NCBI RefSeq assembly: GCF_017498505.1 | Contig: NZ_CP071798.1 | Location: forward strand, 248,001-312,000 | Source: Sporosarcina sp. Te-1 | GTDB taxonomy: Bacteria > Bacillota > Bacilli > Bacillales_A > Planococcaceae | Reading direction: 5' to 3' | DNA: 64,000 nt | Shown here: one piece after another, positions 1 through 64,000 of the stretch | Position numbering within the stretch: position 1 is the first letter of the stretch | Layout: each line of letters starts with the position of its first letter | Made by a program: the position numbers and the translations under genes | The notes under the pieces: model-generated | Seen by the model: the letters and a program-made list of their open reading frames with translations, nothing else | Told to the model about the DNA's origin: nothing | Database searches by the model: none

Positions 1-941
1 TTGAAGAAAAATATCCGGATTACGGAAACCTCGTACCACGTGATATTGCAACACGTGAAATTTTTGATGTCTGCGTGAATCAAAAATTGGGTGTTAACGG
101 GGAAAACATGGTATACCTTGACCTTTCCCACAAAGATCCGCATGAATTAGATATTAAACTCGGCGGTATCATTGAAATTTATGAGAAATTTACAGGGGAA
201 GACCCTCGTAAAGTTCCGATGAAAATCTTCCCGGCAGTCCACTATTCAATGGGCGGCCTATGGGTGGACTACGAACAACATACAAGTATCCCAGGCCTAT
301 TTGCTGCAGGGGAATGTGATTATTCACAACACGGTGCGAACCGTCTTGGCGCTAACTCGCTTCTTTCAGCCATTTATGGCGGTATGGTTGCCGGTCCAGA
401 AGCTGTTAAGTACATGAGAGGCGTTAAACGGACAGCTGAAGAGCTTCCTGCTTCCATCTTCGAAACGGCTATCAAGGATGAACAGCAACAATGGGATGCA
501 ACCTTGAAAATGGAAGGTACGGAAAATGCGTATGTACTTCACCGTGAGCTTGGTGAAGTGATGACCGACAATGTGACGGTTGTCCGTTACAATAAGAACC
601 TTCAAGAAACGGATTACAAGCTTCAAGAACTTTTGGAGCGGTATGAAAATATTAATATTACAGATACACAGAAATGGTCCAACCAAGGCGCGACGTTTAC
701 TCGTCAATTGAAGAATATGTTATACTTGGCTCGCGTCATTACGCTAGGAGCATTGAATCGGAACGAAAGCCGTGGAGCCCACTATAAGCCGGAGTTCCCG
801 AACCGTGACGATGATAACTTCTTGAAGACGACGATAGCGGAATTTGATGGAAAATCTGCACCGATCCTTTCATATGAAGATGTAGATGTTTCCTTGATAC
901 CTCCGCGTAAACGCGATTATTCCGCGAAGAAAGGAGATTGA
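1..941 (+). CDS. sdhA: Succinate dehydrogenase flavoprotein subunit, C-terminal part
   Basis: The reading frame is open from base 3, so the N-terminus lies outside the window; about 312 residues are visible. SdhA carries the covalent FAD and the succinate-oxidising site of respiratory complex II on the inner face of the membrane. The visible part has the family's substrate/FAD block (HYSMGGLWVD, then GLFAAGECDYSQHGANRLGANSLL split over about residues 80-120) and the C-terminal helical domain ending in a basic tail (PPRKRDYSAKKGD). sdhB follows at once and the sdhA stop overlaps its leader, as in a sdhCAB operon. Identity is secure from sequence and context. Confidence 0.96.
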   Translation, partial: EEKYPDYGNLVPRDIATREIFDVCVNQKLGVNGENMVYLDLSHKDPHELDIKLGGIIEIYEKFTGEDPRKVPMKIFPAVHYSMGGLWVDYEQHTSIPGLFAAGECDYSQHGANRLGANSLLSAIYGGMVAGPEAVKYMRGVKRTAEELPASIFETAIKDEQQQWDATLKMEGTENAYVLHRELGEVMTDNVTVVRYNKNLQETDYKLQELLERYENINITDTQKWSNQGATFTRQLKNMLYLARVITLGALNRNESRGAHYKPEFPNRDDDNFLKTTIAEFDGKSAPILSYEDVDVSLIPPRKRDYSAKKGD

Positions 942-946
942 CGGAA

Positions 947-1744
947 GTGAGTGAGCAAACTACTGCCGTGAAAGATGCAACTGCTAAAAAAACGGTCCGT
1001 TTCGAGATTCAGCGCCAAGATACTCCTGATTCCAAACCTTATATGGAAAGCTTTGAAATAGATTATAGACCGAACATGAACGTCATTTCGGCCTTAATGG
1101 AAATCCGGAGAAATCCGGTGAATGCGGAAGGCAAGAAAACGACGCCAGTAAACTGGGACATGAACTGTCTGGAGGAAGTTTGTGGTGCTTGTTCGATGGT
1201 CATCAATGGCCGCCCGCGTCAATCGTGTACGGCACTGGTTGACCAATTGACACAACCAATCCGCTTGGAACCGATGAGAACGTTCCCCGTCGTCCGCGAC
1301 TTGGTTGTCGACCGTGAATTCATGTTTGATTCCCTTAAGCGGGTCAAAGCTTGGATTCCGATTGACGGAACGTATGATTTGGGTGAAGGTCCACGGATGC
1401 CGGAACGCAAGCGTCAATGGGCTTATGAATTATCCAAGTGCATGACTTGTGGAGTTTGCCTTGAAGCGTGTCCGAACGTTAACGATAAAACTAACTTTAT
1501 CGGACCAGCGTTGATTTCCCAAGTTCGCTTGTTCAACTCTCACCCAACAGGTGCGATGAACCGCGATGAGCGTCTGGAAACAATCATGGCTGACGGCGGT
1601 ATTGGTGAATGCGGTAACTCGCAAAACTGTGTCGTCGCTTGTCCAAAAGGAATTCCTTTGACAACATCCATTGCAGCTATGAACCGTGCCACTACAGTAC
1701 AAATGTTCAAAAACTTCTTTGGAAGCGACCATATGGTAGACTAA
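947..1744 (+). CDS. sdhB: Succinate dehydrogenase iron-sulfur subunit
   Basis: Passes electrons from SdhA flavin to the membrane cytochrome b558 through three Fe-S clusters. All three cysteine sets are present: the 2Fe-2S site (CLEEVCGACSM with a later C in RQSC), the 4Fe-4S site (CMTCGVCLEACP) and the 3Fe-4S site (CGNSQNCVVACPKG). The frame opens at TTG 938, but the AAAGGAG at 930-936 would be 1-2 bases away from it; GTG 947 has normal spacing and is preferred (265 aa). It is followed by a strong terminator, so it is the last gene of the sdh operon. Confidence 0.96.
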   Translation: MSEQTTAVKDATAKKTVRFEIQRQDTPDSKPYMESFEIDYRPNMNVISALMEIRRNPVNAEGKKTTPVNWDMNCLEEVCGACSMVINGRPRQSCTALVDQLTQPIRLEPMRTFPVVRDLVVDREFMFDSLKRVKAWIPIDGTYDLGEGPRMPERKRQWAYELSKCMTCGVCLEACPNVNDKTNFIGPALISQVRLFNSHPTGAMNRDERLETIMADGGIGECGNSQNCVVACPKGIPLTTSIAAMNRATTVQMFKNFFGSDHMVD

Positions 1745-1754
1745 TGATTTGGCG

Positions 1755-1797
1755 AGAGCCTCTCTTCGGGGAAACACCCCGTGAGAGGCTCTTTTTG
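1755..1797 (+). terminator. Rho-independent terminator of the sdh operon
   Basis: Ten-base stem AGAGCCTCTC / GAGAGGCTCT (1755-1764 with 1783-1792), with an inner CGGGG/CCCCG pairing, followed by CTTTTTGTG. It lies 11 bases after the sdhB stop. Confidence 0.9.
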
Positions 1798-1804
1798 TGT
1801 TCTC

Positions 1805-1833
1805 TTCTACTTTGCTTCAGGGTTTGCTATAAT
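1805..1833 (+). promoter_or_regulatory. SigA-type promoter of the thioesterase gene
   Basis: Perfect -10 TATAAT at 1828-1833 with an extended TGC just upstream and a weak -35 TTCTAC at 1805-1810 (17-base spacer). It lies between the sdh terminator and the ysmA-like gene. Confidence 0.7.
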
Positions 1834-1838
1834 AACAG

Positions 1839-1856
1839 AATGAATGTTCATTCATT
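1839..1856 (+). promoter_or_regulatory. TetR-like operator palindrome at the transcription start
   Basis: AATGAATG-TT-CATTCATT is a perfect 8+8 inverted repeat placed just after the -10 box, where a repressor would block initiation. The half-site TGAATG resembles that of Bacillus fatty-acid repressor FadR, but the spacing is 4 bases shorter than the FadR consensus. The downstream thioesterase fits an acyl-CoA-responsive TetR regulator; which protein binds is unknown. Confidence 0.55.
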
Positions 1857-1876
1857 TTAGGAAGGGAGAGATGATC

Positions 1877-2332
1877 ATGATACCAAGCTATATTGGGGAC
1901 TTTGAAACATGGGAAGCAGGATTTGAATTTTCTGTCCCGGTTACTGTGCGTTTTTCAGAAACAGATATGTACGGACATTTGAATAATACGGTGCCGTTTG
2001 CTTATTTTGAGTATGCACGAATCGAATTTTTAAAGACGATCGGACAGATGGAAGACTGGCTGAATCCAGATGGAACGACCATACCAGTCGTTGCGGATCT
2101 TCAATGTGATTTCAGGAAACAGGTTTTTTTCGATGAAACGGTCACCATTTATGTGAAAGCTGCCTCGGTTGGAAATAGTTCCGTCGACCTTCATTATTTG
2201 TCGAAAAATGAAAAAGGCCAGACTGTTTTCACCGGAAGGGGCTCTATCGTCCAAGTAAATCGAGACACAGGAAGAGCTGTGCCGTGGACAGATGAACAAA
2301 AGTCGCAATTCCAAAAGAAAGTCGCCATCTAG
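1877..2332 (+). CDS. ysmA: Hotdog-fold acyl-CoA thioesterase, YsmA-like
   Basis: A 4HBT/hotdog thioesterase of about 151 residues, predicted to hydrolyse an acyl-CoA in the cytoplasm; the substrate is not known. The N-terminal part has the family motif VRFSETDMYGHLNN with the catalytic-type Asp and the following helix FAYFEYARIEFL. Starts at 1844 and 1871 are in frame, but AGGGAG at 1863-1868 fits ATG 1877 best. Position between sdhB and gerE matches ysmA of B. subtilis. It has its own promoter and an operator-like palindrome. Confidence 0.85.
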   Translation: MIPSYIGDFETWEAGFEFSVPVTVRFSETDMYGHLNNTVPFAYFEYARIEFLKTIGQMEDWLNPDGTTIPVVADLQCDFRKQVFFDETVTIYVKAASVGNSSVDLHYLSKNEKGQTVFTGRGSIVQVNRDTGRAVPWTDEQKSQFQKKVAI

Positions 2333-2337
2333 CCGGC

Positions 2338-2365
2338 ACAGCCGATTCCCTCCTGACATATTGTA
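2338..2365 (+). promoter_or_regulatory. Sigma-K-type promoter of gerE
   Basis: The -10 reads GACATATTGTA (2355-2365), matching the mother-cell sigma-K form GNCATANNNTA, with AC at 2338-2339 as -35 after a 17-base spacer. gerE is a known sigma-K gene in B. subtilis, so motif and gene agree. Confidence 0.7.
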
Positions 2366-2393
2366 AAGTGAACGTGGATAGGAGGGGCGCGTC

Positions 2394-2618
2394 TTGACAG
2401 GAGAAATGAACAACCGTTCTTTGCTGACAGCAAGGGAGCGAGAGATCTTTGATCTTTTAGTAGATGATCACACGACAAAAGAGATCGCAGGACGGCTCGG
2501 CATAAGCGAAAAGACTGTAAGGAACCACATCTCGAATACGATTCAGAAACTCGGGGTTTCAGGCAGAGCTCAAGCGATTGTCGAATTGTTGCGATTAGGG
2601 GAGTTGAAACTGAATTAA
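2394..2618 (+). CDS. gerE: Spore germination/coat transcription regulator GerE
   Basis: LuxR-type helix-turn-helix protein of 74 residues, the same length as B. subtilis GerE, which tunes late mother-cell coat genes. The HTH covers nearly the whole protein (LTAREREIFDLLVDD, then ISEKTVRNHISNTIQKLGV). TTG 2394 is preferred over ATG 2406: GGAGGGG at 2381-2387 is 6 bases from TTG, whereas the ATG has almost no spacer. It shows that the host is a spore former. Confidence 0.95.
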   Translation: MTGEMNNRSLLTAREREIFDLLVDDHTTKEIAGRLGISEKTVRNHISNTIQKLGVSGRAQAIVELLRLGELKLN

Positions 2619-2788
2619 ACACGAAGAATCCGAGGGTTCTTCACGTAAAAGCTGCCAGCGATACAGTTGAATTAAAAATAGCACTTATGAAAATATTGTC
2701 TATGCTGATATTCTGTAAAACTGTTGCGTTATGAAAGAAAAAAGGCGACAATAAGAACACAGTATTTGATTTGTGGGAGCTGGTTAAC

Positions 2789-3247
2789 GTGGTGGAACAA
2801 CAACATTTGCATCCCGATAGCAATGAGAATCTCGCACGCATGGAGAAGGAATTGCGATATATTGCGGGGATCATTAAACAACAAGGTCGCAAAATATTAA
2901 GCAACTATACGATTACACCTCCTCAATTCATCGCCTTGCAATGGCTTTTTGAACATGGTGATATGACAATCGGCGATTTATCGACAAAAATGTACTTGGC
3001 ATTCAGTACCACAACCGATTTAGTAGATCGCATGGAAAACAATAATCTGGTAAAGCGGGTACGTGATGAACAGGATCGTCGTGTAGTTCGGATTCATTTA
3101 CTGAGCGAAGGCGAACGCATCATCGAAGAAGTGATCGAAAAGCGTAGAGACTATTTGAATTCCGTGTTAACCGATTTTAATGATGAAGAGTTGCAGGAAT
3201 TCTCTCGTATGTTGACAAAATTACACCAAGAAATGCAGAAGGATTGA
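2789..3247 (+). CDS. ysmB: MarR-family transcriptional regulator, YsmB-like
   Basis: Winged-helix repressor of about 152 residues. The DNA-binding region is TPPQFIALQWLFEHGDMTIGDL with the wing VKRVRDEQDRRVVRIHL, and dimerisation helices flank it. The frame opens at TTG 2771, but GTG 2789 or 2792 sits properly after GGGAG at 2774-2778. It stands between gerE and racE as in B. subtilis, where the function is not well defined. The stop is only 9 bases before racE, so the two are likely co-transcribed. Confidence 0.88.
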   Translation: MVEQQHLHPDSNENLARMEKELRYIAGIIKQQGRKILSNYTITPPQFIALQWLFEHGDMTIGDLSTKMYLAFSTTTDLVDRMENNNLVKRVRDEQDRRVVRIHLLSEGERIIEEVIEKRRDYLNSVLTDFNDEELQEFSRMLTKLHQEMQKD

Positions 3248-3256
3248 GGGATTTGT

Positions 3257-4051
3257 TTGGAAGCACCAATCGGAGTGATCGATTCAGGCGTCGGGGGTTT
3301 GACTGTTGTCAAGGAATTACGCAACCGGCTGCCACATGAACCGATCGTATATATAGGCGATGATGCACGCTGTCCATACGGCCCGCGATCAGCTGAAGAA
3401 GTCATCCAGTTTACTGTCGAAATGGCGTCAGCGCTCTCGAAGATGGATATTAAGATGCTTGTGGTTGCCTGCAATACGGCGACCGCAGTCGCTTTGGATA
3501 TTTTAAAAGAAACATTCTCGTTTCCAATTATCGGCGTAATCGAACCGGGTGCCCGTGCTGCTTTGCAAGCATCAGTGACCGGGGAGATTGTCGTACTTGG
3601 AACGGTGGGAACTGTAAATAGCGGGGCGTATTCTCAAGCGATACGCTTGTTGTCGCCCCGTGCATCTGTATTTCAATTGGCTTGTCCGGAATTTGTCCCG
3701 ATCGTAGAAAGTGGGAAATATAAGACGGAAGAGGTCGGCGGCACGATTCAACAGACACTTCAGCCGTTGCAGGAGTTGAAATTTGATACAGCGATATTGG
3801 GATGCACGCATTATCCCCTCTTGCATGATCATATAAAAGCTCAGTTGCGAAATGACGTAACTATTGTTTCCTCAGCGATTGAAACGGTGCATGACGTGGA
3901 GAGGACTTTGATGTCCGAAGGGTTGGCCAGCCTGCTTGACCATCCGGCCACACCCGTCTTCTATACGACAGGAGAAGTACATGAATTCCAAGCGATCGTC
4001 TCAGATTGGTTAGAGATCAGCGAGCCTATCGTAAAGCAGATAAAATTATGA
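3257..4051 (+). CDS. racE: Glutamate racemase
   Basis: Interconverts L- and D-glutamate for peptidoglycan in the cytoplasm. 264 residues, the normal length. The N-terminal signature IGVIDSGVGGLTVVKEL is present, and both catalytic cysteines are intact: Cys72 in VACNTATA and Cys183 in GCTHYPLL. TTG 3257 is used with GAGGG at 3246-3250 (6-base spacer). Terminated by the hairpin directly downstream. Confidence 0.96.
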   Translation: MEAPIGVIDSGVGGLTVVKELRNRLPHEPIVYIGDDARCPYGPRSAEEVIQFTVEMASALSKMDIKMLVVACNTATAVALDILKETFSFPIIGVIEPGARAALQASVTGEIVVLGTVGTVNSGAYSQAIRLLSPRASVFQLACPEFVPIVESGKYKTEEVGGTIQQTLQPLQELKFDTAILGCTHYPLLHDHIKAQLRNDVTIVSSAIETVHDVERTLMSEGLASLLDHPATPVFYTTGEVHEFQAIVSDWLEISEPIVKQIKL

Positions 4052-4055
4052 CAGC

Positions 4056-4087
4056 CCGGGTATCCTGTAAAGGATATCCGGTTTTTT
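4056..4087 (+). terminator. Terminator after racE
   Basis: Stem CCGGGTATCC / GGATATCCGG around TGTAAA, followed by a six-T run, starting 4 bases after the racE stop. Confidence 0.8.
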
Positions 4088-4148
4088 GATTTGATGAAAC
4101 AGACTATGGTAAGATGTTGGCTGTACTGATAACGTGGAGGTGACCGGC

Positions 4149-4907
4149 ATGAGACACGATGGTAGAACTGAAGAAATGATCCGACCGGTTTCGATTGAGA
4201 CCGATTATTTATTGCACCCGGAAGGCTCTGTCCTCATAACGGTTGGCAATACAAAAGTAATTTGCACAGCTTCTGTCGAAGAGCGCGTGCCGCCCTTTTT
4301 GAGAGGAAGCGGCAAAGGATGGGTGACAGCTGAGTATTCCATGCTCCCGCGCGCTACAGGGCAGCGTACGCAGCGGGAATCATCCCGTGGCAAGGTCGGC
4401 GGGAGAACAATGGAGATCCAACGATTGATAGGCAGGGCAATGCGGGCCGTCACCAATTTGGAAGCGCTCGGTGAAAGAACGATTTGGATTGATTGTGACG
4501 TCATCCAAGCAGACGGCGGAACACGAACGGCGTCGATCACCGGTGCGTTTGTTGCCATGGTTCTCGCTGTTTCGAAGTTATCGAAAGAGAAGGAACTGAA
4601 GGAATTTCCAATTATCGATTACTTGGCGGCAACAAGTGTCGGGAAAACGGAAGAGGGCACTCTGATTGTAGATCTTGATTATATAGAAGATTCCTCGGCG
4701 GCGGTCGACATGAATGTTGTCATGACTGGCCAAGGACAGTTCGTTGAGATTCAAGGCACAGGAGAGGAATCAACATTCTCCCGTGACGAGATGAACGGCT
4801 TATTGGATTTGGCTGAGCAAGGAATTCGAGAGTTGTTTGAACAGCAGAAACTAGTATTAGGTGAAGCAGGTCACTTGATTGGAAAGAAAGAAGTGGGAAT
4901 GGAATGA
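4149..4907 (+). CDS. rph: Ribonuclease PH
   Basis: Phosphorolytic 3'-5' exoribonuclease that trims tRNA 3' ends. About 252 residues, beginning MRHDGR as usual in the family; the open frame extends to GTG 4134, but GGAGGTG at 4136-4142 overlaps that region and points to ATG 4149. Conserved blocks include [16 protein letters not shown] and [14 protein letters not shown] with phosphate-contacting arginines, and the [18 protein letters not shown] block. The stop overlaps the rdgB start (ATGA), so translation is coupled. Confidence 0.96.
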
Positions 4908-5509
4908 AACAAGTTCTGATCGCAACAAATAATGCCGGCAAGGCAAAAGATTTTGAAGCGCTTTTAGGGCCATTCGGTGTGAAGGTTTTGACGTTGAATG
5001 ATTTGGATGAAGACATTGATGTGGAAGAGACAGGCACGACATTTGAAGAAAATGCAATATTAAAAGCGGAAACGGTATCCCGCTTATTGCAAATGCCCGT
5101 CATTGCAGACGACAGCGGCTTGGAAGTCGATGCACTGGATGGCGCTCCTGGAGTCTACTCGGCCCGTTATGCGGGTGCTGCAAAAAAAGATGATGCCAAT
5201 ATTGATAAACTGTTAAACGAGCTAGAAAACGTTCCTGAAGCGAATCGCACAGCTCGGTTTCGTTGTGTCCTGGCAGTTGCAGGACCGGGAATCGAAACAA
5301 GAACGTTCTCCGGCAGCTGCGAAGGATTTATTTTGGATGAAAGAAGAGGAACGAACGGTTTCGGGTACGATCCTGTGTTCTATTATCCAGAGAAAGACCA
5401 GACGATGGCACAGATGGCACCTGAAGAGAAAGGCGCCATCTCACATCGGGGCGCTGCGTTAGCCAAGCTGAAAACATTTTTGCCGGAATGGTTAGAAGAA
5501 CAGGCATGA
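4904..5509 (+). CDS. rdgB: XTP/dITP diphosphatase (RdgB/Ham1)
   Basis: House-cleaning pyrophosphatase that removes non-canonical purine nucleotides (XTP, dITP) from the pool. 201 residues with all family blocks: [11 protein letters not shown] (phosphate binding), [41 protein letters not shown] and SHRGAAL. It overlaps rph by 4 bases upstream and the phosphodiesterase by 4 bases downstream, giving a tight three-gene unit as in B. subtilis rph-ysnA-ysnB. Confidence 0.96.
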
Positions 5510-6000
5510 AAATCATAGTACTAAGTGATACGCATGGCGATTTGGAAACGGTGCAAGCCGTTTCCGCTATGCCTGCTGATGCCATCTTCCACTGTGGTGA
5601 CAGTGAATTGACTCAAGACGCTGAGGTATGGCAGACCATCAGTACAGTAAAGGGCAATTGCGACCGAGAACGCCAATTTCCGGATCAAGTGATTCGTCGC
5701 ATCGGGGATAAACAGATTCTCGTTGTCCACGGTCATGAGCATGATTGCAATCGATCCTTGCTTCCCCTTTATTATGAAGCGGTTCAGCAGCAAGCGGATA
5801 TTGTACTCTTCGGACATACCCATCTCTATGGAGCGGAAATGAAGGACGGCATTTTGTTTCTCAATCCAGGAAGCCCTGTTCTTCCTAGAGGCGACAAACA
5901 ACCGACCTACGCCATCATCGAATGGGAACGGGACGCAACTGTCTCATTTGTCAATCTGCACAATGAATTGGTCGATACATTGCAAATAAAGAATTTTTAA
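5506..6000 (+). CDS. ysnB: YfcE/MJ0936-type metallophosphoesterase, YsnB-like
   Basis: Calcineurin-like phosphodiesterase of about 164 residues; the family hydrolyses phosphodiesters with two metals, natural substrate unknown. Metal-binding motifs in order: LSDTHGD, HCGD, GNCD, VHGHEHD, FGHTHLYG, then LNPGS. ATG 5506 overlaps the rdgB stop, which is better than the in-frame codon at 5488. It is the last backbone gene before the tRNA and the accessory region. Confidence 0.92.
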   Translation: MKIIVLSDTHGDLETVQAVSAMPADAIFHCGDSELTQDAEVWQTISTVKGNCDRERQFPDQVIRRIGDKQILVVHGHEHDCNRSLLPLYYEAVQQQADIVLFGHTHLYGAEMKDGILFLNPGSPVLPRGDKQPTYAIIEWERDATVSFVNLHNELVDTLQIKNF

Positions 6001-6008
6001 GATTTCCA

Positions 6009-6037
6009 TTGACTTTATTGCGCAACCTGCTTATAAT
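6009..6037 (+). promoter_or_regulatory. Strong SigA promoter of tRNA-Arg
   Basis: TTGACT (6009-6014), 17-base spacer, TATAAT (6032-6037), about 40 bases before the mature tRNA. Confidence 0.85.
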
Positions 6038-6076
6038 AAAATTTGTCCTTGGGAAACGTTGGAGTACCAAGTGCAT

Positions 6077-6150
6077 GTCTCAGTAGCTCAGCTGGATAGA
6101 GCACACGCCTTCTAAGCGTGCGGTCGGGGGTTCGAATCCCTCCTGGGACG
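6077..6150 (+). tRNA. tRNA-Arg (anticodon TCT)
   Basis: The acceptor arms GTCTCAG / CTGGGAC pair over seven bases with one G-T. The D arm is AGCTCAGCTGGATAGAGC, the anticodon loop is CTTCTAA with TCT at its centre, and the T loop is GTTCGAATCCC. Length is 74 bases with G as discriminator and no encoded CCA. It has its own promoter and terminator. A broken integrase starts 150 bases downstream, so the 3' end probably served as attachment site. Confidence 0.96.
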
Positions 6151-6182
6151 TTTAGAAAATCGATTCTTATGGAATCACTTGA

Positions 6183-6226
6183 AGCGTTTGAACCCTTGTT
6201 ATACCAAGGGTTCAAACGCTTTTTGT
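6183..6226 (+). terminator. Terminator of tRNA-Arg
   Basis: Sixteen-base perfect stem AGCGTTTGAACCCTTG / CAAGGGTTCAAACGCT around TTATAC, followed by TTTTTGTTTTT. Confidence 0.93.
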
Positions 6227-6297
6227 TTTTATGAAAAATCCGATTAATTCTGATAGAAAATGAAACGTGCGTATACAAAAGGTATACAAGGTGAACT

Positions 6298-6955
6298 TTA
6301 GCTTGCATAGACATTAACTACAGTTTCTGCATCGCGTTCCCCCTTGTCCTTCAGAAAATGTGTATAGTGATTTTGTGTCGTTTGGATATATCCATGACCC
6401 AGCCTTTTAGAAACAGAATGATAGTTGCATCTTTATATAAAAGAACTCTTGTATGCGCAATCCGTGCATTGTAAAGTGTTCAATCACCAGTTCGTCCATG
6501 AACTTACGTAGCGCCTTATTAGCCCCTTTATTCGTCAATAATTTTACCCTGTTAGCCCAATTAAATACTAAGCGTAGTGGATGGTTCTTTGCGGCTTCTT
6601 CGACGTCTATTAACTGTTTCATTCCATTTTTATCAATAGCAATTGCTCTTTCAGATTGTCTGTTCTTGAGTGGGCCAAAGCGAATGCCATCTTTATATAT
6701 TGATTCTTTTCAAAATCAAAGCAATCAACCGTCAAACCGACTAATTCAACATAACGCAGTCCGGATACCAAGCCCAATTAATCAAATGATATGTTGTTAT
6801 TCCTGTATCCAACTTTTTGAACAGCTCGTAATACAGCTTTTGGCTATTAAGATAATTCAAATGCTTCTCTTATGATTACTGTCTTGATGGCATTATATTC
6901 CCATGGATTTTTGGTAGTAATTGAATCTCTTCGTATGTAACAATTTTTTGCTCAC
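6298..6955 (-). pseudogene. Tyrosine (phage-type) integrase, multiply frameshifted
   Basis: Reading the minus strand in alternating frames gives one integrase catalytic domain: SGLRYVELVGLTVDCFDFE, then GIRFGPLKNRQSERAIAIDK, a long intact piece (6407-6622) ending HGLR, then after a shift HTRVLLYKDATI, and after another KRLGHGYIQTTQNHYTHF with the end at 6298. The conserved H-x-x-R (HGLRH) and the catalytic-tyrosine region (NHYTHF) are recognisable. At least four frame breaks and an internal stop rule out function. Location just behind tRNA-Arg is the classic site for such integrases. Confidence 0.85.
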
Positions 6956-6989
6956 ATTCGTTCTCCGTTCTCGTTATCAACTAATTGTA

Positions 6990-7040
6990 CACAAAAAGAC
7001 CCTATAGAGTAGTCTTTTTCAAGTTTCTACTCTATAGGGT
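6990..7040 (-). terminator. Terminator of the Ltp-domain gene
   Basis: Fourteen-base perfect inverted repeat (7027-7040 with 6999-7012; ACCCTATAGAGTAG and its complement). On the minus strand it ends in GGGTCTTTTTGTG, 28 bases after the stop at 7068. Confidence 0.85.
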
Positions 7041-7067
7041 ACAGTTTTATTGGAATGACTACTTTTT

Positions 7068-7769
7068 TTATTCTAAATTATCTATCGCATATTTAGCTTC
7101 TTCTGGCGTGAATTTCTCCCCGTATTCTGAAACCAATTGATCGTAAATAGCCGAGTCAGACATGCTCATACCTTCTGCATAAAATTCGGCTTTTTTCAAT
7201 GCATTTTTCTTCCAGTCAAATTCGAGGTTGTCAATAGCATATTGTGCAGCTTCGGCCGGGAAATTTTCTCCATACTCAGAAGTCAATTGATCGTAAATCC
7301 CTGCCTTAGACATGTACATAGATTCTGCGTATAATTTGGCTTTTTTCAACGCCGATTTATGTTCTCTCGGAATACTATTTTCTTTCGCTTTAGCTTCTGC
7401 TTCAGCTTTTGCCTTTGCTTCAGCTTCTTCTTTGGCTTTCGCTTCAGCAGCAGCTTGTTCTTTTGCCTTCTTCTCTTGTTCAGCTTTTTCCTCTTCGGAC
7501 AACTCCGGTTCTTTTTCTTCATCCTTTTTAACTATCGGCTGTTCATCGCTGGCAACTGCAATTTTCTTTTCAGGTTCGTCATCGTTGACCAAGGTTGCAC
7601 CAAACGCAATAAACGAGATGAGGAAGACTGCGAACGATGCGCCGGTAAATATTAATTGCTTCTTACCTTTCGAATTTTCTTTCCGTGCGAAAAATACAAT
7701 TGCTAAGATACCAAAAACAATAATGGCTGCAAATGCGGCAAATGCCAATAATACTAATAAAATTCCCAT
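7068..7769 (-). CDS. Membrane-anchored Ltp-domain protein (superinfection-exclusion type)
   Basis: About 233 residues. Two membrane segments lie near the N-terminus (roughly residues 2-27 and 36-55), followed by a long Glu/Lys/Ala-rich probable coiled coil. Two Ltp repeats of about 45 residues then end the protein, each with KKA-YAESMSMS, IYDQL-SEYGE and A-YAIDNLE. PF07553 repeats occur in phage proteins such as Ltp of phage TP-J34, which blocks DNA entry of related phages. ATG 7769 follows a strong AAGGAGGGG; an in-frame start further upstream lacks it. No lipobox is seen, unlike the lipoprotein members. Neighbouring the integrase relic, it is probably a remnant of the element integrated at the tRNA. 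Confidence 0.75.
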   Translation of the reverse strand: MGILLVLLAFAAFAAIIVFGILAIVFFARKENSKGKKQLIFTGASFAVFLISFIAFGATLVNDDEPEKKIAVASDEQPIVKKDEEKEPELSEEEKAEQEKKAKEQAAAEAKAKEEAEAKAKAEAEAKAKENSIPREHKSALKKAKLYAESMYMSKAGIYDQLTSEYGENFPAEAAQYAIDNLEFDWKKNALKKAEFYAEGMSMSDSAIYDQLVSEYGEKFTPEEAKYAIDNLE

Positions 7770-8134
7770 AAATAACCCCTCCTTACGTATTATGAATATC
7801 ATAGTACATTTGGAAGGGGTTGGCTATTATTTGTGGAAAATTATCTTCATTGTTCATCGTTGAGTAAGTTTAAATGCGTTTATATGACAGCGAAGTTACA
7901 ATAAATGAGTTATTCATTGATTTAGTGGTATTTGTACACTTCCTCCTGGGACACAATTCTAAAAAAGTTATACTTAGAGAGACAAGCAATTCCGCTTATA
8001 ATTCAATTTTACATTACTCGGTCATTCGAATTTCTGTACTAACGAATTGTAAGTGGGGAGGCTATTTCTTTTGACTAAAATAGAAGAGGATGCTGCATAT
8101 ACAAAAACTGCTGCCGTTAGAGAAACGTAGTGAT
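7770..8134. other. Gene-poor stretch upstream of the Ltp gene
   Basis: No convincing gene. A 66-codon open frame at 7874-8074 has no recognisable family, and a short frame at about 8073-8129 is preceded by GGGGAGG but codes for only 18 residues (TKIEEDAAYTKTAAVRET). The content looks like eroded coding sequence. Confidence 0.4.
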
Positions 8135-8299
8135 ATGACAATCGAGTCGTTATAACTTGAAGTGTGTGGTCATTGTGAAAAAAATAAACAGATTGAACCT
8201 TATTCTGAGGTATGTGAGGTTTATTATGATGAAAACGGTATTCCGTATGTTTGGACAGAAAACCATAATATACTGGTGGACGATACCTTAGATGAGTAA
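8135..8299 (+). pseudogene. Small CxxC protein remnant, in-frame stop
   Basis: ATG 8135 opens a frame that meets TAA at 8153 after six codons and then continues for 47 codons to 8299. The second part carries CGHC and an acidic C-terminus (VYYDENGIPYVW, NHNILVDDTLDE), in the style of small Bacillus immunity-type proteins. I cannot assign a family. It begins the eroded immunity island. Confidence 0.4.
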
Positions 8300-8362
8300 A
8301 GGATTTGAAAGTACTATATTAATGGTGGTCGGAAATAAATTAGTACAAGTGACAGAGTAAAC

Positions 8363-8674
8363 ATGACAGAAGTTGTTTGAATTATTTAGTGAAACTAATG
8401 GAGTGTTTGATAGTTTCGGCTGTCCTTTAATATGGTCAACTTTACAGATAGTAAAGGATAATTCATTTTAGAAATTTTTGTGACTATAAAGATATTTATA
8501 TCATTTGACAACTTGTTATTTTTTTCGGACAACGGCTGTGGTGACCTATTTTGCTATAAAGTAAATGGTAGCATACAAACTGAAGATATTTACGTATGAA
8601 ACACGAAGATGACAGTCAGAATGTGGGTTGCTTCTTCATTGGAAGAATTTATTAGAGGTTGGATTACTGGATAA
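8363..8674 (+). pseudogene. SMI1/KNR4 (SUKH) immunity-type protein, degraded
   Basis: Frames spliced by eye give a SUKH C-terminal half: SFDNLLFFSDNGCGDLFCYK, VNGSIQTEDIYVW-type strand, then VASSLEEFIRGWITG ending at 8674. The FF-DNGCGDLF motif is diagnostic for SMI1/KNR4 proteins, which include many immunity proteins for contact-dependent toxins. Stops and shifts between 8458 and 8600 break the gene. Confidence 0.7.
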
Positions 8675-8837
8675 AGAAATTTGATTATTAATGTAACGAA
8701 GTGTTTTAGTTCATCAAGATGCGAAGTATAATCTTAAAAAAGAATGCAGCGACATGCTTCAAATGCTGTTAGGATATGTTAAAAAACTGATTAATAGGTA
8801 CTAATCATTACCGTCAAGAGTTGTTGATACCTTCCAA

Positions 8838-9151
8838 TGTTTTTGCCGGTTTCACTTATTATTTTGGCTGGCTAGCTGCCGGTGCACTTGTTTTCCTTCT
8901 CTCCCTCTTCATCGTAAGAATTCTGATCCTTTTGGTAAGTCATTGTTAATTGGTGCAGTTGCCATGTATACGGTCCAGCTGGTTGGCAATGTCGCCATGA
9001 CATTGGGATTCTCCCGATTAGTTCAATTTCATTGCCGTTCATTAGTTATGGCCTGAGGCCAATTTTATTAAATGCTTTTTTTATGGGTATTGTATTGAGT
9101 GTTTATCGGCGGAAGAATTTAATACGTACAAGAATTGCTGAATCACAGTAG
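8838..9151 (+). pseudogene. FtsW/RodA/SpoVE-family (SEDS) C-terminal fragment
   Basis: The end of the segment codes for ISLPFISYGLRPILLNAFF followed by MGIVLSVYRRKNLI, matching the last two membrane segments of SEDS glycosyltransferases (canonical LPFISYGGSS). Before it, shifted frames give YYFGWLAAGALVFLLSLFIV and VQLVGNVAMTLGF. At least two frameshifts separate the pieces, and the N-terminal two thirds are missing. It is out of place among the immunity-type genes. Confidence 0.7.
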
Positions 9152-9228
9152 TGGTGCGATTCAACTAGGAATAGAGAGGACATTACTTCACTAGTCCGTC
9201 TTTTTCGGTAGGCTGGTGTAGATCTTTA

Positions 9229-9902
9229 TTGGGGATGAATGTATTGAATGTCCTGCAAATAAAAAAAGCAATATTTAAACAAGCCACTATTTTTCAAACA
9301 GGTGGATTCCGTCCAACAGAGGAATTGGGGGAAAGTTGGATTGGAAAAGTGTTATGGGGCAAAGAAGGTGAAACAATACCATCTAATTTTGATCCTGTTT
9401 GCACCATATTTTTACACAAGTTTATCAATTATTAACAGTTTATATGGATTTCGATGTATTCAACAATTTAAATACGGACAATTTAGCTCCATTTTTCAAA
9501 ATAAATTGTTATAAAATACTGGATGAATTACAAAAGATCAATAAAAAATCTAAGAAGATAAAGAGCTTTCCACTGTCTCCTTTATTAATTAATAATGACA
9601 CACCTTCTTGGGAGGATTCTGAAAGCGTTGCTCCAGAAATAGAAAATGCAATCTTACGGCTCGAGCTGGAAGAGGATATTGAGTATTATGAAGATATTGT
9701 AGAAAAAATATATTCCACTCATAAAGTTGGAGGGTATCCATCTTTTATCCAAGGCGGAATCACATTTGGGGATGATTATCCATTTGTATTTCAAATAAGC
9801 TCAGATGAAAAAGCTTGCTTCAACATTGTTGACAGTGGCAGTTTTTATTTTTTTTATAATCAAGAAAAACAGGATTGGATTGTCTACTGCGATTTTTATT
9901 AA
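9229..9902 (+). pseudogene. DUF1963 (YwqG-like) protein with one frameshift
   Basis: Two overlapping frames make one DUF1963 protein. The first (9229-9435) holds the N-terminal block FRPTEELGESWIGKVLWG; the second (to 9902) holds the rest, including KVGGYPSFIQ and the C-terminal WIVYCDFY. A one-base indel in the T run at 9409-9413 would restore the frame (DPVCTIF to TQVYQLLTVYM). Everything else is intact, so this is a recent inactivation or a sequencing error. YwqG-type genes often lie next to LXG/polymorphic toxin genes, but a biochemical role is not established. Confidence 0.65.
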
Positions 9903-10169
9903 TGCGAGACTTAGTAACAGTAGAAGATGAACAAGAAAATAGGATCGCTTCCTCTAAAATGGGAACCGAGCCGATATTATTTAATCCACCAACAGCGATT
10001 AGTAGCACAGACCAAGGCCATGGTTTGTGCTACGATTTTTATCGTGGCAGTGAAGGGAGGGTCGAACTCTCCTATTCATGCGTCGCAAAATGTTAGATAT
10101 TTGAAAAACAACTGTAAAGAGGAACACATTAGCATCTTGGAAAAATGAAAAATAGCAATTGAGGTGAAT
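9903..10169 (+). other. Unassigned coding remnants
   Basis: Short overlapping frames (about 70 codons each, 9875-10148) follow the DUF1963 relic. They look like one small gene broken by frameshifts, but I recognise no family. Confidence 0.3.
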
Positions 10170-10616
10170 ATGGTGTCACGTATTTCAGAAATAAAATATG
10201 AAGAGCTACATAAGCTACTCAAATTTCTTAGTTTTTTCCAAAGGCTAGACGCGATGATAAGTGAAGAGGAAAAAAGGTGTATGCTCGAATGTGAAGAAAT
10301 TCGAGAATTCTATGAAGAACTATGTAATACAGGATTCCTCATTATATTTGATTGGAAGAGCTGGTTGAATCAAAATGAAATGTATAAGATTATAGCAAAC
10401 GATATAGAAGAGCCTTTACTGAAAGCAGACTTAGATTCTCTTCGAAAATTGATGACAAGCTATATACGTGGAGATCGATTTACTGAAGGACTATTCGAAG
10501 GGGCAATTCTAAACGGACATGTGACCAAGATACTAACAAGACTTGAAGTATTGATGGAAGGCATGAGCAAACGTAAACTTTTGCATAAAAGCAATGGGAG
10601 TGGTATGAACGGTTAG
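10170..10616 (+). CDS. DUF6508-like protein
   Basis: 148 residues, acidic N-terminal half. The C-terminal half has the pattern LKADLDSLRKLMTSYIRGDR-FTEGLFEGAILNGHVTKILTRL, which I recognise from DUF6508 proteins of Firmicutes; their function is unknown. ATG 10170 lies after GAGGTG at 10160-10165; GTG 10164 and GTG 10173 are alternatives. It sits intact within the immunity-type island. Confidence 0.6.
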   Translation: MVSRISEIKYEELHKLLKFLSFFQRLDAMISEEEKRCMLECEEIREFYEELCNTGFLIIFDWKSWLNQNEMYKIIANDIEEPLLKADLDSLRKLMTSYIRGDRFTEGLFEGAILNGHVTKILTRLEVLMEGMSKRKLLHKSNGSGMNG

Positions 10617-10720
10617 TCAAATGGTTAGCAGTCAGAAATTACTCACCTGTTCCGGTATAGTATTTATTTTCGCGAATATTTTTTAGACTGTACTACTAAT
10701 TACGAGAAGGAGGGGAACAA

Positions 10721-11029
10721 ATGAGTAACATAAACGATCAACAATGCAATCTAAATATATGGTATTTTCAATCTAATGAAGTATGGGATCAAGTAACAAC
10801 TATATATGAGAGCATGCCAGATTGGATCGGCTTCACAAATGGAATTCCCTATTGGTTCGGGAAGGAAGATGATGATGTTTTTATTATGGCCACGGTAGAA
10901 CCTAGTGGATTATCATTTTATGCGCAGATGAGTGATGATGATTGGAGTTCTTGGATCGGGAGATTTAAATTGAAAGCGACAAAAGTTTTGGGATTTGAAG
11001 TCGGTGAACCCGAAGATGGATTTAGCTAA
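10721..11029 (+). CDS. Small acidic immunity-type protein, unclassified
   Basis: 102 residues, rich in Asp, Glu and Trp (YESMPDWIGFTNGIPYWFG, then SDDDWSSWIGRFKLKATKVL, ending GEPEDGF). No membrane segment or known motif. A strong GAAGGAGGGG precedes ATG 10721. Size, acidity and neighbours suit an immunity protein for a secreted toxin, but no family is recognised, so that role is inference. Confidence 0.6.
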   Translation: MSNINDQQCNLNIWYFQSNEVWDQVTTIYESMPDWIGFTNGIPYWFGKEDDDVFIMATVEPSGLSFYAQMSDDDWSSWIGRFKLKATKVLGFEVGEPEDGFS

Positions 11030-11172
11030 CTCTGCTTCATTACCGATTAGTCATGATGATTCGTTATAGATAGAAATAAAAGTTGCGAGTCCAGAAATAA
11101 AAACAGGCTAAAATCAAGAAAGTATCTGGGAGTAACAACATGTAAAAATCTAACGTAAGGGGAGAAGCACAA

Positions 11173-12228
11173 ATGGGCAAGAAGAAAAAAACCTTACCGA
11201 AAAATTTCGATGAACTAATTGAAGCAGGCAACATTTCAACATTAAAAGAGGTATTTACCAAATGCGAATTGGATGCCCGTGGCGGATACAGTAAATCAAC
11301 AGCTTTGAGCTTTTTCAATATACCGAATGAATTGGTGCGTTGGCTCTTGGAACAGGGTGCTGATATTAATGCCAGAGATACTTACGGAAGAACGGCTCTA
11401 CATAAACATGTGATAAGTTGGTGCGGTCTTACTGAATTGCTGCTTGAGCTGGGTGCAAATATAGAAGCCGCCGATTATCAAAATGAGACACCTTTATTTG
11501 CCGCCGCAAGTTCCTTTAAGCCAAATGCGGTTCGCGCATTGGTTGCGAGAGGTGCAAATTTCAGCGCGGAAAATAAGATGAAACAGACACCCTTAGAAAA
11601 ATCGTTAGCTATGTGTCGAAATATAGATATTGTCCATATGGCGGAAGTTGCCGATATTCTGCTTGATGCGGGAGCAACTGTTACGCAGGAAATGAAAGAC
11701 TCGATTAAGCGAATCGGAACCGACTTTGAATTTCACAGAGAAGTCTTTAATAAAGAATATTTAAATCAAACGGATGAGGCACTTTACCGTCTATATGAGC
11801 TATTTGATGTTCCCCCAGTAGGGAAACGAAAGACTCGTGATGGCACCTCTCCAATAGTAGTATCAACGAAGGGATGGCAGGCGCAACATCATGAACTCTG
11901 GAGTTTATTAATTCCTTCACAAGGACATGCGAACACAGTACAGGGTGAGGTGATTCGTATTACTGGTAAAGTGTCATACGAAGTCTTAGATAATGAGGGA
12001 ATCAACTGGGATCATCAATTTCGTCAGATGCTCAATAGTTTGAACTATTATTTTAGCTTGGGGACGCCATTACATCCCGCTGCACTTCAGGAGGCAGCAA
12101 CAGTAGTGAAGGAACTTCAAAACGGCCATGGAAGTGATGAACCTGCGAGACTGTGCGAACTTGCAGTGCAATGGGTGCTAACCAATCCGAATCCTATTAC
12201 TTTGAACCAGCCTGACTATAAGCGATAA
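11173..12228 (+). CDS. Ankyrin-repeat protein with an extra C-terminal domain
   Basis: 351 residues. Four to five ankyrin repeats span about residues 35-175 (LVRWLLEQGADINARDTYGRTALH, LTELLLELGANIEAADYQNETPL and similar). They are followed by a segment with no repeats: about 250-350 carries WDHQFRQMLNSLNYYFSLG and a helical end, and I do not recognise it. The start follows AAGGGGAG at 11157-11164. Bacterial ankyrin proteins bind other proteins, and several are immunity proteins in polymorphic toxin loci. A second ankyrin gene lies at 16.9 kb in the same island. Confidence 0.75.
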   Translation: MGKKKKTLPKNFDELIEAGNISTLKEVFTKCELDARGGYSKSTALSFFNIPNELVRWLLEQGADINARDTYGRTALHKHVISWCGLTELLLELGANIEAADYQNETPLFAAASSFKPNAVRALVARGANFSAENKMKQTPLEKSLAMCRNIDIVHMAEVADILLDAGATVTQEMKDSIKRIGTDFEFHREVFNKEYLNQTDEALYRLYELFDVPPVGKRKTRDGTSPIVVSTKGWQAQHHELWSLLIPSQGHANTVQGEVIRITGKVSYEVLDNEGINWDHQFRQMLNSLNYYFSLGTPLHPAALQEAATVVKELQNGHGSDEPARLCELAVQWVLTNPNPITLNQPDYKR

Positions 12229-12395
12229 CTTTTGTACGACGTATTCAGCATTACATAAATAATTAGCTTTTTAATGCACAATACATACCCCTTTTCTACT
12301 GGCTATGAACAGGGGATATTATTTTAACTCTATATAAGAATTGGCAGAACACAGTTATTGGGTCACAGACATACTTGAGGGGAATGTATTTCAGA

Positions 12396-13412
12396 ATGAA
12401 TTATGATGTTCATATCGGAAAGTTGATCAGTGGTAGAAGAGAATTGGAAGGCAAGGGGATTTTTGTCCGATGCACAACTGACCAAACGATTCAAGAAATC
12501 TCGGAATTTGGTCCCCAGGAAGGGATATTCATTAGCAGAAGAGACGTAGAAAACGCACTGTGCGATTTCTGCAAATCTGCTTTATCTGCCTATATAGAGG
12601 AAGGAAGAAACAAGGATGTGTATACCTTCTCTATCAATACCGATAGCTATAACGGCAGCTATATCGTGTACATTAATAATCAGGCATCTATAGATCAAAC
12701 TGTTAATGAATATTACGCGCGCTATCAAGAAAGTTACAATAGAACCGGTGACGAGATCTATAATCAAACTAGAGAGGAGGTATATCGTTCACTAAAATTT
12801 AGTGAAGGCGATTATCCCTATATGTTTGAAGAGATGCCCGATCGTCTTGAAAGCTCTCTTGCTATTTTCAACTGCATTAGCCAAGAAACGCCAGAGTATT
12901 TAAGCATTGAGGAAAACTACATATTCGAGAAAACGATAATAGATTCGGAGCTTTTCTTGATTGCCATTGATGTGATTCATCGATTGCATAGCGACCTAAA
13001 ACAATTGAACAGAACCGAGGACTTCATCGCTTACGTTTCAGCGGCGGACGGGGTTGGTGGTGATTATTTGACCCTAAGCCAGCTCGTTAGGAAATGTGTG
13101 CCCGAAGACCAATTGTATAAATCCATGCCTGATTTGAAGGAAAAAGACCTGGAATTTCGGTCTGCTATCGAAGCTATACACCAACTCCCCCTATTCCAGC
13201 AGGTAAAACATTGGGTGGAAGTTATAGAAGGAGGCGAATTTGGTGAAGGCAGCATGAGAAGCTTCTGGCGAACCGACTATGAAGCCTATGAGCAACTTGT
13301 GGAGCTTGGGGGTCAAGTCATTCCCTATATACAAGAGTATCTGAACGGTGATCTTAAGAATGAGAGCATGGATATTCTCGTGTCGGTAATAAATGACCTA
13401 GAAGAACTTTGA
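12396..13412 (+). CDS. DUF4303-like hypothetical protein
   Basis: About 338 residues, acidic and soluble. Around residues 45-85 the text FISRRDVENALCDFCKSALS and DVYTFSINTDSYNGSY resembles the start of DUF4303, an immunity-associated domain; the match is weak. The C-terminal 120 residues (VKHWVEVIEGGEFGEG to the helical end) look like a second domain. The start is unclear: TTG 12375, ATG 12384 and ATG 12396 are in frame and GAGGGG at 12377-12382 fits none well. Confidence 0.5.
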   Translation: MNYDVHIGKLISGRRELEGKGIFVRCTTDQTIQEISEFGPQEGIFISRRDVENALCDFCKSALSAYIEEGRNKDVYTFSINTDSYNGSYIVYINNQASIDQTVNEYYARYQESYNRTGDEIYNQTREEVYRSLKFSEGDYPYMFEEMPDRLESSLAIFNCISQETPEYLSIEENYIFEKTIIDSELFLIAIDVIHRLHSDLKQLNRTEDFIAYVSAADGVGGDYLTLSQLVRKCVPEDQLYKSMPDLKEKDLEFRSAIEAIHQLPLFQQVKHWVEVIEGGEFGEGSMRSFWRTDYEAYEQLVELGGQVIPYIQEYLNGDLKNESMDILVSVINDLEEL

Positions 13413-13475
13413 ACCTCTTAGAACTCTGTAAGATTGAAAAATGCTGAGGTGTTTATCAGAATGGAGGAAATTACA

Positions 13476-14216
13476 TTGAAAACATACGACATTCCTACAC
13501 TTTTGAAAGAACATGAAAACCTAATTAAAGACACTTTTAGGTATAGTAATGAAATTAGTTTTAAGCGTGAAGAAACGAAACCCTGGGATAGTAAATTAGG
13601 TGGATGTCCCTATTTAAAAAGTGTTGAAGATTTTCCAACCGATGAAAATGGAAAACCTATGTTGTTCTTGGCGCAAATTAATCTGGCAGATCTTGAAAAC
13701 CTAGTTGAATTACCAGAAAAGGGATTACTGCAATTTTACGTTGTGAATGATGATATGTTTGGTTTGGAAGACCAGATTTTAGTGAAATACATTGAAGATT
13801 ACGAAGAAAACGAAGTACAGTTAGTTAAAAAACATCCTTATGAAAATGAAGAATATAAGAGGAGCCTTCCTTTTTTGCACAGTGGTAAAATGTATTTTAC
13901 ATCAAGGCAGATGCCCATGTCTTCCTCATTAGATCTATTTCGAGAAATTTTTATGAATAAGCTGTCAGAAGTAGAATACGAGAAACTGAGTGACGATTGC
14001 TATAGCAGTGATAGTAGAATTGGCGGTTACCCCTATTTTGTTCAAAATGACTCTATCGGTTTTGATGATGGCGATTTTCTTTTATTGCAACTGGATATCG
14101 ATGAGGAATGCGGTATTATGTTTGGGGATTCTGGGAATTGTGTTTTCTCTATACCAAAGGACGCTTTGAGAAATAGGGATTTTACTAAAGTGGTATATGA
14201 TTGGCAATGTTGCTAA
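13476..14216 (+). CDS. DUF1963 / YwqG-family protein
   Basis: About 246 residues, a full-length YwqG-type protein. Family blocks: KLGGCPYLKSVEDFPTDENG-KPMLFLAQINLADL near residues 35-70, LLQFYVVND, then RIGGYPYFVQND and FGDSGNCVFSI near the end. The frame is open from 13434, but TTG 13476 sits 8 bases after a perfect GGAGG (13463-13467); ATG 13461 is the other candidate. YwqG of B. subtilis lies beside an LXG toxin cluster, which fits an immunity or accessory role, not proven. It is the intact counterpart of the frameshifted copy at 9229. Confidence 0.8.
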   Translation: MKTYDIPTLLKEHENLIKDTFRYSNEISFKREETKPWDSKLGGCPYLKSVEDFPTDENGKPMLFLAQINLADLENLVELPEKGLLQFYVVNDDMFGLEDQILVKYIEDYEENEVQLVKKHPYENEEYKRSLPFLHSGKMYFTSRQMPMSSSLDLFREIFMNKLSEVEYEKLSDDCYSSDSRIGGYPYFVQNDSIGFDDGDFLLLQLDIDEECGIMFGDSGNCVFSIPKDALRNRDFTKVVYDWQCC

Positions 14217-14309
14217 TGAGGTAACAGTACGATTATCTGTTCTGGAGCTTATAGGAAGGTTCTGGGGAACGTCCGGATATTTAGAAATTATCTAATTGGA
14301 GTGACCGTT

Positions 14310-14843
14310 TTGAAATATGTAAAAGATATACAGGAACCAGGGATGGGTACCTGGTATTTTGAAATTGATAATGACGGTGTGGCATATAGACAGATGGTTT
14401 ATCATGATGACGGCACATGTATTACATCGAATCATCATTTCATGCTGGCAGAACATCCACTGGATGCGCAGGAATCTTATTACCAAGAGATAAGTCAGGC
14501 GGAGTTCGAGGAGCTTTGGTACGAGCAGCTTCAACTGGATTTGGAAGACTGGCATCAAACTAAAAGTCTGTTCCCTGTTGGGACCCGGGTGGAAGGATAT
14601 ATAGAAGTTTTTTTTCCACAAGGTACCTTGATTAATTTATTGGAACCTCTGGCCTTTGGTATAACCGACACATCCGCTTTGAAATCAGATACCCCTGCTG
14701 ACTGGTTGTACCCACGCTATCGAGTGATCGCCGAAGTATCTGGATACGATGAAGTTAATCAGTGGGTACTTCTTACCCGTGCTGAAGTTATGGGAAGGCA
14801 GTATGAAGAAACAGAACGGAAACCTTCGCTTCCTGATAAGTGA
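14310..14843 (+). CDS. Hypothetical acidic protein, island member
   Basis: About 177 residues with no recognised family. Alternating aromatic and acidic stretches (GTWYFEIDNDGVAYRQMVYHD) and a beta-rich centre (GTRVEGYIEVFFPQGTLINL) suggest a compact beta domain. TTG 14310 lies 8 bases after GGAG at 14298-14301; GTG 14301 overlaps that ribosome site and is less likely. The stop is 17 bases before the next gene, implying co-transcription. Confidence 0.55.
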   Translation: MKYVKDIQEPGMGTWYFEIDNDGVAYRQMVYHDDGTCITSNHHFMLAEHPLDAQESYYQEISQAEFEELWYEQLQLDLEDWHQTKSLFPVGTRVEGYIEVFFPQGTLINLLEPLAFGITDTSALKSDTPADWLYPRYRVIAEVSGYDEVNQWVLLTRAEVMGRQYEETERKPSLPDK

Positions 14844-14859
14844 AAGAGGAGAGATACAT

Positions 14860-15534
14860 ATGGATAAACAGTCTTATGCAAGGTACCTGCTTCAATTGAT
14901 GGATGAAGAGGTGGATGCCGATGAATCAGATATTGAGGAAGCTTGGTTCTATGGGTATTTCCAAATGTATATGCCGGATGGCAAAGGCGTAGAGGCTACT
15001 TTTGAACCTCTTGAAGATGGGCATGCTTATTTGCAGAAGATAGTACAAATCTATGAAATGCTAAGTCCTGAGGATTTTAGTGGGCCTGCAGTGCCGGGCT
15101 ATTTTATTGGTAAAGCTAGTAATGTAACCGATGAAGTATTGTTGAACTATGGCAGGCAGTTTATTCAAGACTTACAGGATTTATTGATGGAATCATCCGG
15201 AAAGACGGATACGGAGGATTCAGCGGAATACTTGCTTAAGATCGAAGAGGTTAGAATTGTATCTCCGGGATCGATAGATGGAATTCGTCAGCAATACGAT
15301 CCTGAAATATATGAGACGATTTTTGATATCATCAACGAACAGAAGGAGTACGATGAACCGATTGAAGTTTTGGACGAGGCGTATTACTCGATTGCCTGTG
15401 ATTATTGGATTTCCTATTATCTACAGTGGCAACGCTATAGATTGAATGGTGATCCGTTTGCAGCATATTTTGAGCTGTACAGACGTGGATACTCAGCAAT
15501 CTTCTCAGAAAATAAGCTGTTTATTTGTTCATAA
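14860..15534 (+). CDS. Hypothetical acidic protein, island member
   Basis: 224 residues, very acidic at the N-terminus (DEEVDADESDIEEAWF) and helical and aromatic at the C-terminus (YYSIACDYWISYYLQWQRYR). ATG 14860 follows AGAGGAGAG; the open frame reaches back into the previous gene but that part is overlap. No family recognised. It is 18 bases from the next gene, so part of the same run. Confidence 0.55.
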   Translation: MDKQSYARYLLQLMDEEVDADESDIEEAWFYGYFQMYMPDGKGVEATFEPLEDGHAYLQKIVQIYEMLSPEDFSGPAVPGYFIGKASNVTDEVLLNYGRQFIQDLQDLLMESSGKTDTEDSAEYLLKIEEVRIVSPGSIDGIRQQYDPEIYETIFDIINEQKEYDEPIEVLDEAYYSIACDYWISYYLQWQRYRLNGDPFAAYFELYRRGYSAIFSENKLFICS

Positions 15535-15552
15535 TTACGGAGGTTTATTGAA

Positions 15553-16842
15553 ATGACTGAACGAATACCATGCAAGACGGTGGGCTGCAGCGCGACAATT
15601 CTGCCGAGCACCGCAGCCAAAACAAGCGGTATTTGCATGCCCTGCCATCAGGAGCAGGAACGAACGAAGCGGCAAGCTTATATTGAGCAGCATCGCAAAA
15701 CGGTGAATCTCTATGATGGAATAACAGATTCAGTAGACATTCTCAAGGTGATGCATGCTCCGAGAAAGTTTGATCCGCTTATCAGATACATACCATATCC
15801 GGTTAGCATGGAGCAGATGTACATATCTTTATCAGACCAAGAAGCGGAACGTATGCTGAACTACGCAATGGAATGTCTTGCTGTTCACAATAAAAGTGAT
15901 GCAGAAGATATTCTATTATCTTTGGTGTGCTACCGTGATGATAATATAGCAGATGCTTTGCCTATGCTTATACAGCGCAGTTTGTTTCATCATCCGATTC
16001 TTTTTAAAGACGCGCCACAAGACATTCGAGACCAGCTTTTGGAGCGGGTGAACTGGGATGAGGACAATCGAAATCATCTTCTCCTTGTACTCGGCTGGAT
16101 CGTTGATAATGTAGTCACAGAGCAGTTTCGGGAATGGCAAATGCAGCCGCCAAAATGGGCGGAGCAGTTATATGTCCCCCCTGAAACTTATACTCTTGAT
16201 GGTGGCTGGGAGCTCACTCCGAATGGGGAAAGGCGCGACCTGGTGAATCCATTATGCTATGCGATCAGGCAAGCAGATCAACCGAATGATGAGTTGCCTG
16301 AAGAACAGCATACCCGTTTTCTTGAGACGAGTCATTCAACATGTCCATGGTGCCATAGGAAATTAACAAAGTTGGTGGACATAGCTGTCTCCCATCCAGC
16401 CTTGCAATATCTCGACTTGCAGATGGAGAACCTGCAAATAATAACTTGTGACTTATGTGGGGGCTTTAGCACGATATACATGGAGCTGGATAATGATGGC
16501 GTGCCTGTCTGGAGCGGCCATAATCAGGAACCCGATTATCTCCCGGATATGGATGACGTAAACAGCAGTACTGAACCCTTACCTAATTTAGTGCTTTCCC
16601 GTGAGCCGCAATCACTGTATTATGCTGCAGTTTGGACCATGCCGCAATTGGATTCGCAGATTGGCGGCCATCCAAGCTGGGTGCAAGATCCGGTATACCC
16701 GGTTTGTCCTTGCTGTGAACAAAGAATGCAGTTTATCGGGCAGGTCGATTATGCAGATTTCGACAAGTTTGGTGAGGGTATCTTTTATATGTTTATATGT
16801 CTTAAAGATAGAATTACAGCAACAGTATATCAGCAAAGCTGA
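15553..16842 (+). CDS. Multi-zinc-finger protein with a DUF1963-like C-terminus
   Basis: 429 residues. Cysteine pairs occur in three places: an N-terminal treble (CKTVGC, CMPCH within residues 6-35), a central pair of CxxC (STCPWCHRKL and TCDLCGGF), and a C-terminal CPCC. The last 70 residues (LDSQIGGHPSWVQDP, then VCPCCEQRMQFIGQVDY) match the IGG-P-WVQ block of DUF1963 with a built-in zinc knuckle. ATG 15553 follows ACGGAGG. Zinc binding is inferred from spacing. It is the largest protein of the island. Confidence 0.65.
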   Translation: MTERIPCKTVGCSATILPSTAAKTSGICMPCHQEQERTKRQAYIEQHRKTVNLYDGITDSVDILKVMHAPRKFDPLIRYIPYPVSMEQMYISLSDQEAERMLNYAMECLAVHNKSDAEDILLSLVCYRDDNIADALPMLIQRSLFHHPILFKDAPQDIRDQLLERVNWDEDNRNHLLLVLGWIVDNVVTEQFREWQMQPPKWAEQLYVPPETYTLDGGWELTPNGERRDLVNPLCYAIRQADQPNDELPEEQHTRFLETSHSTCPWCHRKLTKLVDIAVSHPALQYLDLQMENLQIITCDLCGGFSTIYMELDNDGVPVWSGHNQEPDYLPDMDDVNSSTEPLPNLVLSREPQSLYYAAVWTMPQLDSQIGGHPSWVQDPVYPVCPCCEQRMQFIGQVDYADFDKFGEGIFYMFICLKDRITATVYQQS

Positions 16843-16876
16843 ATAGTTTCAGCACCGGGTCAAAGGGGGAGGACGC

Positions 16877-17614
16877 TTGAATTGGAAGGAAGTTAGCAAG
16901 ACAGATGATCTTTCACTCGTGCAGAAGGCAACAGCGGAACTGGATGTGAATGAACGGGACGAACGGAGGAGAACACCGCTGATGCTTTTTTTGACCAATC
17001 GCATGCCTATCAACGCGATCGAGATATTGATCGAGCATGGAGCTGATCTTGAGGCACTGGACAAACTTGGTGATACACCGCTTAAAAAAGCTGTGAAGTT
17101 CAAGCAGGTTGATGCCATTTCAAAGCTCATCGATGCCGGGGCCAAGTTGGACTCGCCACAGGGCATATTGGCTACAGCCTGGAACGCAGCCCGTATCGAT
17201 AAAAAACTCGCTGACCTCCTGCTCGAAACAAAAGGAGCCGTTCGCCTTACTTTGAAACCGGAGGAGCAGGAGGTTGTTGATGAGGTTCTGTATGAGGAGT
17301 CTCCGTACAAGAAGTGCGAGACGATAAAACTGCTAAATTCACCGGAAATCTTACATGCGATCGTAAACGAATATAACTGGGATGACGGTCCGGAACCGAT
17401 GCTGTCCGTTTTTCATAATCCAGCCACTCCTGAAATTACACTTCTTGACATGTATGAATTGGTAGAGGGAGATTATTGGATGGATAGGGATGATCTGATT
17501 ACGGAAGAAGAGAAACGCTTTAAAGAACTTGCGGTTGCCTTGAATGAAAGATTGGAGCGGAACCCGCCGCTGAGTAAGAGAAGAGTTCTCTATGAAAGTA
17601 AAGGGTTCTGTTGA
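16877..17614 (+). CDS. Ankyrin-repeat protein
   Basis: 245 residues, with ankyrin repeats over about residues 20-125 (RRTPLMLFLTNRMPINAIEI, LIEHGADLEALDKLGDTPLKKAV, ISKLIDAGAKLDSPQG). The C-terminal 110 residues are non-repeat (LLDMYELVEGDYWMDRDDLI). TTG 16877 follows GGGGGAGG with a short 4-base spacer. Last plus-strand gene of the run and followed by a terminator. Same family type as the gene at 11.2 kb; partner unknown. Confidence 0.75.
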   Translation: MNWKEVSKTDDLSLVQKATAELDVNERDERRRTPLMLFLTNRMPINAIEILIEHGADLEALDKLGDTPLKKAVKFKQVDAISKLIDAGAKLDSPQGILATAWNAARIDKKLADLLLETKGAVRLTLKPEEQEVVDEVLYEESPYKKCETIKLLNSPEILHAIVNEYNWDDGPEPMLSVFHNPATPEITLLDMYELVEGDYWMDRDDLITEEEKRFKELAVALNERLERNPPLSKRRVLYESKGFC

Positions 17615-17640
17615 TTGGAAAAAAGTTAATCGGCCATGAA

Positions 17641-17667
17641 AAAGCTCAGAAAATCTGAGCTTTTTTT
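17641..17667 (+). terminator. Terminator of the plus-strand immunity-type run
   Basis: Stem AAAGCTCAGA / TCTGAGCTTT with a three-base loop and a T run, 27 bases after the ankyrin gene. The transcript ending here may include the genes from about 10.2 or 11.2 kb. Confidence 0.9.
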
Positions 17668-17736
17668 GCGAAATATTTTACTATCCTTATTGAACTAAAG
17701 CACCTGTTAATTGAATGACAAAAATCCCGATTTGCA

Positions 17737-18270
17737 TCAGTAATCAATCGAATTGGCTATATCTAACAAGGTTTTAGAAGTAACCTTATCTGATACTCGT
17801 TTATCAATACTCAGCATATATTGCCAGTCAATTGTCTCGAAAACAAGCACATTGAATCCTGAAATAGTCATATAAGTGGCTACAGTTCCATTTTTTAATT
17901 CAAAGGTTTTCACCACATACTTATCACTTATATGAATATTATTCTTTATCGGTCGAACATTAATTTTATAATGATTTTCAGATAACTGATCATTTATAAA
18001 CGTCACTTCAAATGAGTCATTAATGTCGCCATCTAAATCATTAAACCTACCAAAATGATGAGTAAAGCTTATTGGTGGTACTCTAATCGGAAGCTTAAGT
18101 TTTTGTTTGAAATGATGTTCAAAATCGTCCACTGCATCTTCCACAGTTTTGTAACCTACTTTACGATAAATTTCTTCATAAGGACGAGCTTTATCGTTTG
18201 CAGTTGCATATATGGTCAAGAAAAACAACAAACAAAATGCAATCAACAAGAGTGAAATAGATCTGGTCAT
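17737..18270 (-). CDS. Secreted DUF4367-like protein
   Basis: 177 residues with an N-terminal signal or anchor segment (SISLLLIAFCLLFFLTIYATA, residues 4-24, in two parts). The mature part has the pattern VEDAVDDFEHHFKQKLKLP, THHFGRFNDL and WQYMLSIDKRVSDKV, which resembles DUF4367-type extracytoplasmic proteins of Bacillus. The start at 18270 follows GAGGTGAT. Function unknown; probably exported and anchored. Confidence 0.55.
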   Translation of the reverse strand: MTRSISLLLIAFCLLFFLTIYATANDKARPYEEIYRKVGYKTVEDAVDDFEHHFKQKLKLPIRVPPISFTHHFGRFNDLDGDINDSFEVTFINDQLSENHYKINVRPIKNNIHISDKYVVKTFELKNGTVATYMTISGFNVLVFETIDWQYMLSIDKRVSDKVTSKTLLDIANSIDY

Positions 18271-18392
18271 TTTCTATCACCTCACCGTACTTTAGGTGTA
18301 GTATTCCCAGCTTCATTAGAAATATCAAATTGACACTGCTTGTTGCTCGTTTCTTTACTAGCCATGAACCTGATCAGCAACGTAATCAGCGA

Positions 18393-19775
18393 TTAGGCTT
18401 CTTTTAATTTCTTAATTACTTCCGCAGCATATGAATCGATAAACCGAATCATCCCGTGATCCTGTATGATCCGTCCTTCCTTGATGCGGTGATCAAGCCA
18501 ATCAGTAATAAAGGAGGGAGCATATCCGCCTTGGCCGAACTCTCCGCCAAAGGCGATGATTTTCTCGTAGGCTGCTAAATATTGATCACGGCTGGTGTCT
18601 GGGTAGGACTTCGTATATAACCAGAACTGCACATCATACATGACATAGGACATTTCATCTGCATGAAACGAAAAATAGCCTTTCTCTTCAACAATCCGTG
18701 TACAGATGCTGCGGATTTGCTGTTCAACCTGTTCCACTTCGATTACCCGAGAGCACAGCTCCGCAAGCAGAGGAGAAAATGTGCCATGCGCTACTTTATC
18801 CAGGGCTTCTTCTTTGTCTTCTTCAGACGTATCATATTGTTCGTCGTTCACCAAGCCTTTGATAAACTCCTCGAAATTATCGGCAAGGAAGGTGATCTCA
18901 TAATCATCTTCTTGATCGACGTGAACGACTTCCGGTTCGCCCTCTGCACCGCAAGCCCGGTAATCCAACATGACGACATCATGACCGGCTGAAGGACAAT
19001 CACAGATGACAACGCCGATATCCGGATATCCCCATTCTTCAATCATGAATTGGCTGCCCATGTCCCCGCACAAGGAATAGCTTTTCTCCCGGCTGATTCC
19101 GCTGATCCCTGTAATCGCAATATGGTCCTCCGCCCAGGAAGTCGGTTCCTCTGTTGGAAAGTTGGTGTTCTTCGGCACTCCGCCGTTCTGATGCTTCATC
19201 AACTGAATATAGGAAGAGGGAAGCTTGTACCCAAGCTCTTGCTCGATCGAGTTAATCAGTTCATCGGTGAGCGGCTCGGATTGATAATCTTCTCTCGCGT
19301 ACTCGCTATCCTCCCAGAAATCAGCTAAAAACGCATCAGAGAAAGCAGCCTTCTCTAATGCCGAACCGCTGCGTTCCAAGGAAGCTTTCTTCTTGGCAAT
19401 ACGGAGTTCTTCTCTTTTCTGCTTCTCCGCTTTATGAGTACTCCGTCTTAAATAGTACTCGGTATGTTGATTGCCGGGCTCTAATTGGACAGACTTGCAG
19501 AAAGCTTGGACTGCTTCCTCATATCGCTTCAAATAATAAAGAGCAAAGCCTACCCGATAATGCCAGAGAGCATCCTGTTTGCCCGCCTCAGATATTTTAT
19601 CGAATTGGGAGAGCCCTTCTTCGTAAAGCCCCAAATTGTTATAGGCCCTGGCCAAATGGGTGATTGCTTCATAGTCCCGTTCCGCCTCAGGGATTGCTGA
19701 TAGCCTATCGACAATTAGCTGATGTTCATCTGCTTCATGCCACTCGTTTAGTTGTTCAAATAGTGTTTGATTCAT
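18393..19775 (-). CDS. TPR plus SMI1/KNR4 (SUKH) protein
   Basis: 460 residues in three parts. TPR-like repeats occupy about residues 35-110 (AITHLARAYNNLGLYEEGLS, ALWHYRVGFALYYLKRYEEA). A basic linker follows. A SUKH domain spans about residues 165-310 (LTDELINSIEQELGYKLPSS, IQLMKHQNGG, DVVMLDYRACG, FEEFIKGL). The C-terminal 140 residues form a helical domain. ATG 19775 follows GGAGGAAGAA; the TTG 12 bases upstream is less likely. SUKH proteins include toxin-neutralising immunity proteins; TPR fusion could add partner binding. Confidence 0.8.
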   Translation of the reverse strand: MNQTLFEQLNEWHEADEHQLIVDRLSAIPEAERDYEAITHLARAYNNLGLYEEGLSQFDKISEAGKQDALWHYRVGFALYYLKRYEEAVQAFCKSVQLEPGNQHTEYYLRRSTHKAEKQKREELRIAKKKASLERSGSALEKAAFSDAFLADFWEDSEYAREDYQSEPLTDELINSIEQELGYKLPSSYIQLMKHQNGGVPKNTNFPTEEPTSWAEDHIAITGISGISREKSYSLCGDMGSQFMIEEWGYPDIGVVICDCPSAGHDVVMLDYRACGAEGEPEVVHVDQEDDYEITFLADNFEEFIKGLVNDEQYDTSEEDKEEALDKVAHGTFSPLLAELCSRVIEVEQVEQQIRSICTRIVEEKGYFSFHADEMSYVMYDVQFWLYTKSYPDTSRDQYLAAYEKIIAFGGEFGQGGYAPSFITDWLDHRIKEGRIIQDHGMIRFIDSYAAEVIKKLKEA

Positions 19776-20175
19776 TTCTTCCTCCAAGATATTAGTAAGA
19801 CACCAGCTTCATTTGTGCTAGGCGGCCTCTACCTATAAAATAGTAATCACTATATTAGAGGATACTATAACTCTTCAATAATGTGGAATCAAAGAATGCA
19901 AGTATTCTGAAGTATAGGCTTTTAGATATAGATAACGTAACGGAGGATAAATAAGAGATACTTAGCAACCTGGCGCGGGAAAGAAAATTATTCCGATGAT
20001 CGGCTGGAATAGCAAAGGCCACGAAATCTAAGCAAACAAAGCCTGAGCTTACGGCAATGTATGCAGAACTGCTTACTCTTGTAAGTTGATTGATGCTGGA
20101 TCAACCCCGACTAGTGAAAATACTGTTCCATTCCGATAGGTCTCCAGGAATGTATCGGTGAGAGAGGGGGAATAC
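19776..20175. other. Gene-poor stretch
   Basis: No supported gene. The stretch contains short stop-rich frames on both strands and probably eroded coding sequence; no hairpin with a T run was seen. Confidence 0.35.
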
Positions 20176-20479
20176 ATGTCAATTTTACTAAAAGCAACAT
20201 TCGTTTATTTTGGTATTGAGGTTGAGACAGTATTAATTGGATTTGCAGATGATGAATTTGAGACCAAAGAATATGTGTTATTTCAAAAGTCATATGCATT
20301 GAAGACATACCCATTTTAAATAAGGTTCATATTACGCTTAATAGTGAAGATAGATCTAAGTACGGTGGGTAGTAAAGATCATGCTAAGTCGAAAATGTAT
20401 ATCAATCTATTTATCTAAAGAGACCGCAAGATCACTTGGCGTAAATGATTCAATAGACATAGAATACCTAATGGAATAA
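20176..20479 (+). pseudogene. Imm10-family immunity protein, frameshifted
   Basis: ATG 20176 follows GAGAGGGGG. The first frame gives LKATFVYFGIEVETVLIGFA, then DDEFETKEYVLFQKSY; after a shift near 20300 the text continues IEDIPILNKVHITLNSEDRS-KYGG; after another it ends CISIYLSKETARSLGVNDSI-DIEYLME. This order (GFAD-EF, lmlQR, YGG, l-L-ea-L) matches Imm10 immunity proteins of polymorphic toxin systems. Two breaks make it non-functional as read. Confidence 0.65.
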
Positions 20480-20523
20480 CATCAAGAATATGTAAAATTA
20501 CAACGATAAAGAGTTTGAAAGAT

Positions 20524-20568
20524 AAAAAAGTCTAACCCCTCCATCTCTTGAACGAGGAATTAGACTTA
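20524..20568 (-). terminator. Terminator of the flavin reductase-like gene
   Basis: On the minus strand AGTCTAA (with inner CCTC) pairs with GAGG and TTAGACT and runs into TTTTTT. It lies about 75 bases beyond the stop at 20641. Confidence 0.7.
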
Positions 20569-20640
20569 TGAGCTTACACTTAAACAATTGCACATGTTAA
20601 GGGAACGTCTATTTAGTATCAAGAAAATATAGTGTATCGC

Positions 20641-21357
20641 TTAAACTGACAAATCAGCTGATAAAAACTCAAGCAGTGCCTGTTCACGCTTGTCGAGCTT
20701 TATCTGATCCGGCTTGATGCCTTGCTCGCGCAGTACTTCAATGTTCTGCACGAGGAATTCATCGCTGCCGACGACATAGAACAGTCCATCCTTGTCTGCA
20801 GCAAGATTCTTCACTTTTTCATAGTAGTCTTTACGGTTATCGACAAACTCTGATGTGAACTTTTTATCAGGTGAGGTTTCAAAAACAGTAGTGAATAAGA
20901 ACTCCTTTGATGAGTCAATGTTCAGTGAATGTATTTGATTGACATTGTCAGCCCGATCGAAATAATCAAGTACGAGCGGTCTGAAAGTTGCTAGGCCAAC
21001 ACCTGATGACAGCAGGTAAACATTTTTGTCTTCTCTCTTAAGCGGTATATTCGAATGGGTTTTAAATAGTGCAACTTCATCGCCGACCTTAAGATTTCGT
21101 AAGGTCGATTTAAACTCAGAACACTGCTCTCTGATGCGTGTAGTGATACCTATTGAATTTTCGTGCGGTAAAGTGGATATTGACATGTGTCGTATCAGAC
21201 CGCGGTTTGGTTTTTCTCCGGCATTAAAACCTTCCAGTGCGAAGTGGGTATGGGAACCTTCTTCCCATGTAAAGTCTTTCGGACAGTCAAGCAGGTACGT
21301 TTTAACCTCAGACGTTTCTTCAATAATCTGATTTATTTTAGTCCAGTAAATTTGCAT
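20641..21357 (-). CDS. FAD-binding ferredoxin-NADP reductase-like oxidoreductase
   Basis: 238 residues, an FNR-type fold: an FAD domain with the RHMSIS-type Arg-x-x-Ser motif near residue 57, an NAD(P)-binding segment YLLSSGVGLATFRPLV and a late FYVVGSDEF strand. It probably moves electrons between NAD(P)H and a protein partner or small acceptor; no partner is encoded nearby. ATG 21357 follows AGGAG with an 8-base spacer; upstream in-frame codons lack this. Its promoter contains a sequence shared with the iclR promoter region. Confidence 0.75.
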   Translation of the reverse strand: MQIYWTKINQIIEETSEVKTYLLDCPKDFTWEEGSHTHFALEGFNAGEKPNRGLIRHMSISTLPHENSIGITTRIREQCSEFKSTLRNLKVGDEVALFKTHSNIPLKREDKNVYLLSSGVGLATFRPLVLDYFDRADNVNQIHSLNIDSSKEFLFTTVFETSPDKKFTSEFVDNRKDYYEKVKNLAADKDGLFYVVGSDEFLVQNIEVLREQGIKPDQIKLDKREQALLEFLSADLSV

Positions 21358-21400
21358 TAAGCATTCTCCTATCTCATTCATAATTATCTGTGACTACTTT

Positions 21401-21429
21401 AGTATACATTAAATGATAATTCTTCTCAA
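21401..21429 (-). promoter_or_regulatory. Promoter of the flavin reductase-like gene with an operator-like spacer
   Basis: Read on the minus strand: TTGAGA (21429-21424), 17-base spacer, TATACT (21406-21401). The spacer is almost entirely the 16-base sequence CATTAAATGATAATTC (plus-strand 21407-21422), which recurs at 24109-24124 in the iclR control region. Confidence 0.7.
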
Positions 21430-21848
21430 TTAAATGACCATTATGGAATAGAGATGCTCAATCAATTCTAGTATGGTCCCTTATTAAGGATTGACACGAT
21501 TAATATGTAAATGACAATCCCATTCTCCTTCTGATTATATTTCCCCCTACTTATACTTACTATTTCATCTGGAATATGACAATAATTAGTCTGACATCTA
21601 GCTAACCTATCTTGATGTTCTTTTGCACATGAACTGTTTTCGTACGTGAATTTATATGCGCTAGATTTTTTATAGGTTGAATCTGAAACTCTTACTTCAA
21701 TGATTTTTTACTTTAACAAATAGCTGTCTCTTGTCAAAATGTCAAATTCATAGAAAGGCAGGGGGGACACATCATTGTTGATGTCAATTTGGTTTGTTTT
21801 ACTCTGCAAATTTATAACATTAGTCATGTTTTCACGCTTCTAATCGAA
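21430..21848. other. Intergenic stretch, nothing identified
   Basis: AT-rich, no open frame of interest and no clear hairpin. It separates the divergent flavin reductase-like and AroM-like genes. Confidence 0.4.
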
Positions 21849-21877
21849 TTGACAATCAAAATATTGTTAGGTAATAT
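21849..21877 (+). promoter_or_regulatory. SigA promoter of the AroM-like gene
   Basis: TTGACA (21849-21854), 17-base spacer, TAATAT (21872-21877), about 67 bases before the start codon. Confidence 0.75.
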
Positions 21878-21943
21878 CTCTATCATGCTTCAGTAGGAAA
21901 AATAACAACTGTCGCAAAAACGATAAAAAGTAGGAGGGGAGAC

Positions 21944-22585
21944 ATGTTTACTTTACTAACGATAGGCCAAACCCCTAGAGAAGATTTGATGAAAGCGTTT
22001 ATTAAAGGAGGGGTTCAGGACGTACAATTGATTGGTGCACTTGATGGTGTTTCAGAAAGTGAAATTAAAAGATTAGAAAAAGTTCCTGGTGAAGAAAAAT
22101 TATATGTTGTCCATAACAAGGGGACATCGAATATAAGTCATGAATGTATTGAGGAGAAAATCGAAAAGCTGATTAGACAATATGAAAATTCATCGGATGC
22201 AATCGCATTGTTGTGTATGAGTGAATTTAAATCCACATCTGATCAAACCACCATCATTTATCCGATCAAGGAACTTCGGGAAAAAGCAAGTAATATAAAT
22301 AGCAATGACAAAACAATTATATTCATTCCGATTAAAGAACAATTGACATCAGCCAAATTGAAATGGGCCAATGTAAAGGGAGACAAACAATTTGTGGTTG
22401 CAAATCCGAAAGTTGAAAATGTTCTTGGTATAGTAAACAAAGAAATTACGCTGCATTCCCCAAGCTATGTGATTTTGGATTGCTATGGATATGACTATGA
22501 ACTGGTGGATGAAATTGAAAGAAATCACGAGTGTACATGCTATAATGCTCAAAATTTAGTAGTTAAAAAATTGAAGTCGTTATAA
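21944..22585 (+). CDS. AroM-family protein
   Basis: 213 residues. The N-terminus LLTIGQTPREDL is the signature of AroM proteins, and residues 70-100 and 140-165 carry the Rossmann-like strands of the family (AIALLCMSEF, KQFVVANPKV). AroM function is unknown; in Firmicutes such genes occur beside amidohydrolase and transporter genes, as here. ATG 21944 follows AGGAGGGG. A strong promoter precedes it, and the M20 hydrolase gene follows after 126 bases without a terminator, so they are probably one unit. Confidence 0.8.
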   Translation: MFTLLTIGQTPREDLMKAFIKGGVQDVQLIGALDGVSESEIKRLEKVPGEEKLYVVHNKGTSNISHECIEEKIEKLIRQYENSSDAIALLCMSEFKSTSDQTTIIYPIKELREKASNINSNDKTIIFIPIKEQLTSAKLKWANVKGDKQFVVANPKVENVLGIVNKEITLHSPSYVILDCYGYDYELVDEIERNHECTCYNAQNLVVKKLKSL

Positions 22586-22711
22586 TATGGCCAAAGTAAA
22601 TAAGGTTTAGTTACTAAAAACGGTAACAGCCTCACCTTTTGTATTCTGAGTATTCAAACTATAATGTTGCAAGATTACCATTTTGCTATAAAAAATATAC
22701 GAGGTGTGAAA

Positions 22712-23944
22712 ATGGATATAATCAATGAAACAAGATTATGGAAAACGATTAATGATTTAGCGTCCATTACAGTTGAAAACCAACCGTGGACAAGAAGATC
22801 TTTTACTGCAAAGTATAACGAAGGACGAGAATGGTTGAAAAATCAGATGAAAGATATTGGTTTAGAAGTGGAGGTGGATGAAGCATCCAATGTAATTGGA
22901 CGATTGATCGGAAGAGAGCCTAATTTACCTCCCATTGTGATTGGTTCTCACACCGATACAGTTCCAAATGGAGGGAGATTTGATGGTATTGCCGGAGTTC
23001 TTGCGGGATTGGAAATTGTAAGAGCGTTAACGGAACATAATATTTCCATCAGACATACGATTGAAATTGTGGATTTTACAGCAGAGGAACCGTCGGAATA
23101 TGGACTATCTACAGTGGGAAGCCGGGCATGGACTGGTAACTTAACTGAAGAAATGTTGGCATACACAAATTCAGACGGGCAGTCCTTGGCGGATGCAATT
23201 ACATATGCGGGTGGAGACCCGGCTCATATTAAACAATGTAAGCGAGAGAATGGTTCCATCGCGTTATACCTTGAATTGCATATCGAACAAGGGCCTGTTT
23301 TACTCAGAAGAAATGCGAATATAGGTGTTGTGACCGGTATTGTTGGAATTCAGCGCTATAAAGTAATCGTGGATGGGTTACCAAATCATTCCGGTACAAC
23401 GCCCATGGATATGAGAAATGATGCGCTTACAGCAGCATCCGAGATGATACTTGCCTTGGAGAATGTGGCAAACAGAGAGTTTGAACAGCCCGTTGTGGGG
23501 ACAGTTGGCGTTATTAATAATTTCCCCAACGCTTCAAATGTAGTTCCTGGCAAAGTAGAATTCACGATCGAAATTCGCAGTATTTCTGAAGAGGTAATTG
23601 ATGCTGTGGGTAACGAGTTTCTATCACAAGTGAAAAATATCGCTTCAAATCGGGATGTGAAAGTGAAAACTGAAAATGTATCTCGTTCCGCATCTATTGT
23701 CATTAGTAATGAAATTAAACAGTTATTAATTAATTCAAGTAGTTCAATTACTGATAAAGTAATCGAATTACCAAGTGGAGCAGGTCACGATGCCAATCAA
23801 ATGTCATTGCTTGGTCCTGTCGGAATGATATTCATACCATGTAAAGATGGTAGAAGTCATTGTCCGGAGGAATGGGCGGAGAAAGAAGACTTGTATGTAG
23901 GCACGAAAGTATTGTTAAATGCTGTGCTGGCTTTTTCAAAGTAA
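22712..23944 (+). CDS. M20 amidase, hydantoinase/carbamoylase family (N-carbamoyl amidohydrolase or allantoate amidohydrolase)
   Basis: 410 residues. The family removes a carbamoyl group from N-carbamoyl amino acids, ureidopropionate or allantoate with two metal ions. Metal-ligand motifs: GSHTDTVPNGGRFDG (His, Asp), FTAEEPSEYG (Glu-Glu), LELHIEQGPVL (His) and SGAGHDANQM; the last ligand region is KDGRSHCPEEW. The dimer domain contains NHSGTTPMDMRNDAL. ATG 22712 follows GAGGTG; the longer frame from 22664 has no ribosome site. With the cyclic amidohydrolase downstream it could complete ring opening and decarbamoylation of a ureide; exact substrate not deducible. Confidence 0.88.
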   Translation: MDIINETRLWKTINDLASITVENQPWTRRSFTAKYNEGREWLKNQMKDIGLEVEVDEASNVIGRLIGREPNLPPIVIGSHTDTVPNGGRFDGIAGVLAGLEIVRALTEHNISIRHTIEIVDFTAEEPSEYGLSTVGSRAWTGNLTEEMLAYTNSDGQSLADAITYAGGDPAHIKQCKRENGSIALYLELHIEQGPVLLRRNANIGVVTGIVGIQRYKVIVDGLPNHSGTTPMDMRNDALTAASEMILALENVANREFEQPVVGTVGVINNFPNASNVVPGKVEFTIEIRSISEEVIDAVGNEFLSQVKNIASNRDVKVKTENVSRSASIVISNEIKQLLINSSSSITDKVIELPSGAGHDANQMSLLGPVGMIFIPCKDGRSHCPEEWAEKEDLYVGTKVLLNAVLAFSK

Positions 23945-23985
23945 GCCCAACAAATCCTCAACTTAAATAACTTTATAGAGCATAA

Positions 23986-24034
23986 AATAACCCATTAATT
24001 ATATGAAATAATTAATGGGTTATTCTATTTTTTT
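23986..24034 (+). terminator. Terminator between the two ureide units
   Basis: A 17-base perfect stem (23986-24002 with 24008-24024; AATAACCCATTAATTAT and complement) followed by CTATTTTTTT. Confidence 0.92.
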
Positions 24035-24047
24035 AAAAATAACTGAA

Positions 24048-24085
24048 TAAAAGCGCTTGCAAAAAATGCTTTTCTTCTGTATATT
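24048..24085 (+). promoter_or_regulatory. iclR-operon promoter overlapped by a cre-like site
   Basis: TTGCAA (24057-24062), 17-base spacer, TATATT (24080-24085). Overlapping the -35, TAAAAGCGCTTGCA (24048-24061) matches the CcpA cre pattern TGNAANCGNNNNCA at all fixed positions but one. This suggests carbon catabolite control of the cluster; binding is inferred. Confidence 0.6.
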
Positions 24086-24122
24086 ATCATTTATAGATAA
24101 TACGTTATCATTAAATGATAAT
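24083..24122 (+). promoter_or_regulatory. Tandem dyad operator, two ATTATC-N7-GATAAT copies
   Basis: ATTATC-N7-GATAAT at 24083-24101 is followed by GTTATC-N7-GATAAT at 24104-24122, exactly 21 bases apart (two helical turns). The second includes the perfect palindrome TTATCATTAAATGATAA. They start inside the -10 box and cover the transcription start. Likely operator of the downstream IclR protein or another repressor. Confidence 0.6.
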
Positions 24123-24163
24123 TCGAAAGAGAGTCAGAAAAAATTGAAATGGAGGATATATAG

Positions 24164-24895
24164 TTGAGTGCTGAAAAAACACTGGATATTTTGGAACAGT
24201 TTGATTTTGAAACAAGAGCACTAAGTGTTCCTGAACTAGCAACAAGACTTCAACAGCCACAAAGTTCTGTGTATAGACATATGAGGGTTTTGAAAGAAAA
24301 AGGATATCTCATTGAATATTCTCCAGGACTGTATAGTTTAGGCTACGTCTTCTTAAAGCTCGCTAAAATTGTAAAAATGGATACAAACCTTCCTGTCATA
24401 TCTCATGAGGCAATGAGAGAGCTGACAAAGTCCACAGGAGAAACTTCCATCTTGTTGGTTCCTTCTAATTTGCAAGCTGTCTGTTTAGGGGCAGTCCCTT
24501 CAGGACATCCCATAAAAGTTACTTCTGAACAAGGAAACATAGTCCCGATTTACGGCGGTGCTTCTTCTAAAGCTTTATTGGCTTATATGGCTGACCATTT
24601 TGTTGAAGAGTTATTTGAAAGCGGAATCATAAAAAAACATACGGAACAAACAATAGTCGATTTGGACGAGATGTTAACTCATTTAGACACTATTCGCCAA
24701 AAAGGATATGCCTATTCTGATAGTGAAATTGATGAAGGTGTTATCTCATATGGTATGCCAATATTTGATAGTGATCATAAATTGGTTGCATCCTTAAGTG
24801 TGGCGGGACCAAAGGAAAGAATAGCGAAGAGGGATAGCCAAGAAATTGTCAATGAAATTAAAATTGCAATTGAAAAGATTGAAAAACAATTATAA
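24164..24895 (+). CDS. IclR-family transcriptional regulator
   Basis: 243 residues: N-terminal winged helix (TLDILEQFDFETRALSVPEL, SSVYRHMRVLKEKGYL) and C-terminal IclR effector domain from about residue 70 to the end (GAVPSGHPIKV, GGASSKALLAY, YSDSEIDEGVISYGMPIFD). IclR proteins usually control the catabolic genes beside them and sense a pathway intermediate. TTG 24164 follows GGAGGATAT. The amidohydrolase gene begins 14 bases later, so the regulator is the first gene of the operon it probably controls. Confidence 0.9.
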   Translation: MSAEKTLDILEQFDFETRALSVPELATRLQQPQSSVYRHMRVLKEKGYLIEYSPGLYSLGYVFLKLAKIVKMDTNLPVISHEAMRELTKSTGETSILLVPSNLQAVCLGAVPSGHPIKVTSEQGNIVPIYGGASSKALLAYMADHFVEELFESGIIKKHTEQTIVDLDEMLTHLDTIRQKGYAYSDSEIDEGVISYGMPIFDSDHKLVASLSVAGPKERIAKRDSQEIVNEIKIAIEKIEKQL

Positions 24896-24909
24896 AAGGA
24901 GTTTTTGTA

Positions 24910-26271
24910 ATGAACAAAGTAGATAGCGTTATTAAAGGGCAAATTGTCTTGAAGGATCAAGTCATTAAAGGGGAAGTAGGAATCAAAGAAGGAAAAATAG
25001 TCAGCATTCATGAAGGGACAGGTAATCTGCAATCGGTTGAAGTGAAAGATTACGGTGATGCATTTGTATTTCCTGGCATGATTGATGTACATGTGCATTG
25101 CTTCAGTAATCCTGATGAAGGGTTTGTGACAACGAGCACATCTGCAGCGGCGGGCGGTATAACAACATTTCTAGACATGCCTTATGATTTGCCAAACCCA
25201 GTTAACAACGTAGATCAATTTAAAAAGAAGGTTAAACAATTAGAGGAAGAAGCAGTTGTCGATATTTGTTTATGGGCAACCATTTCGAAGATGAATGGAA
25301 CAGACCAAATTATACCTTTAGCAGAGGCTGGAGCAATTGCTTTTAAAATGTCCACATTTGAAACAGATGCCTATCGTTTTCCTAGAATTCCCGATCCTGA
25401 AATATTGAAAGCAATGGAGCTGATTGAAAAGACAGGACTTCGTGCTGCTTTTCATTCAGAAAACGATGAAATCATTGTCGATCTGATTGATGAATATCAA
25501 AAAGCAGGAAAAGTGTACCCTAAAGCACATAACGAAACGCGTCCACCTGTTACAGAAACTAGCGCCGTCTTGAAATTAATGGAGTTCGCTTATTGGACAA
25601 ATGTAAAACTCCATATTGTTCATGTTAGTCATCCAAGAACAATTGACTTGATTAAATTGTTCCAAGCTCAAGGAGTGAAAGTGACTTGTGAAACTTGTTA
25701 TCCATATTTACTAATGGATGTGGATGATTTGGATAAATACGGACCAATCGCTAAAAACAATCCTCCACTAAGAGAACAAGAGGAAGTTCAAGGTTTATGG
25801 AAGCATATTGAAGAAGGAAACATCGATTTGGTTTCCTCCGATCATGCTCCATGGAGTGCAGAGCAAAAAGAGAGAGGTAACGAAAATATTTTCCTTGCTT
25901 CATCAGGCCTACCTGGCGTTGAAATTATGACACCTTTAATGTTTAATAGCACCGTTTCAAATGGAAGGTTAACACCGAATGAATTTTCGAATTTAATGTC
26001 AACCCATCCAGCAGAAGTATTTTCTATACCTGGAAAGGGTCAGATCAGTGTAGGATATGATGCTGATTTTACAGTAATCGATCCAGCACAAAAGACAGTT
26101 ATCGACCAAAATTCGTTTAAATCATTTTCGAAATTAACTCCATTTAATGGACAAGAATTGAATTGTAAAGTAATTTCTACGATTTTACGTGGAGAAGAAG
26201 TATTCGATGGCGAAAACGTAACAAAAGGTCCTGGTTTCGGTAAATTTGTCCCTGGATCAGCAGCTAAATAA
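24910..26271 (+). CDS. Cyclic amidohydrolase (allantoinase/dihydropyrimidinase/hydantoinase type)
   Basis: 453 residues of the urease-like amidohydrolase superfamily. The binuclear metal site is complete: HVHCF near residue 60 (first His pair), FKMSTFE with the carbamylated Lys near 150, FHSEND, IVHVSHP and the catalytic SSDHAPWS. It should hydrolyse a cyclic amide such as allantoin, hydantoin or a dihydropyrimidine; family motifs favour the allantoinase group, but substrate is undetermined. AAAGGAG precedes ATG 24910. It pairs with the M20 enzyme upstream and the transporter downstream. Confidence 0.88.
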   Translation: MNKVDSVIKGQIVLKDQVIKGEVGIKEGKIVSIHEGTGNLQSVEVKDYGDAFVFPGMIDVHVHCFSNPDEGFVTTSTSAAAGGITTFLDMPYDLPNPVNNVDQFKKKVKQLEEEAVVDICLWATISKMNGTDQIIPLAEAGAIAFKMSTFETDAYRFPRIPDPEILKAMELIEKTGLRAAFHSENDEIIVDLIDEYQKAGKVYPKAHNETRPPVTETSAVLKLMEFAYWTNVKLHIVHVSHPRTIDLIKLFQAQGVKVTCETCYPYLLMDVDDLDKYGPIAKNNPPLREQEEVQGLWKHIEEGNIDLVSSDHAPWSAEQKERGNENIFLASSGLPGVEIMTPLMFNSTVSNGRLTPNEFSNLMSTHPAEVFSIPGKGQISVGYDADFTVIDPAQKTVIDQNSFKSFSKLTPFNGQELNCKVISTILRGEEVFDGENVTKGPGFGKFVPGSAAK

Positions 26272-26344
26272 CTTTTTCTGGTGAAGTTCAACCAGATAGG
26301 GGAGCAACCATAATAGCACGATATTTGAAAGGTAAGGTGAACAT

Positions 26345-26542
26345 ATGAAGCCATACTACATACTTGCCGCATTGCCTTTTATTGCAATACTAGGCGGCGC
26401 CGCTTTTGTAAATAAAATTGAACCTTATGTATTGGGCATACCATTTTTCTTGTTTTGGATTAGTTTTTGGGCTGTGATGAGCTCAATCATCATGTTTGTT
26501 ATTTATCGTTTGGATCCTCTTAATAAGGAGGTCGAAGAATGA
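26345..26542 (+). CDS. DUF3311 small membrane protein
   Basis: 65 residues with two membrane helices (about 4-22 and 31-55) and a short cytoplasmic tail. DUF3311 proteins are encoded immediately before sodium:solute symporters and are thought to be small partners. The stop overlaps the symporter start by four bases (ATGA), supporting coupled production. The start ATG 26345 follows AAGGTGA. Confidence 0.85.
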   Translation: MKPYYILAALPFIAILGGAAFVNKIEPYVLGIPFFLFWISFWAVMSSIIMFVIYRLDPLNKEVEE

Positions 26543-27996
26543 ACAGTGCACTGATTATTATCATTTTAGCTTTAACTCTTAGTATCGCATTGGGGCTTTT
26601 GGCAAAGCGCGGAAAAGACATGAGCATGGAGCAATGGGCTATCGGTGGTCGCGGATTTGGTGGGATCTTCGTCTTCTTATTATTAGCTGGCGAAACCTAT
26701 TCGGTATTTACATTGCTAGGAACAAGTGGTTTGGCTTTTAATAATGGGGCTGCGGCATTCTATTTATTAGCATTTACTGCATTAGGTACCATGACATCCT
26801 ATTGGATATTACCACCTATTTGGAAATATGCAAAAGAAAAAAATGTCGTTTCGCAATCCCAGTTCTTTTCATCTAAATATAACAGTAATGGACTTGGAGT
26901 ATTTGTTGCCATAGTAGGTATTTTAGCGTTAATTCCATATATCACGATCCTGTTTAAATCAATGGGGATATTAGTGGCGGCTACTTCCTACGGTGCCATT
27001 TCCTCTAATGTAGCAGTTTGGGTTGGTATGATTGGATTATTAGTTTACGTCATGGTTTCGGGTATTCATGGATCAGCGTGGACTTCTACGATTAAAGATG
27101 TCTTAATTCTCTTCGTTATCGTATTCTTAGGAATTTACTTGCCGATCCATTACCATGGAAGTTTCGGAGGATTGTTCCAAGCAGTTAATGAATTTAAGCC
27201 TCAAGCATTAACCCTTCCCCATAAAGGATTAAGCGTATCATGGTTTATTTCCACTGTTGCCATTAGTGCATTTGCATATTTTATGTGGCCTCATAATGCA
27301 CCGACAATTTATGCTTCAAAAAATGCAAAAGCATTTCGATTAAATGCAGTATTGCTTCCGATTTACGCATTAATGGTGTTGTTTGTTTACTTTGTTGGAT
27401 TTACAGCAATTGTTGAGCTTCCAGGTTTGAAAAACGGAGACTTGGCGTTGTTAGAACTTTCAATGAAGACATTTGATCCTTGGTTTGTCGGTATCGTTGG
27501 GGCAACAGGATTATTAGCCACACTCGTTCCAGGTTCGATGATGCTTATGTCAGCGGCAACAATGATTACTACAAATGTTATTGAACCATTAAAGCCTGGT
27601 ATTTCTGATAAAAGTAAGGCTTTCTCTGCAAAAGGATTTGTTGTTCTGTTATCAATTTTGTGTGCTTTCTTTTCAATGAGTGGAAGTGAAACACTTGCAA
27701 CTTTATATTTAACTTCTTTTAGTTTAATTACACAAATGGCACCTTCACTATATTTGAGCTTAAGAAAAAATAATGGGATTACAAAATACGGTTCTGGATA
27801 TGGAATGTTTGTAGGTGTGGCAATTGTTCTATATGTCACATTTTCTAAAACAACAATGGCCAGCCTATTTCCATCCCTGCCAAGTGTCATTCAAGATTTA
27901 AACATTGGTATCATAGCATTATTTAGTAATATACTCGTTATGTTTATTGTAAGTTTCTTTACAAAAAAATCCTTCGCAGTTGAATTAAATTCATAA
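26539..27996 (+). CDS. Sodium:solute symporter (SSS family)
   Basis: 485 residues with about 13 hydrophobic segments, typical for SSS permeases. Family signs include the early MSMEQWAIGGRGFGG after helix 1 and GETYSVFTLLGTSGLAF in helix 2. It would import the cyclic ureide or related compound processed by the neighbouring amidohydrolases, with Na+ as driving ion; substrate inferred only from context. Last gene of the iclR operon. Confidence 0.88.
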   Translation: MNSALIIIILALTLSIALGLLAKRGKDMSMEQWAIGGRGFGGIFVFLLLAGETYSVFTLLGTSGLAFNNGAAAFYLLAFTALGTMTSYWILPPIWKYAKEKNVVSQSQFFSSKYNSNGLGVFVAIVGILALIPYITILFKSMGILVAATSYGAISSNVAVWVGMIGLLVYVMVSGIHGSAWTSTIKDVLILFVIVFLGIYLPIHYHGSFGGLFQAVNEFKPQALTLPHKGLSVSWFISTVAISAFAYFMWPHNAPTIYASKNAKAFRLNAVLLPIYALMVLFVYFVGFTAIVELPGLKNGDLALLELSMKTFDPWFVGIVGATGLLATLVPGSMMLMSAATMITTNVIEPLKPGISDKSKAFSAKGFVVLLSILCAFFSMSGSETLATLYLTSFSLITQMAPSLYLSLRKNNGITKYGSGYGMFVGVAIVLYVTFSKTTMASLFPSLPSVIQDLNIGIIALFSNILVMFIVSFFTKKSFAVELNS

Positions 27997-28040
27997 GTAC
28001 AAGCATTACTTATGTAATGAAGACAGTATATTACAAGCAG

Positions 28041-28080
28041 TAGGGGCTGTCCAGAAAGTCGATGAAAATTGACTATCTGG
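28041..28080. repeat. Hairpin resembling an insertion-sequence end
   Basis: GGGGCTGTCCAGAAAGTC begins at 28043 and its last ten bases pair with GACTATCTGG (28071-28080), nine of ten matching. GGGGCTGTCC-AGAAGTC-type ends are common on Bacillales insertion sequences, but no transposase is present. The rest of 27997-28325 shows no gene. Confidence 0.35.
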
Positions 28081-28325
28081 TTCAGTCTCTTATATTTCGT
28101 TTGGAGCAAATTCCTAGTATTGATAGCGAACTCAGTTTTCCACAAATTAAAAAAGCTATATAAAGCTAAAACGGAATCGAAAGATTAATAGACAGAAAGT
28201 ACGATTTTTGTTATACAAACATTCCGTTATACTTAAATTGGAGATAAGAAGACATATTACAATTATTTTTAATCAAATGAATAATCAATTTTTCTAGTAG
28301 GTATTTTGCTAGAGGAGGTTTTAAT

Positions 28326-28730
28326 TTGGTTAAGAATCCACAATATAAAAGAATACTATTAGCTTGTTCACTGGTACTAGTATCATTTGTGATTCTTAAC
28401 GCTATTCCCCTACAGAAAAGTATATCTTTTGATGTGGCGGAGATTCCTGATAACTATATGGTTATAGAAGGTTTTGTGGTGTCTAAACAATTTAATTCTA
28501 TTTGGCTGGCAGAAGAGCCAATTAGTTTTAAAGGTGTAGTATTAGGTTCCATAAAAGGCTATGGTGTTGACAGCATTAAAGTCTCTAAAAATAAGGATTA
28601 CGAGTATATAATTAATTTTGGGCAACTCAAGTTAAATCAAAAAGTACGTGTTTATTGTGATTATGTAAGGGAATCTAATCCACCTAAATCCGCAGCTTTC
28701 TATGTTGAGTTAGTTGAGAATAGCGATTAA
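28326..28730 (+). CDS. Secreted/anchored DUF3221-like protein
   Basis: 134 residues with an N-terminal hydrophobic segment (ILLACSLVLVSFVILNAI, residues 10-27). The rest is beta-rich (MVIEGFVVSKQFNSIWLAEE, VRVYCDYVRESNPP) in the manner of DUF3221/OB-like extracytoplasmic proteins. TTG 28326 follows AGAGGAGG. Function unknown. A terminator-like hairpin lies about 100 bases downstream. Confidence 0.55.
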   Translation: MVKNPQYKRILLACSLVLVSFVILNAIPLQKSISFDVAEIPDNYMVIEGFVVSKQFNSIWLAEEPISFKGVVLGSIKGYGVDSIKVSKNKDYEYIINFGQLKLNQKVRVYCDYVRESNPPKSAAFYVELVENSD

Positions 28731-28828
28731 CCTTAGAATTAGAGTAGAGTACTTGTGCATGGAACTTCTCTGATAATCGGGGAAGAAACAATCAACTAAG
28801 AGGCATGAACCAAACCACACATTTTTTC

Positions 28829-28871
28829 AGCACCTCCCTTTGAGGTAATAAAACAGGGAGGTGCTTTTTGT
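28829..28871 (+). terminator. Terminator
   Basis: Eleven-base stem AGCACCTCCCT / AGGGAGGTGCT (28829-28839 with 28855-28865) followed by TTTTTG. Confidence 0.88.
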
Positions 28872-29021
28872 GTAAGAAAAAATTTATATATTCGAAAAAA
28901 TACAGAACTCTGTTATCGGTAGGCGTTGTTAAAATTACCCTGTTGTATTTCAGTTGGGTTTCTTCTTTTCGGCATGTTAAACTTTGAAAGTTCAATTGGC
29001 AATGAAGAAGGTGGAATTCAT

Positions 29022-31163
29022 TTGAGAAGAATGGAACATAAGCAGCAACAGAAACGATTACAAGCGGGAAAGAAAAGGTCTAACCTAAAAAAGCCGATCC
29101 GTATCATATTCTACGGAATGCTCATTTTGGTCGTTTGTGGATTGGTGATCTTTAATCTGTTAATTTCAACGAGTGATGTAAGTAAACTGGAGGAACCGGA
29201 ACCAAGGCCGACATTCATTTATGATCAAAACGGAGAGATCGTTAGTAAAATATCGAATTCCAACATAGAAGGAGTTTCTCTAGACCAAATTCCAAAAGAG
29301 CTAATGGAAGCCGTAATTTCTGTTGAAGATCAACGATTTTACAAACATAGCGGGATTAATTATTTCGGGATTGCACGCGCATTGACCCAAAACCTGTTCA
29401 AAGGTAAAGTCGTGGCTGGTGGCAGTACGATTACGCAACAGTTATCCAAAAACGCATTTTTATCAAATGAACGAACGTACTCTCGTAAATTCAAAGAATT
29501 GATTCTTACGAAAAAGATTGAGAGAACGTATTCAAAAGATGAGATTATGGAACGCTATTTGAACCAAATTTATTTTGGAGATGGAGCATGGGGTGTCCAA
29601 CGTGCTGCGCAAGTCTATTTTGGTAAAGATGTAAGCCAATTAACGCTAAGCGAATGTGCTACATTAGCCGGATTAATAAAAGCGCCTTCCCAATTATCCC
29701 CGAACAAAAATATGGAGAAATCGGTGGAACGACGCAACCTTGTTTTATCGCTAATGAAAGGTGAAAAGTACATTAGTCAAGCGGAATACGATGAAGCGAT
29801 TGAGCAAGAAATTGTATTAGCCGATTCAACTATGCCGGATTATAAAGGGAAATATCCTTATTATATAGACCATATTATGGAAGAGGCGATTAACAAGTAT
29901 CATCTTACGAAAAATGAAGTATTATCTGGCGGACTACATATTACTACGACGTTAAATCCTGTTATCCAAGACGCCCTTGAAGAAGTTTATAAGGATGATC
30001 GATATTTTCCTGAAAGCAAGCCCGATCAACTCATTCAAAGCGCCTCCGTCTTCATAGATCCTAAAACGGGTGGAATTAGTGCGTTGATTGGAGGCAGAGG
30101 GGAATATACGTATGGCCGCTTTAATCATGCGACCCAGCTCATTAGACAGCCGGGATCGTCCTTGAAGCCGCTTGCAGTCTATACCGCTGCATTGGAGCAA
30201 GGCTATCAAATTTCGGATTTGCTTGTTGATGAACCAATCAACATAAATGGATATTCTCCGAGAAATTTCGATAAGAAATATAGAGGGCGGGTGACAATGT
30301 ACGATGCAGTCGCTCATTCGTATAATATTCCTCCCGTCTGGCTCTTACATCAAATCGGAATCGAAAAAGGTGTGAGCGCTGTAGAAAAGTTCGGAATTCC
30401 ATTGGAAAAGGAGGATCATAATCTAGGCCTCGCATTAGGGGGCTTGCATAAAGGGACGTCTCCCTTGCGGATGGCTCAAGCTTTTTCTACTTTTGCGAAT
30501 AATGGGGCCATGATGGAAGCCCATGCGATTGTAGAAATCAAGGATTCAGAAGGCAAAGTCCTTGGAAAGTGGCGTGAGCAGTCGGTAGACGTAACAGAAG
30601 CGGAAGTAGCCCAGCAAATGACCTATATGCTACAAGGCGCTGCCGAAGTGGGGACGGCCAAGAAAGCACAAATTTCAGGGATGGAAGTAGCGGGGAAGAC
30701 GGGCACAACCCAGCTGCCATTTACAGGCGTAGACGGTTCAAAGGATCATTGGTTCGTTGGTTATTCACCGGATATCGTGGGTGCGGTTTGGCTAGGCTAT
30801 GATCAAACGGATTCCGAGCATTACTTAACATCAACTAGCAGTTTCACAGTGCCGGCTATATTCGGACAAGTCCTGTCAAGGTCGACTAGTGAATTGCCTA
30901 CGAAGAAATTTGATTTGCCATTAATCGCGAAACATAAAAAAGATCTCGAGAAGCAGAAAGGGAAGATGAAGGAGAAAGAGCTAAAACAAAAACAGCAACA
31001 AGAAAAAGTGAAAAAGAAACAGGGGAAGAAAGAGGAGAAAGAACGGAAAAAAAGAGAAAAGGAGAGGGAAAAGAGGCTGAAGAAAGAAGAGAAAGAAAAG
31101 AAGAAGCGAGAGAGAGGGAAAGGAAAAGAGAAAGGACATAAGCCGAGGAAAAATAATGATTGA
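29022..31163 (+). CDS. Class A penicillin-binding protein (PBP1A family)
   Basis: 713 residues: transglycosylase plus transpeptidase for peptidoglycan synthesis outside the membrane. A membrane anchor lies at about 26-48. The GT51 domain has SVEDQRFYKHSGIN (catalytic Glu about 102) and GGSTITQQLSKN. The transpeptidase has PGSSLKP (Ser about 379), AHSYNIPP as SxN and AGKTGTTQ as KTG. TTG 29022 follows GAAGGTGG with 8-base spacing; the frame is open 32 codons upstream. The last 80 or so residues are an extreme Lys/Glu/Arg tail, unusual for the family. Terminator downstream. Confidence 0.93.
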   Translation: MRRMEHKQQQKRLQAGKKRSNLKKPIRIIFYGMLILVVCGLVIFNLLISTSDVSKLEEPEPRPTFIYDQNGEIVSKISNSNIEGVSLDQIPKELMEAVISVEDQRFYKHSGINYFGIARALTQNLFKGKVVAGGSTITQQLSKNAFLSNERTYSRKFKELILTKKIERTYSKDEIMERYLNQIYFGDGAWGVQRAAQVYFGKDVSQLTLSECATLAGLIKAPSQLSPNKNMEKSVERRNLVLSLMKGEKYISQAEYDEAIEQEIVLADSTMPDYKGKYPYYIDHIMEEAINKYHLTKNEVLSGGLHITTTLNPVIQDALEEVYKDDRYFPESKPDQLIQSASVFIDPKTGGISALIGGRGEYTYGRFNHATQLIRQPGSSLKPLAVYTAALEQGYQISDLLVDEPININGYSPRNFDKKYRGRVTMYDAVAHSYNIPPVWLLHQIGIEKGVSAVEKFGIPLEKEDHNLGLALGGLHKGTSPLRMAQAFSTFANNGAMMEAHAIVEIKDSEGKVLGKWREQSVDVTEAEVAQQMTYMLQGAAEVGTAKKAQISGMEVAGKTGTTQLPFTGVDGSKDHWFVGYSPDIVGAVWLGYDQTDSEHYLTSTSSFTVPAIFGQVLSRSTSELPTKKFDLPLIAKHKKDLEKQKGKMKEKELKQKQQQEKVKKKQGKKEEKERKKREKEREKRLKKEEKEKKKRERGKGKEKGHKPRKNND

Positions 31164-31215
31164 ACGGTACCATTTGGGTCTCTCCTGGGTTGTAACAAGG
31201 TTCAGATTGTTTTCT

Positions 31216-31260
31216 AAAAAGCGCTTCAGGTCCTATTAAGGATTTGAAGCGCTTTTCCTT
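31216..31260 (+). terminator. Terminator of the penicillin-binding protein gene
   Basis: Stem AAAAGCGCTTCA / TGAAGCGCTTTT (31217-31228 with 31245-31256), followed by CCTTTTG. Confidence 0.85.
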
Positions 31261-31698
31261 TTGGGAGCGTACGGATGAAAAGTGGAAACTACTCAGAGGA
31301 TGAATAAGCTAAAATAATTCTAAAAGAAGATTTATGCCATTTCGAATTGGTGGAACTCTTGATTGGAATTGGGTTACATTTGAAGATGAGAATAATCATA
31401 AATTTTAATTTATAGGGAGATGAAAGAGTGGAGGGTATTTTATTTCATATAAGAAATGAATAGGGTAAACAATTGTATGAGTAGTCGGAAAACTACCGAT
31501 GGGAATCATTAACGTCCGGTCAATGATTCCCAAGTCAATTCGTTTAAATGAAACTGGCCCGCTGGAAATGGAAAACGCCAGTCAACGTATGATACACAAA
31601 AAGGACTCATTTCTGAAAAATTTATATAAGTAGGAAAAAATTAGTAATAAAAGCGATTTCCAACCCCTCCTCTTATATGAAAAATGTATAGAAGCGAA
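31261..31698. other. Intergenic stretch with one hairpin
   Basis: No gene supported. TGGGAATCATT (31500-31510) pairs perfectly with AATGATTCCCA (31522-31532) but no T run follows; it could be a processing site or a fossil. The stretch lies at the left edge of the phage-derived module, so an attachment site might be here, but I see no obvious direct repeat. Confidence 0.35.
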
Positions 31699-32325
31699 TC
31701 AAAGTTTGTATTTCACTTCTACGGCTTTACCTATTATTCGTGCTGGATTGTCCTCGGTAATTATAAATGGCTCATGAGCAGGATTATCCGGCATAAGCAT
31801 AATCATTTTTCCTTGTTTCCGAACACGTTTTAGTGTGGCCTCTGTATTGCCATTTACTAGTACCGCTGCAATTTCGCCATACTCCACTTCAGGTTGTTCG
31901 CGAATAAGAACATGTGAACCATCTGGAATAGTTGGCTCCATGCTGTTTCCTTTAGCCTCTAAATAATATAGCGTTCCACTTGGCAAGTCGTCCGGCGATT
32001 CGTACCGATAACCTTTAATGTTATCTTCGGCAAGTATAGGGTCTCCGCAAGCAATGATACCTAGAATTGGAATGCGAATAGTGTTAGGAGATATATGAAC
32101 GAGGTTAGAAGGAATTGTTAAATCTTTGTCCATTAGATCGTGCAAAGAAACATTAAATATTTTTGAGATGTCTGCCAGTAAACCTGATTTTGGCTCATAA
32201 GTACCTTTTTCCCATTCGCTCACAGATGATCCGCTTTTTCTACCGAGTAATTGTGCGAGTTCCGCTTGTTCTAAACCCTTTCGTTCTCTTAGATATTTTA
32301 AATTTTTCCCGAAAATGTTTCTCAT
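31699..32325 (-). CDS. Phage-type repressor, XRE HTH plus S24 peptidase
   Basis: 208 residues. The HTH is at residues 7-60 (LKYLRERKGLEQAELAQLLG, SGSSVSEWEKGTYEPKSG). The LexA/CI-like protease domain has the probable self-cleavage site IIACGDPI near 90, catalytic Ser in GNSMEPTIPDG and catalytic Lys in EATLKRVRKQG. Both catalytic residues are intact, so DNA-damage-induced self-cleavage is plausible. ATG 32325 follows GAGGTG. It is transcribed away from the tail genes, the usual arrangement for a lysogeny repressor. Confidence 0.9.
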   Translation of the reverse strand: MRNIFGKNLKYLRERKGLEQAELAQLLGRKSGSSVSEWEKGTYEPKSGLLADISKIFNVSLHDLMDKDLTIPSNLVHISPNTIRIPILGIIACGDPILAEDNIKGYRYESPDDLPSGTLYYLEAKGNSMEPTIPDGSHVLIREQPEVEYGEIAAVLVNGNTEATLKRVRKQGKMIMLMPDNPAHEPFIITEDNPARIIGKAVEVKYKL

Positions 32326-32720
32326 TTTATTTTCACCTCTCACCTTATTAGTATACCTTATTTTCAGTTTTAATGAAATATATATCCATTTTTAGTTCTG
32401 AATTTCTGATATATAGATTTGACTTCAGAAAAACCGATGTGTTAATATTGTCCCAACAAGACAGATCGGAGTGATTTTATACTGTTTTTCTTAATGGAGA
32501 ATTAATTCGAATTCATTGAATCAGTTTAACCGAAGTGGTAGGCGTTTTTATATTGAGTTATCGGGATCATGGTTTCTTAATTAAGAATTTGCAGAAAACG
32601 AAAATTGAAAATTGAACGGGCAATAGGGAGAAATTTCTATTTTTCAAATATTTTTTTGTAAGAGTATTAATCCTGAGATCTAAGAACGAACCGAATCGGG
32701 CAAATAAATAATATGGGTAG
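32326..32720. promoter_or_regulatory. Divergent control region of the phage module
   Basis: 395 bases between the repressor and the first rightward gene, where opposing promoters and repressor operators would be expected. It is very AT-rich. Imperfect dyads of TTCTGA/TCAGAA type occur around 32398-32430, but I cannot define operators with confidence. Confidence 0.45.
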
Positions 32721-32726
32721 GTGTCT

Positions 32727-33140
32727 GTGTTGTATGAATGGTTGAATGACTATCGAGAGTTGGAAGATGAAGTTTTACTGCTAGACTTAAAACTTGAACG
32801 TAGTAAAAGGGAATTGAAACGGTGGACAAGTGGCGATCTAATGAAGGTTAAATTAACAGCAGAATCAAATGGTGCCAAATTAGAAGACATTATAGCTTCT
32901 ATCGAATACGAGCTAGCGCATAAAATGAATGATTTGTATGATGTCAAAAAGCTGATTGGGACATTTAAAGGCTTGGATAATCAAATTCTCTATGGAAAAT
33001 ATGTTGAAGGAAAGGCGCTAATTGATGTTGCATTCGAATTAGGTAAAAGTCCGAACTATATTTATAATAAACATGCACAGATTATGCGCACAATTGAATA
33101 TGTAAGAACTACAGAAATTCCCTCAAAGCTATTGTATTAG
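32727..33140 (+). CDS. Phage regulatory protein, sigma-like/ArpU-type
   Basis: About 137 residues. The N-terminal two thirds are helical and charged (LEDEVLLLDLKLERSKRELK). The C-terminal part YVEGKALIDVAFELGKSPNY then IYNKHAQIMRTIEYV looks like a sigma-region-4-type helix-turn-helix, as in phage late regulators (ArpU/RinA style). GTG 32721, GTG 32727 and TTG 32730 are in frame; GGTAGG at 32716-32721 suits the latter two. Position next to the repressor suggests the activator of the tail operon (inference). Confidence 0.55.
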   Translation: MLYEWLNDYRELEDEVLLLDLKLERSKRELKRWTSGDLMKVKLTAESNGAKLEDIIASIEYELAHKMNDLYDVKKLIGTFKGLDNQILYGKYVEGKALIDVAFELGKSPNYIYNKHAQIMRTIEYVRTTEIPSKLLY

Positions 33141-33160
33141 TAGTTTGGATAAGTTAAATG

Positions 33161-33207
33161 GCACCTCCATTGTTAGAGTTTATCATACAATGGAGGTGCA
33201 TTTTTTA
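33161..33207 (+). terminator. Terminator of the regulatory gene
   Basis: Thirteen-base perfect stem GCACCTCCATTGT / ACAATGGAGGTGC (33161-33173 with 33187-33199) followed by ATTTTTT. Confidence 0.92.
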
Positions 33208-33413
33208 TGGTAAGAACTAGAATTTATATATGTCTTGCTTTGTTTGAAAATATGTATGCTATCGAAACTTAACATTTTATTATGTTGTATTTCCTCCATA
33301 GAAAGTGTTGTGAATCTTAAATATAGTAATAGCATGAGATACCGTGGTTGAGGGTCTCGTAATAGTCTCCTGACACCGCAATACTTAGTGGTGGTTTTTT
33401 TCCACTAATAAGG
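33208..33413. other. Gene-free start of the gap before the tail genes
   Basis: No gene. A dyad TTAGTGG / CCACTAA around a T tract lies at about 33384-33408. In a complete prophage, terminase, portal and capsid genes would lie between the regulator and the tail tube; here that whole part is reduced to about 620 bases. Confidence 0.5.
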
Positions 33414-33439
33414 GAGCAGTAATTCTTGCTCGTTTTTTT
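33414..33439 (+). terminator. Short terminator-like hairpin
   Basis: GAGCA / TGCTC stem (33414-33418 with 33427-33431) followed by GTTTTTTT. Confidence 0.5.
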
Positions 33440-33618
33440 ATGTAGGCTTTTTAACAAATTTGTTTAGTCGTACAACCATACGAATGTTTTAAATGTGTTG
33501 TTGGGAGTTGTCAGTAGGAGGACTGATATATGGTAAATGTGTAATAAGAAATTATAGCACTAGTTATGACATTAGGGATGCATTTTTACTGAGCGCTGCC
33601 AAAGTTTGTTAGAGAATA

Positions 33619-33660
33619 AAATAAGGAATAAAGGGAATATTCCTTATTTAATGTTTTTTT
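33619..33660 (+). terminator. Terminator-like hairpin ahead of the tail operon
   Basis: AAATAAGGAATA / TATTCCTTATTT stem (33619-33630 with 33638-33649), followed by AATG and a long T tract. It insulates the tail operon from upstream transcription, so the tail promoter should lie in 33661-33750. Confidence 0.65.
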
Positions 33661-33767
33661 TTGTTTGTGATTAACGTTCTATCAATAACATCCCTACTGA
33701 AATTACTGAAGGCTATATTGAGCTTTTAACTAGAAAAAAACACAAAAAATGAAAAGAGGTTATTTAA

Positions 33768-34343
33768 ATGACAGGAAACAAAGTAAATTTTGGATTAAAA
33801 AATGTCCATATTGCACCTTTTGAAATGGTCGGTGAAACAATCACTTATGAGACACCGTATAGAATTCCAGGAGCTGTATCACTTACATTAGAGCCGAGAG
33901 GAGAAATGACTGAGTTTTACGCTGATAATGTGCTTTACTATTCATCTTCTTCGAATGATGGGTATGATGGGACTCTCTCGATTGCAACAATACCTGAGCA
34001 ATTCGCAATTGATGCATTAGGTGAAGAGAAAGACGTGGATGATGGAGTATTGACGGAAAGAGCAGATGCGAAGCATAAATCGTTTGCTCTTTTGTTCGAG
34101 TTTGAGGGAGATGTTAAAGCAACTCGACATGTTCTTTACAACTGTTCCGCAAATCGTCCTACGGTATCGGGTGAAACAACTACAAATACGCATGAGCCAC
34201 AGGCTAATGAATTAACTTTCGTTGCATCAGCTCGTCAAACAGATTATGCAGTTAAAACGAAAACAACTGCAGAGACATCACCCGCCATTTATGATGCTTG
34301 GTATACGAAAGTTTACGACAAAAAAGCACCTGTGGGGGTTTGA
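33768..34343 (+). CDS. Phage major tail (tube) protein
   Basis: 191 residues, phi13-family major tail protein, forming the tube of a non-contractile tail. Recognisable text: FGLKNVHIAPFEMVG, PGAVSLTLEPRGEMTEFYAD, GYDGTLSIATIPEQFAIDAL, and the C-terminal AIYDAWYTKVY. ATG 33768 follows AAAAGAGG. First gene of the tail operon, directly followed by the chaperone gene. Confidence 0.88.
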   Translation: MTGNKVNFGLKNVHIAPFEMVGETITYETPYRIPGAVSLTLEPRGEMTEFYADNVLYYSSSSNDGYDGTLSIATIPEQFAIDALGEEKDVDDGVLTERADAKHKSFALLFEFEGDVKATRHVLYNCSANRPTVSGETTTNTHEPQANELTFVASARQTDYAVKTKTTAETSPAIYDAWYTKVYDKKAPVGV

Positions 34344-34346
34344 TCA

Positions 34347-34694
34347 GTGGAGAAAACACTTTGGGTCGACGGTAAAGAAGTAACTTTTAAATCAACCGCT
34401 GCCACTCCGTTACGTTATAAAGCTCAATTTGGCCAGGATTACTTCTCAGCTGTCTTGGGAATGGCTGCACTTGGAAATGTAAAAAATGCGAGTGATGTTG
34501 ATTACGATGCTCTAAAGCAGTTCGATTTTGATGTTTTTTATAACATATTGTGGACACTCGCAAAAACAGCAGACAAAAGCATTCCAGATCCTATCACTTG
34601 GCTAGATGGCTTTAACGAATTTCCTTTGTTTGACATCATTCCGGAAGTGCAAGATTTAATTATGACAAGTCTTAAAAGCTCTAAAAAAAAATAA
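34347..34694 (+). CDS. Tail assembly chaperone (gpG-type)
   Basis: 115 residues, basic C-terminus ending KSSKKK. It lies between tube and tape-measure genes, where lambda gpG-like chaperones are encoded, and has their features: TPLRYKAQFGQDYFSAVLGM and DVFYNILWTLAKTADKSIPD. GTG 34347 follows GTGGGGG. A nine-A tract at its end allows a -1 frameshift to a longer product (next entry). These chaperones coat the tape measure and recruit tube protein. Confidence 0.85.
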   Translation: MEKTLWVDGKEVTFKSTAATPLRYKAQFGQDYFSAVLGMAALGNVKNASDVDYDALKQFDFDVFYNILWTLAKTADKSIPDPITWLDGFNEFPLFDIIPEVQDLIMTSLKSSKKK

Positions 34695-34897
34695 GTAATG
34701 AGAAGAGTTCGGGTGATCCTATTACCACGGACTCTTTTTTGTACATGTGTAAACAAAGTGGATTAGAAACAGCAGATTTGGATGTAATGACTATCGGTAA
34801 TTGTATGGATTATATTGAAACCTTCATTGAAATGAACAACCCAAATGGGAAAGAAACGACAAGGTCTGCAAAACAAAGTGATTTTGATAATTTCTAA
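34683..34897 (+). CDS. Frameshift extension of the tail chaperone (gpGT-type)
   Basis: The tract of nine A at 34683-34691 lies at the end of the gpG frame just before its TAA (34692-34694). Slipping back one base opens a frame to TAA at 34895-34897 with 68 codons, including SNEKSSGDPITTDSFLYMC, KQSGLETADLDVMTIGNCMD and YIETFIEMNN. This resembles the T domain of Gram-positive phage chaperones, which binds the tape measure. The extension has no good start of its own, so a programmed -1 shift is the natural reading; product about 183 residues. Confidence 0.8.
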
Positions 34898-34909
34898 GGA
34901 GGTGAGAAG

Positions 34910-37900
34910 ATGTCAAAAAGTATAATGGAAATAACAATTAATCAAAATGGAGAAATGAAAGAGTTAGAGAAAGCTTTGATGGACGTTAACTTGAAAGCAC
35001 GTGAACTACAGAACGAATTGCGTGCTGTTGAGCGAGCACTAAAATTCAGTCCGGGTAATACGGAAATTGCTGCGCAAAAACAACAAGTATTAGCAGAGCA
35101 AGTTGAAATTACAACTGAGAAATTAAGACGCCTCAACGAGGTACAAACTGATATTGACAAGCAATTTGCAGAAGGGAAAATAAATGACGAACAATATCGT
35201 GCATTCCAACGCGAGGTTATTGAAACAGAATCAAAGCTTAAGCAATTTGAGGAACAGCTGGTCTCTTCCCAATCCAAATTAATTGCCTTTAGTGAAACCA
35301 CTGCTGGAGCTGGGGAGAAATTTATGAACGCTGGTGCAAATGTGACTTCAGCGGGTGAATTGCTCACTTCAAAAGTAACTGCTCCTCTCTTGGAAATAGG
35401 AGCTACGGCTGCAAAAGTTGGTAGTAATTTCGAATCAAGTATGTCTAAAATGCAATCCGTTACGGGTGCATCTGGTGAAGAACTAGTTCAACTTACAGAA
35501 AAAGTGCATGAAATGGGTGCGACTACCCAATTCAGTGCAACTGAAGCAGCAGAGGCACTTTCATATATGGCCATGAATGGTTGGAATACAAGTGATATGT
35601 TATTAGGCATTGAAAGTGTTCTGACGCTAGCCTCTGCAACTGGTGAAAATTTTGCACATACGGCCGACATCATATCAGACAATCTAACTGCATTTGGTTT
35701 GAAGACGGCTGACAGTGCTCAATTTGCAGACGTTTTGGCAGCGGCATCATTGAATGCAAACTCAAACATTTTAACATTTGGCGAATCCCTTAAATACGTT
35801 GCACCCTTGGCTGGATCCATGGGTTACTCAGCAGAAGATATTTCCATCGCATTAGGCTTAATGACCAAGTCGGGCATAGACGCGACGCAAGCTGGTTCAA
35901 CTCTTAATACAATGATTTCCAATATGTCCAGACCAACAGATGCCATGGCGAATTCTATGAAAGAACTCGGTATTTCTCTCACTGATTCATCGGGTAAAGT
36001 AAAACCGTTTGAAACCGTTTTGGATGAACTACGAGCATCTTTTGGCAGCCTGACAGAGACACAACAGGATCAATACGCAGCAACTCTCTTTGGCGAAGAA
36101 GCCATGGCCGGAGCGCTTGCAATCATCAATGCATCGGAAGAGGACTATTATAATTTGGCAAATGCTATTAATGATGCTGAAGGCTCTGCACAGAAAATGG
36201 CAAGTACAATGACAGATAATCTTCAAGGCCGAGTCTCAGATGTGCAAGGTGCGCTTGAATTAGCAGCTATATCAATTTACGAAAATTTGCAGCCGGCATT
36301 AGGAAAAATAGTTGATTTTATCAAGTCATTGGTTGATTGGTTTAACAATCTATCACCCGCCGCTCAAAATACAATTGTAATAATGGCGGGAATAGCTACA
36401 GCAATTGGTCCTATTTTAGTGAATATTGGAACCCTAATATCAGCTATTGGAGCAGTTTTTGCTGCATTTACTACCGTCAGTGGAGCGATAGCAGTTGTGA
36501 CGACCGGCGCTGCAGCGGCAACCCCAGCCATCGGGGCATTGGCTGCAGTATTCAGTGCTTTGACTGGGCCAATCGGTATTGCCGTTGCAGCGATAGCAGC
36601 ATTAACGATTGGTGGCATTGCACTCTATGATCATTTAAAAGAGGACGCCATTCCACAAATAGACCGATTTGGTGAAGGAGTGTCCGAAGCAACACAACAA
36701 GCACTCGGTGGTTTTTTTGATTTGTCAGATGGAGCCTCGCAATCACTTGCAGATATGAGCATGCGTGGAGCCGAGGTTACAGATGAAATGGCTAGTGAAA
36801 TGATAGCCAAGTATGATGAAATGAACAGCCAAATAGTTCAGGGTCTGGAAGATAATCATCAACAACGTATGGATTCTATGAAGAATTTTTTTCTAAACTC
36901 AAGTGTTCTAACAGATGATGAGGAAGCGGCCATTCTACAGAAACAGCAAAACGCTCATGACTTGCAAATACTTTCTCAGGAATCAAAAAATAAGCGTATA
37001 CAAGAAATCATGCAACAGGCTGCTAAAGAAAATCGAGAACTAACTCAGGCCGAAGCTGATGAAATCAATAATATTAATAAGTCAATGAATGAGAATGCAG
37101 TACAAGCTTTGTCAGCTAGTGAAGTCGAACAGAAAATAATAATGGAACGATTAAAGGAAACTGCTGGAGATTTGTCGGCACGGCAAGCGGCGGAAGTAGT
37201 TCAGAACTCTGCCAAACAACGTGACGGTGCTGTGAAAGAAGCAAATGCACAATTCGACGAAACTCTTGCTCATATCATTCGTATGCGTGACGAAACGGGT
37301 GATATCAGTGCGGAAACTGCTGATAAGCTAATTGCAGAAGCCAAGAAACAGAGAGACGAATCAGTGAAGCATGCAATAAATATGCATGCAGAAGTTGTGG
37401 ATCAGGCGCAAAAGCAAGCAGGTGACCACATTAACAAGGTGGACTGGGAAACAGGAGAAATCTTATCCAAGTGGGACGTTTTCAAAAATAAAACGAAGGA
37501 GATATTTACTACTATCGGTTCAAGTATTAAAGAGATATGGGATACCGTCTGGAATTGGACAAAAGAAAAAGTTGAAAGTATTGTAACAGCGGCTATTTCC
37601 GGATTCGTATCCCTTGTGGTTGGAATCAAGGATAAGATGACGGAAGTAGTTGAAACAGTAACGAGCTTTTGGGGCAATGCTCAAGAGTTTTTAACAAATA
37701 TTAATTTGTTGCAGATCGGGAAGGATATAATCCAAGGTTTGATTAATGGTATAAGTCAGATGGCCGATAAAGTTTCAGAGAAAGTTAAAGGATTAGCTGA
37801 TAGTATTCCAGATTGGATTAAGAGAGTTCTCGGTATCCACTCGCCTTCTAGGGTTATGATGAAACTTGGTGAGGAGATTGGAAAAGGTCTTGCGGTAGGT

Positions 37901-38590
37901 ATTGAAACTACTGATAAACAAGTTTTAAGGGCTACGGACAGCATTGCTGCTACTGTAGAAGATGGTTTCACAATGGCTATGCAGAAGATAGCCAATCAGG
38001 CTGAACAAGTTGCTGACAGGACAAAATATGCAGCTGAGAAAATCCAAAATTCATATAGCAACTTAACTTCTGGCCCTAACGTATTGATCCGGGCTGTTAC
38101 AGAACTAGAGAATAATGCTTCAAAGTTGAGTATACAGAATGTTGGTAAAGAAAATATGTACGGTATGTATGATGGTCTTGACACGGTACGAGGTTTGTTA
38201 ATATCTCAAGCTCAATCTATTGCTGAAGAAGTAAGTTTTACAATCAGTAAAGCACTTCAAATTAAATCTCCGTTCCATGTCAACAAGAAGATTGGGGAGC
38301 AGCTTGGCGCAGGAACTAAAGCTGGCATAGAAAGTATGCTTAATGACATCAAACGAGTCTCAGGGCGGATGGGTAATCTAGTAGTCCCGACCTTGCCAAA
38401 CTTTTATTCTAGTACATTTGGGAACTCAATTCGTTCCGCAACAATATCAAATAATGTTCACCCTGCTCCAGTAATCAATCAGCAAGTTGTTATTAATAGT
38501 CCTGAACCGACAAGCCCATCAGACAATGCAAGATATTTACGGCGCACGGCGCAAGAACTAGGACTAGCTTTTTCATTAGGAGTGAGGTGA
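34910..38590 (+). CDS. Phage tail tape measure protein
   Basis: 1226 residues, the largest gene in the window, as expected for a tail-length ruler. An N-terminal coiled coil (residues 10-130) is followed by the TP901-type core (SNFESSMSKMQSVTGASGEE, QFSATEAAEALSYMAMNGW, GIDATQAGSTLNTMISNMSR). Hydrophobic segments lie at about 485-570, and the C-terminal part has the HSPSRVMMKLGEEIGKGLA motif twice in variant form (KSPFHVNKKIGEQLGAGTK). By the lambda rule of about 1.5 angstrom per residue it would give a tail near 180 nm (estimate). AAGGAGGTGAG precedes ATG 34910. Frame intact throughout. Confidence 0.95.
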   Translation: MSKSIMEITINQNGEMKELEKALMDVNLKARELQNELRAVERALKFSPGNTEIAAQKQQVLAEQVEITTEKLRRLNEVQTDIDKQFAEGKINDEQYRAFQREVIETESKLKQFEEQLVSSQSKLIAFSETTAGAGEKFMNAGANVTSAGELLTSKVTAPLLEIGATAAKVGSNFESSMSKMQSVTGASGEELVQLTEKVHEMGATTQFSATEAAEALSYMAMNGWNTSDMLLGIESVLTLASATGENFAHTADIISDNLTAFGLKTADSAQFADVLAAASLNANSNILTFGESLKYVAPLAGSMGYSAEDISIALGLMTKSGIDATQAGSTLNTMISNMSRPTDAMANSMKELGISLTDSSGKVKPFETVLDELRASFGSLTETQQDQYAATLFGEEAMAGALAIINASEEDYYNLANAINDAEGSAQKMASTMTDNLQGRVSDVQGALELAAISIYENLQPALGKIVDFIKSLVDWFNNLSPAAQNTIVIMAGIATAIGPILVNIGTLISAIGAVFAAFTTVSGAIAVVTTGAAAATPAIGALAAVFSALTGPIGIAVAAIAALTIGGIALYDHLKEDAIPQIDRFGEGVSEATQQALGGFFDLSDGASQSLADMSMRGAEVTDEMASEMIAKYDEMNSQIVQGLEDNHQQRMDSMKNFFLNSSVLTDDEEAAILQKQQNAHDLQILSQESKNKRIQEIMQQAAKENRELTQAEADEINNINKSMNENAVQALSASEVEQKIIMERLKETAGDLSARQAAEVVQNSAKQRDGAVKEANAQFDETLAHIIRMRDETGDISAETADKLIAEAKKQRDESVKHAINMHAEVVDQAQKQAGDHINKVDWETGEILSKWDVFKNKTKEIFTTIGSSIKEIWDTVWNWTKEKVESIVTAAISGFVSLVVGIKDKMTEVVETVTSFWGNAQEFLTNINLLQIGKDIIQGLINGISQMADKVSEKVKGLADSIPDWIKRVLGIHSPSRVMMKLGEEIGKGLAVGIETTDKQVLRATDSIAATVEDGFTMAMQKIANQAEQVADRTKYAAEKIQNSYSNLTSGPNVLIRAVTELENNASKLSIQNVGKENMYGMYDGLDTVRGLLISQAQSIAEEVSFTISKALQIKSPFHVNKKIGEQLGAGTKAGIESMLNDIKRVSGRMGNLVVPTLPNFYSSTFGNSIRSATISNNVHPAPVINQQVVINSPEPTSPSDNARYLRRTAQELGLAFSLGVR

Positions 38591-38594
38591 GACG

Positions 38595-39446
38595 ATGCGA
38601 GAAAAATTAACAATTACTAATACAAACGGTGATACGGTGGAACTTAGCCATCGTCCACCGTTTTTATTAACTAAAATCGAAGGACTTGGCGATGTGGATG
38701 CAGATGTGCAAATGTCCAGAGCCCCTTTCCAAGATGGAGCTACACATGTCGATACATTGCTTGAGCCACGGTATATTTCCATACAGGTGTCTATTCTTTC
38801 TGACAGCCGTGAAGATTTGTTTGCATTTCGAGAGCATTTGACAAATGTACTTAACCCAAAGTACTCGTTAACAGTAACCTATGAAAATGGATGGGTATCT
38901 CGGCAAATCAGTGCTATTAGTGAGCATGTTCCGAAATATCCAGCAGATAACCGAGGATTAAGGTATCAAATAGCGCTGGCTAATCTAGTCTGTCCAAGTC
39001 CATTTTGGCAGGATATTAATCCGACAAATATAAAACTCGAGGACTATGTATCTGGTTTTCGCTTTCCTTTCCATTTCCCGGTTCGATTTGCAACACGGGG
39101 GGATACAAGATTACTTGTTAATGTAGGCCACGCACCGGCACCAGTCAAGATTACTTTCCGTGGGGAATCAATCAATCCGACAATCACTAAAGTGGGTGCA
39201 GACGAATTTATAAGAGTGAAAAAAACAATACCGCAAGGCTATGCATTGGAGATAACTACAGATATTAATGAGAGGGCAGTTCGAATTATAGCGCCAGACG
39301 GAATAGTGACAAATGCAATGGGATACATTGATCAGAAGAGTACATTTTTTTCACTTGATATAGGTGAAAACAAGCTTTCATTTATCACGGAGGGTGGAAA
39401 GCCGGATGTTTATGTGGAATATCGAAATTTGTATCTAGGGGTCTAA
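38595..39446 (+). CDS. Distal tail protein (Dit, Sipho_tail family)
   Basis: 283 residues. N-terminal Dit domain with PPFLLTKIEGLGDVDADVQM, then QDGATHVDTLLEPRYISIQV, and the LTNVLNPKYSLTVTYENGW strand; C-terminal galectin-like region up to VYVEYRNLYLGV. Dit makes the hub ring at the tail tip that carries the host-binding parts. It begins 4 bases after the tape-measure stop, with AGGAGTGAGG inside that gene as ribosome site. Confidence 0.9.
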   Translation: MREKLTITNTNGDTVELSHRPPFLLTKIEGLGDVDADVQMSRAPFQDGATHVDTLLEPRYISIQVSILSDSREDLFAFREHLTNVLNPKYSLTVTYENGWVSRQISAISEHVPKYPADNRGLRYQIALANLVCPSPFWQDINPTNIKLEDYVSGFRFPFHFPVRFATRGDTRLLVNVGHAPAPVKITFRGESINPTITKVGADEFIRVKKTIPQGYALEITTDINERAVRIIAPDGIVTNAMGYIDQKSTFFSLDIGENKLSFITEGGKPDVYVEYRNLYLGV

Positions 39447-39467
39447 ATAGAAAGGACGTGGTAGGGG

Positions 39468-41270
39468 ATGACAGAAGAATTTGGTTTTTTTGATCCTGTA
39501 GAAGTTGCTCCAGAGGTTTTTGATCGGGAATACAACGCACAACAATTTACAAACTATTTTAAAGCATTGATAACGACGGGCATTTTGAAAGGTGCAGGAA
39601 AAGAACTAAAGGTAACTGCAAACGATAGTAATATGATAACCGAAATTGATACCGGCATAGCTTTTATTGAGGGAAGGTACTATTCAAATACGTCTCAACT
39701 TGCACATACTCATGAAACAGAAACATTAGGAAAAGACCGTATAGACCGAGTTGTTGTACAACTCAATTTGGATGATAGGTTGGTAAAAACATATATTAAA
39801 AAGGGGATAGCTTCAGCAACACCGATTGCTCCAGCATTGACTAGAAACAAAACAATATATGAGATCTCGTTAGCCCAAGTAAAAGTGATTGGCGGGCAAA
39901 CATATATAAAAACAGATAATGTGAGAGATGAGCGGGGCGATAAGGCTTTATGTCCGTATGCAGGGTCAGAAATTCTCCCAAACTTCAATGACGCGATTTT
40001 GGCTAACTTAGTAGAACAAGTAGAAAGTCTCTTTAGGTTAGTGCAGGATGATGACAAAGGGTCAGCTTTTGAATTGGAAACTGGTACAAACTTGAATACT
40101 CTCACTAAATCAGGGTTCTATAGAGTGGGCTATTCCACCTCTCCAATTTCAGGTCTCCCGGCAGGGACTTATATGATAATGGTAGTTAGAAATAAGACTG
40201 TTTCACCTGAAGGAAATTCACCGGTGATTCAAATGTTCATTGGAGAGAATGTTGAACTTGGTAAAATATTTGTCAGGATAAGAAACTCAATAGGTGTATG
40301 GTCGGTCGTTAAAACTGTGGGTGGAGACGTTTCGGATGCCAGTTTAACCCATAAAGGAATTGTGCAATTAACAAACTCATTTACGTCAACTTCACAAGCA
40401 CTTGCTTTGACGCAATACGCAGGTTATACGCTGAATAATGCAATTAATACACTATCAAACAAATTGTTAAGTAGCCAGTTAGCTCTTGGTCAAGGTGCTT
40501 CCGCAAGTGGATCTGCTTCCACAGCTGTGGGAACGTCATCCAAGGCTACGGGGACATACGCCGCAGCGTATGGACTGGGGGCAAACGCTGGTACGTATAG
40601 TACCGCACTTGGAGCCTTAACGGATGCATCTCAAACAGGATCGGTCGCATTAGGTTATCAAGCACATGCCTCTATGTATAGCGATGGCAAACTAGGAGTT
40701 GGTATTAATGCAACTGGTCCATGGAATTGGTTAATACCGGGACAATTGCATGTAGCTGGTTCCAAAAATTTTCAAATCCCCCATCCGAAACCATTGAAGA
40801 AAGAGACACACATAATTAGACATGGTGCCGTAGAGTCACCTACAGCTGGTGATACCCTCTATAGATATTCAGTTGATATCGTGGATGATATAGCTATTAT
40901 AAAAATGAATGGGATGAATGATACCTTTACTGCACCAATTGAGAGAGCGGATGACACATATGTAATTAGAATTGCTTTACCGGACTATTGGATATATTTG
41001 AATATTCATGATCAGGTTTTCGTAAGTCCATCTAGGCATTTTGGAATGGGTTTTGGCGAAATAGATTGGGAAGCCGAACAGTTAATACTCACTCTGCAAA
41101 GCCGTAAGTCATATCATGTTTTGTTGCTAGGTACTCGAAATGATGATGATGTGCAAATTTGGCATGTTAAAGGTATAGAACGGGAGTTGGGCGAAACATG
41201 GCTCGGAGAAACATATGTAATTGATGATTTAGAACTAGATGAAACGACGGAATTAGAGGAGGAAATATAA
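39468..41270 (+). CDS. Tail fibre / receptor-binding protein with knob and YadA-head-like repeats
   Basis: 600 residues. The N-terminal 180 resemble phage baseplate attachment domains (FFDPVEVAPEVFDREYNAQQ, DTGIAFIEGRYYSNTSQLAH). A pyocin-knob-like part follows at about 205-290 (LNTLTKSGFYRVGYSTSPIS, LPAGTYMIMVV), ending SLTHKGIVQLTN as in many tail fibres. Residues 340-400 contain 14-residue YadA-head-type repeats (ASGSASTAVGTSSKATGTYA, AGTYSTALGALTDASQTGSV, then ALGYQAHAS). The last 180 residues form a beta-rich tip of unknown target. It probably determines host specificity. Confidence 0.78.
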   Translation: MTEEFGFFDPVEVAPEVFDREYNAQQFTNYFKALITTGILKGAGKELKVTANDSNMITEIDTGIAFIEGRYYSNTSQLAHTHETETLGKDRIDRVVVQLNLDDRLVKTYIKKGIASATPIAPALTRNKTIYEISLAQVKVIGGQTYIKTDNVRDERGDKALCPYAGSEILPNFNDAILANLVEQVESLFRLVQDDDKGSAFELETGTNLNTLTKSGFYRVGYSTSPISGLPAGTYMIMVVRNKTVSPEGNSPVIQMFIGENVELGKIFVRIRNSIGVWSVVKTVGGDVSDASLTHKGIVQLTNSFTSTSQALALTQYAGYTLNNAINTLSNKLLSSQLALGQGASASGSASTAVGTSSKATGTYAAAYGLGANAGTYSTALGALTDASQTGSVALGYQAHASMYSDGKLGVGINATGPWNWLIPGQLHVAGSKNFQIPHPKPLKKETHIIRHGAVESPTAGDTLYRYSVDIVDDIAIIKMNGMNDTFTAPIERADDTYVIRIALPDYWIYLNIHDQVFVSPSRHFGMGFGEIDWEAEQLILTLQSRKSYHVLLLGTRNDDDVQIWHVKGIERELGETWLGETYVIDDLELDETTELEEEI

Positions 41271-41527
41271 TGCAAGTATTTGTGAAAACAGTTTATATTC
41301 AATTCAAGAATCCTATTACGGGACAACCTACAAAGAAAGTTGCGGAACACTACTTTGGTAGACGTGTCGTCGCCCTAATTAATGGTGAGGAACGTATGTT
41401 CAAATTTACTAAGGACGAACTTCCGTTTGAGGATACAATAACCGAACTAGAGGATCTAATCGTACAACTTGTGGCCAAAGAAGCAGAAAAGTTAGAGAAT
41501 GAACAGAATTCAGCCTTTCAGGGATAA
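41270..41527 (+). CDS. Small tail-module protein, unclassified
   Basis: 85 residues, start overlapping the fibre stop by one base and stop overlapping the next start region. Beta strands at the N-terminus (VFVKTVYIQFKNPITGQPTK) and an acidic helix at the end (DTITELEDLIVQLVAKEAEK). Tight coupling suggests a fibre-associated structural or assembly role; no family recognised. Confidence 0.6.
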   Translation: MQVFVKTVYIQFKNPITGQPTKKVAEHYFGRRVVALINGEERMFKFTKDELPFEDTITELEDLIVQLVAKEAEKLENEQNSAFQG

Positions 41528-42693
41528 TGTTTATGAATAAACCCATAAGAATATTAACACCAGATATTGAGATACTTGGAGAAATATCTAACTATGAATC
41601 ACTCATTTTTACAAGATCTTGGTATGGTATCGGCACATTGGAATTACGAATTAATAGACATAAAAACTATACAGAAACTCTTCAAAAAGGGAATATTATT
41701 ATTATAGGTCAAGAAACGCATAAAGTATTCCAGATTCTTCATAGAGAAATTGAATTGGATCAGCAGGGTAAAGTCACGGAAAATTGGCATATAACCGCAC
41801 ATGAATTAAAAACTATTGTAGGGAGACGTCTTACTATCCCTCCTGCAAATGCATCTTATGATAATAAATCTGGTGCGGTAGAATCTGTTATTAAACATTA
41901 TGTTGAGAGAAACTTGATCAATCCCTTAGATCCCAGACGTAAGATACCACAACTTCTTGTTGCACCTGATTTGCAACGTGGTCCTTACATTGAAAGACAA
42001 TCTCGCTTTAAGAATCTTGCTGAAGAAATTGCAGAGCTTAGCTTATTATCGGATGTTGGTTGGGGTATTCATGTGGATTATGATTTGCAAAAGTGGGTTT
42101 TCGATATAGATATTGGAAAAGATATCTCTGTCAATCAAGATGTCAATCCACCGGTTATTTTCTCTCCACAGTTTGGGAATATAAAGGACATGCATTTTGT
42201 AGATAGTGACTTAAACTATCGTAATGTAGCATTAGTGGCAGGAGAGGGCGAAGGCTTTGGAAGACGTGTATTAGAAGTCGGTCTATCAACAGGTTTAGAA
42301 CGATATGAAGTATTTGTTGATGCCCGAGATGTTCCTGAAGAGACAGATGAAGAAGACTCTATGCGTAGACCTAGACCAGATATTGATGTGATTAGAGATT
42401 TAGAAAATCGGGGTTATCAATCCCTTGCTGAAATGGGACAAGAAATGTATTTGGAGGGCCAGATTATGACGGCTGGTTCATTTACTTATGAGCTGGATTG
42501 GGATTTAGGTGATATTACTACCATTCAGAACCAAGATTGGGGAGTGACTCTCGACAGTCGAATAACGGAGGTCACGGAAGTTTATGAGCGAGAAGGGATG
42601 AAGTTGTCTATCACATTAGGACAAAGTAGGCCGACCCTGATGAGCAAGATTAAACAGGAGCTTGCGGGAATACAAAATGAGATTGTTAAATAA
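41527..42693 (+). CDS. Siphovirus ReqiPepy6 Gp37-like tail protein
   Basis: 388 residues, Gp37-like family found in siphophages of Gram-positives, in place of the classical tail-lysin hub. Text seen: YESLIFTRSWYGIGTLELRI near the N-terminus, ENWHITAHELKTIVGRRLTI, then YIERQSRFKNLAEEIAELSL and DWDLGDITTIQNQDWGVTLD at the end. No peptidase motif is visible. ATG 41527 or 41533 may start it. Followed directly by a terminator, so it ends the tail operon. Confidence 0.85.
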   Translation: MFMNKPIRILTPDIEILGEISNYESLIFTRSWYGIGTLELRINRHKNYTETLQKGNIIIIGQETHKVFQILHREIELDQQGKVTENWHITAHELKTIVGRRLTIPPANASYDNKSGAVESVIKHYVERNLINPLDPRRKIPQLLVAPDLQRGPYIERQSRFKNLAEEIAELSLLSDVGWGIHVDYDLQKWVFDIDIGKDISVNQDVNPPVIFSPQFGNIKDMHFVDSDLNYRNVALVAGEGEGFGRRVLEVGLSTGLERYEVFVDARDVPEETDEEDSMRRPRPDIDVIRDLENRGYQSLAEMGQEMYLEGQIMTAGSFTYELDWDLGDITTIQNQDWGVTLDSRITEVTEVYEREGMKLSITLGQSRPTLMSKIKQELAGIQNEIVK

Positions 42694-42718
42694 AGAACGC
42701 CCAACCGGGCGTTCTTTT
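42693..42718 (+). terminator. Terminator of the tail operon
   Basis: AAGAACGCCC / GGGCGTTCTT stem with loop AACC and a short T run, starting at the last gene's stop codon. Confidence 0.9.
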
Positions 42719-42854
42719 AATATTAAGTAAAGACAAGCCCTGAGAAACTGTATGTGTCCAGTTAATAGATAGTTTATTGCTGTGAAGTCTGTGAAGAGGG
42801 AAGTAATAGCCTGTCCTTTCGATAATCTTTAATCAAAATGAAGGGAGAATATTA

Positions 42855-43262
42855 GTGGAATATATTAAAATGATTCCAGTATTCTTTGTGGGGTTATTAA
42901 CATATTTATTTGGAGAATGGAGTTCTTTACTCACGATATTAGTTGCATTGGTAGTGATCGATTTTGTAACCGGGATGTTAGCCGGGGCATTAAATGGTGA
43001 GTTGAAAAGTAGTATAGGAATGATTGGTATTACCCGGAAAGTTTTTATTTTTGCAATGGTCGCTGTGGCTCATTTAATTGATCTTCTACTAATTGAGAAT
43101 GGAATTGAATCTGTAGAAGTTGTAATGTCAATGGTTGTTGTGTTTTATGCAATAAACGAAATTTTATCCATTACTGAAAATGCCGGAAGAATTGGACTAC
43201 CCGTGCCTAAACAAGTACGGAACGTGATTGAGATATTACAAAACAAAAAGGATGGTAGATAA
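42855..43262 (+). CDS. Phage holin (Phage_holin_4 / Cph1-TcdE type)
   Basis: 135 residues with three to four membrane segments (about 5-35 in two helices, 55-75, 88-105). Family text: LVALVVIDFVTGMLAGALNG, SSIGMIGITRKVFIFAMVAV and YAINEILSITENAGRIGLPV. Such holins open the membrane for endolysin at the end of a lytic cycle. GTG 42855 follows AAGGGAG. The gene is intact, but the endolysin normally found behind it is cut to a few codons. Confidence 0.9.
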   Translation: MEYIKMIPVFFVGLLTYLFGEWSSLLTILVALVVIDFVTGMLAGALNGELKSSIGMIGITRKVFIFAMVAVAHLIDLLLIENGIESVEVVMSMVVVFYAINEILSITENAGRIGLPVPKQVRNVIEILQNKKDGR

Positions 43263-43264
43263 CT

Positions 43265-43294
43265 ATGACAATGTCTTACTATCTCGTTCTTTAA
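43265..43294 (+). pseudogene. Start of a truncated endolysin-position gene
   Basis: Two bases after the holin stop, AAGGATGG precedes ATG 43265 and codons MTMSYYLVL then TAA. In related modules the amidase/endolysin starts exactly here. The remaining frame is missing, consistent with a deletion just after the start. Identification rests on position only. Confidence 0.35.
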
Positions 43295-43817
43295 AAAGTT
43301 AATAGGGAACTGAGTACCAATAATAAGAATTTGGCCACTGTCTTCTCATAGTTCTATGTTGAAGTGTGACCTCTTTAAATAGTTATTTTCTCTTGTGAGT
43401 TTCTTCATTAGTAATACGGAGAATTAATGATAAAACATTCGAAATTATTAGATAAATTATAGGTAGCCTTGCCAATTCAAACAATTTATACACATTTAGG
43501 TGTAGCTCGTTTATTCTGGTTATAGAAAAGGGCTTGGGCGCCTTTTAAGAAGAATTAGATGTACACCGAGTATGAATTCCTTCAAAGCGAACGTAATATC
43601 GCAGCATTATTTCTGGGGATAGGTGAAAAAACAATGAAATGCGTCATGTGGAATATAGTTAGTCTGGATAAGTAAAAATGAAAAAACAAGAGCGAACAAG
43701 ATTAACAGCACATGTGTCTGGCAATCGATTAGTATGAGACTTTACAAGAAATCTACAAGAAAATAAATCGTTAGAGCCTAAATTACTTAATTACAACAAT
43801 ATCGGAATCCGAACGAA
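43295..43817. other. Stop-rich remnant DNA after the phage module
   Basis: No intact gene. Short frames such as the 18-codon frame at about 43678 (KKQERTRLTAHVSGNRLV) hint at former coding sequence, family not recognisable. Marks the right edge of the phage-derived module. Confidence 0.4.
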
Positions 43818-43863
43818 TTTAAGTAGCCAGTCGTCGGTAAATACCGTCAACTGGCTACTTAAA
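43818..43863. terminator. Nested palindrome between the phage module and liv operon
   Basis: TTTAAGTAGCCAGT pairs perfectly with ACTGGCTACTTAAA (14 bases, 43818-43831 with 43850-43863), and inside it CGGTA pairs with TACCG. It lies about 60 bases beyond the livF stop and could end liv transcripts, though no clear T run follows on either strand. Confidence 0.5.
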
Positions 43864-43922
43864 TGGATGTTTTCATATTGACTCAAAAAAGGACAGTAAG
43901 TGCCGAATTGCTATAGATGCCT

Positions 43923-53141: not shown

Positions 53142-54113
53142 TTGCGACGTAAATATGGAAGGCTTCTGAAAAAAGACAATGTCATCGTATTTCCAGGCGC
53201 TTATGAAAAGCTGGTAGAGGACGGGAGACAGGCAGTTGAGCAAGAGCAATTTGAGAAAGCGGTGGAGGCTTTCGATCAAGCAATTCGTTACAATCCCGAA
53301 AGTTCAGAGTTTCTTGGTCCATACGCAATCGCGCTCTATGAGATAAAAGATTTTTCGCGTGCCAAGGAGTTCTCTGCGAGACTCCTTTATAGCGGAACGG
53401 CAGATTATATTGCGGCCATGGAATTATACTTGGCGATTAGTATCCAGCTGCAGCATTATGATGAAGTGCGAGAAACGATTGAAACCCTTTTCGAGGAGCA
53501 AATTATACCTGAGCAAATGATAAAAAAGTTCAACTACTTGCGAGAACTGAATGAGCGCCTTTCGGAACGGTATGGGACCCAGGAAGGAAGTTCGGCCACT
53601 GAACGTTTCTCGTTTGAAGAATTCATGACAATCGGAACCGATATGCAGCAGGCGATGCTGGCTTCTTTAGAAAATAGTGAGCTTGACGCCATGCTTCCCG
53701 TTTTAATTCGAATTGTCAGATCGGTGGACGTTTCACCGATTGTTAAAACGTTCTCCTTAATACTGCTGAAACAGGCAAGATATGAAAAAGAAGTGGAAAT
53801 TCGGAAGTTCGGCATGGAAATGAATGTGATTCCTGATGAGCTGCCATTGCCGAATGAAGATCGGCTGACAGAGGATGTCCTGCAGCTTGCTGAACGGACG
53901 TTAGAGAAAGATCCATCCAAACTAGAGATGGTCAAGTCGATCATAAGGAAATACGGAATTGTCTCTTATCCATTCGGTTGGGGGAACTATTCAGCAGATG
54001 AGGTGATGGAAGCGTATAAAATATACATAGAGAGCCTATTGACAGGGCAGCAACTCCCGGATGATGAACTGATCGACTTTATCCGATATGTTGATATGGA
54101 TTTTGATCGCTGA
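53142..54113 (+). CDS. ysoA: TPR-repeat protein, YsoA-like
   Basis: 323 residues. TPR-type helices at about 30-110 (EDGRQAVEQEQFEKAVEAFD, PESSEFLGPYAIALYEIKDF), the rest helical (DDELIDFIRYVDMDF at the end). In B. subtilis ysoA precedes tig, as here; function unknown. The frame is open from 53091, but TTG 53142 lies correctly behind AAGAAGGTG; GTG 53136 is too close to it. Marks the return to the conserved backbone. Confidence 0.82.
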   Translation: MRRKYGRLLKKDNVIVFPGAYEKLVEDGRQAVEQEQFEKAVEAFDQAIRYNPESSEFLGPYAIALYEIKDFSRAKEFSARLLYSGTADYIAAMELYLAISIQLQHYDEVRETIETLFEEQIIPEQMIKKFNYLRELNERLSERYGTQEGSSATERFSFEEFMTIGTDMQQAMLASLENSELDAMLPVLIRIVRSVDVSPIVKTFSLILLKQARYEKEVEIRKFGMEMNVIPDELPLPNEDRLTEDVLQLAERTLEKDPSKLEMVKSIIRKYGIVSYPFGWGNYSADEVMEAYKIYIESLLTGQQLPDDELIDFIRYVDMDFDR

Positions 54114-54142
54114 ACAGGGGAAGGTCCATTGTATTAAATCTG

Positions 54143-54170
54143 TTGAAAGATAGGAAGACTATGATATACT
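54143..54170 (+). promoter_or_regulatory. SigA promoter of tig
   Basis: TTGAAA (54143-54148), 16-base spacer, TATACT (54165-54170), 70 bases before the tig start. Confidence 0.7.
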
Positions 54171-54239
54171 GTAATGGTTGTAAATGACGTATATACGTGA
54201 TGGAATATATTTGTTCATAATGATTCGGAGGTATTTTTA

Positions 54240-55526
54240 ATGTCTGTTAAATGGGAAAAACAAGAAGGTAATAAAGGTACGTTAACTGTTGAAGTTTCTG
54301 CAGAGCAATTTGATGCGGCTCTTGATAAAGCATTTGCCAAAGTCGTGAAAAAAGTTCAAGCACCTGGCTTCCGTAAAGGAAAAATGCCACGCAAAATGTT
54401 TGAAAAGATGTACGGCGTAGAATCCTTATACAACGATGCATTGGATTTCGTTCTACCTGAAACGTATTCAAACGCATTGGATGAAGCGGACGTAGAACCG
54501 ATTGCTCAGCCGGAAATCGACGTTGAGCAAATCGGAAAAGGTGAAACACTTATCTATAAAGCGCACATTCAATTGAAACCTGAAGTGAAGCTTGGTGAGT
54601 ATAAAGGTCTTGAAGTGAAGCGCCAAGAAACAGAAGTTGCAGATGAAGAAATTGAAGAACAATTGAAAGATCGCCAGCAAGCGTTTGCTGAAATGGTTGT
54701 GAAAGAAGAAGGAACAATCGAAAACGGTGACACAGTCAACCTTGACTTCGAAGGATTTACAGGCGGGGAACCGTTTGAAGGCGGCAAAGCGGAAGGATAC
54801 GATCTTGAAATCGGTTCTGGTTCGTTCATCCCGGGCTTTGAAGAGCAAATGGTTGGCATGAAACTAGGCGAAGAAAAAGATGTCGAATTGACATTCCCAG
54901 AAGAATATCATGCAGCTGAATTGGCTGGCCAACCTGCTGTATTTAAAGTGAAAGTGAACGAAATCAAAACAAAAGAAATTCCTGCTTTGGACGATGAGCT
55001 TGCGAAAGAGATCGACGAAGAGGTTTCATCACTTGACGAATTACGCACTAAATTGAAAGAAAAAACTGCTGAAGAGAAGAAAGGCGCAGCTGAAACAGCT
55101 CTTCGTGATGATTTAGTCGAAGCAGCTGCGAGAAATGCTGAAGTCGATATCCCTGAAGTTATGATCGAGTCCGAAATCGACCGTATGGTAGAAGACTTTG
55201 GACGCCGCTTGCAAATGCAAGGCATGAACCTTGACCTATACTATCAGTTCTCCGGCCAAGACGAAGCTGCATTGCGTTCTCAAATGAAGGATGATGCACT
55301 AAGCCGCGTACGAGTTTCTTTAACACTGGAAGCAATTGCGAAAGCAGAAAATGTGGAAGTGACAGAAGAAGAAATCAATGCGGAGCTTCAAAAAATGTCC
55401 GAGCAATTCGGCATGGAAATCGATCAAATTAAAAAGACACTAGGCGGCACTGACGTTCTTGAAAACGACCTTCGTTTCAATAAAACGGTAGAGCTTCTTG
55501 TCGACAATGCAAACATCACTGAATAA
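54240..55526 (+). CDS. tig: Trigger factor (ribosome-associated chaperone and prolyl isomerase)
   Basis: 428 residues, normal length. The N-terminal ribosome-binding domain has the signature [18 protein letters not shown] (residues 41-58) at the L23 contact loop. The FKBP-type isomerase domain is about 150-240 ([32 protein letters not shown]). The rest is the helical C-domain ending NANITE. ATG 54240 follows CGGAGG. Own promoter and terminator make it monocistronic; position ysoA-tig-clpX as in B. subtilis. Confidence 0.97.
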
Positions 55527-55550
55527 TAACCGAATGTTTAGCTGAATATA

Positions 55551-55580
55551 ACAAGGTACGGAAGTCCGTACCTTGTTTTT
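55551..55580 (+). terminator. Terminator of tig
   Basis: Twelve-base stem ACAAGGTACGGA / TCCGTACCTTGT around two bases, followed by TTTT. Confidence 0.93.
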
Positions 55581-55671
55581 CATAGGGTCAGACTGTTCTG
55601 GTGTGTAATTCTAATTAGTTGATAAATACGGGGGAATCTTGTAAGATTGTCACTTGATAGGGGTGAGCATG

Positions 55672-56940
55672 ATGTTCAAATTTAATGATGAAAAAGATAA
55701 TTTAAGCTGTTCTTTTTGTGGGAAAACCCAAGACCAGGTACGCAAGCTCGTAGCCGGTCAAGGTGTTTATATTTGTGATGAATGTGTAGAATTATGTGCG
55801 GAGATCGTTGAAGAGGAAGTGGGTCTGGACGAAGACTTCGAAATGAAAGACGTTCCGAAGCCACGCGAGATCCAAAGCATCCTTGATGAATATATCATTG
55901 GCCAAGACCGTGCCAAGAAATCATTGGCGGTTGCCGTTTATAATCACTATAAGCGTGTGAACTCCAACAGTAAAATCGACGATGTCGAAATTTCCAAGTC
56001 GAATATCGTTTTAATCGGACCGACAGGGAGCGGGAAGACGTTGCTTGCCCAAACTTTGGCCCGTATTTTGAATGTTCCGTTCGCTATAGCGGATGCTACT
56101 TCATTGACGGAAGCAGGATATGTAGGGGAGGATGTTGAGAATATCCTCTTGAAGCTTATTCAAGCAGCCGATTTTGATATTGAACGTGCAGAAAAAGGTA
56201 TTATCTATATTGATGAGATCGATAAAGTGGCAAGAAAAGCGGAAAATGCCTCCATCACTCGTGATGTTTCCGGTGAAGGCGTTCAGCAAGCGCTCCTGAA
56301 AATATTGGAAGGCACAGTTGCCAGCGTTCCGCCACAAGGCGGCCGGAAACACCCTCACCAAGAGTTCCTTCAAATTGACACGACCAACATTTTGTTTATT
56401 GTCGGCGGAGCATTTGATGGAATTGAAGATATCATCAAACGCCGGACAGGGCGAAAGGTCATCGGTTTCGGATCGAATGAGGAGAAGGAAGAGAAGAAGG
56501 AAGGCACTGTGCTTTCTCAATTAATTCCTGAAGATCTTCAAAAGTTTGGTCTTATTCCGGAATTCATCGGACGTCTTCCAGTGATTGCGACACTTGAACC
56601 GTTAAATGAAGACACGCTTTATCAAATTCTCACTGTCCCTAAAAACGCTATCGTCAAGCAATATCAAAAGATGGTGGAGATGGATGGGGTTCAGCTCCGT
56701 TTTGAAGATGATGCGTTGATTGAAATTGCGAAAGAAGCGATCGAACGAAAAACGGGTGCTCGTGGATTGCGCTCCATCATAGAAAATATCATGTTGGATA
56801 TCATGTATGAGCTGCCGTCCCTTGAGGAAGTTACGGAGTGCGTAATCACGAAAGACGCGGTTCTTGGTAAATCCAACCCACTTTTATACCGTGCGGACGG
56901 ATCCCAATTAGATTTGGATCAAGAGAAGAACACGGCTTGA
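55672..56940 (+). CDS. clpX: ATP-dependent Clp protease ATPase subunit ClpX
   Basis: 422 residues. Unfoldase that feeds tagged proteins to ClpP. N-terminal zinc-binding domain ([18 protein letters not shown], then CDECVELC), Walker [13 protein letters not shown], Walker [12 protein letters not shown], pore loop in [10 protein letters not shown] context, the IGF loop (VIGFGSNEE) that docks on ClpP, and sensor [11 protein letters not shown] 55672 (MFKFNDEK) matches the family start; ATG 55669 is one codon upstream and the frame opens at TTG 55654. Followed directly by lonA; the B. subtilis lonB is missing. Confidence 0.97.
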
Positions 56941-56954
56941 TGCTTGGAGGAAAT

Positions 56955-57003
56955 AGCTGACTCCGAAGATGCGATTCAATCGCTCGTCGGTTGTCGGCTT
57001 TTT
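56955..57003 (+). terminator. Possible terminator between clpX and lonA
   Basis: AGCTGACTCCGA pairs imperfectly with TCGGTTGTCGGCT over a loop of about 20 bases and is followed by TTTTTCC. One G-T pair and a bulge make it only probable. Confidence 0.4.
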
Positions 57004-57060
57004 CCACCTTATAGGATTGATTGAAGTTGGACATACATAACTTATGGAGGTGACTTCCGT

Positions 57061-59379
57061 ATGCCATTGAAAACGAACATACCTTTATTGCCACTTCGCG
57101 GGATGCTGGTATACCCGTCGATGATTTTACATATTGACGTCGGGAGAGAGCGCTCCGTTTTTGCGATCGAACATGCCATTGCCCAAGATAATCTAATTTT
57201 CCTTGTGACGCAGCGCGATATTACAGTGGAAAATCCAGAGGTAGAAGATATTTACCAAATTGGCACATTGGCTACCGTGAAATCGTTGACACAGTTGCCA
57301 AATGGTACGCATCGTGTATTGATCGAGGGAATGGAACGTGCAGCTTGGTCAAATTATCAAGAAGCTGATCTATATCCAGTAGTGGATGTGGAAAGTATTC
57401 CGGACACGCAAGTGAAAGATGCCGAGAGCCAGGCGTTAATGCGGACGCTTCTTTCTTATTTTAAGAAGTTTGCCAAAATATCGAAGCGTGTATCGAAAGA
57501 AACACTCGCTACATTTGAGCAAATTGAGGAACCTGGCCGATTGGCAGATACGCTTGCCTCCCATATGCCGATTAATATTACGGCAAAGCAGGAAGTGTTG
57601 GAAATGCTGGACGTGAAAGAGCGGCTCGAGTGGATGATCGGCAAGCTTCATAACGAACAAGAAGTCATGAACTTGGAGAAAAAGATCAACGAGCGAGTCC
57701 GGGAAGCGATGGAACGCACGCAAAAAGAATTTTATCTGCGTGAACAGATGAAGGCCATCCAAACCGAATTGGGCGATAAAGACGGTAAAGGACTTGAAAT
57801 AGCGGAACTGAAGGAGCGCATTGAGGGTGCTACTATGCCGGAGGGGGCAAAAGAGGCCGCATTGCGAGAACTGGACCGCTACGAAAAGCTGCCTTCCGCC
57901 GCTGCTGAAAGCGGAGTGATTCGAAATTATATTGAATGGCTTGTATCCTTGCCATGGTCGAACGCTACAAAAGACCAACTCGACATTAATCGGTCAGAGG
58001 AAATATTAAATCGGGATCATGAAGGCCTGGAAAAGGTAAAGGAACGTATTCTGGAATACTTGGCTGTCCGCCAAATGACCAACTCACTTCGTGGGCCTAT
58101 CCTTTGTCTCGATGGACCTCCTGGGGTAGGAAAAACATCCTTGGCTCGTTCTATCGCAGAATCGTTGGGCAGAAAGTTTGTCCGAATTTCGCTTGGCGGG
58201 GTTCGTGATGAATCTGAAATCAGAGGTCATCGACGTACGTATGTCGGCGCAATGCCTGGCCGCATCATTCAAGGGATGAAGAAAGCTGGAACGATAAATC
58301 CTGTTTTCCTTCTGGATGAGATTGACAAAATGTCGAATGATTTTCGTGGAGATCCTTCTTCGGCTATGCTGGAAGTATTGGATCCTGAACAAAACAGCAC
58401 ATTCAGCGATCATTATATTGAAGAGCCATACGATCTATCGAATGTCTTGTTCATTGCCACATCCAATGATCTCAGTTCGATTCCCGGGCCATTACGTGAC
58501 CGGATGGAAATTATCTCGATTGCAGGATATACAGAATTAGAAAAACAGGTCATTGCAAAAAATCATTTGATTCCAAGGCAGCTGAAAGAACATGGCCTGA
58601 CCAAGTCCCAAGTCCGTTTTTCGGATGAAGCGATCTTGGATATTGTCCGCCACTATACCCGGGAAGCCGGCGTGAGGAACTTGGAAAGAGAAGTCGCCCG
58701 GATTTGCCGTAAGGCGGCAAAGATGATTGTCACTGGAGAACGAAAGACAATAACCGTCAATCCGAAGACGGTCGAACTGTTGTTAGGAAAGAGAAAATTT
58801 AAGCACGGTAAAGCAGAGGAAGTCAATCAGGTAGGTGTCGCTACCGGACTTGCCTATACGACAGTCGGGGGAGATACCTTGCAAATTGAGGTTTCGCTGT
58901 CCCCTGGAAAAGGAAGACTACTACTGACAGGCAAGTTGGGCGATGTCATGAAGGAATCGGCACAGACAGCCATGTCTTATGTCCGGTCTAAAGCCGAGGA
59001 ATTTAACATTACAGATGAATTCTATGAAACGAAAGACATCCATATCCATGTCCCGGAAGGCGCTGTTCCGAAGGATGGTCCTTCGGCCGGTATTGCGATC
59101 GCAACTGCTTTAGTATCTGCCTTGACCAAGCGTCCGATCCGTCGGGAGGTCGGGATGACGGGCGAAATTACACTGCGTGGACGGGTTTTACCGATCGGCG
59201 GTGTCAAAGAGAAGACGTTGGGTGCCCATCGCGCCGGATTGACGACCATCATTTTACCGATGGATAATGAACGCGATATAGATGATATTCCTGAAAGTGT
59301 GCGAAAAGAATTGACATTCAAGCTCGTTTCGGATGCGGAAGAAGTACTCGACATCGCATTGGAGGCAAAACCGCAATGA
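57061..59379 (+). CDS. lonA: ATP-dependent protease La (LonA)
   Basis: 772 residues. Lon N-terminal substrate domain (residues 8-200), AAA+ module with Walker [10 protein letters not shown] near 351, Walker [10 protein letters not shown], and C-terminal serine-lysine protease domain with KDGPSAGIA (Ser675) and [11 protein letters not shown] (Lys718). The degradation targets include damaged and regulatory proteins. Stop overlaps engB start (ATGA), as in B. subtilis lonA-ysxC. ATG 57061 follows GGAGGTG. Confidence 0.97.
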
Positions 59380-59957
59380 AAGTCAATAATGTGGAAATGA
59401 TAATGAGTGCTGTGAAGCCAGAACAATATCCGGAGGATGGTTTCCCGGAATTTGCATTAGCTGGCCGTTCAAATGTTGGCAAATCTTCATTTATTAATAA
59501 AATGATCGGACGGAAGAGTTTGGCCCGAACGTCATCCAAACCGGGTAAGACCCAAACATTGAACTTTTACAAAATCGAAGAACAATTGTTTTTTGTCGAC
59601 GTGCCAGGCTATGGCTATGCCAAAGTATCCAAGTCAGAACGCGAAGCATGGGGAAGAATGATCGAACGATACTTGACAGGCCGCGAACAACTGCGTGCTG
59701 TCATCCAAATCGTTGATTTACGACATGCCCCTTCTGAAGATGACCGGCTCATGTACGATTTTATCGTGCACTACAATCTCCCGGCTATCATCATCGCGAC
59801 AAAAGCGGATAAAATTCCAAAGGGCAAATGGATGAAGCATAAAAAAGTCATTAAAGATTCCTTGAATCTTCGCCCAGAAGACCCGCTCATCGTATTCTCC
59901 TCCGAAAAAGGAATCGGCATGGAAGAGGCCTGGAGAGAAATCGAAAGCAGAATGTGA
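59376..59957 (+). CDS. engB: Ribosome biogenesis GTPase EngB/YsxC
   Basis: 193 residues. GTPase needed for 50S subunit assembly. G motifs: G1 GRSNVGKSS near 32, G2 [13 protein letters not shown]3 [12 protein letters not shown]4 [13 protein letters not shown]5 FSSEKGIG. Translation is coupled to lonA by the 4-base overlap. A tandem repeat array starts right at its stop codon. Confidence 0.96.
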
Positions 59958-60368
59958 TTACTAAAGCGGAGGCGGCTGGTCAGAGGCGACGGGCATAAGG
60001 CAAAGATGCGAAGTGGCGTTCTTTGCCACACAGCAGCTTGGACTTATGACCCCGAGCCTCTAGCCGCCAGAGTCTGGATGATAACTAAAGCGGAGAACGC
60101 CGGTTAGCCTCGACAGGCGCTGGAGGGATTGAACATAAGGCGCTTTTTGCCTTATGCTTCAAGACCGAAGCGACCCGAGAGGCTGGCGTTCGGAGTCTGG
60201 ATGATAACAAAAGCAGAGAACGCCGGTTAGCCTTGACAGGCGCTGGAGGGATTGAACATAAGGCGCTTTTTGCCTTATGCTTCAAGACCGAAGCGACCCG
60301 AGAGGCTGGCGTTCGGAGTCTGGATGATAACAAAAGCAGAGAACGCCGGTTAGCCTTGACAGGCGCTG
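59958..60368 (+). repeat. Tandem array of self-complementary 123-bp elements
   Basis: Four units in a row: a diverged unit (59958-60075), two near-identical units (60076-60198 and 60199-60321; exact period 123) and a truncated one (60322 to about 60368). Each starts GGATGATAAC-AAAGC, has an outer stem (GAACGCC...GGCGTTC with AGCCTC/GAGGCT) and an inner stem CATAAGGC/GCCTTATG around TTTTT. The first unit has the same plan with other bases (GGCGGCT ... AGCCGCC), so stems changed on both sides. No protein is coded. It looks like a structured intergenic mobile repeat, GC-richer than its surroundings. Confidence 0.85.
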
Positions 60369-60470
60369 ACCGACGGATCGCCATATTCTGTGACAACGTA
60401 GGGACTCTATCCTGTAATAAAAGTGAAATGGCATTGAATTTGTAAAAATATCATTTTTCCAGAGGTGGAA

Positions 60471-60500
60471 AAGTCCGGACGGGATAACTGTTCCGGACTT
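60471..60500 (+). terminator. Terminator-like hairpin before hemA
   Basis: AAGTCCGGA / TCCGGACTT stem (60471-60479 with 60492-60500) followed by GTTTGTT; probably ends lon-engB transcripts. Confidence 0.55.
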
Positions 60501-60510
60501 GTTTGTTATA

Positions 60511-60525
60511 TAATAATCATTATAA
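60511..60525 (+). promoter_or_regulatory. PerR-like box in the hemA promoter
   Basis: TAATAATCATTATAA matches the PerR box TTATAATNATTATAA in 13 of 14 fixed positions and overlaps a TATAAT -10 (60509-60514). hemAXCDBL is a known PerR target in B. subtilis, so the site is in the expected place. Confidence 0.7.
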
Positions 60526-60641
60526 AAACAGCTTACAAACCGTTGAAATTCATAGGTTGTTCACAATTCAAACCGTCATTCTCTATCGGATATGGTATAA
60601 TAATTATCGTGAATAAGAACGTGAGAGGTGTGAAGGACCCA

Positions 60642-61994
60642 ATGCATACAATCGTAGTTGGTGTCAATCACCGTACGGCGCCTGTTGAAATACGGGAGAA
60701 AGTTTCTTTCGTTGAAGCAGAGCTGCCTGAGGCGATGCGACAATTGCAGCAAGAAAAAAGCATATTGGAGAATATTATCATTTCGACTTGCAACCGGACG
60801 GAAATTTACGCTGTAGCGGATCAGCTGCACACAGGGCGTTACTACGTTAAACGGTTCCTTGCGGATTGGTTCGGTCTCTCCATAGATGAGTTGTCTCCAC
60901 ACTTGCTCATTTTTGAAAATGACGGAGCGTATGAACATTTGATGCGAGTGGCGGCAGGCATTGATTCGATGGTGCTCGGAGAGACACAGATATTAGGCCA
61001 AGTCCGCTCAAGTTTTCTATTGGCGCAAGAAATCGGTACGACTGGAACGATTTTCAATGAATTGTTCAAACAGGCAATTACCCTTGCGAAACGGGCTCAT
61101 TCGGAAACGGCGATTGGCGAAAATGCGGTTTCCGTTTCTTATGCAGCCGTGGAACTGGGCAAAAAGATTTTTGGTACATTGAAGGATAAGCATATCGTTA
61201 TTCTGGGAGCAGGCAAAATGGGTGAGCTCGCCATTAAAAACTTGTATGGTAATGGTGTAGGGCAAGTGACTGTTGTCAACCGGACCTTGTCCAAGGCGGA
61301 AAATCTTGCCGCTCAATTCGGCGGAAGCGCCAAATCGATGCAGGAGCTGCAATGCACTTTGCTGGAAGCTGATATTTTGATCAGTTCGACAGGCGCTACG
61401 GATTTTGTCATCGACTTGGAACTCATGCAAATGGTGGAAAAGCTTCGGAAAGGGAAACCTTTGTTCATGGTCGACATCGCTGTGCCGCGTGATTTAGATC
61501 CACGCATCGGGGAGCTGTCAAGTGTATTCTTATATGACATTGATGATATGCAGGGGATCGTTGAAGCGAACCTGGCAGAGCGCAAGCGTGCTGCTGACGA
61601 AATCGGCATCATGATTGAGCAGGAAATTGTCATGTTCAAAGAATGGGTGGCGACACTGGGTGTTGTGCCAATCATTTCTACCTTGCGGAACAAAGCCTTA
61701 CAAATTCAAGCAGATGCTATGACGAGCATTGAAAATAAAATGCCGAATTTGACTGACCGGGAGAAAAAACTCCTGAACAAACATACAAAATCCATCGTCA
61801 ATCAATTATTAAAAGAACCGATCCTACAGGCGAAAGAGTTGGCGACCGATCCGGATGCGATGGAAAAGCTGGCGCTATTCCAACAAATTTTCGGTATTGC
61901 TGAAAAAGAATCCGAAATTCCAGCTGGACAGACGGTATCTGGTGACAGCGCCAAACCGTTGAAAATCGGCAGTGCACCGGAATTGTCATTTTGA
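60642..61994 (+). CDS. hemA: Glutamyl-tRNA reductase
   Basis: 450 residues. First enzyme of heme synthesis by the C5 route: reduces glutamyl-tRNA to glutamate semialdehyde with NADPH. Start [20 protein letters not shown]; catalytic Cys in [11 protein letters not shown] (about residue 50); NADPH site [17 protein letters not shown]-terminal dimerisation helices. The frame is open to 60465, but ATG 60642 has AAGGA in range and the conserved N-terminus. Runs into hemX, hemC and hemD. Confidence 0.97.
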
Positions 61995-62075
61995 TCGGAA
62001 GAATTGGATGCACTGCTTTTCTGGTGCCTCCGATTCCGTCCGCTCTTTCATCGTTTGAAAGGCAGAGATTGTATC

Positions 62076-62906
62076 ATGGCTGAAATGACCATGGCTAGGT
62101 TCCATGAATTTGTAGTCATCCTGTACGCGGTGAGCCTTGTATTTTATTTCATCGATTATTTAAATAAAGATACGGTCGCTCACCGCAGTGCGTTTTGGAT
62201 ACTTTCGTTGGTATACGTATTACAAACCGGTTATTTGATTTTCCATATGATTGAAACGAAACGTTTTCCGATCCTTTCCCTGTTTGAAGGGATCTATTTT
62301 TTCTCATGGCTTCTCATTACGCTGTCCATTATTTTGCATCTCATCTATAAGGTTGGATTTGCGGTGTTTTTCCTGAATGTGATCGGCTTCATTTTCATGA
62401 CGATCTATACGTTTGCACCTTTTCAGATTGAACAATCCCCGATTGGAGATTCGCTCATTTCCGAATTGCTTTTCATTCATGTGACATTCGCGATTCTTTC
62501 TTATGCAGCATTTGCCATATCACTTGTATTCGCCATTTTATATTTACTAGTTTATAAGGTTTTGAAAAAGAAGAAATGGACGAAGCAATTTGCACGGTTC
62601 CCTTCTTTGCATCAATCGACGATTGGGATGAAGGCGGCCATTTTTACAGGAATTCCTTTATTGTTGATCAGTTTGATCCTAGGTATGCAATGGGCAACCG
62701 TGGCGCTCGAACATTGGACTTTCATGGATGTAAAGATCCTCGGATCATTCTTTCTCATTTTGCTTTATAGTTTGGTATTATTTTTGCAAAAGAGTGGAAA
62801 ACTGACAGCGAACGATTTTGCGTGGGCGAACGTCTTCGCTTTTCTTTTCGTCATCATCAATTTTTTCTTAGGCAGTAAACTATCACAATTTCATTTTTGG
62901 ATTTAG
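62076..62906 (+). CDS. hemX: HemX, membrane regulator of HemA / cytochrome c assembly-type protein
   Basis: 276 residues with eight predicted membrane segments. In B. subtilis HemX lowers HemA amount. Family text: [40 protein letters not shown], and [16 protein letters not shown] with the conserved Trp-rich turn. The open frame reaches 62004; ATG 62076 gives the family's usual start. Overlaps the open frame of hemC, so genes are tightly packed. Confidence 0.9.
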
Positions 62907-62956
62907 CTTCAGTCAGAAAGACGGATTGGGCTTTCTATGGAAAGGAATGTGTTTCA

Positions 62957-63886
62957 TTGAGAAAAATCATCGTAGGTTCCAGAAGAAGCAAGCTCGCATT
63001 GACACAGACAAACTGGTTTATTGAACAGATGAAATCAGCGGGAGCGCCCTTTGAATTTGAAGTGAAGGAAATTGTTACGAAAGGTGATCAGATCCTCGAC
63101 GTCATGCTTTCCAAAGTCGGCGGAAAAGGGCTTTTTGTTAAAGAGATCGAGCAAGCCTTGTATAACAAGGAAATCGATTTTGCGGTACATAGTATGAAGG
63201 ATATGCCGGCGGTGTTGCCGGAAGGGCTCACGATTGGCTGTATTCCCCCTCGTGAAGATGCAAGGGATGCATACATTTCAAAGGGTCATGTCAAATTCAT
63301 GGATTTGCCTGCTGGAGCGATTGTCGGAACATCGAGCTTGCGCCGGAGCTCTCAGTTGCTTTTATTACGACCTGATATTGAAATCAAGTGGATCCGTGGA
63401 AATATTGACACCCGCTTGAAAAAAATGCAGGACGGGGAGTATGATGCTATCCTTTTGGCAGCTGCAGGCTTGAAGCGCATGGGGTGGAACGACGAGGTCG
63501 TCACGGAATACATGGCGCTGGAGGATTGCATTCCAGCTGTCGGACAAGGGGCGCTCGCCATCGAATGCCGGAGTGATGATGAAGAGCTATTGGCGGAGTT
63601 ATCAAAACTGACTGACGACAAAACGTGGAAAGAAGTAGAGGCCGAGCGTACATTCCTTAGTGAAATGGATGGTTCCTGCCAAGTGCCGATTGCCGGTTTT
63701 GCGAAGTTGGATGGCAATGAAGTAACTTTGACAGGATTTATCGCAACTCCTGACGCGAAGCAGATCTTCAAAGAGACGATTAGTGGAGTAAACCCAGTGG
63801 AAGCCGGTAAAGCCGTTGCCTCCAAACTGAAAGCTGAAGGGGCCGCAGCTGTCATTGAGAAAGTGAAGGCGGAAATGAATGACTGA
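62957..63886 (+). CDS. hemC: Hydroxymethylbilane synthase (porphobilinogen deaminase)
   Basis: 309 residues. Joins four porphobilinogen units into hydroxymethylbilane. N-terminus [45 protein letters not shown] (Arg cluster), the region [10 protein letters not shown] and the cofactor Cys in [13 protein letters not shown] 62957 follows AAAGGAATG; the frame is open 20 codons more. Overlaps the hemD start by 8 bases. Confidence 0.96.
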
Positions 63887-64000
63887 TGGTAAACCGCTTG
63901 CTGGAGAAACCGTTATTTTCACCGGAACAAAGAAATCACCCGAAGTTTTTGACTTAGTTGAGCGGTATGGAGGACATCCCGTAGCAGCACCGCTTATTCG
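63879..64000 (+). CDS. hemD: Uroporphyrinogen-III synthase, N-terminal part
   Basis: The first 40 codons are visible before the window ends: [20 protein letters not shown] then [17 protein letters not shown], the typical N-terminal strand-helix-strand of HemD. The enzyme closes and inverts ring D. ATG 63879 lies inside the end of hemC. Confidence 0.85.

Follow-up and report, generated by a model that had tools for sequence, protein, structure and literature searches.

A headless, tail-only prophage-derived cluster with F-type tailocin-like anatomy in Sporosarcina sp. Te-1

Does a set of phage tail genes that stands without any head genes encode a tail particle, or is it what a deletion left of a prophage? 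The question is raised by a cluster of Sporosarcina sp. Te-1 located between PBP1A and the Liv operon, at 31699-43294 of the window, a 64,000-nt stretch of NZ_CP071798.1. We propose that it is an F-type (non-contractile) tailocin-like cassette whose ancestor was an HK97-head siphoprophage akin to the one in the congener G022, a reading to which we give a probability of about one half. Tailocins are mostly R-type; the F-pyocin and the monocin are exceptions, to which rhizoviticin was added, according to the rhizoviticin report (PMC10811719). Our literature search found no paper on a tailocin for Planococcaceae or Sporosarcina.

Gene content, lysis cassette and late-control region

The reading frames of the repressor, regulator, tail and holin genes are all open and in the order claimed by the first-pass annotation, and together with the family matches (Table 1) they confirm its gene list, in frame from the S24 repressor to the holin. 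The repressor, which aligns to solved LexA C-terminal domains, is separated from the regulator by 377 bases, and its domain architecture suggests that the cluster has its own stress-responsive switch. Sequences resembling SOS boxes, each with 2-3 mismatches, occur here and there in the window, and none is convincingly placed at a promoter. The chaperone frame terminates in a run of A, from which a −1 shift would lead into a second frame that is open as far as 34897. The non-contractile tail gene set is unbroken, but it is without a tail-terminator gene.

Table 1. Features of the tail-only cluster (positions in the window)
Feature	Position	Strand	Evidence or remark
S24/LexA-type repressor (HTH + self-cleaving peptidase domain), 214 aa	31699-32343	−	Pfam Peptidase_S24 1.1e-27, HTH_3 2.5e-12
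Late regulator, 139 aa	32721-33140	+	phrog_36 1.1e-23
Gene-free gap, about 628 bases	33141-33767		Place of the head block in the complete relative G022
Strong hairpin then U run after the regulator gene, terminator-like	33161-33199	+	−25.2 kcal/mol, z −6.6, 0/200 shuffles as good
Retained late-promoter-like element downstream of the regulator	33269-33335	+	Likeness to G022, L161, L176
Two terminator-like hairpins (33374-33393, 33414-33431)	33374-33431	+	Between late-promoter-like element and tail genes
Tail tube protein	33768-34343	+	phrog_88 9.6e-57
Tail assembly chaperone G (by position)	34347-34694	+	phrog_709 4.9e-40
Putative T extension of chaperone via −1 frameshift at A run	34695-34897	+	Open frame; function inferred
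Tape measure protein, 1226 aa, unbroken	34910-38590	+	phrog_1533 3.3e-265, PhageMin_Tail 2.3e-50
Distal tail protein Dit	38595-39446	+	SPP1_Dit 2.5e-12, Sipho_tail 2.2e-11
Tail fibre, receptor-binding candidate	39468-41270	+	Phage_fiber_2, YadA_head
85-aa protein	41270-41527	+	Without family match (Pfam, PHROG)
Gp37-like tail tip/hub protein	41527-42693	+	Sipho_Gp37 4.9e-89, phrog_538 5.4e-107
Holin	42855-43262	+	Phage_holin_4_1 5.7e-38
Ten-codon frame (stop included) at endolysin start position	43265-43294	+	Without recognisable lysin homology

The lysis cassette is incomplete. After the holin, an ATG at 43265 opens nine codons that end at a stop (43292-43294), in agreement with the earlier remark that the endolysin is truncated after a few codons. 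A lysis cassette is a component of the monocins described in PMC7076858, whereas here the holin is present and the endolysin absent. Release in this strain is presumably impaired, since the intact holin has lost its partner lysin; a lysin encoded at another place would have to act, or the system would now be cryptic.

The region between the regulator and the tail genes retains features of late control. The late-promoter-like element shares 67% identity over 67 bases with the same place in the complete G022 prophage, a similar stretch occurs in L161 and L176, and consensus promoter hexamers lie at 33299-33327.

Absent modules and the complete relative

The cluster is without head, terminase, integrase, replication, tail-terminator and HK97-gp10 neck genes, and the early module (excision, replication) is absent; it is thus not a complete temperate siphophage with head, packaging and integration genes. 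The absence of terminase, portal, capsid, head-tail and integrase genes, proposed in the first-pass annotation, is borne out by the reading frames, the searches and the comparison with G022, and the replication, tail-terminator and neck genes extend that list. No integrase was found between the flanking host genes, and the longest direct match between the flanks, sought as an attachment-site repeat, is 10 bases long, shorter than the 11-13 bases at the top of 100 shuffled pairs. The gap holds no reading frame of at least 60 aa on the + strand, and among the matches listed no head-gene remnant was detectable in it against complete prophages or a phage collection. The gaps and flanks were also compared, by blastn and short translated queries, with 23 loci made up of complete prophages, stretches of flank and one phage; apart from the late-promoter stretch, the matches listed show only chance-level similarity.

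The congener G022 carries a related complete prophage (C8, L072) of HK97 type with the same gene order, and identity to the window is 63% for the regulator, 76% for the tube, 57% for the chaperone and 50% for the Gp37-like protein. The two differ by a block of about 8.6 kb between regulator and tube, exactly at the window's gap (L072 441-9046), which holds HNH, terminase, portal, protease, capsid, connectors and tail terminator. Once the integration, replication and packaging/head modules were lost, the late-control unit, formed by the phrog_36 regulator, its promoter and the promoter-proximal terminators, would have come to lie directly upstream of the tube gene. We dropped dN/dS of the window against G022 as a test, since synonymous sites are saturated or nearly so and selection after the deletion is not measurable in this comparison. 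In the closest relative, G017, the site is empty; the locus by itself therefore cannot prove a tailocin. In the relatives check proposed earlier, the nearest relative has an empty site rather than a complete prophage, and the window's tail genes are without breaks.

A conserved headless cluster in a sister genus

Two species of a sister genus (G127 and G419) carry an orthologous headless cluster at one chromosomal site, which is empty in three other species. Repressor, regulator, gene-free gap, tube to tip and holin are common to this cluster and the window; in G127 and G419 the order is regulator, late-control gap (405-547 gene-free bases), tube, chaperone, tape measure, Dit, fibre, tip and holin. 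Unlike the window, the sister-genus clusters carry an endolysin and another repressor pair, with an ImmA-type protease, and their tip belongs to the Prophage_tail family rather than Sipho_Gp37. The tape measure is whole in G419 and in two reading frames in G127. Between the two species, dN/dS is 0.02-0.11 for nine of ten genes, the tip protein being the exception at 0.27. In seven of the ten cluster genes dS is 0.91-1.59, close to the 0.81-1.08 of four host genes beside the cluster; tube and chaperone have lower values and the lysin a higher one. The same headless boundaries and low dN/dS, which the first-pass annotation had named as tests, are therefore found in this cluster, in two species. 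Its layout has been preserved by selection in both, and it probably makes a bacteria-killing tail particle. With one genome of the window's species compared and the locus missing from G017, conservation of a headless locus is demonstrated only for the sister-genus cluster.

The sister-genus cluster is monocin-like: monocins, as described in PMC6872733, are built of the same three modules as the headless clusters here and lack the same parts. In the published descriptions (PMC6872733, PMC7076858) the Listeria monocin (ftb cluster) also has a repressor switch divergent from early regulators, a siphophage tail module and a holin, and, as in the window, no capsid genes and no early module. The window differs from it in having an S24 repressor in place of a CI-like repressor with a DUF955 protease, in being without an endolysin and in being found in one genome. 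F-type pyocin and rhizoviticin loci are likewise non-contractile tail particle loci but proteobacterial, and the rhizoviticin locus, as reported, is without head formation genes and keeps phage early-region genes (PMC10811719).

The tube tree (34 tubes; L101, L106-L114, L116, L119-L122, L137 and L145-L147 were omitted as partial, weakly matching or at contig edges) groups the window's tube with the complete prophage, apart from the conserved headless clusters. The regulator tree (26 sequences; partial or stop-holding ones left out) likewise separates the two headless clusters, so that the headless cut arose at least twice. The family search covered 32 places, two of them without a locus, and IMG/VR relatives of the G127 query were taken as the best 80 of 246; IMG/VR L207 was counted as the same element as G419, because its identities to G127 equal those of G419. 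Two further candidates were rejected as headless clusters, G381 (L136/L150, also IMG/VR L233) and G052 (L106/L125): upstream of the tube both lack the regulator as well as neck genes, and they are truncated tail scraps behind toxin/immunity-type genes.

Tailocin, deletion or decay

The cluster is tailocin-like by anatomy. Its membership of the tailocins is unproven, since part of the lysis cassette is missing and the comparison took in a single genome of the species. The F-type tailocin reading of the first-pass annotation is partly supported, by the tail set, the switch and the missing head and by the conserved cluster of the same layout in the sister genus, and weakened at the lysis cassette. 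In favour of a tailocin are the open frames of every tail, switch and holin gene, the lack of any detectable remnant of head or early genes, and the retained late-control element. The missing endolysin counts against it, and the grouping of the tube with a complete prophage would also be expected from a recent private deletion. Lambda mutants without the terminator form very long polytails (PMC11784142), which also speaks against a terminator-less tail particle. The conserved G127 and G419 clusters, however, are also without a tail-terminator gene, so its absence in the window is not by itself a sign of decay.

The strongest rival, which we rate at somewhat less than an even chance, is a siphoprophage at PBP1A-Liv that recently lost its early and head blocks and its lysin, with tail genes not yet decayed and nothing selected. 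The empty site in G017, the complete prophage of the same family in G022, the lost lysin and the tube grouping all fit such a one-off deletion, as does the census of tube loci, most of which are ordinary phages, with head or neck genes upstream of the tube in 26 of 29, 20 of 22 and 83 of 85 loci in three sets. Yet it needs several separate losses without detectable remnant and none in the roughly 10 kb that hold the tail, switch and holin genes, and the sister genus reached this end state independently and retained it. A one-off deletion prophage and a cluster that is, or was until recently, an F-type tailocin have roughly even odds. Another reading, a decaying tailocin that was formerly under selection as in the sister-genus cluster and has been inactive since the lysin was lost, overlaps our preferred one and is on the unlikely side. 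It would account for the G127/G419 layout with the lysin gone and for the gene-free, AT-rich flanks (GC 0.355 on the left and 0.339 on the right, with 0.313 in the gap and 0.402 in the tail genes), but no broken tail genes are seen in the window, and with one strain it is hard to separate from the favoured reading. A satellite or gene-transfer-agent-like element lending tails to another phage's heads is very improbable: tails of long-tailed phages do assemble independently of heads, as stated in PMC11784142, but the cassette is without capsid, packaging and excision genes, and a search of the genome with one terminase family (phrog_2) recognised no complete prophage, a weak test since this profile missed the HK97-type terminase of G022. 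We rejected that census as a negative for helper prophages; of its two matches, the better is a remnant adjoining IS3-type transposase genes.

If the cluster is an F-type tailocin, DNA damage would lead to RecA-stimulated self-cleavage of the S24 repressor, as is usual for its family, and the regulator then made would turn on, or read through, the late promoter. Tube, chaperone, tape measure, Dit, fibre and tip would yield free flexible tails. Tail length corresponds to about 1.5 Å per tape-measure residue, so that 1226 aa would give tails about 180 nm long. Fibre and tip would bind a related bacterium and the tail would damage its envelope, by the example of known F-type tailocins. It is conceivable, if doubtful, that one kind of cut, from the late-control unit to the tube and including the terminator, repeatedly gives rise to F-type tailocins in this bacterial family, with an intact late switch driving a terminator-less tail, and that the window is a functional case served by a lysin from elsewhere in the genome.

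Few F-type tailocins have been described (PMC10811719). A conserved monocin-like cluster in a sister genus, together with a separately formed look-alike, would offer a direct way to study the conversion of prophages into tail weapons: whether its fixed point is the late switch, and what limits the length of a tail that has no terminator protein.

Gene content and surroundings of the window cluster

The cluster lies in a single-contig genome of 4.30 Mb, whose bases 248001-312000 make up the window; ten open genes stand between a PBP1A gene and a Liv-type operon, with the content and order that the first-pass annotation had listed. Family searches agree, identifying an S24 repressor, a phrog_36 regulator, tail tube, tape measure, Dit, fibre, Gp37-like tip protein and holin, together with a small phrog_709 protein in the chaperone position; an 85-aa protein gave no match in these searches. 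Terminase, portal, capsid, head-tail and integrase genes had been reported missing, and indeed no head, terminase, portal, integrase, replication, neck or tail-terminator genes were found in the cluster. The gene-free stretch in the head-gene position, previously put at about 620 bases, measures 627 bases. Where the endolysin, described as cut after a few codons, would stand 3′ of the holin, there is a ten-codon frame, stop included.

In G017, the closest relative compared, PBP1A (88% identical) and the Liv operon (DNA 92% identical) are adjacent. The alignment breaks at window position 31166 and restarts at 43914, the two points being 209 bases apart in G017, so that about 12.7 kb of the window is missing from this relative. 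A search for an attachment-type repeat at the edges of the cluster found none. A second prophage remnant in the window's genome (L195:14175-19108; G000:C1, ~729-734 kb) has terminase genes adjoining IS3-type transposase genes, as named from their translations.

The congener G022 carries a related complete prophage with the same gene order (identity to the window: regulator 63%, tube 76%, chaperone 57%, Gp37-like protein 50%). Its regulator and tube are separated by ~8.6 kb holding HNH, small and large terminase, portal, prohead protease, capsid, connector and HK97-gp10 genes, and the small gene directly 5′ of the tube is read, from its place, as the tail terminator. The 627 bases between regulator and tube in the window retain one stretch, with promoter-like hexamers, that shares 67% identity with the sequence immediately 3′ of the G022 regulator; terminator-like hairpins follow. 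Across window 31100-44000, such hexamers and terminator-like sites are no commoner than in shuffles, and the late-control reading of the window therefore rests on position and on likeness to other loci. This arrangement is widespread: among 27 regulator loci (the window, G022, the sister-genus species G127 and G419, and 23 others of the family), 27 terminator-like hairpins lie 3′ of the regulator, versus 1.7 expected from mononucleotide shuffles, and in 19 loci the stop codon is no more than 250 bases from the start of such a hairpin. We infer that regulator, promoter and terminator form the phage's late-control unit, and that the window kept this unit when the head block was lost. A promoter-like stretch with a close terminator-like hairpin 3′ of phrog_36 regulators suggests control by terminator read-through.

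Features of the window cluster and of the sister-genus cluster
Locus	Feature	Position	Description
Window	PBP1A gene	28926-31163	left neighbour of cluster; name read from translation
Window	second chaperone frame	stop at 34897	opened by -1 shift at run of A
Window	Liv-type ABC transporter operon	from 43923	right neighbour of cluster; name read from translation
G127/G419	cluster, front		ImmA-type protease, HTH repressor, regulator, tube, chaperone, tape measure, Dit
G127/G419	cluster, rear		long variable fibre, Prophage_tail tip protein, holin, M15-type endolysin

A headless cluster in a sister genus

G127 and G419, two species of a sister genus, carry their clusters at one site, between a small membrane-protein gene, which adjoins a trp operon, and a gene for an ABC substrate-binding protein. 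The site is empty in G416, G417 and G418, the remaining three of the five species compared; in G417, which shares 97-98% identity with G127 in the flanks, the junction is closed between 11272 and 25935 on the G127 map. Between G127 and G419, dN/dS (like dS, from a simple count method without confidence limits) is 0.02-0.11 in nine of ten element genes and 0.27 in the tip protein. dS is 0.91-1.59 in seven of the ten (tube 0.47, chaperone 0.72, lysin 2.47) and 0.81-1.08 in four flanking host genes. The fibre was left out of the dN/dS comparison because only parts of it align, at 39-52%. The pattern is that of a cluster passed down at a single site and maintained by selection, its receptor-binding end varying. 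Against this reading stand the tape measure, which is two ORFs in G127 and whole in G419, and the absence of the cluster from three of the five species. Headless boundaries and low dN/dS in relatives, which the first-pass annotation had proposed as a check, are found in the sister genus, but the site in the nearest relative, G017, is empty.

The trp neighbourhood (L123/L124 in G127, L148/L149 in G419) is shared with the R- and F-pyocin clusters of Pseudomonas, which also adjoin trp genes; this is probably coincidence.

Origins and rarity of headless clusters

On a tree of 34 tail tubes, two changes are required to explain the headless label, a single change being possible in 0% of 200 bootstrap trees. 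The window tube pairs with that of the complete G022 prophage (support 88/94), and the G127 and G419 tubes are placed among tubes from other genera of the family. The tree of 26 regulators likewise needs two changes (0% with one), and together the trees indicate two or more independent origins of the headless state.

The sequence upstream of the tail tubes that the searches retrieved shows headless clusters behind a regulator to be rare, with three genomes among those searched. In 26 of the 29 loci from the class and genus levels (299 and 68 genomes), head or neck genes precede the tube; the regulator takes their place in L094 (window) and L097 (G127), and L106 has neither. Of 22 new loci from the family search (261 genomes), 20 have one or more head or neck matches, L134 (G419) has the regulator and L136 neither; two Clostridium loci have head genes. 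Among the IMG/VR matches listed, head or neck genes are present in 83 of 85 loci; of the other two, L207, with the regulator upstream of its tube, is once more the G419 element, and L233, with neither, matches a scrap in G381. L207 (IMGVR_UViG_2619619270_000001, 14.9 kb) is a headless cluster entered in IMG/VR as a viral contig, with no head genes 5′ of the tube.

Toxin-like and immunity-type genes lie directly 5′ of a truncated tail module, in the head-gene position, in G381 (L150:1332-3307, with an EndoU nuclease domain; the same scrap in L233) and in G052 (L125:9520-12535, a gene for a 335-aa protein and then an Imm6 gene).

Likeness to monocins and reading of the window cluster

Listeria monocins combine a regulatory module (CI-like repressor, DUF955 protease) with a tail module that has no capsid genes and with a holin and endolysin, the early module being missing (PMC6872733; PMC7076858). 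The G127/G419 cluster is a close match to this description. The window cluster fits it except for the lysin and protease, and would, as far as can be judged from its sequence, work like an F-type tailocin; since the lysin is a defining feature and is missing from the window, we do not class the cluster as a proven F-type tailocin.

What the window directly shows is the gene set, a repressor with intact domain architecture, a late-control stretch that has been retained, and the lack of head genes. In the proposed working, damage would trigger cleavage of the repressor, the regulator would switch on the late genes, and free tails would be assembled and kill relatives. Two steps are doubtful in the window strain: tail capping, with no terminator gene, and particle release, with no lysin. 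Lambda without its terminator forms very long polytails (PMC11784142); the conserved G127/G419 cluster likewise has no tail-terminator gene.

Together, the first-pass annotation was right about the contents of the cluster and its tailocin reading is reasonable; for the window, this reading and a recent one-off deletion are about equally likely. The confidences for the favoured reading and for the rival ones overlap, since the tailocin reading includes the case of a former tailocin in decay. The strongest new result lies outside the window, in the sister genus: a conserved monocin-like cluster, formed separately.
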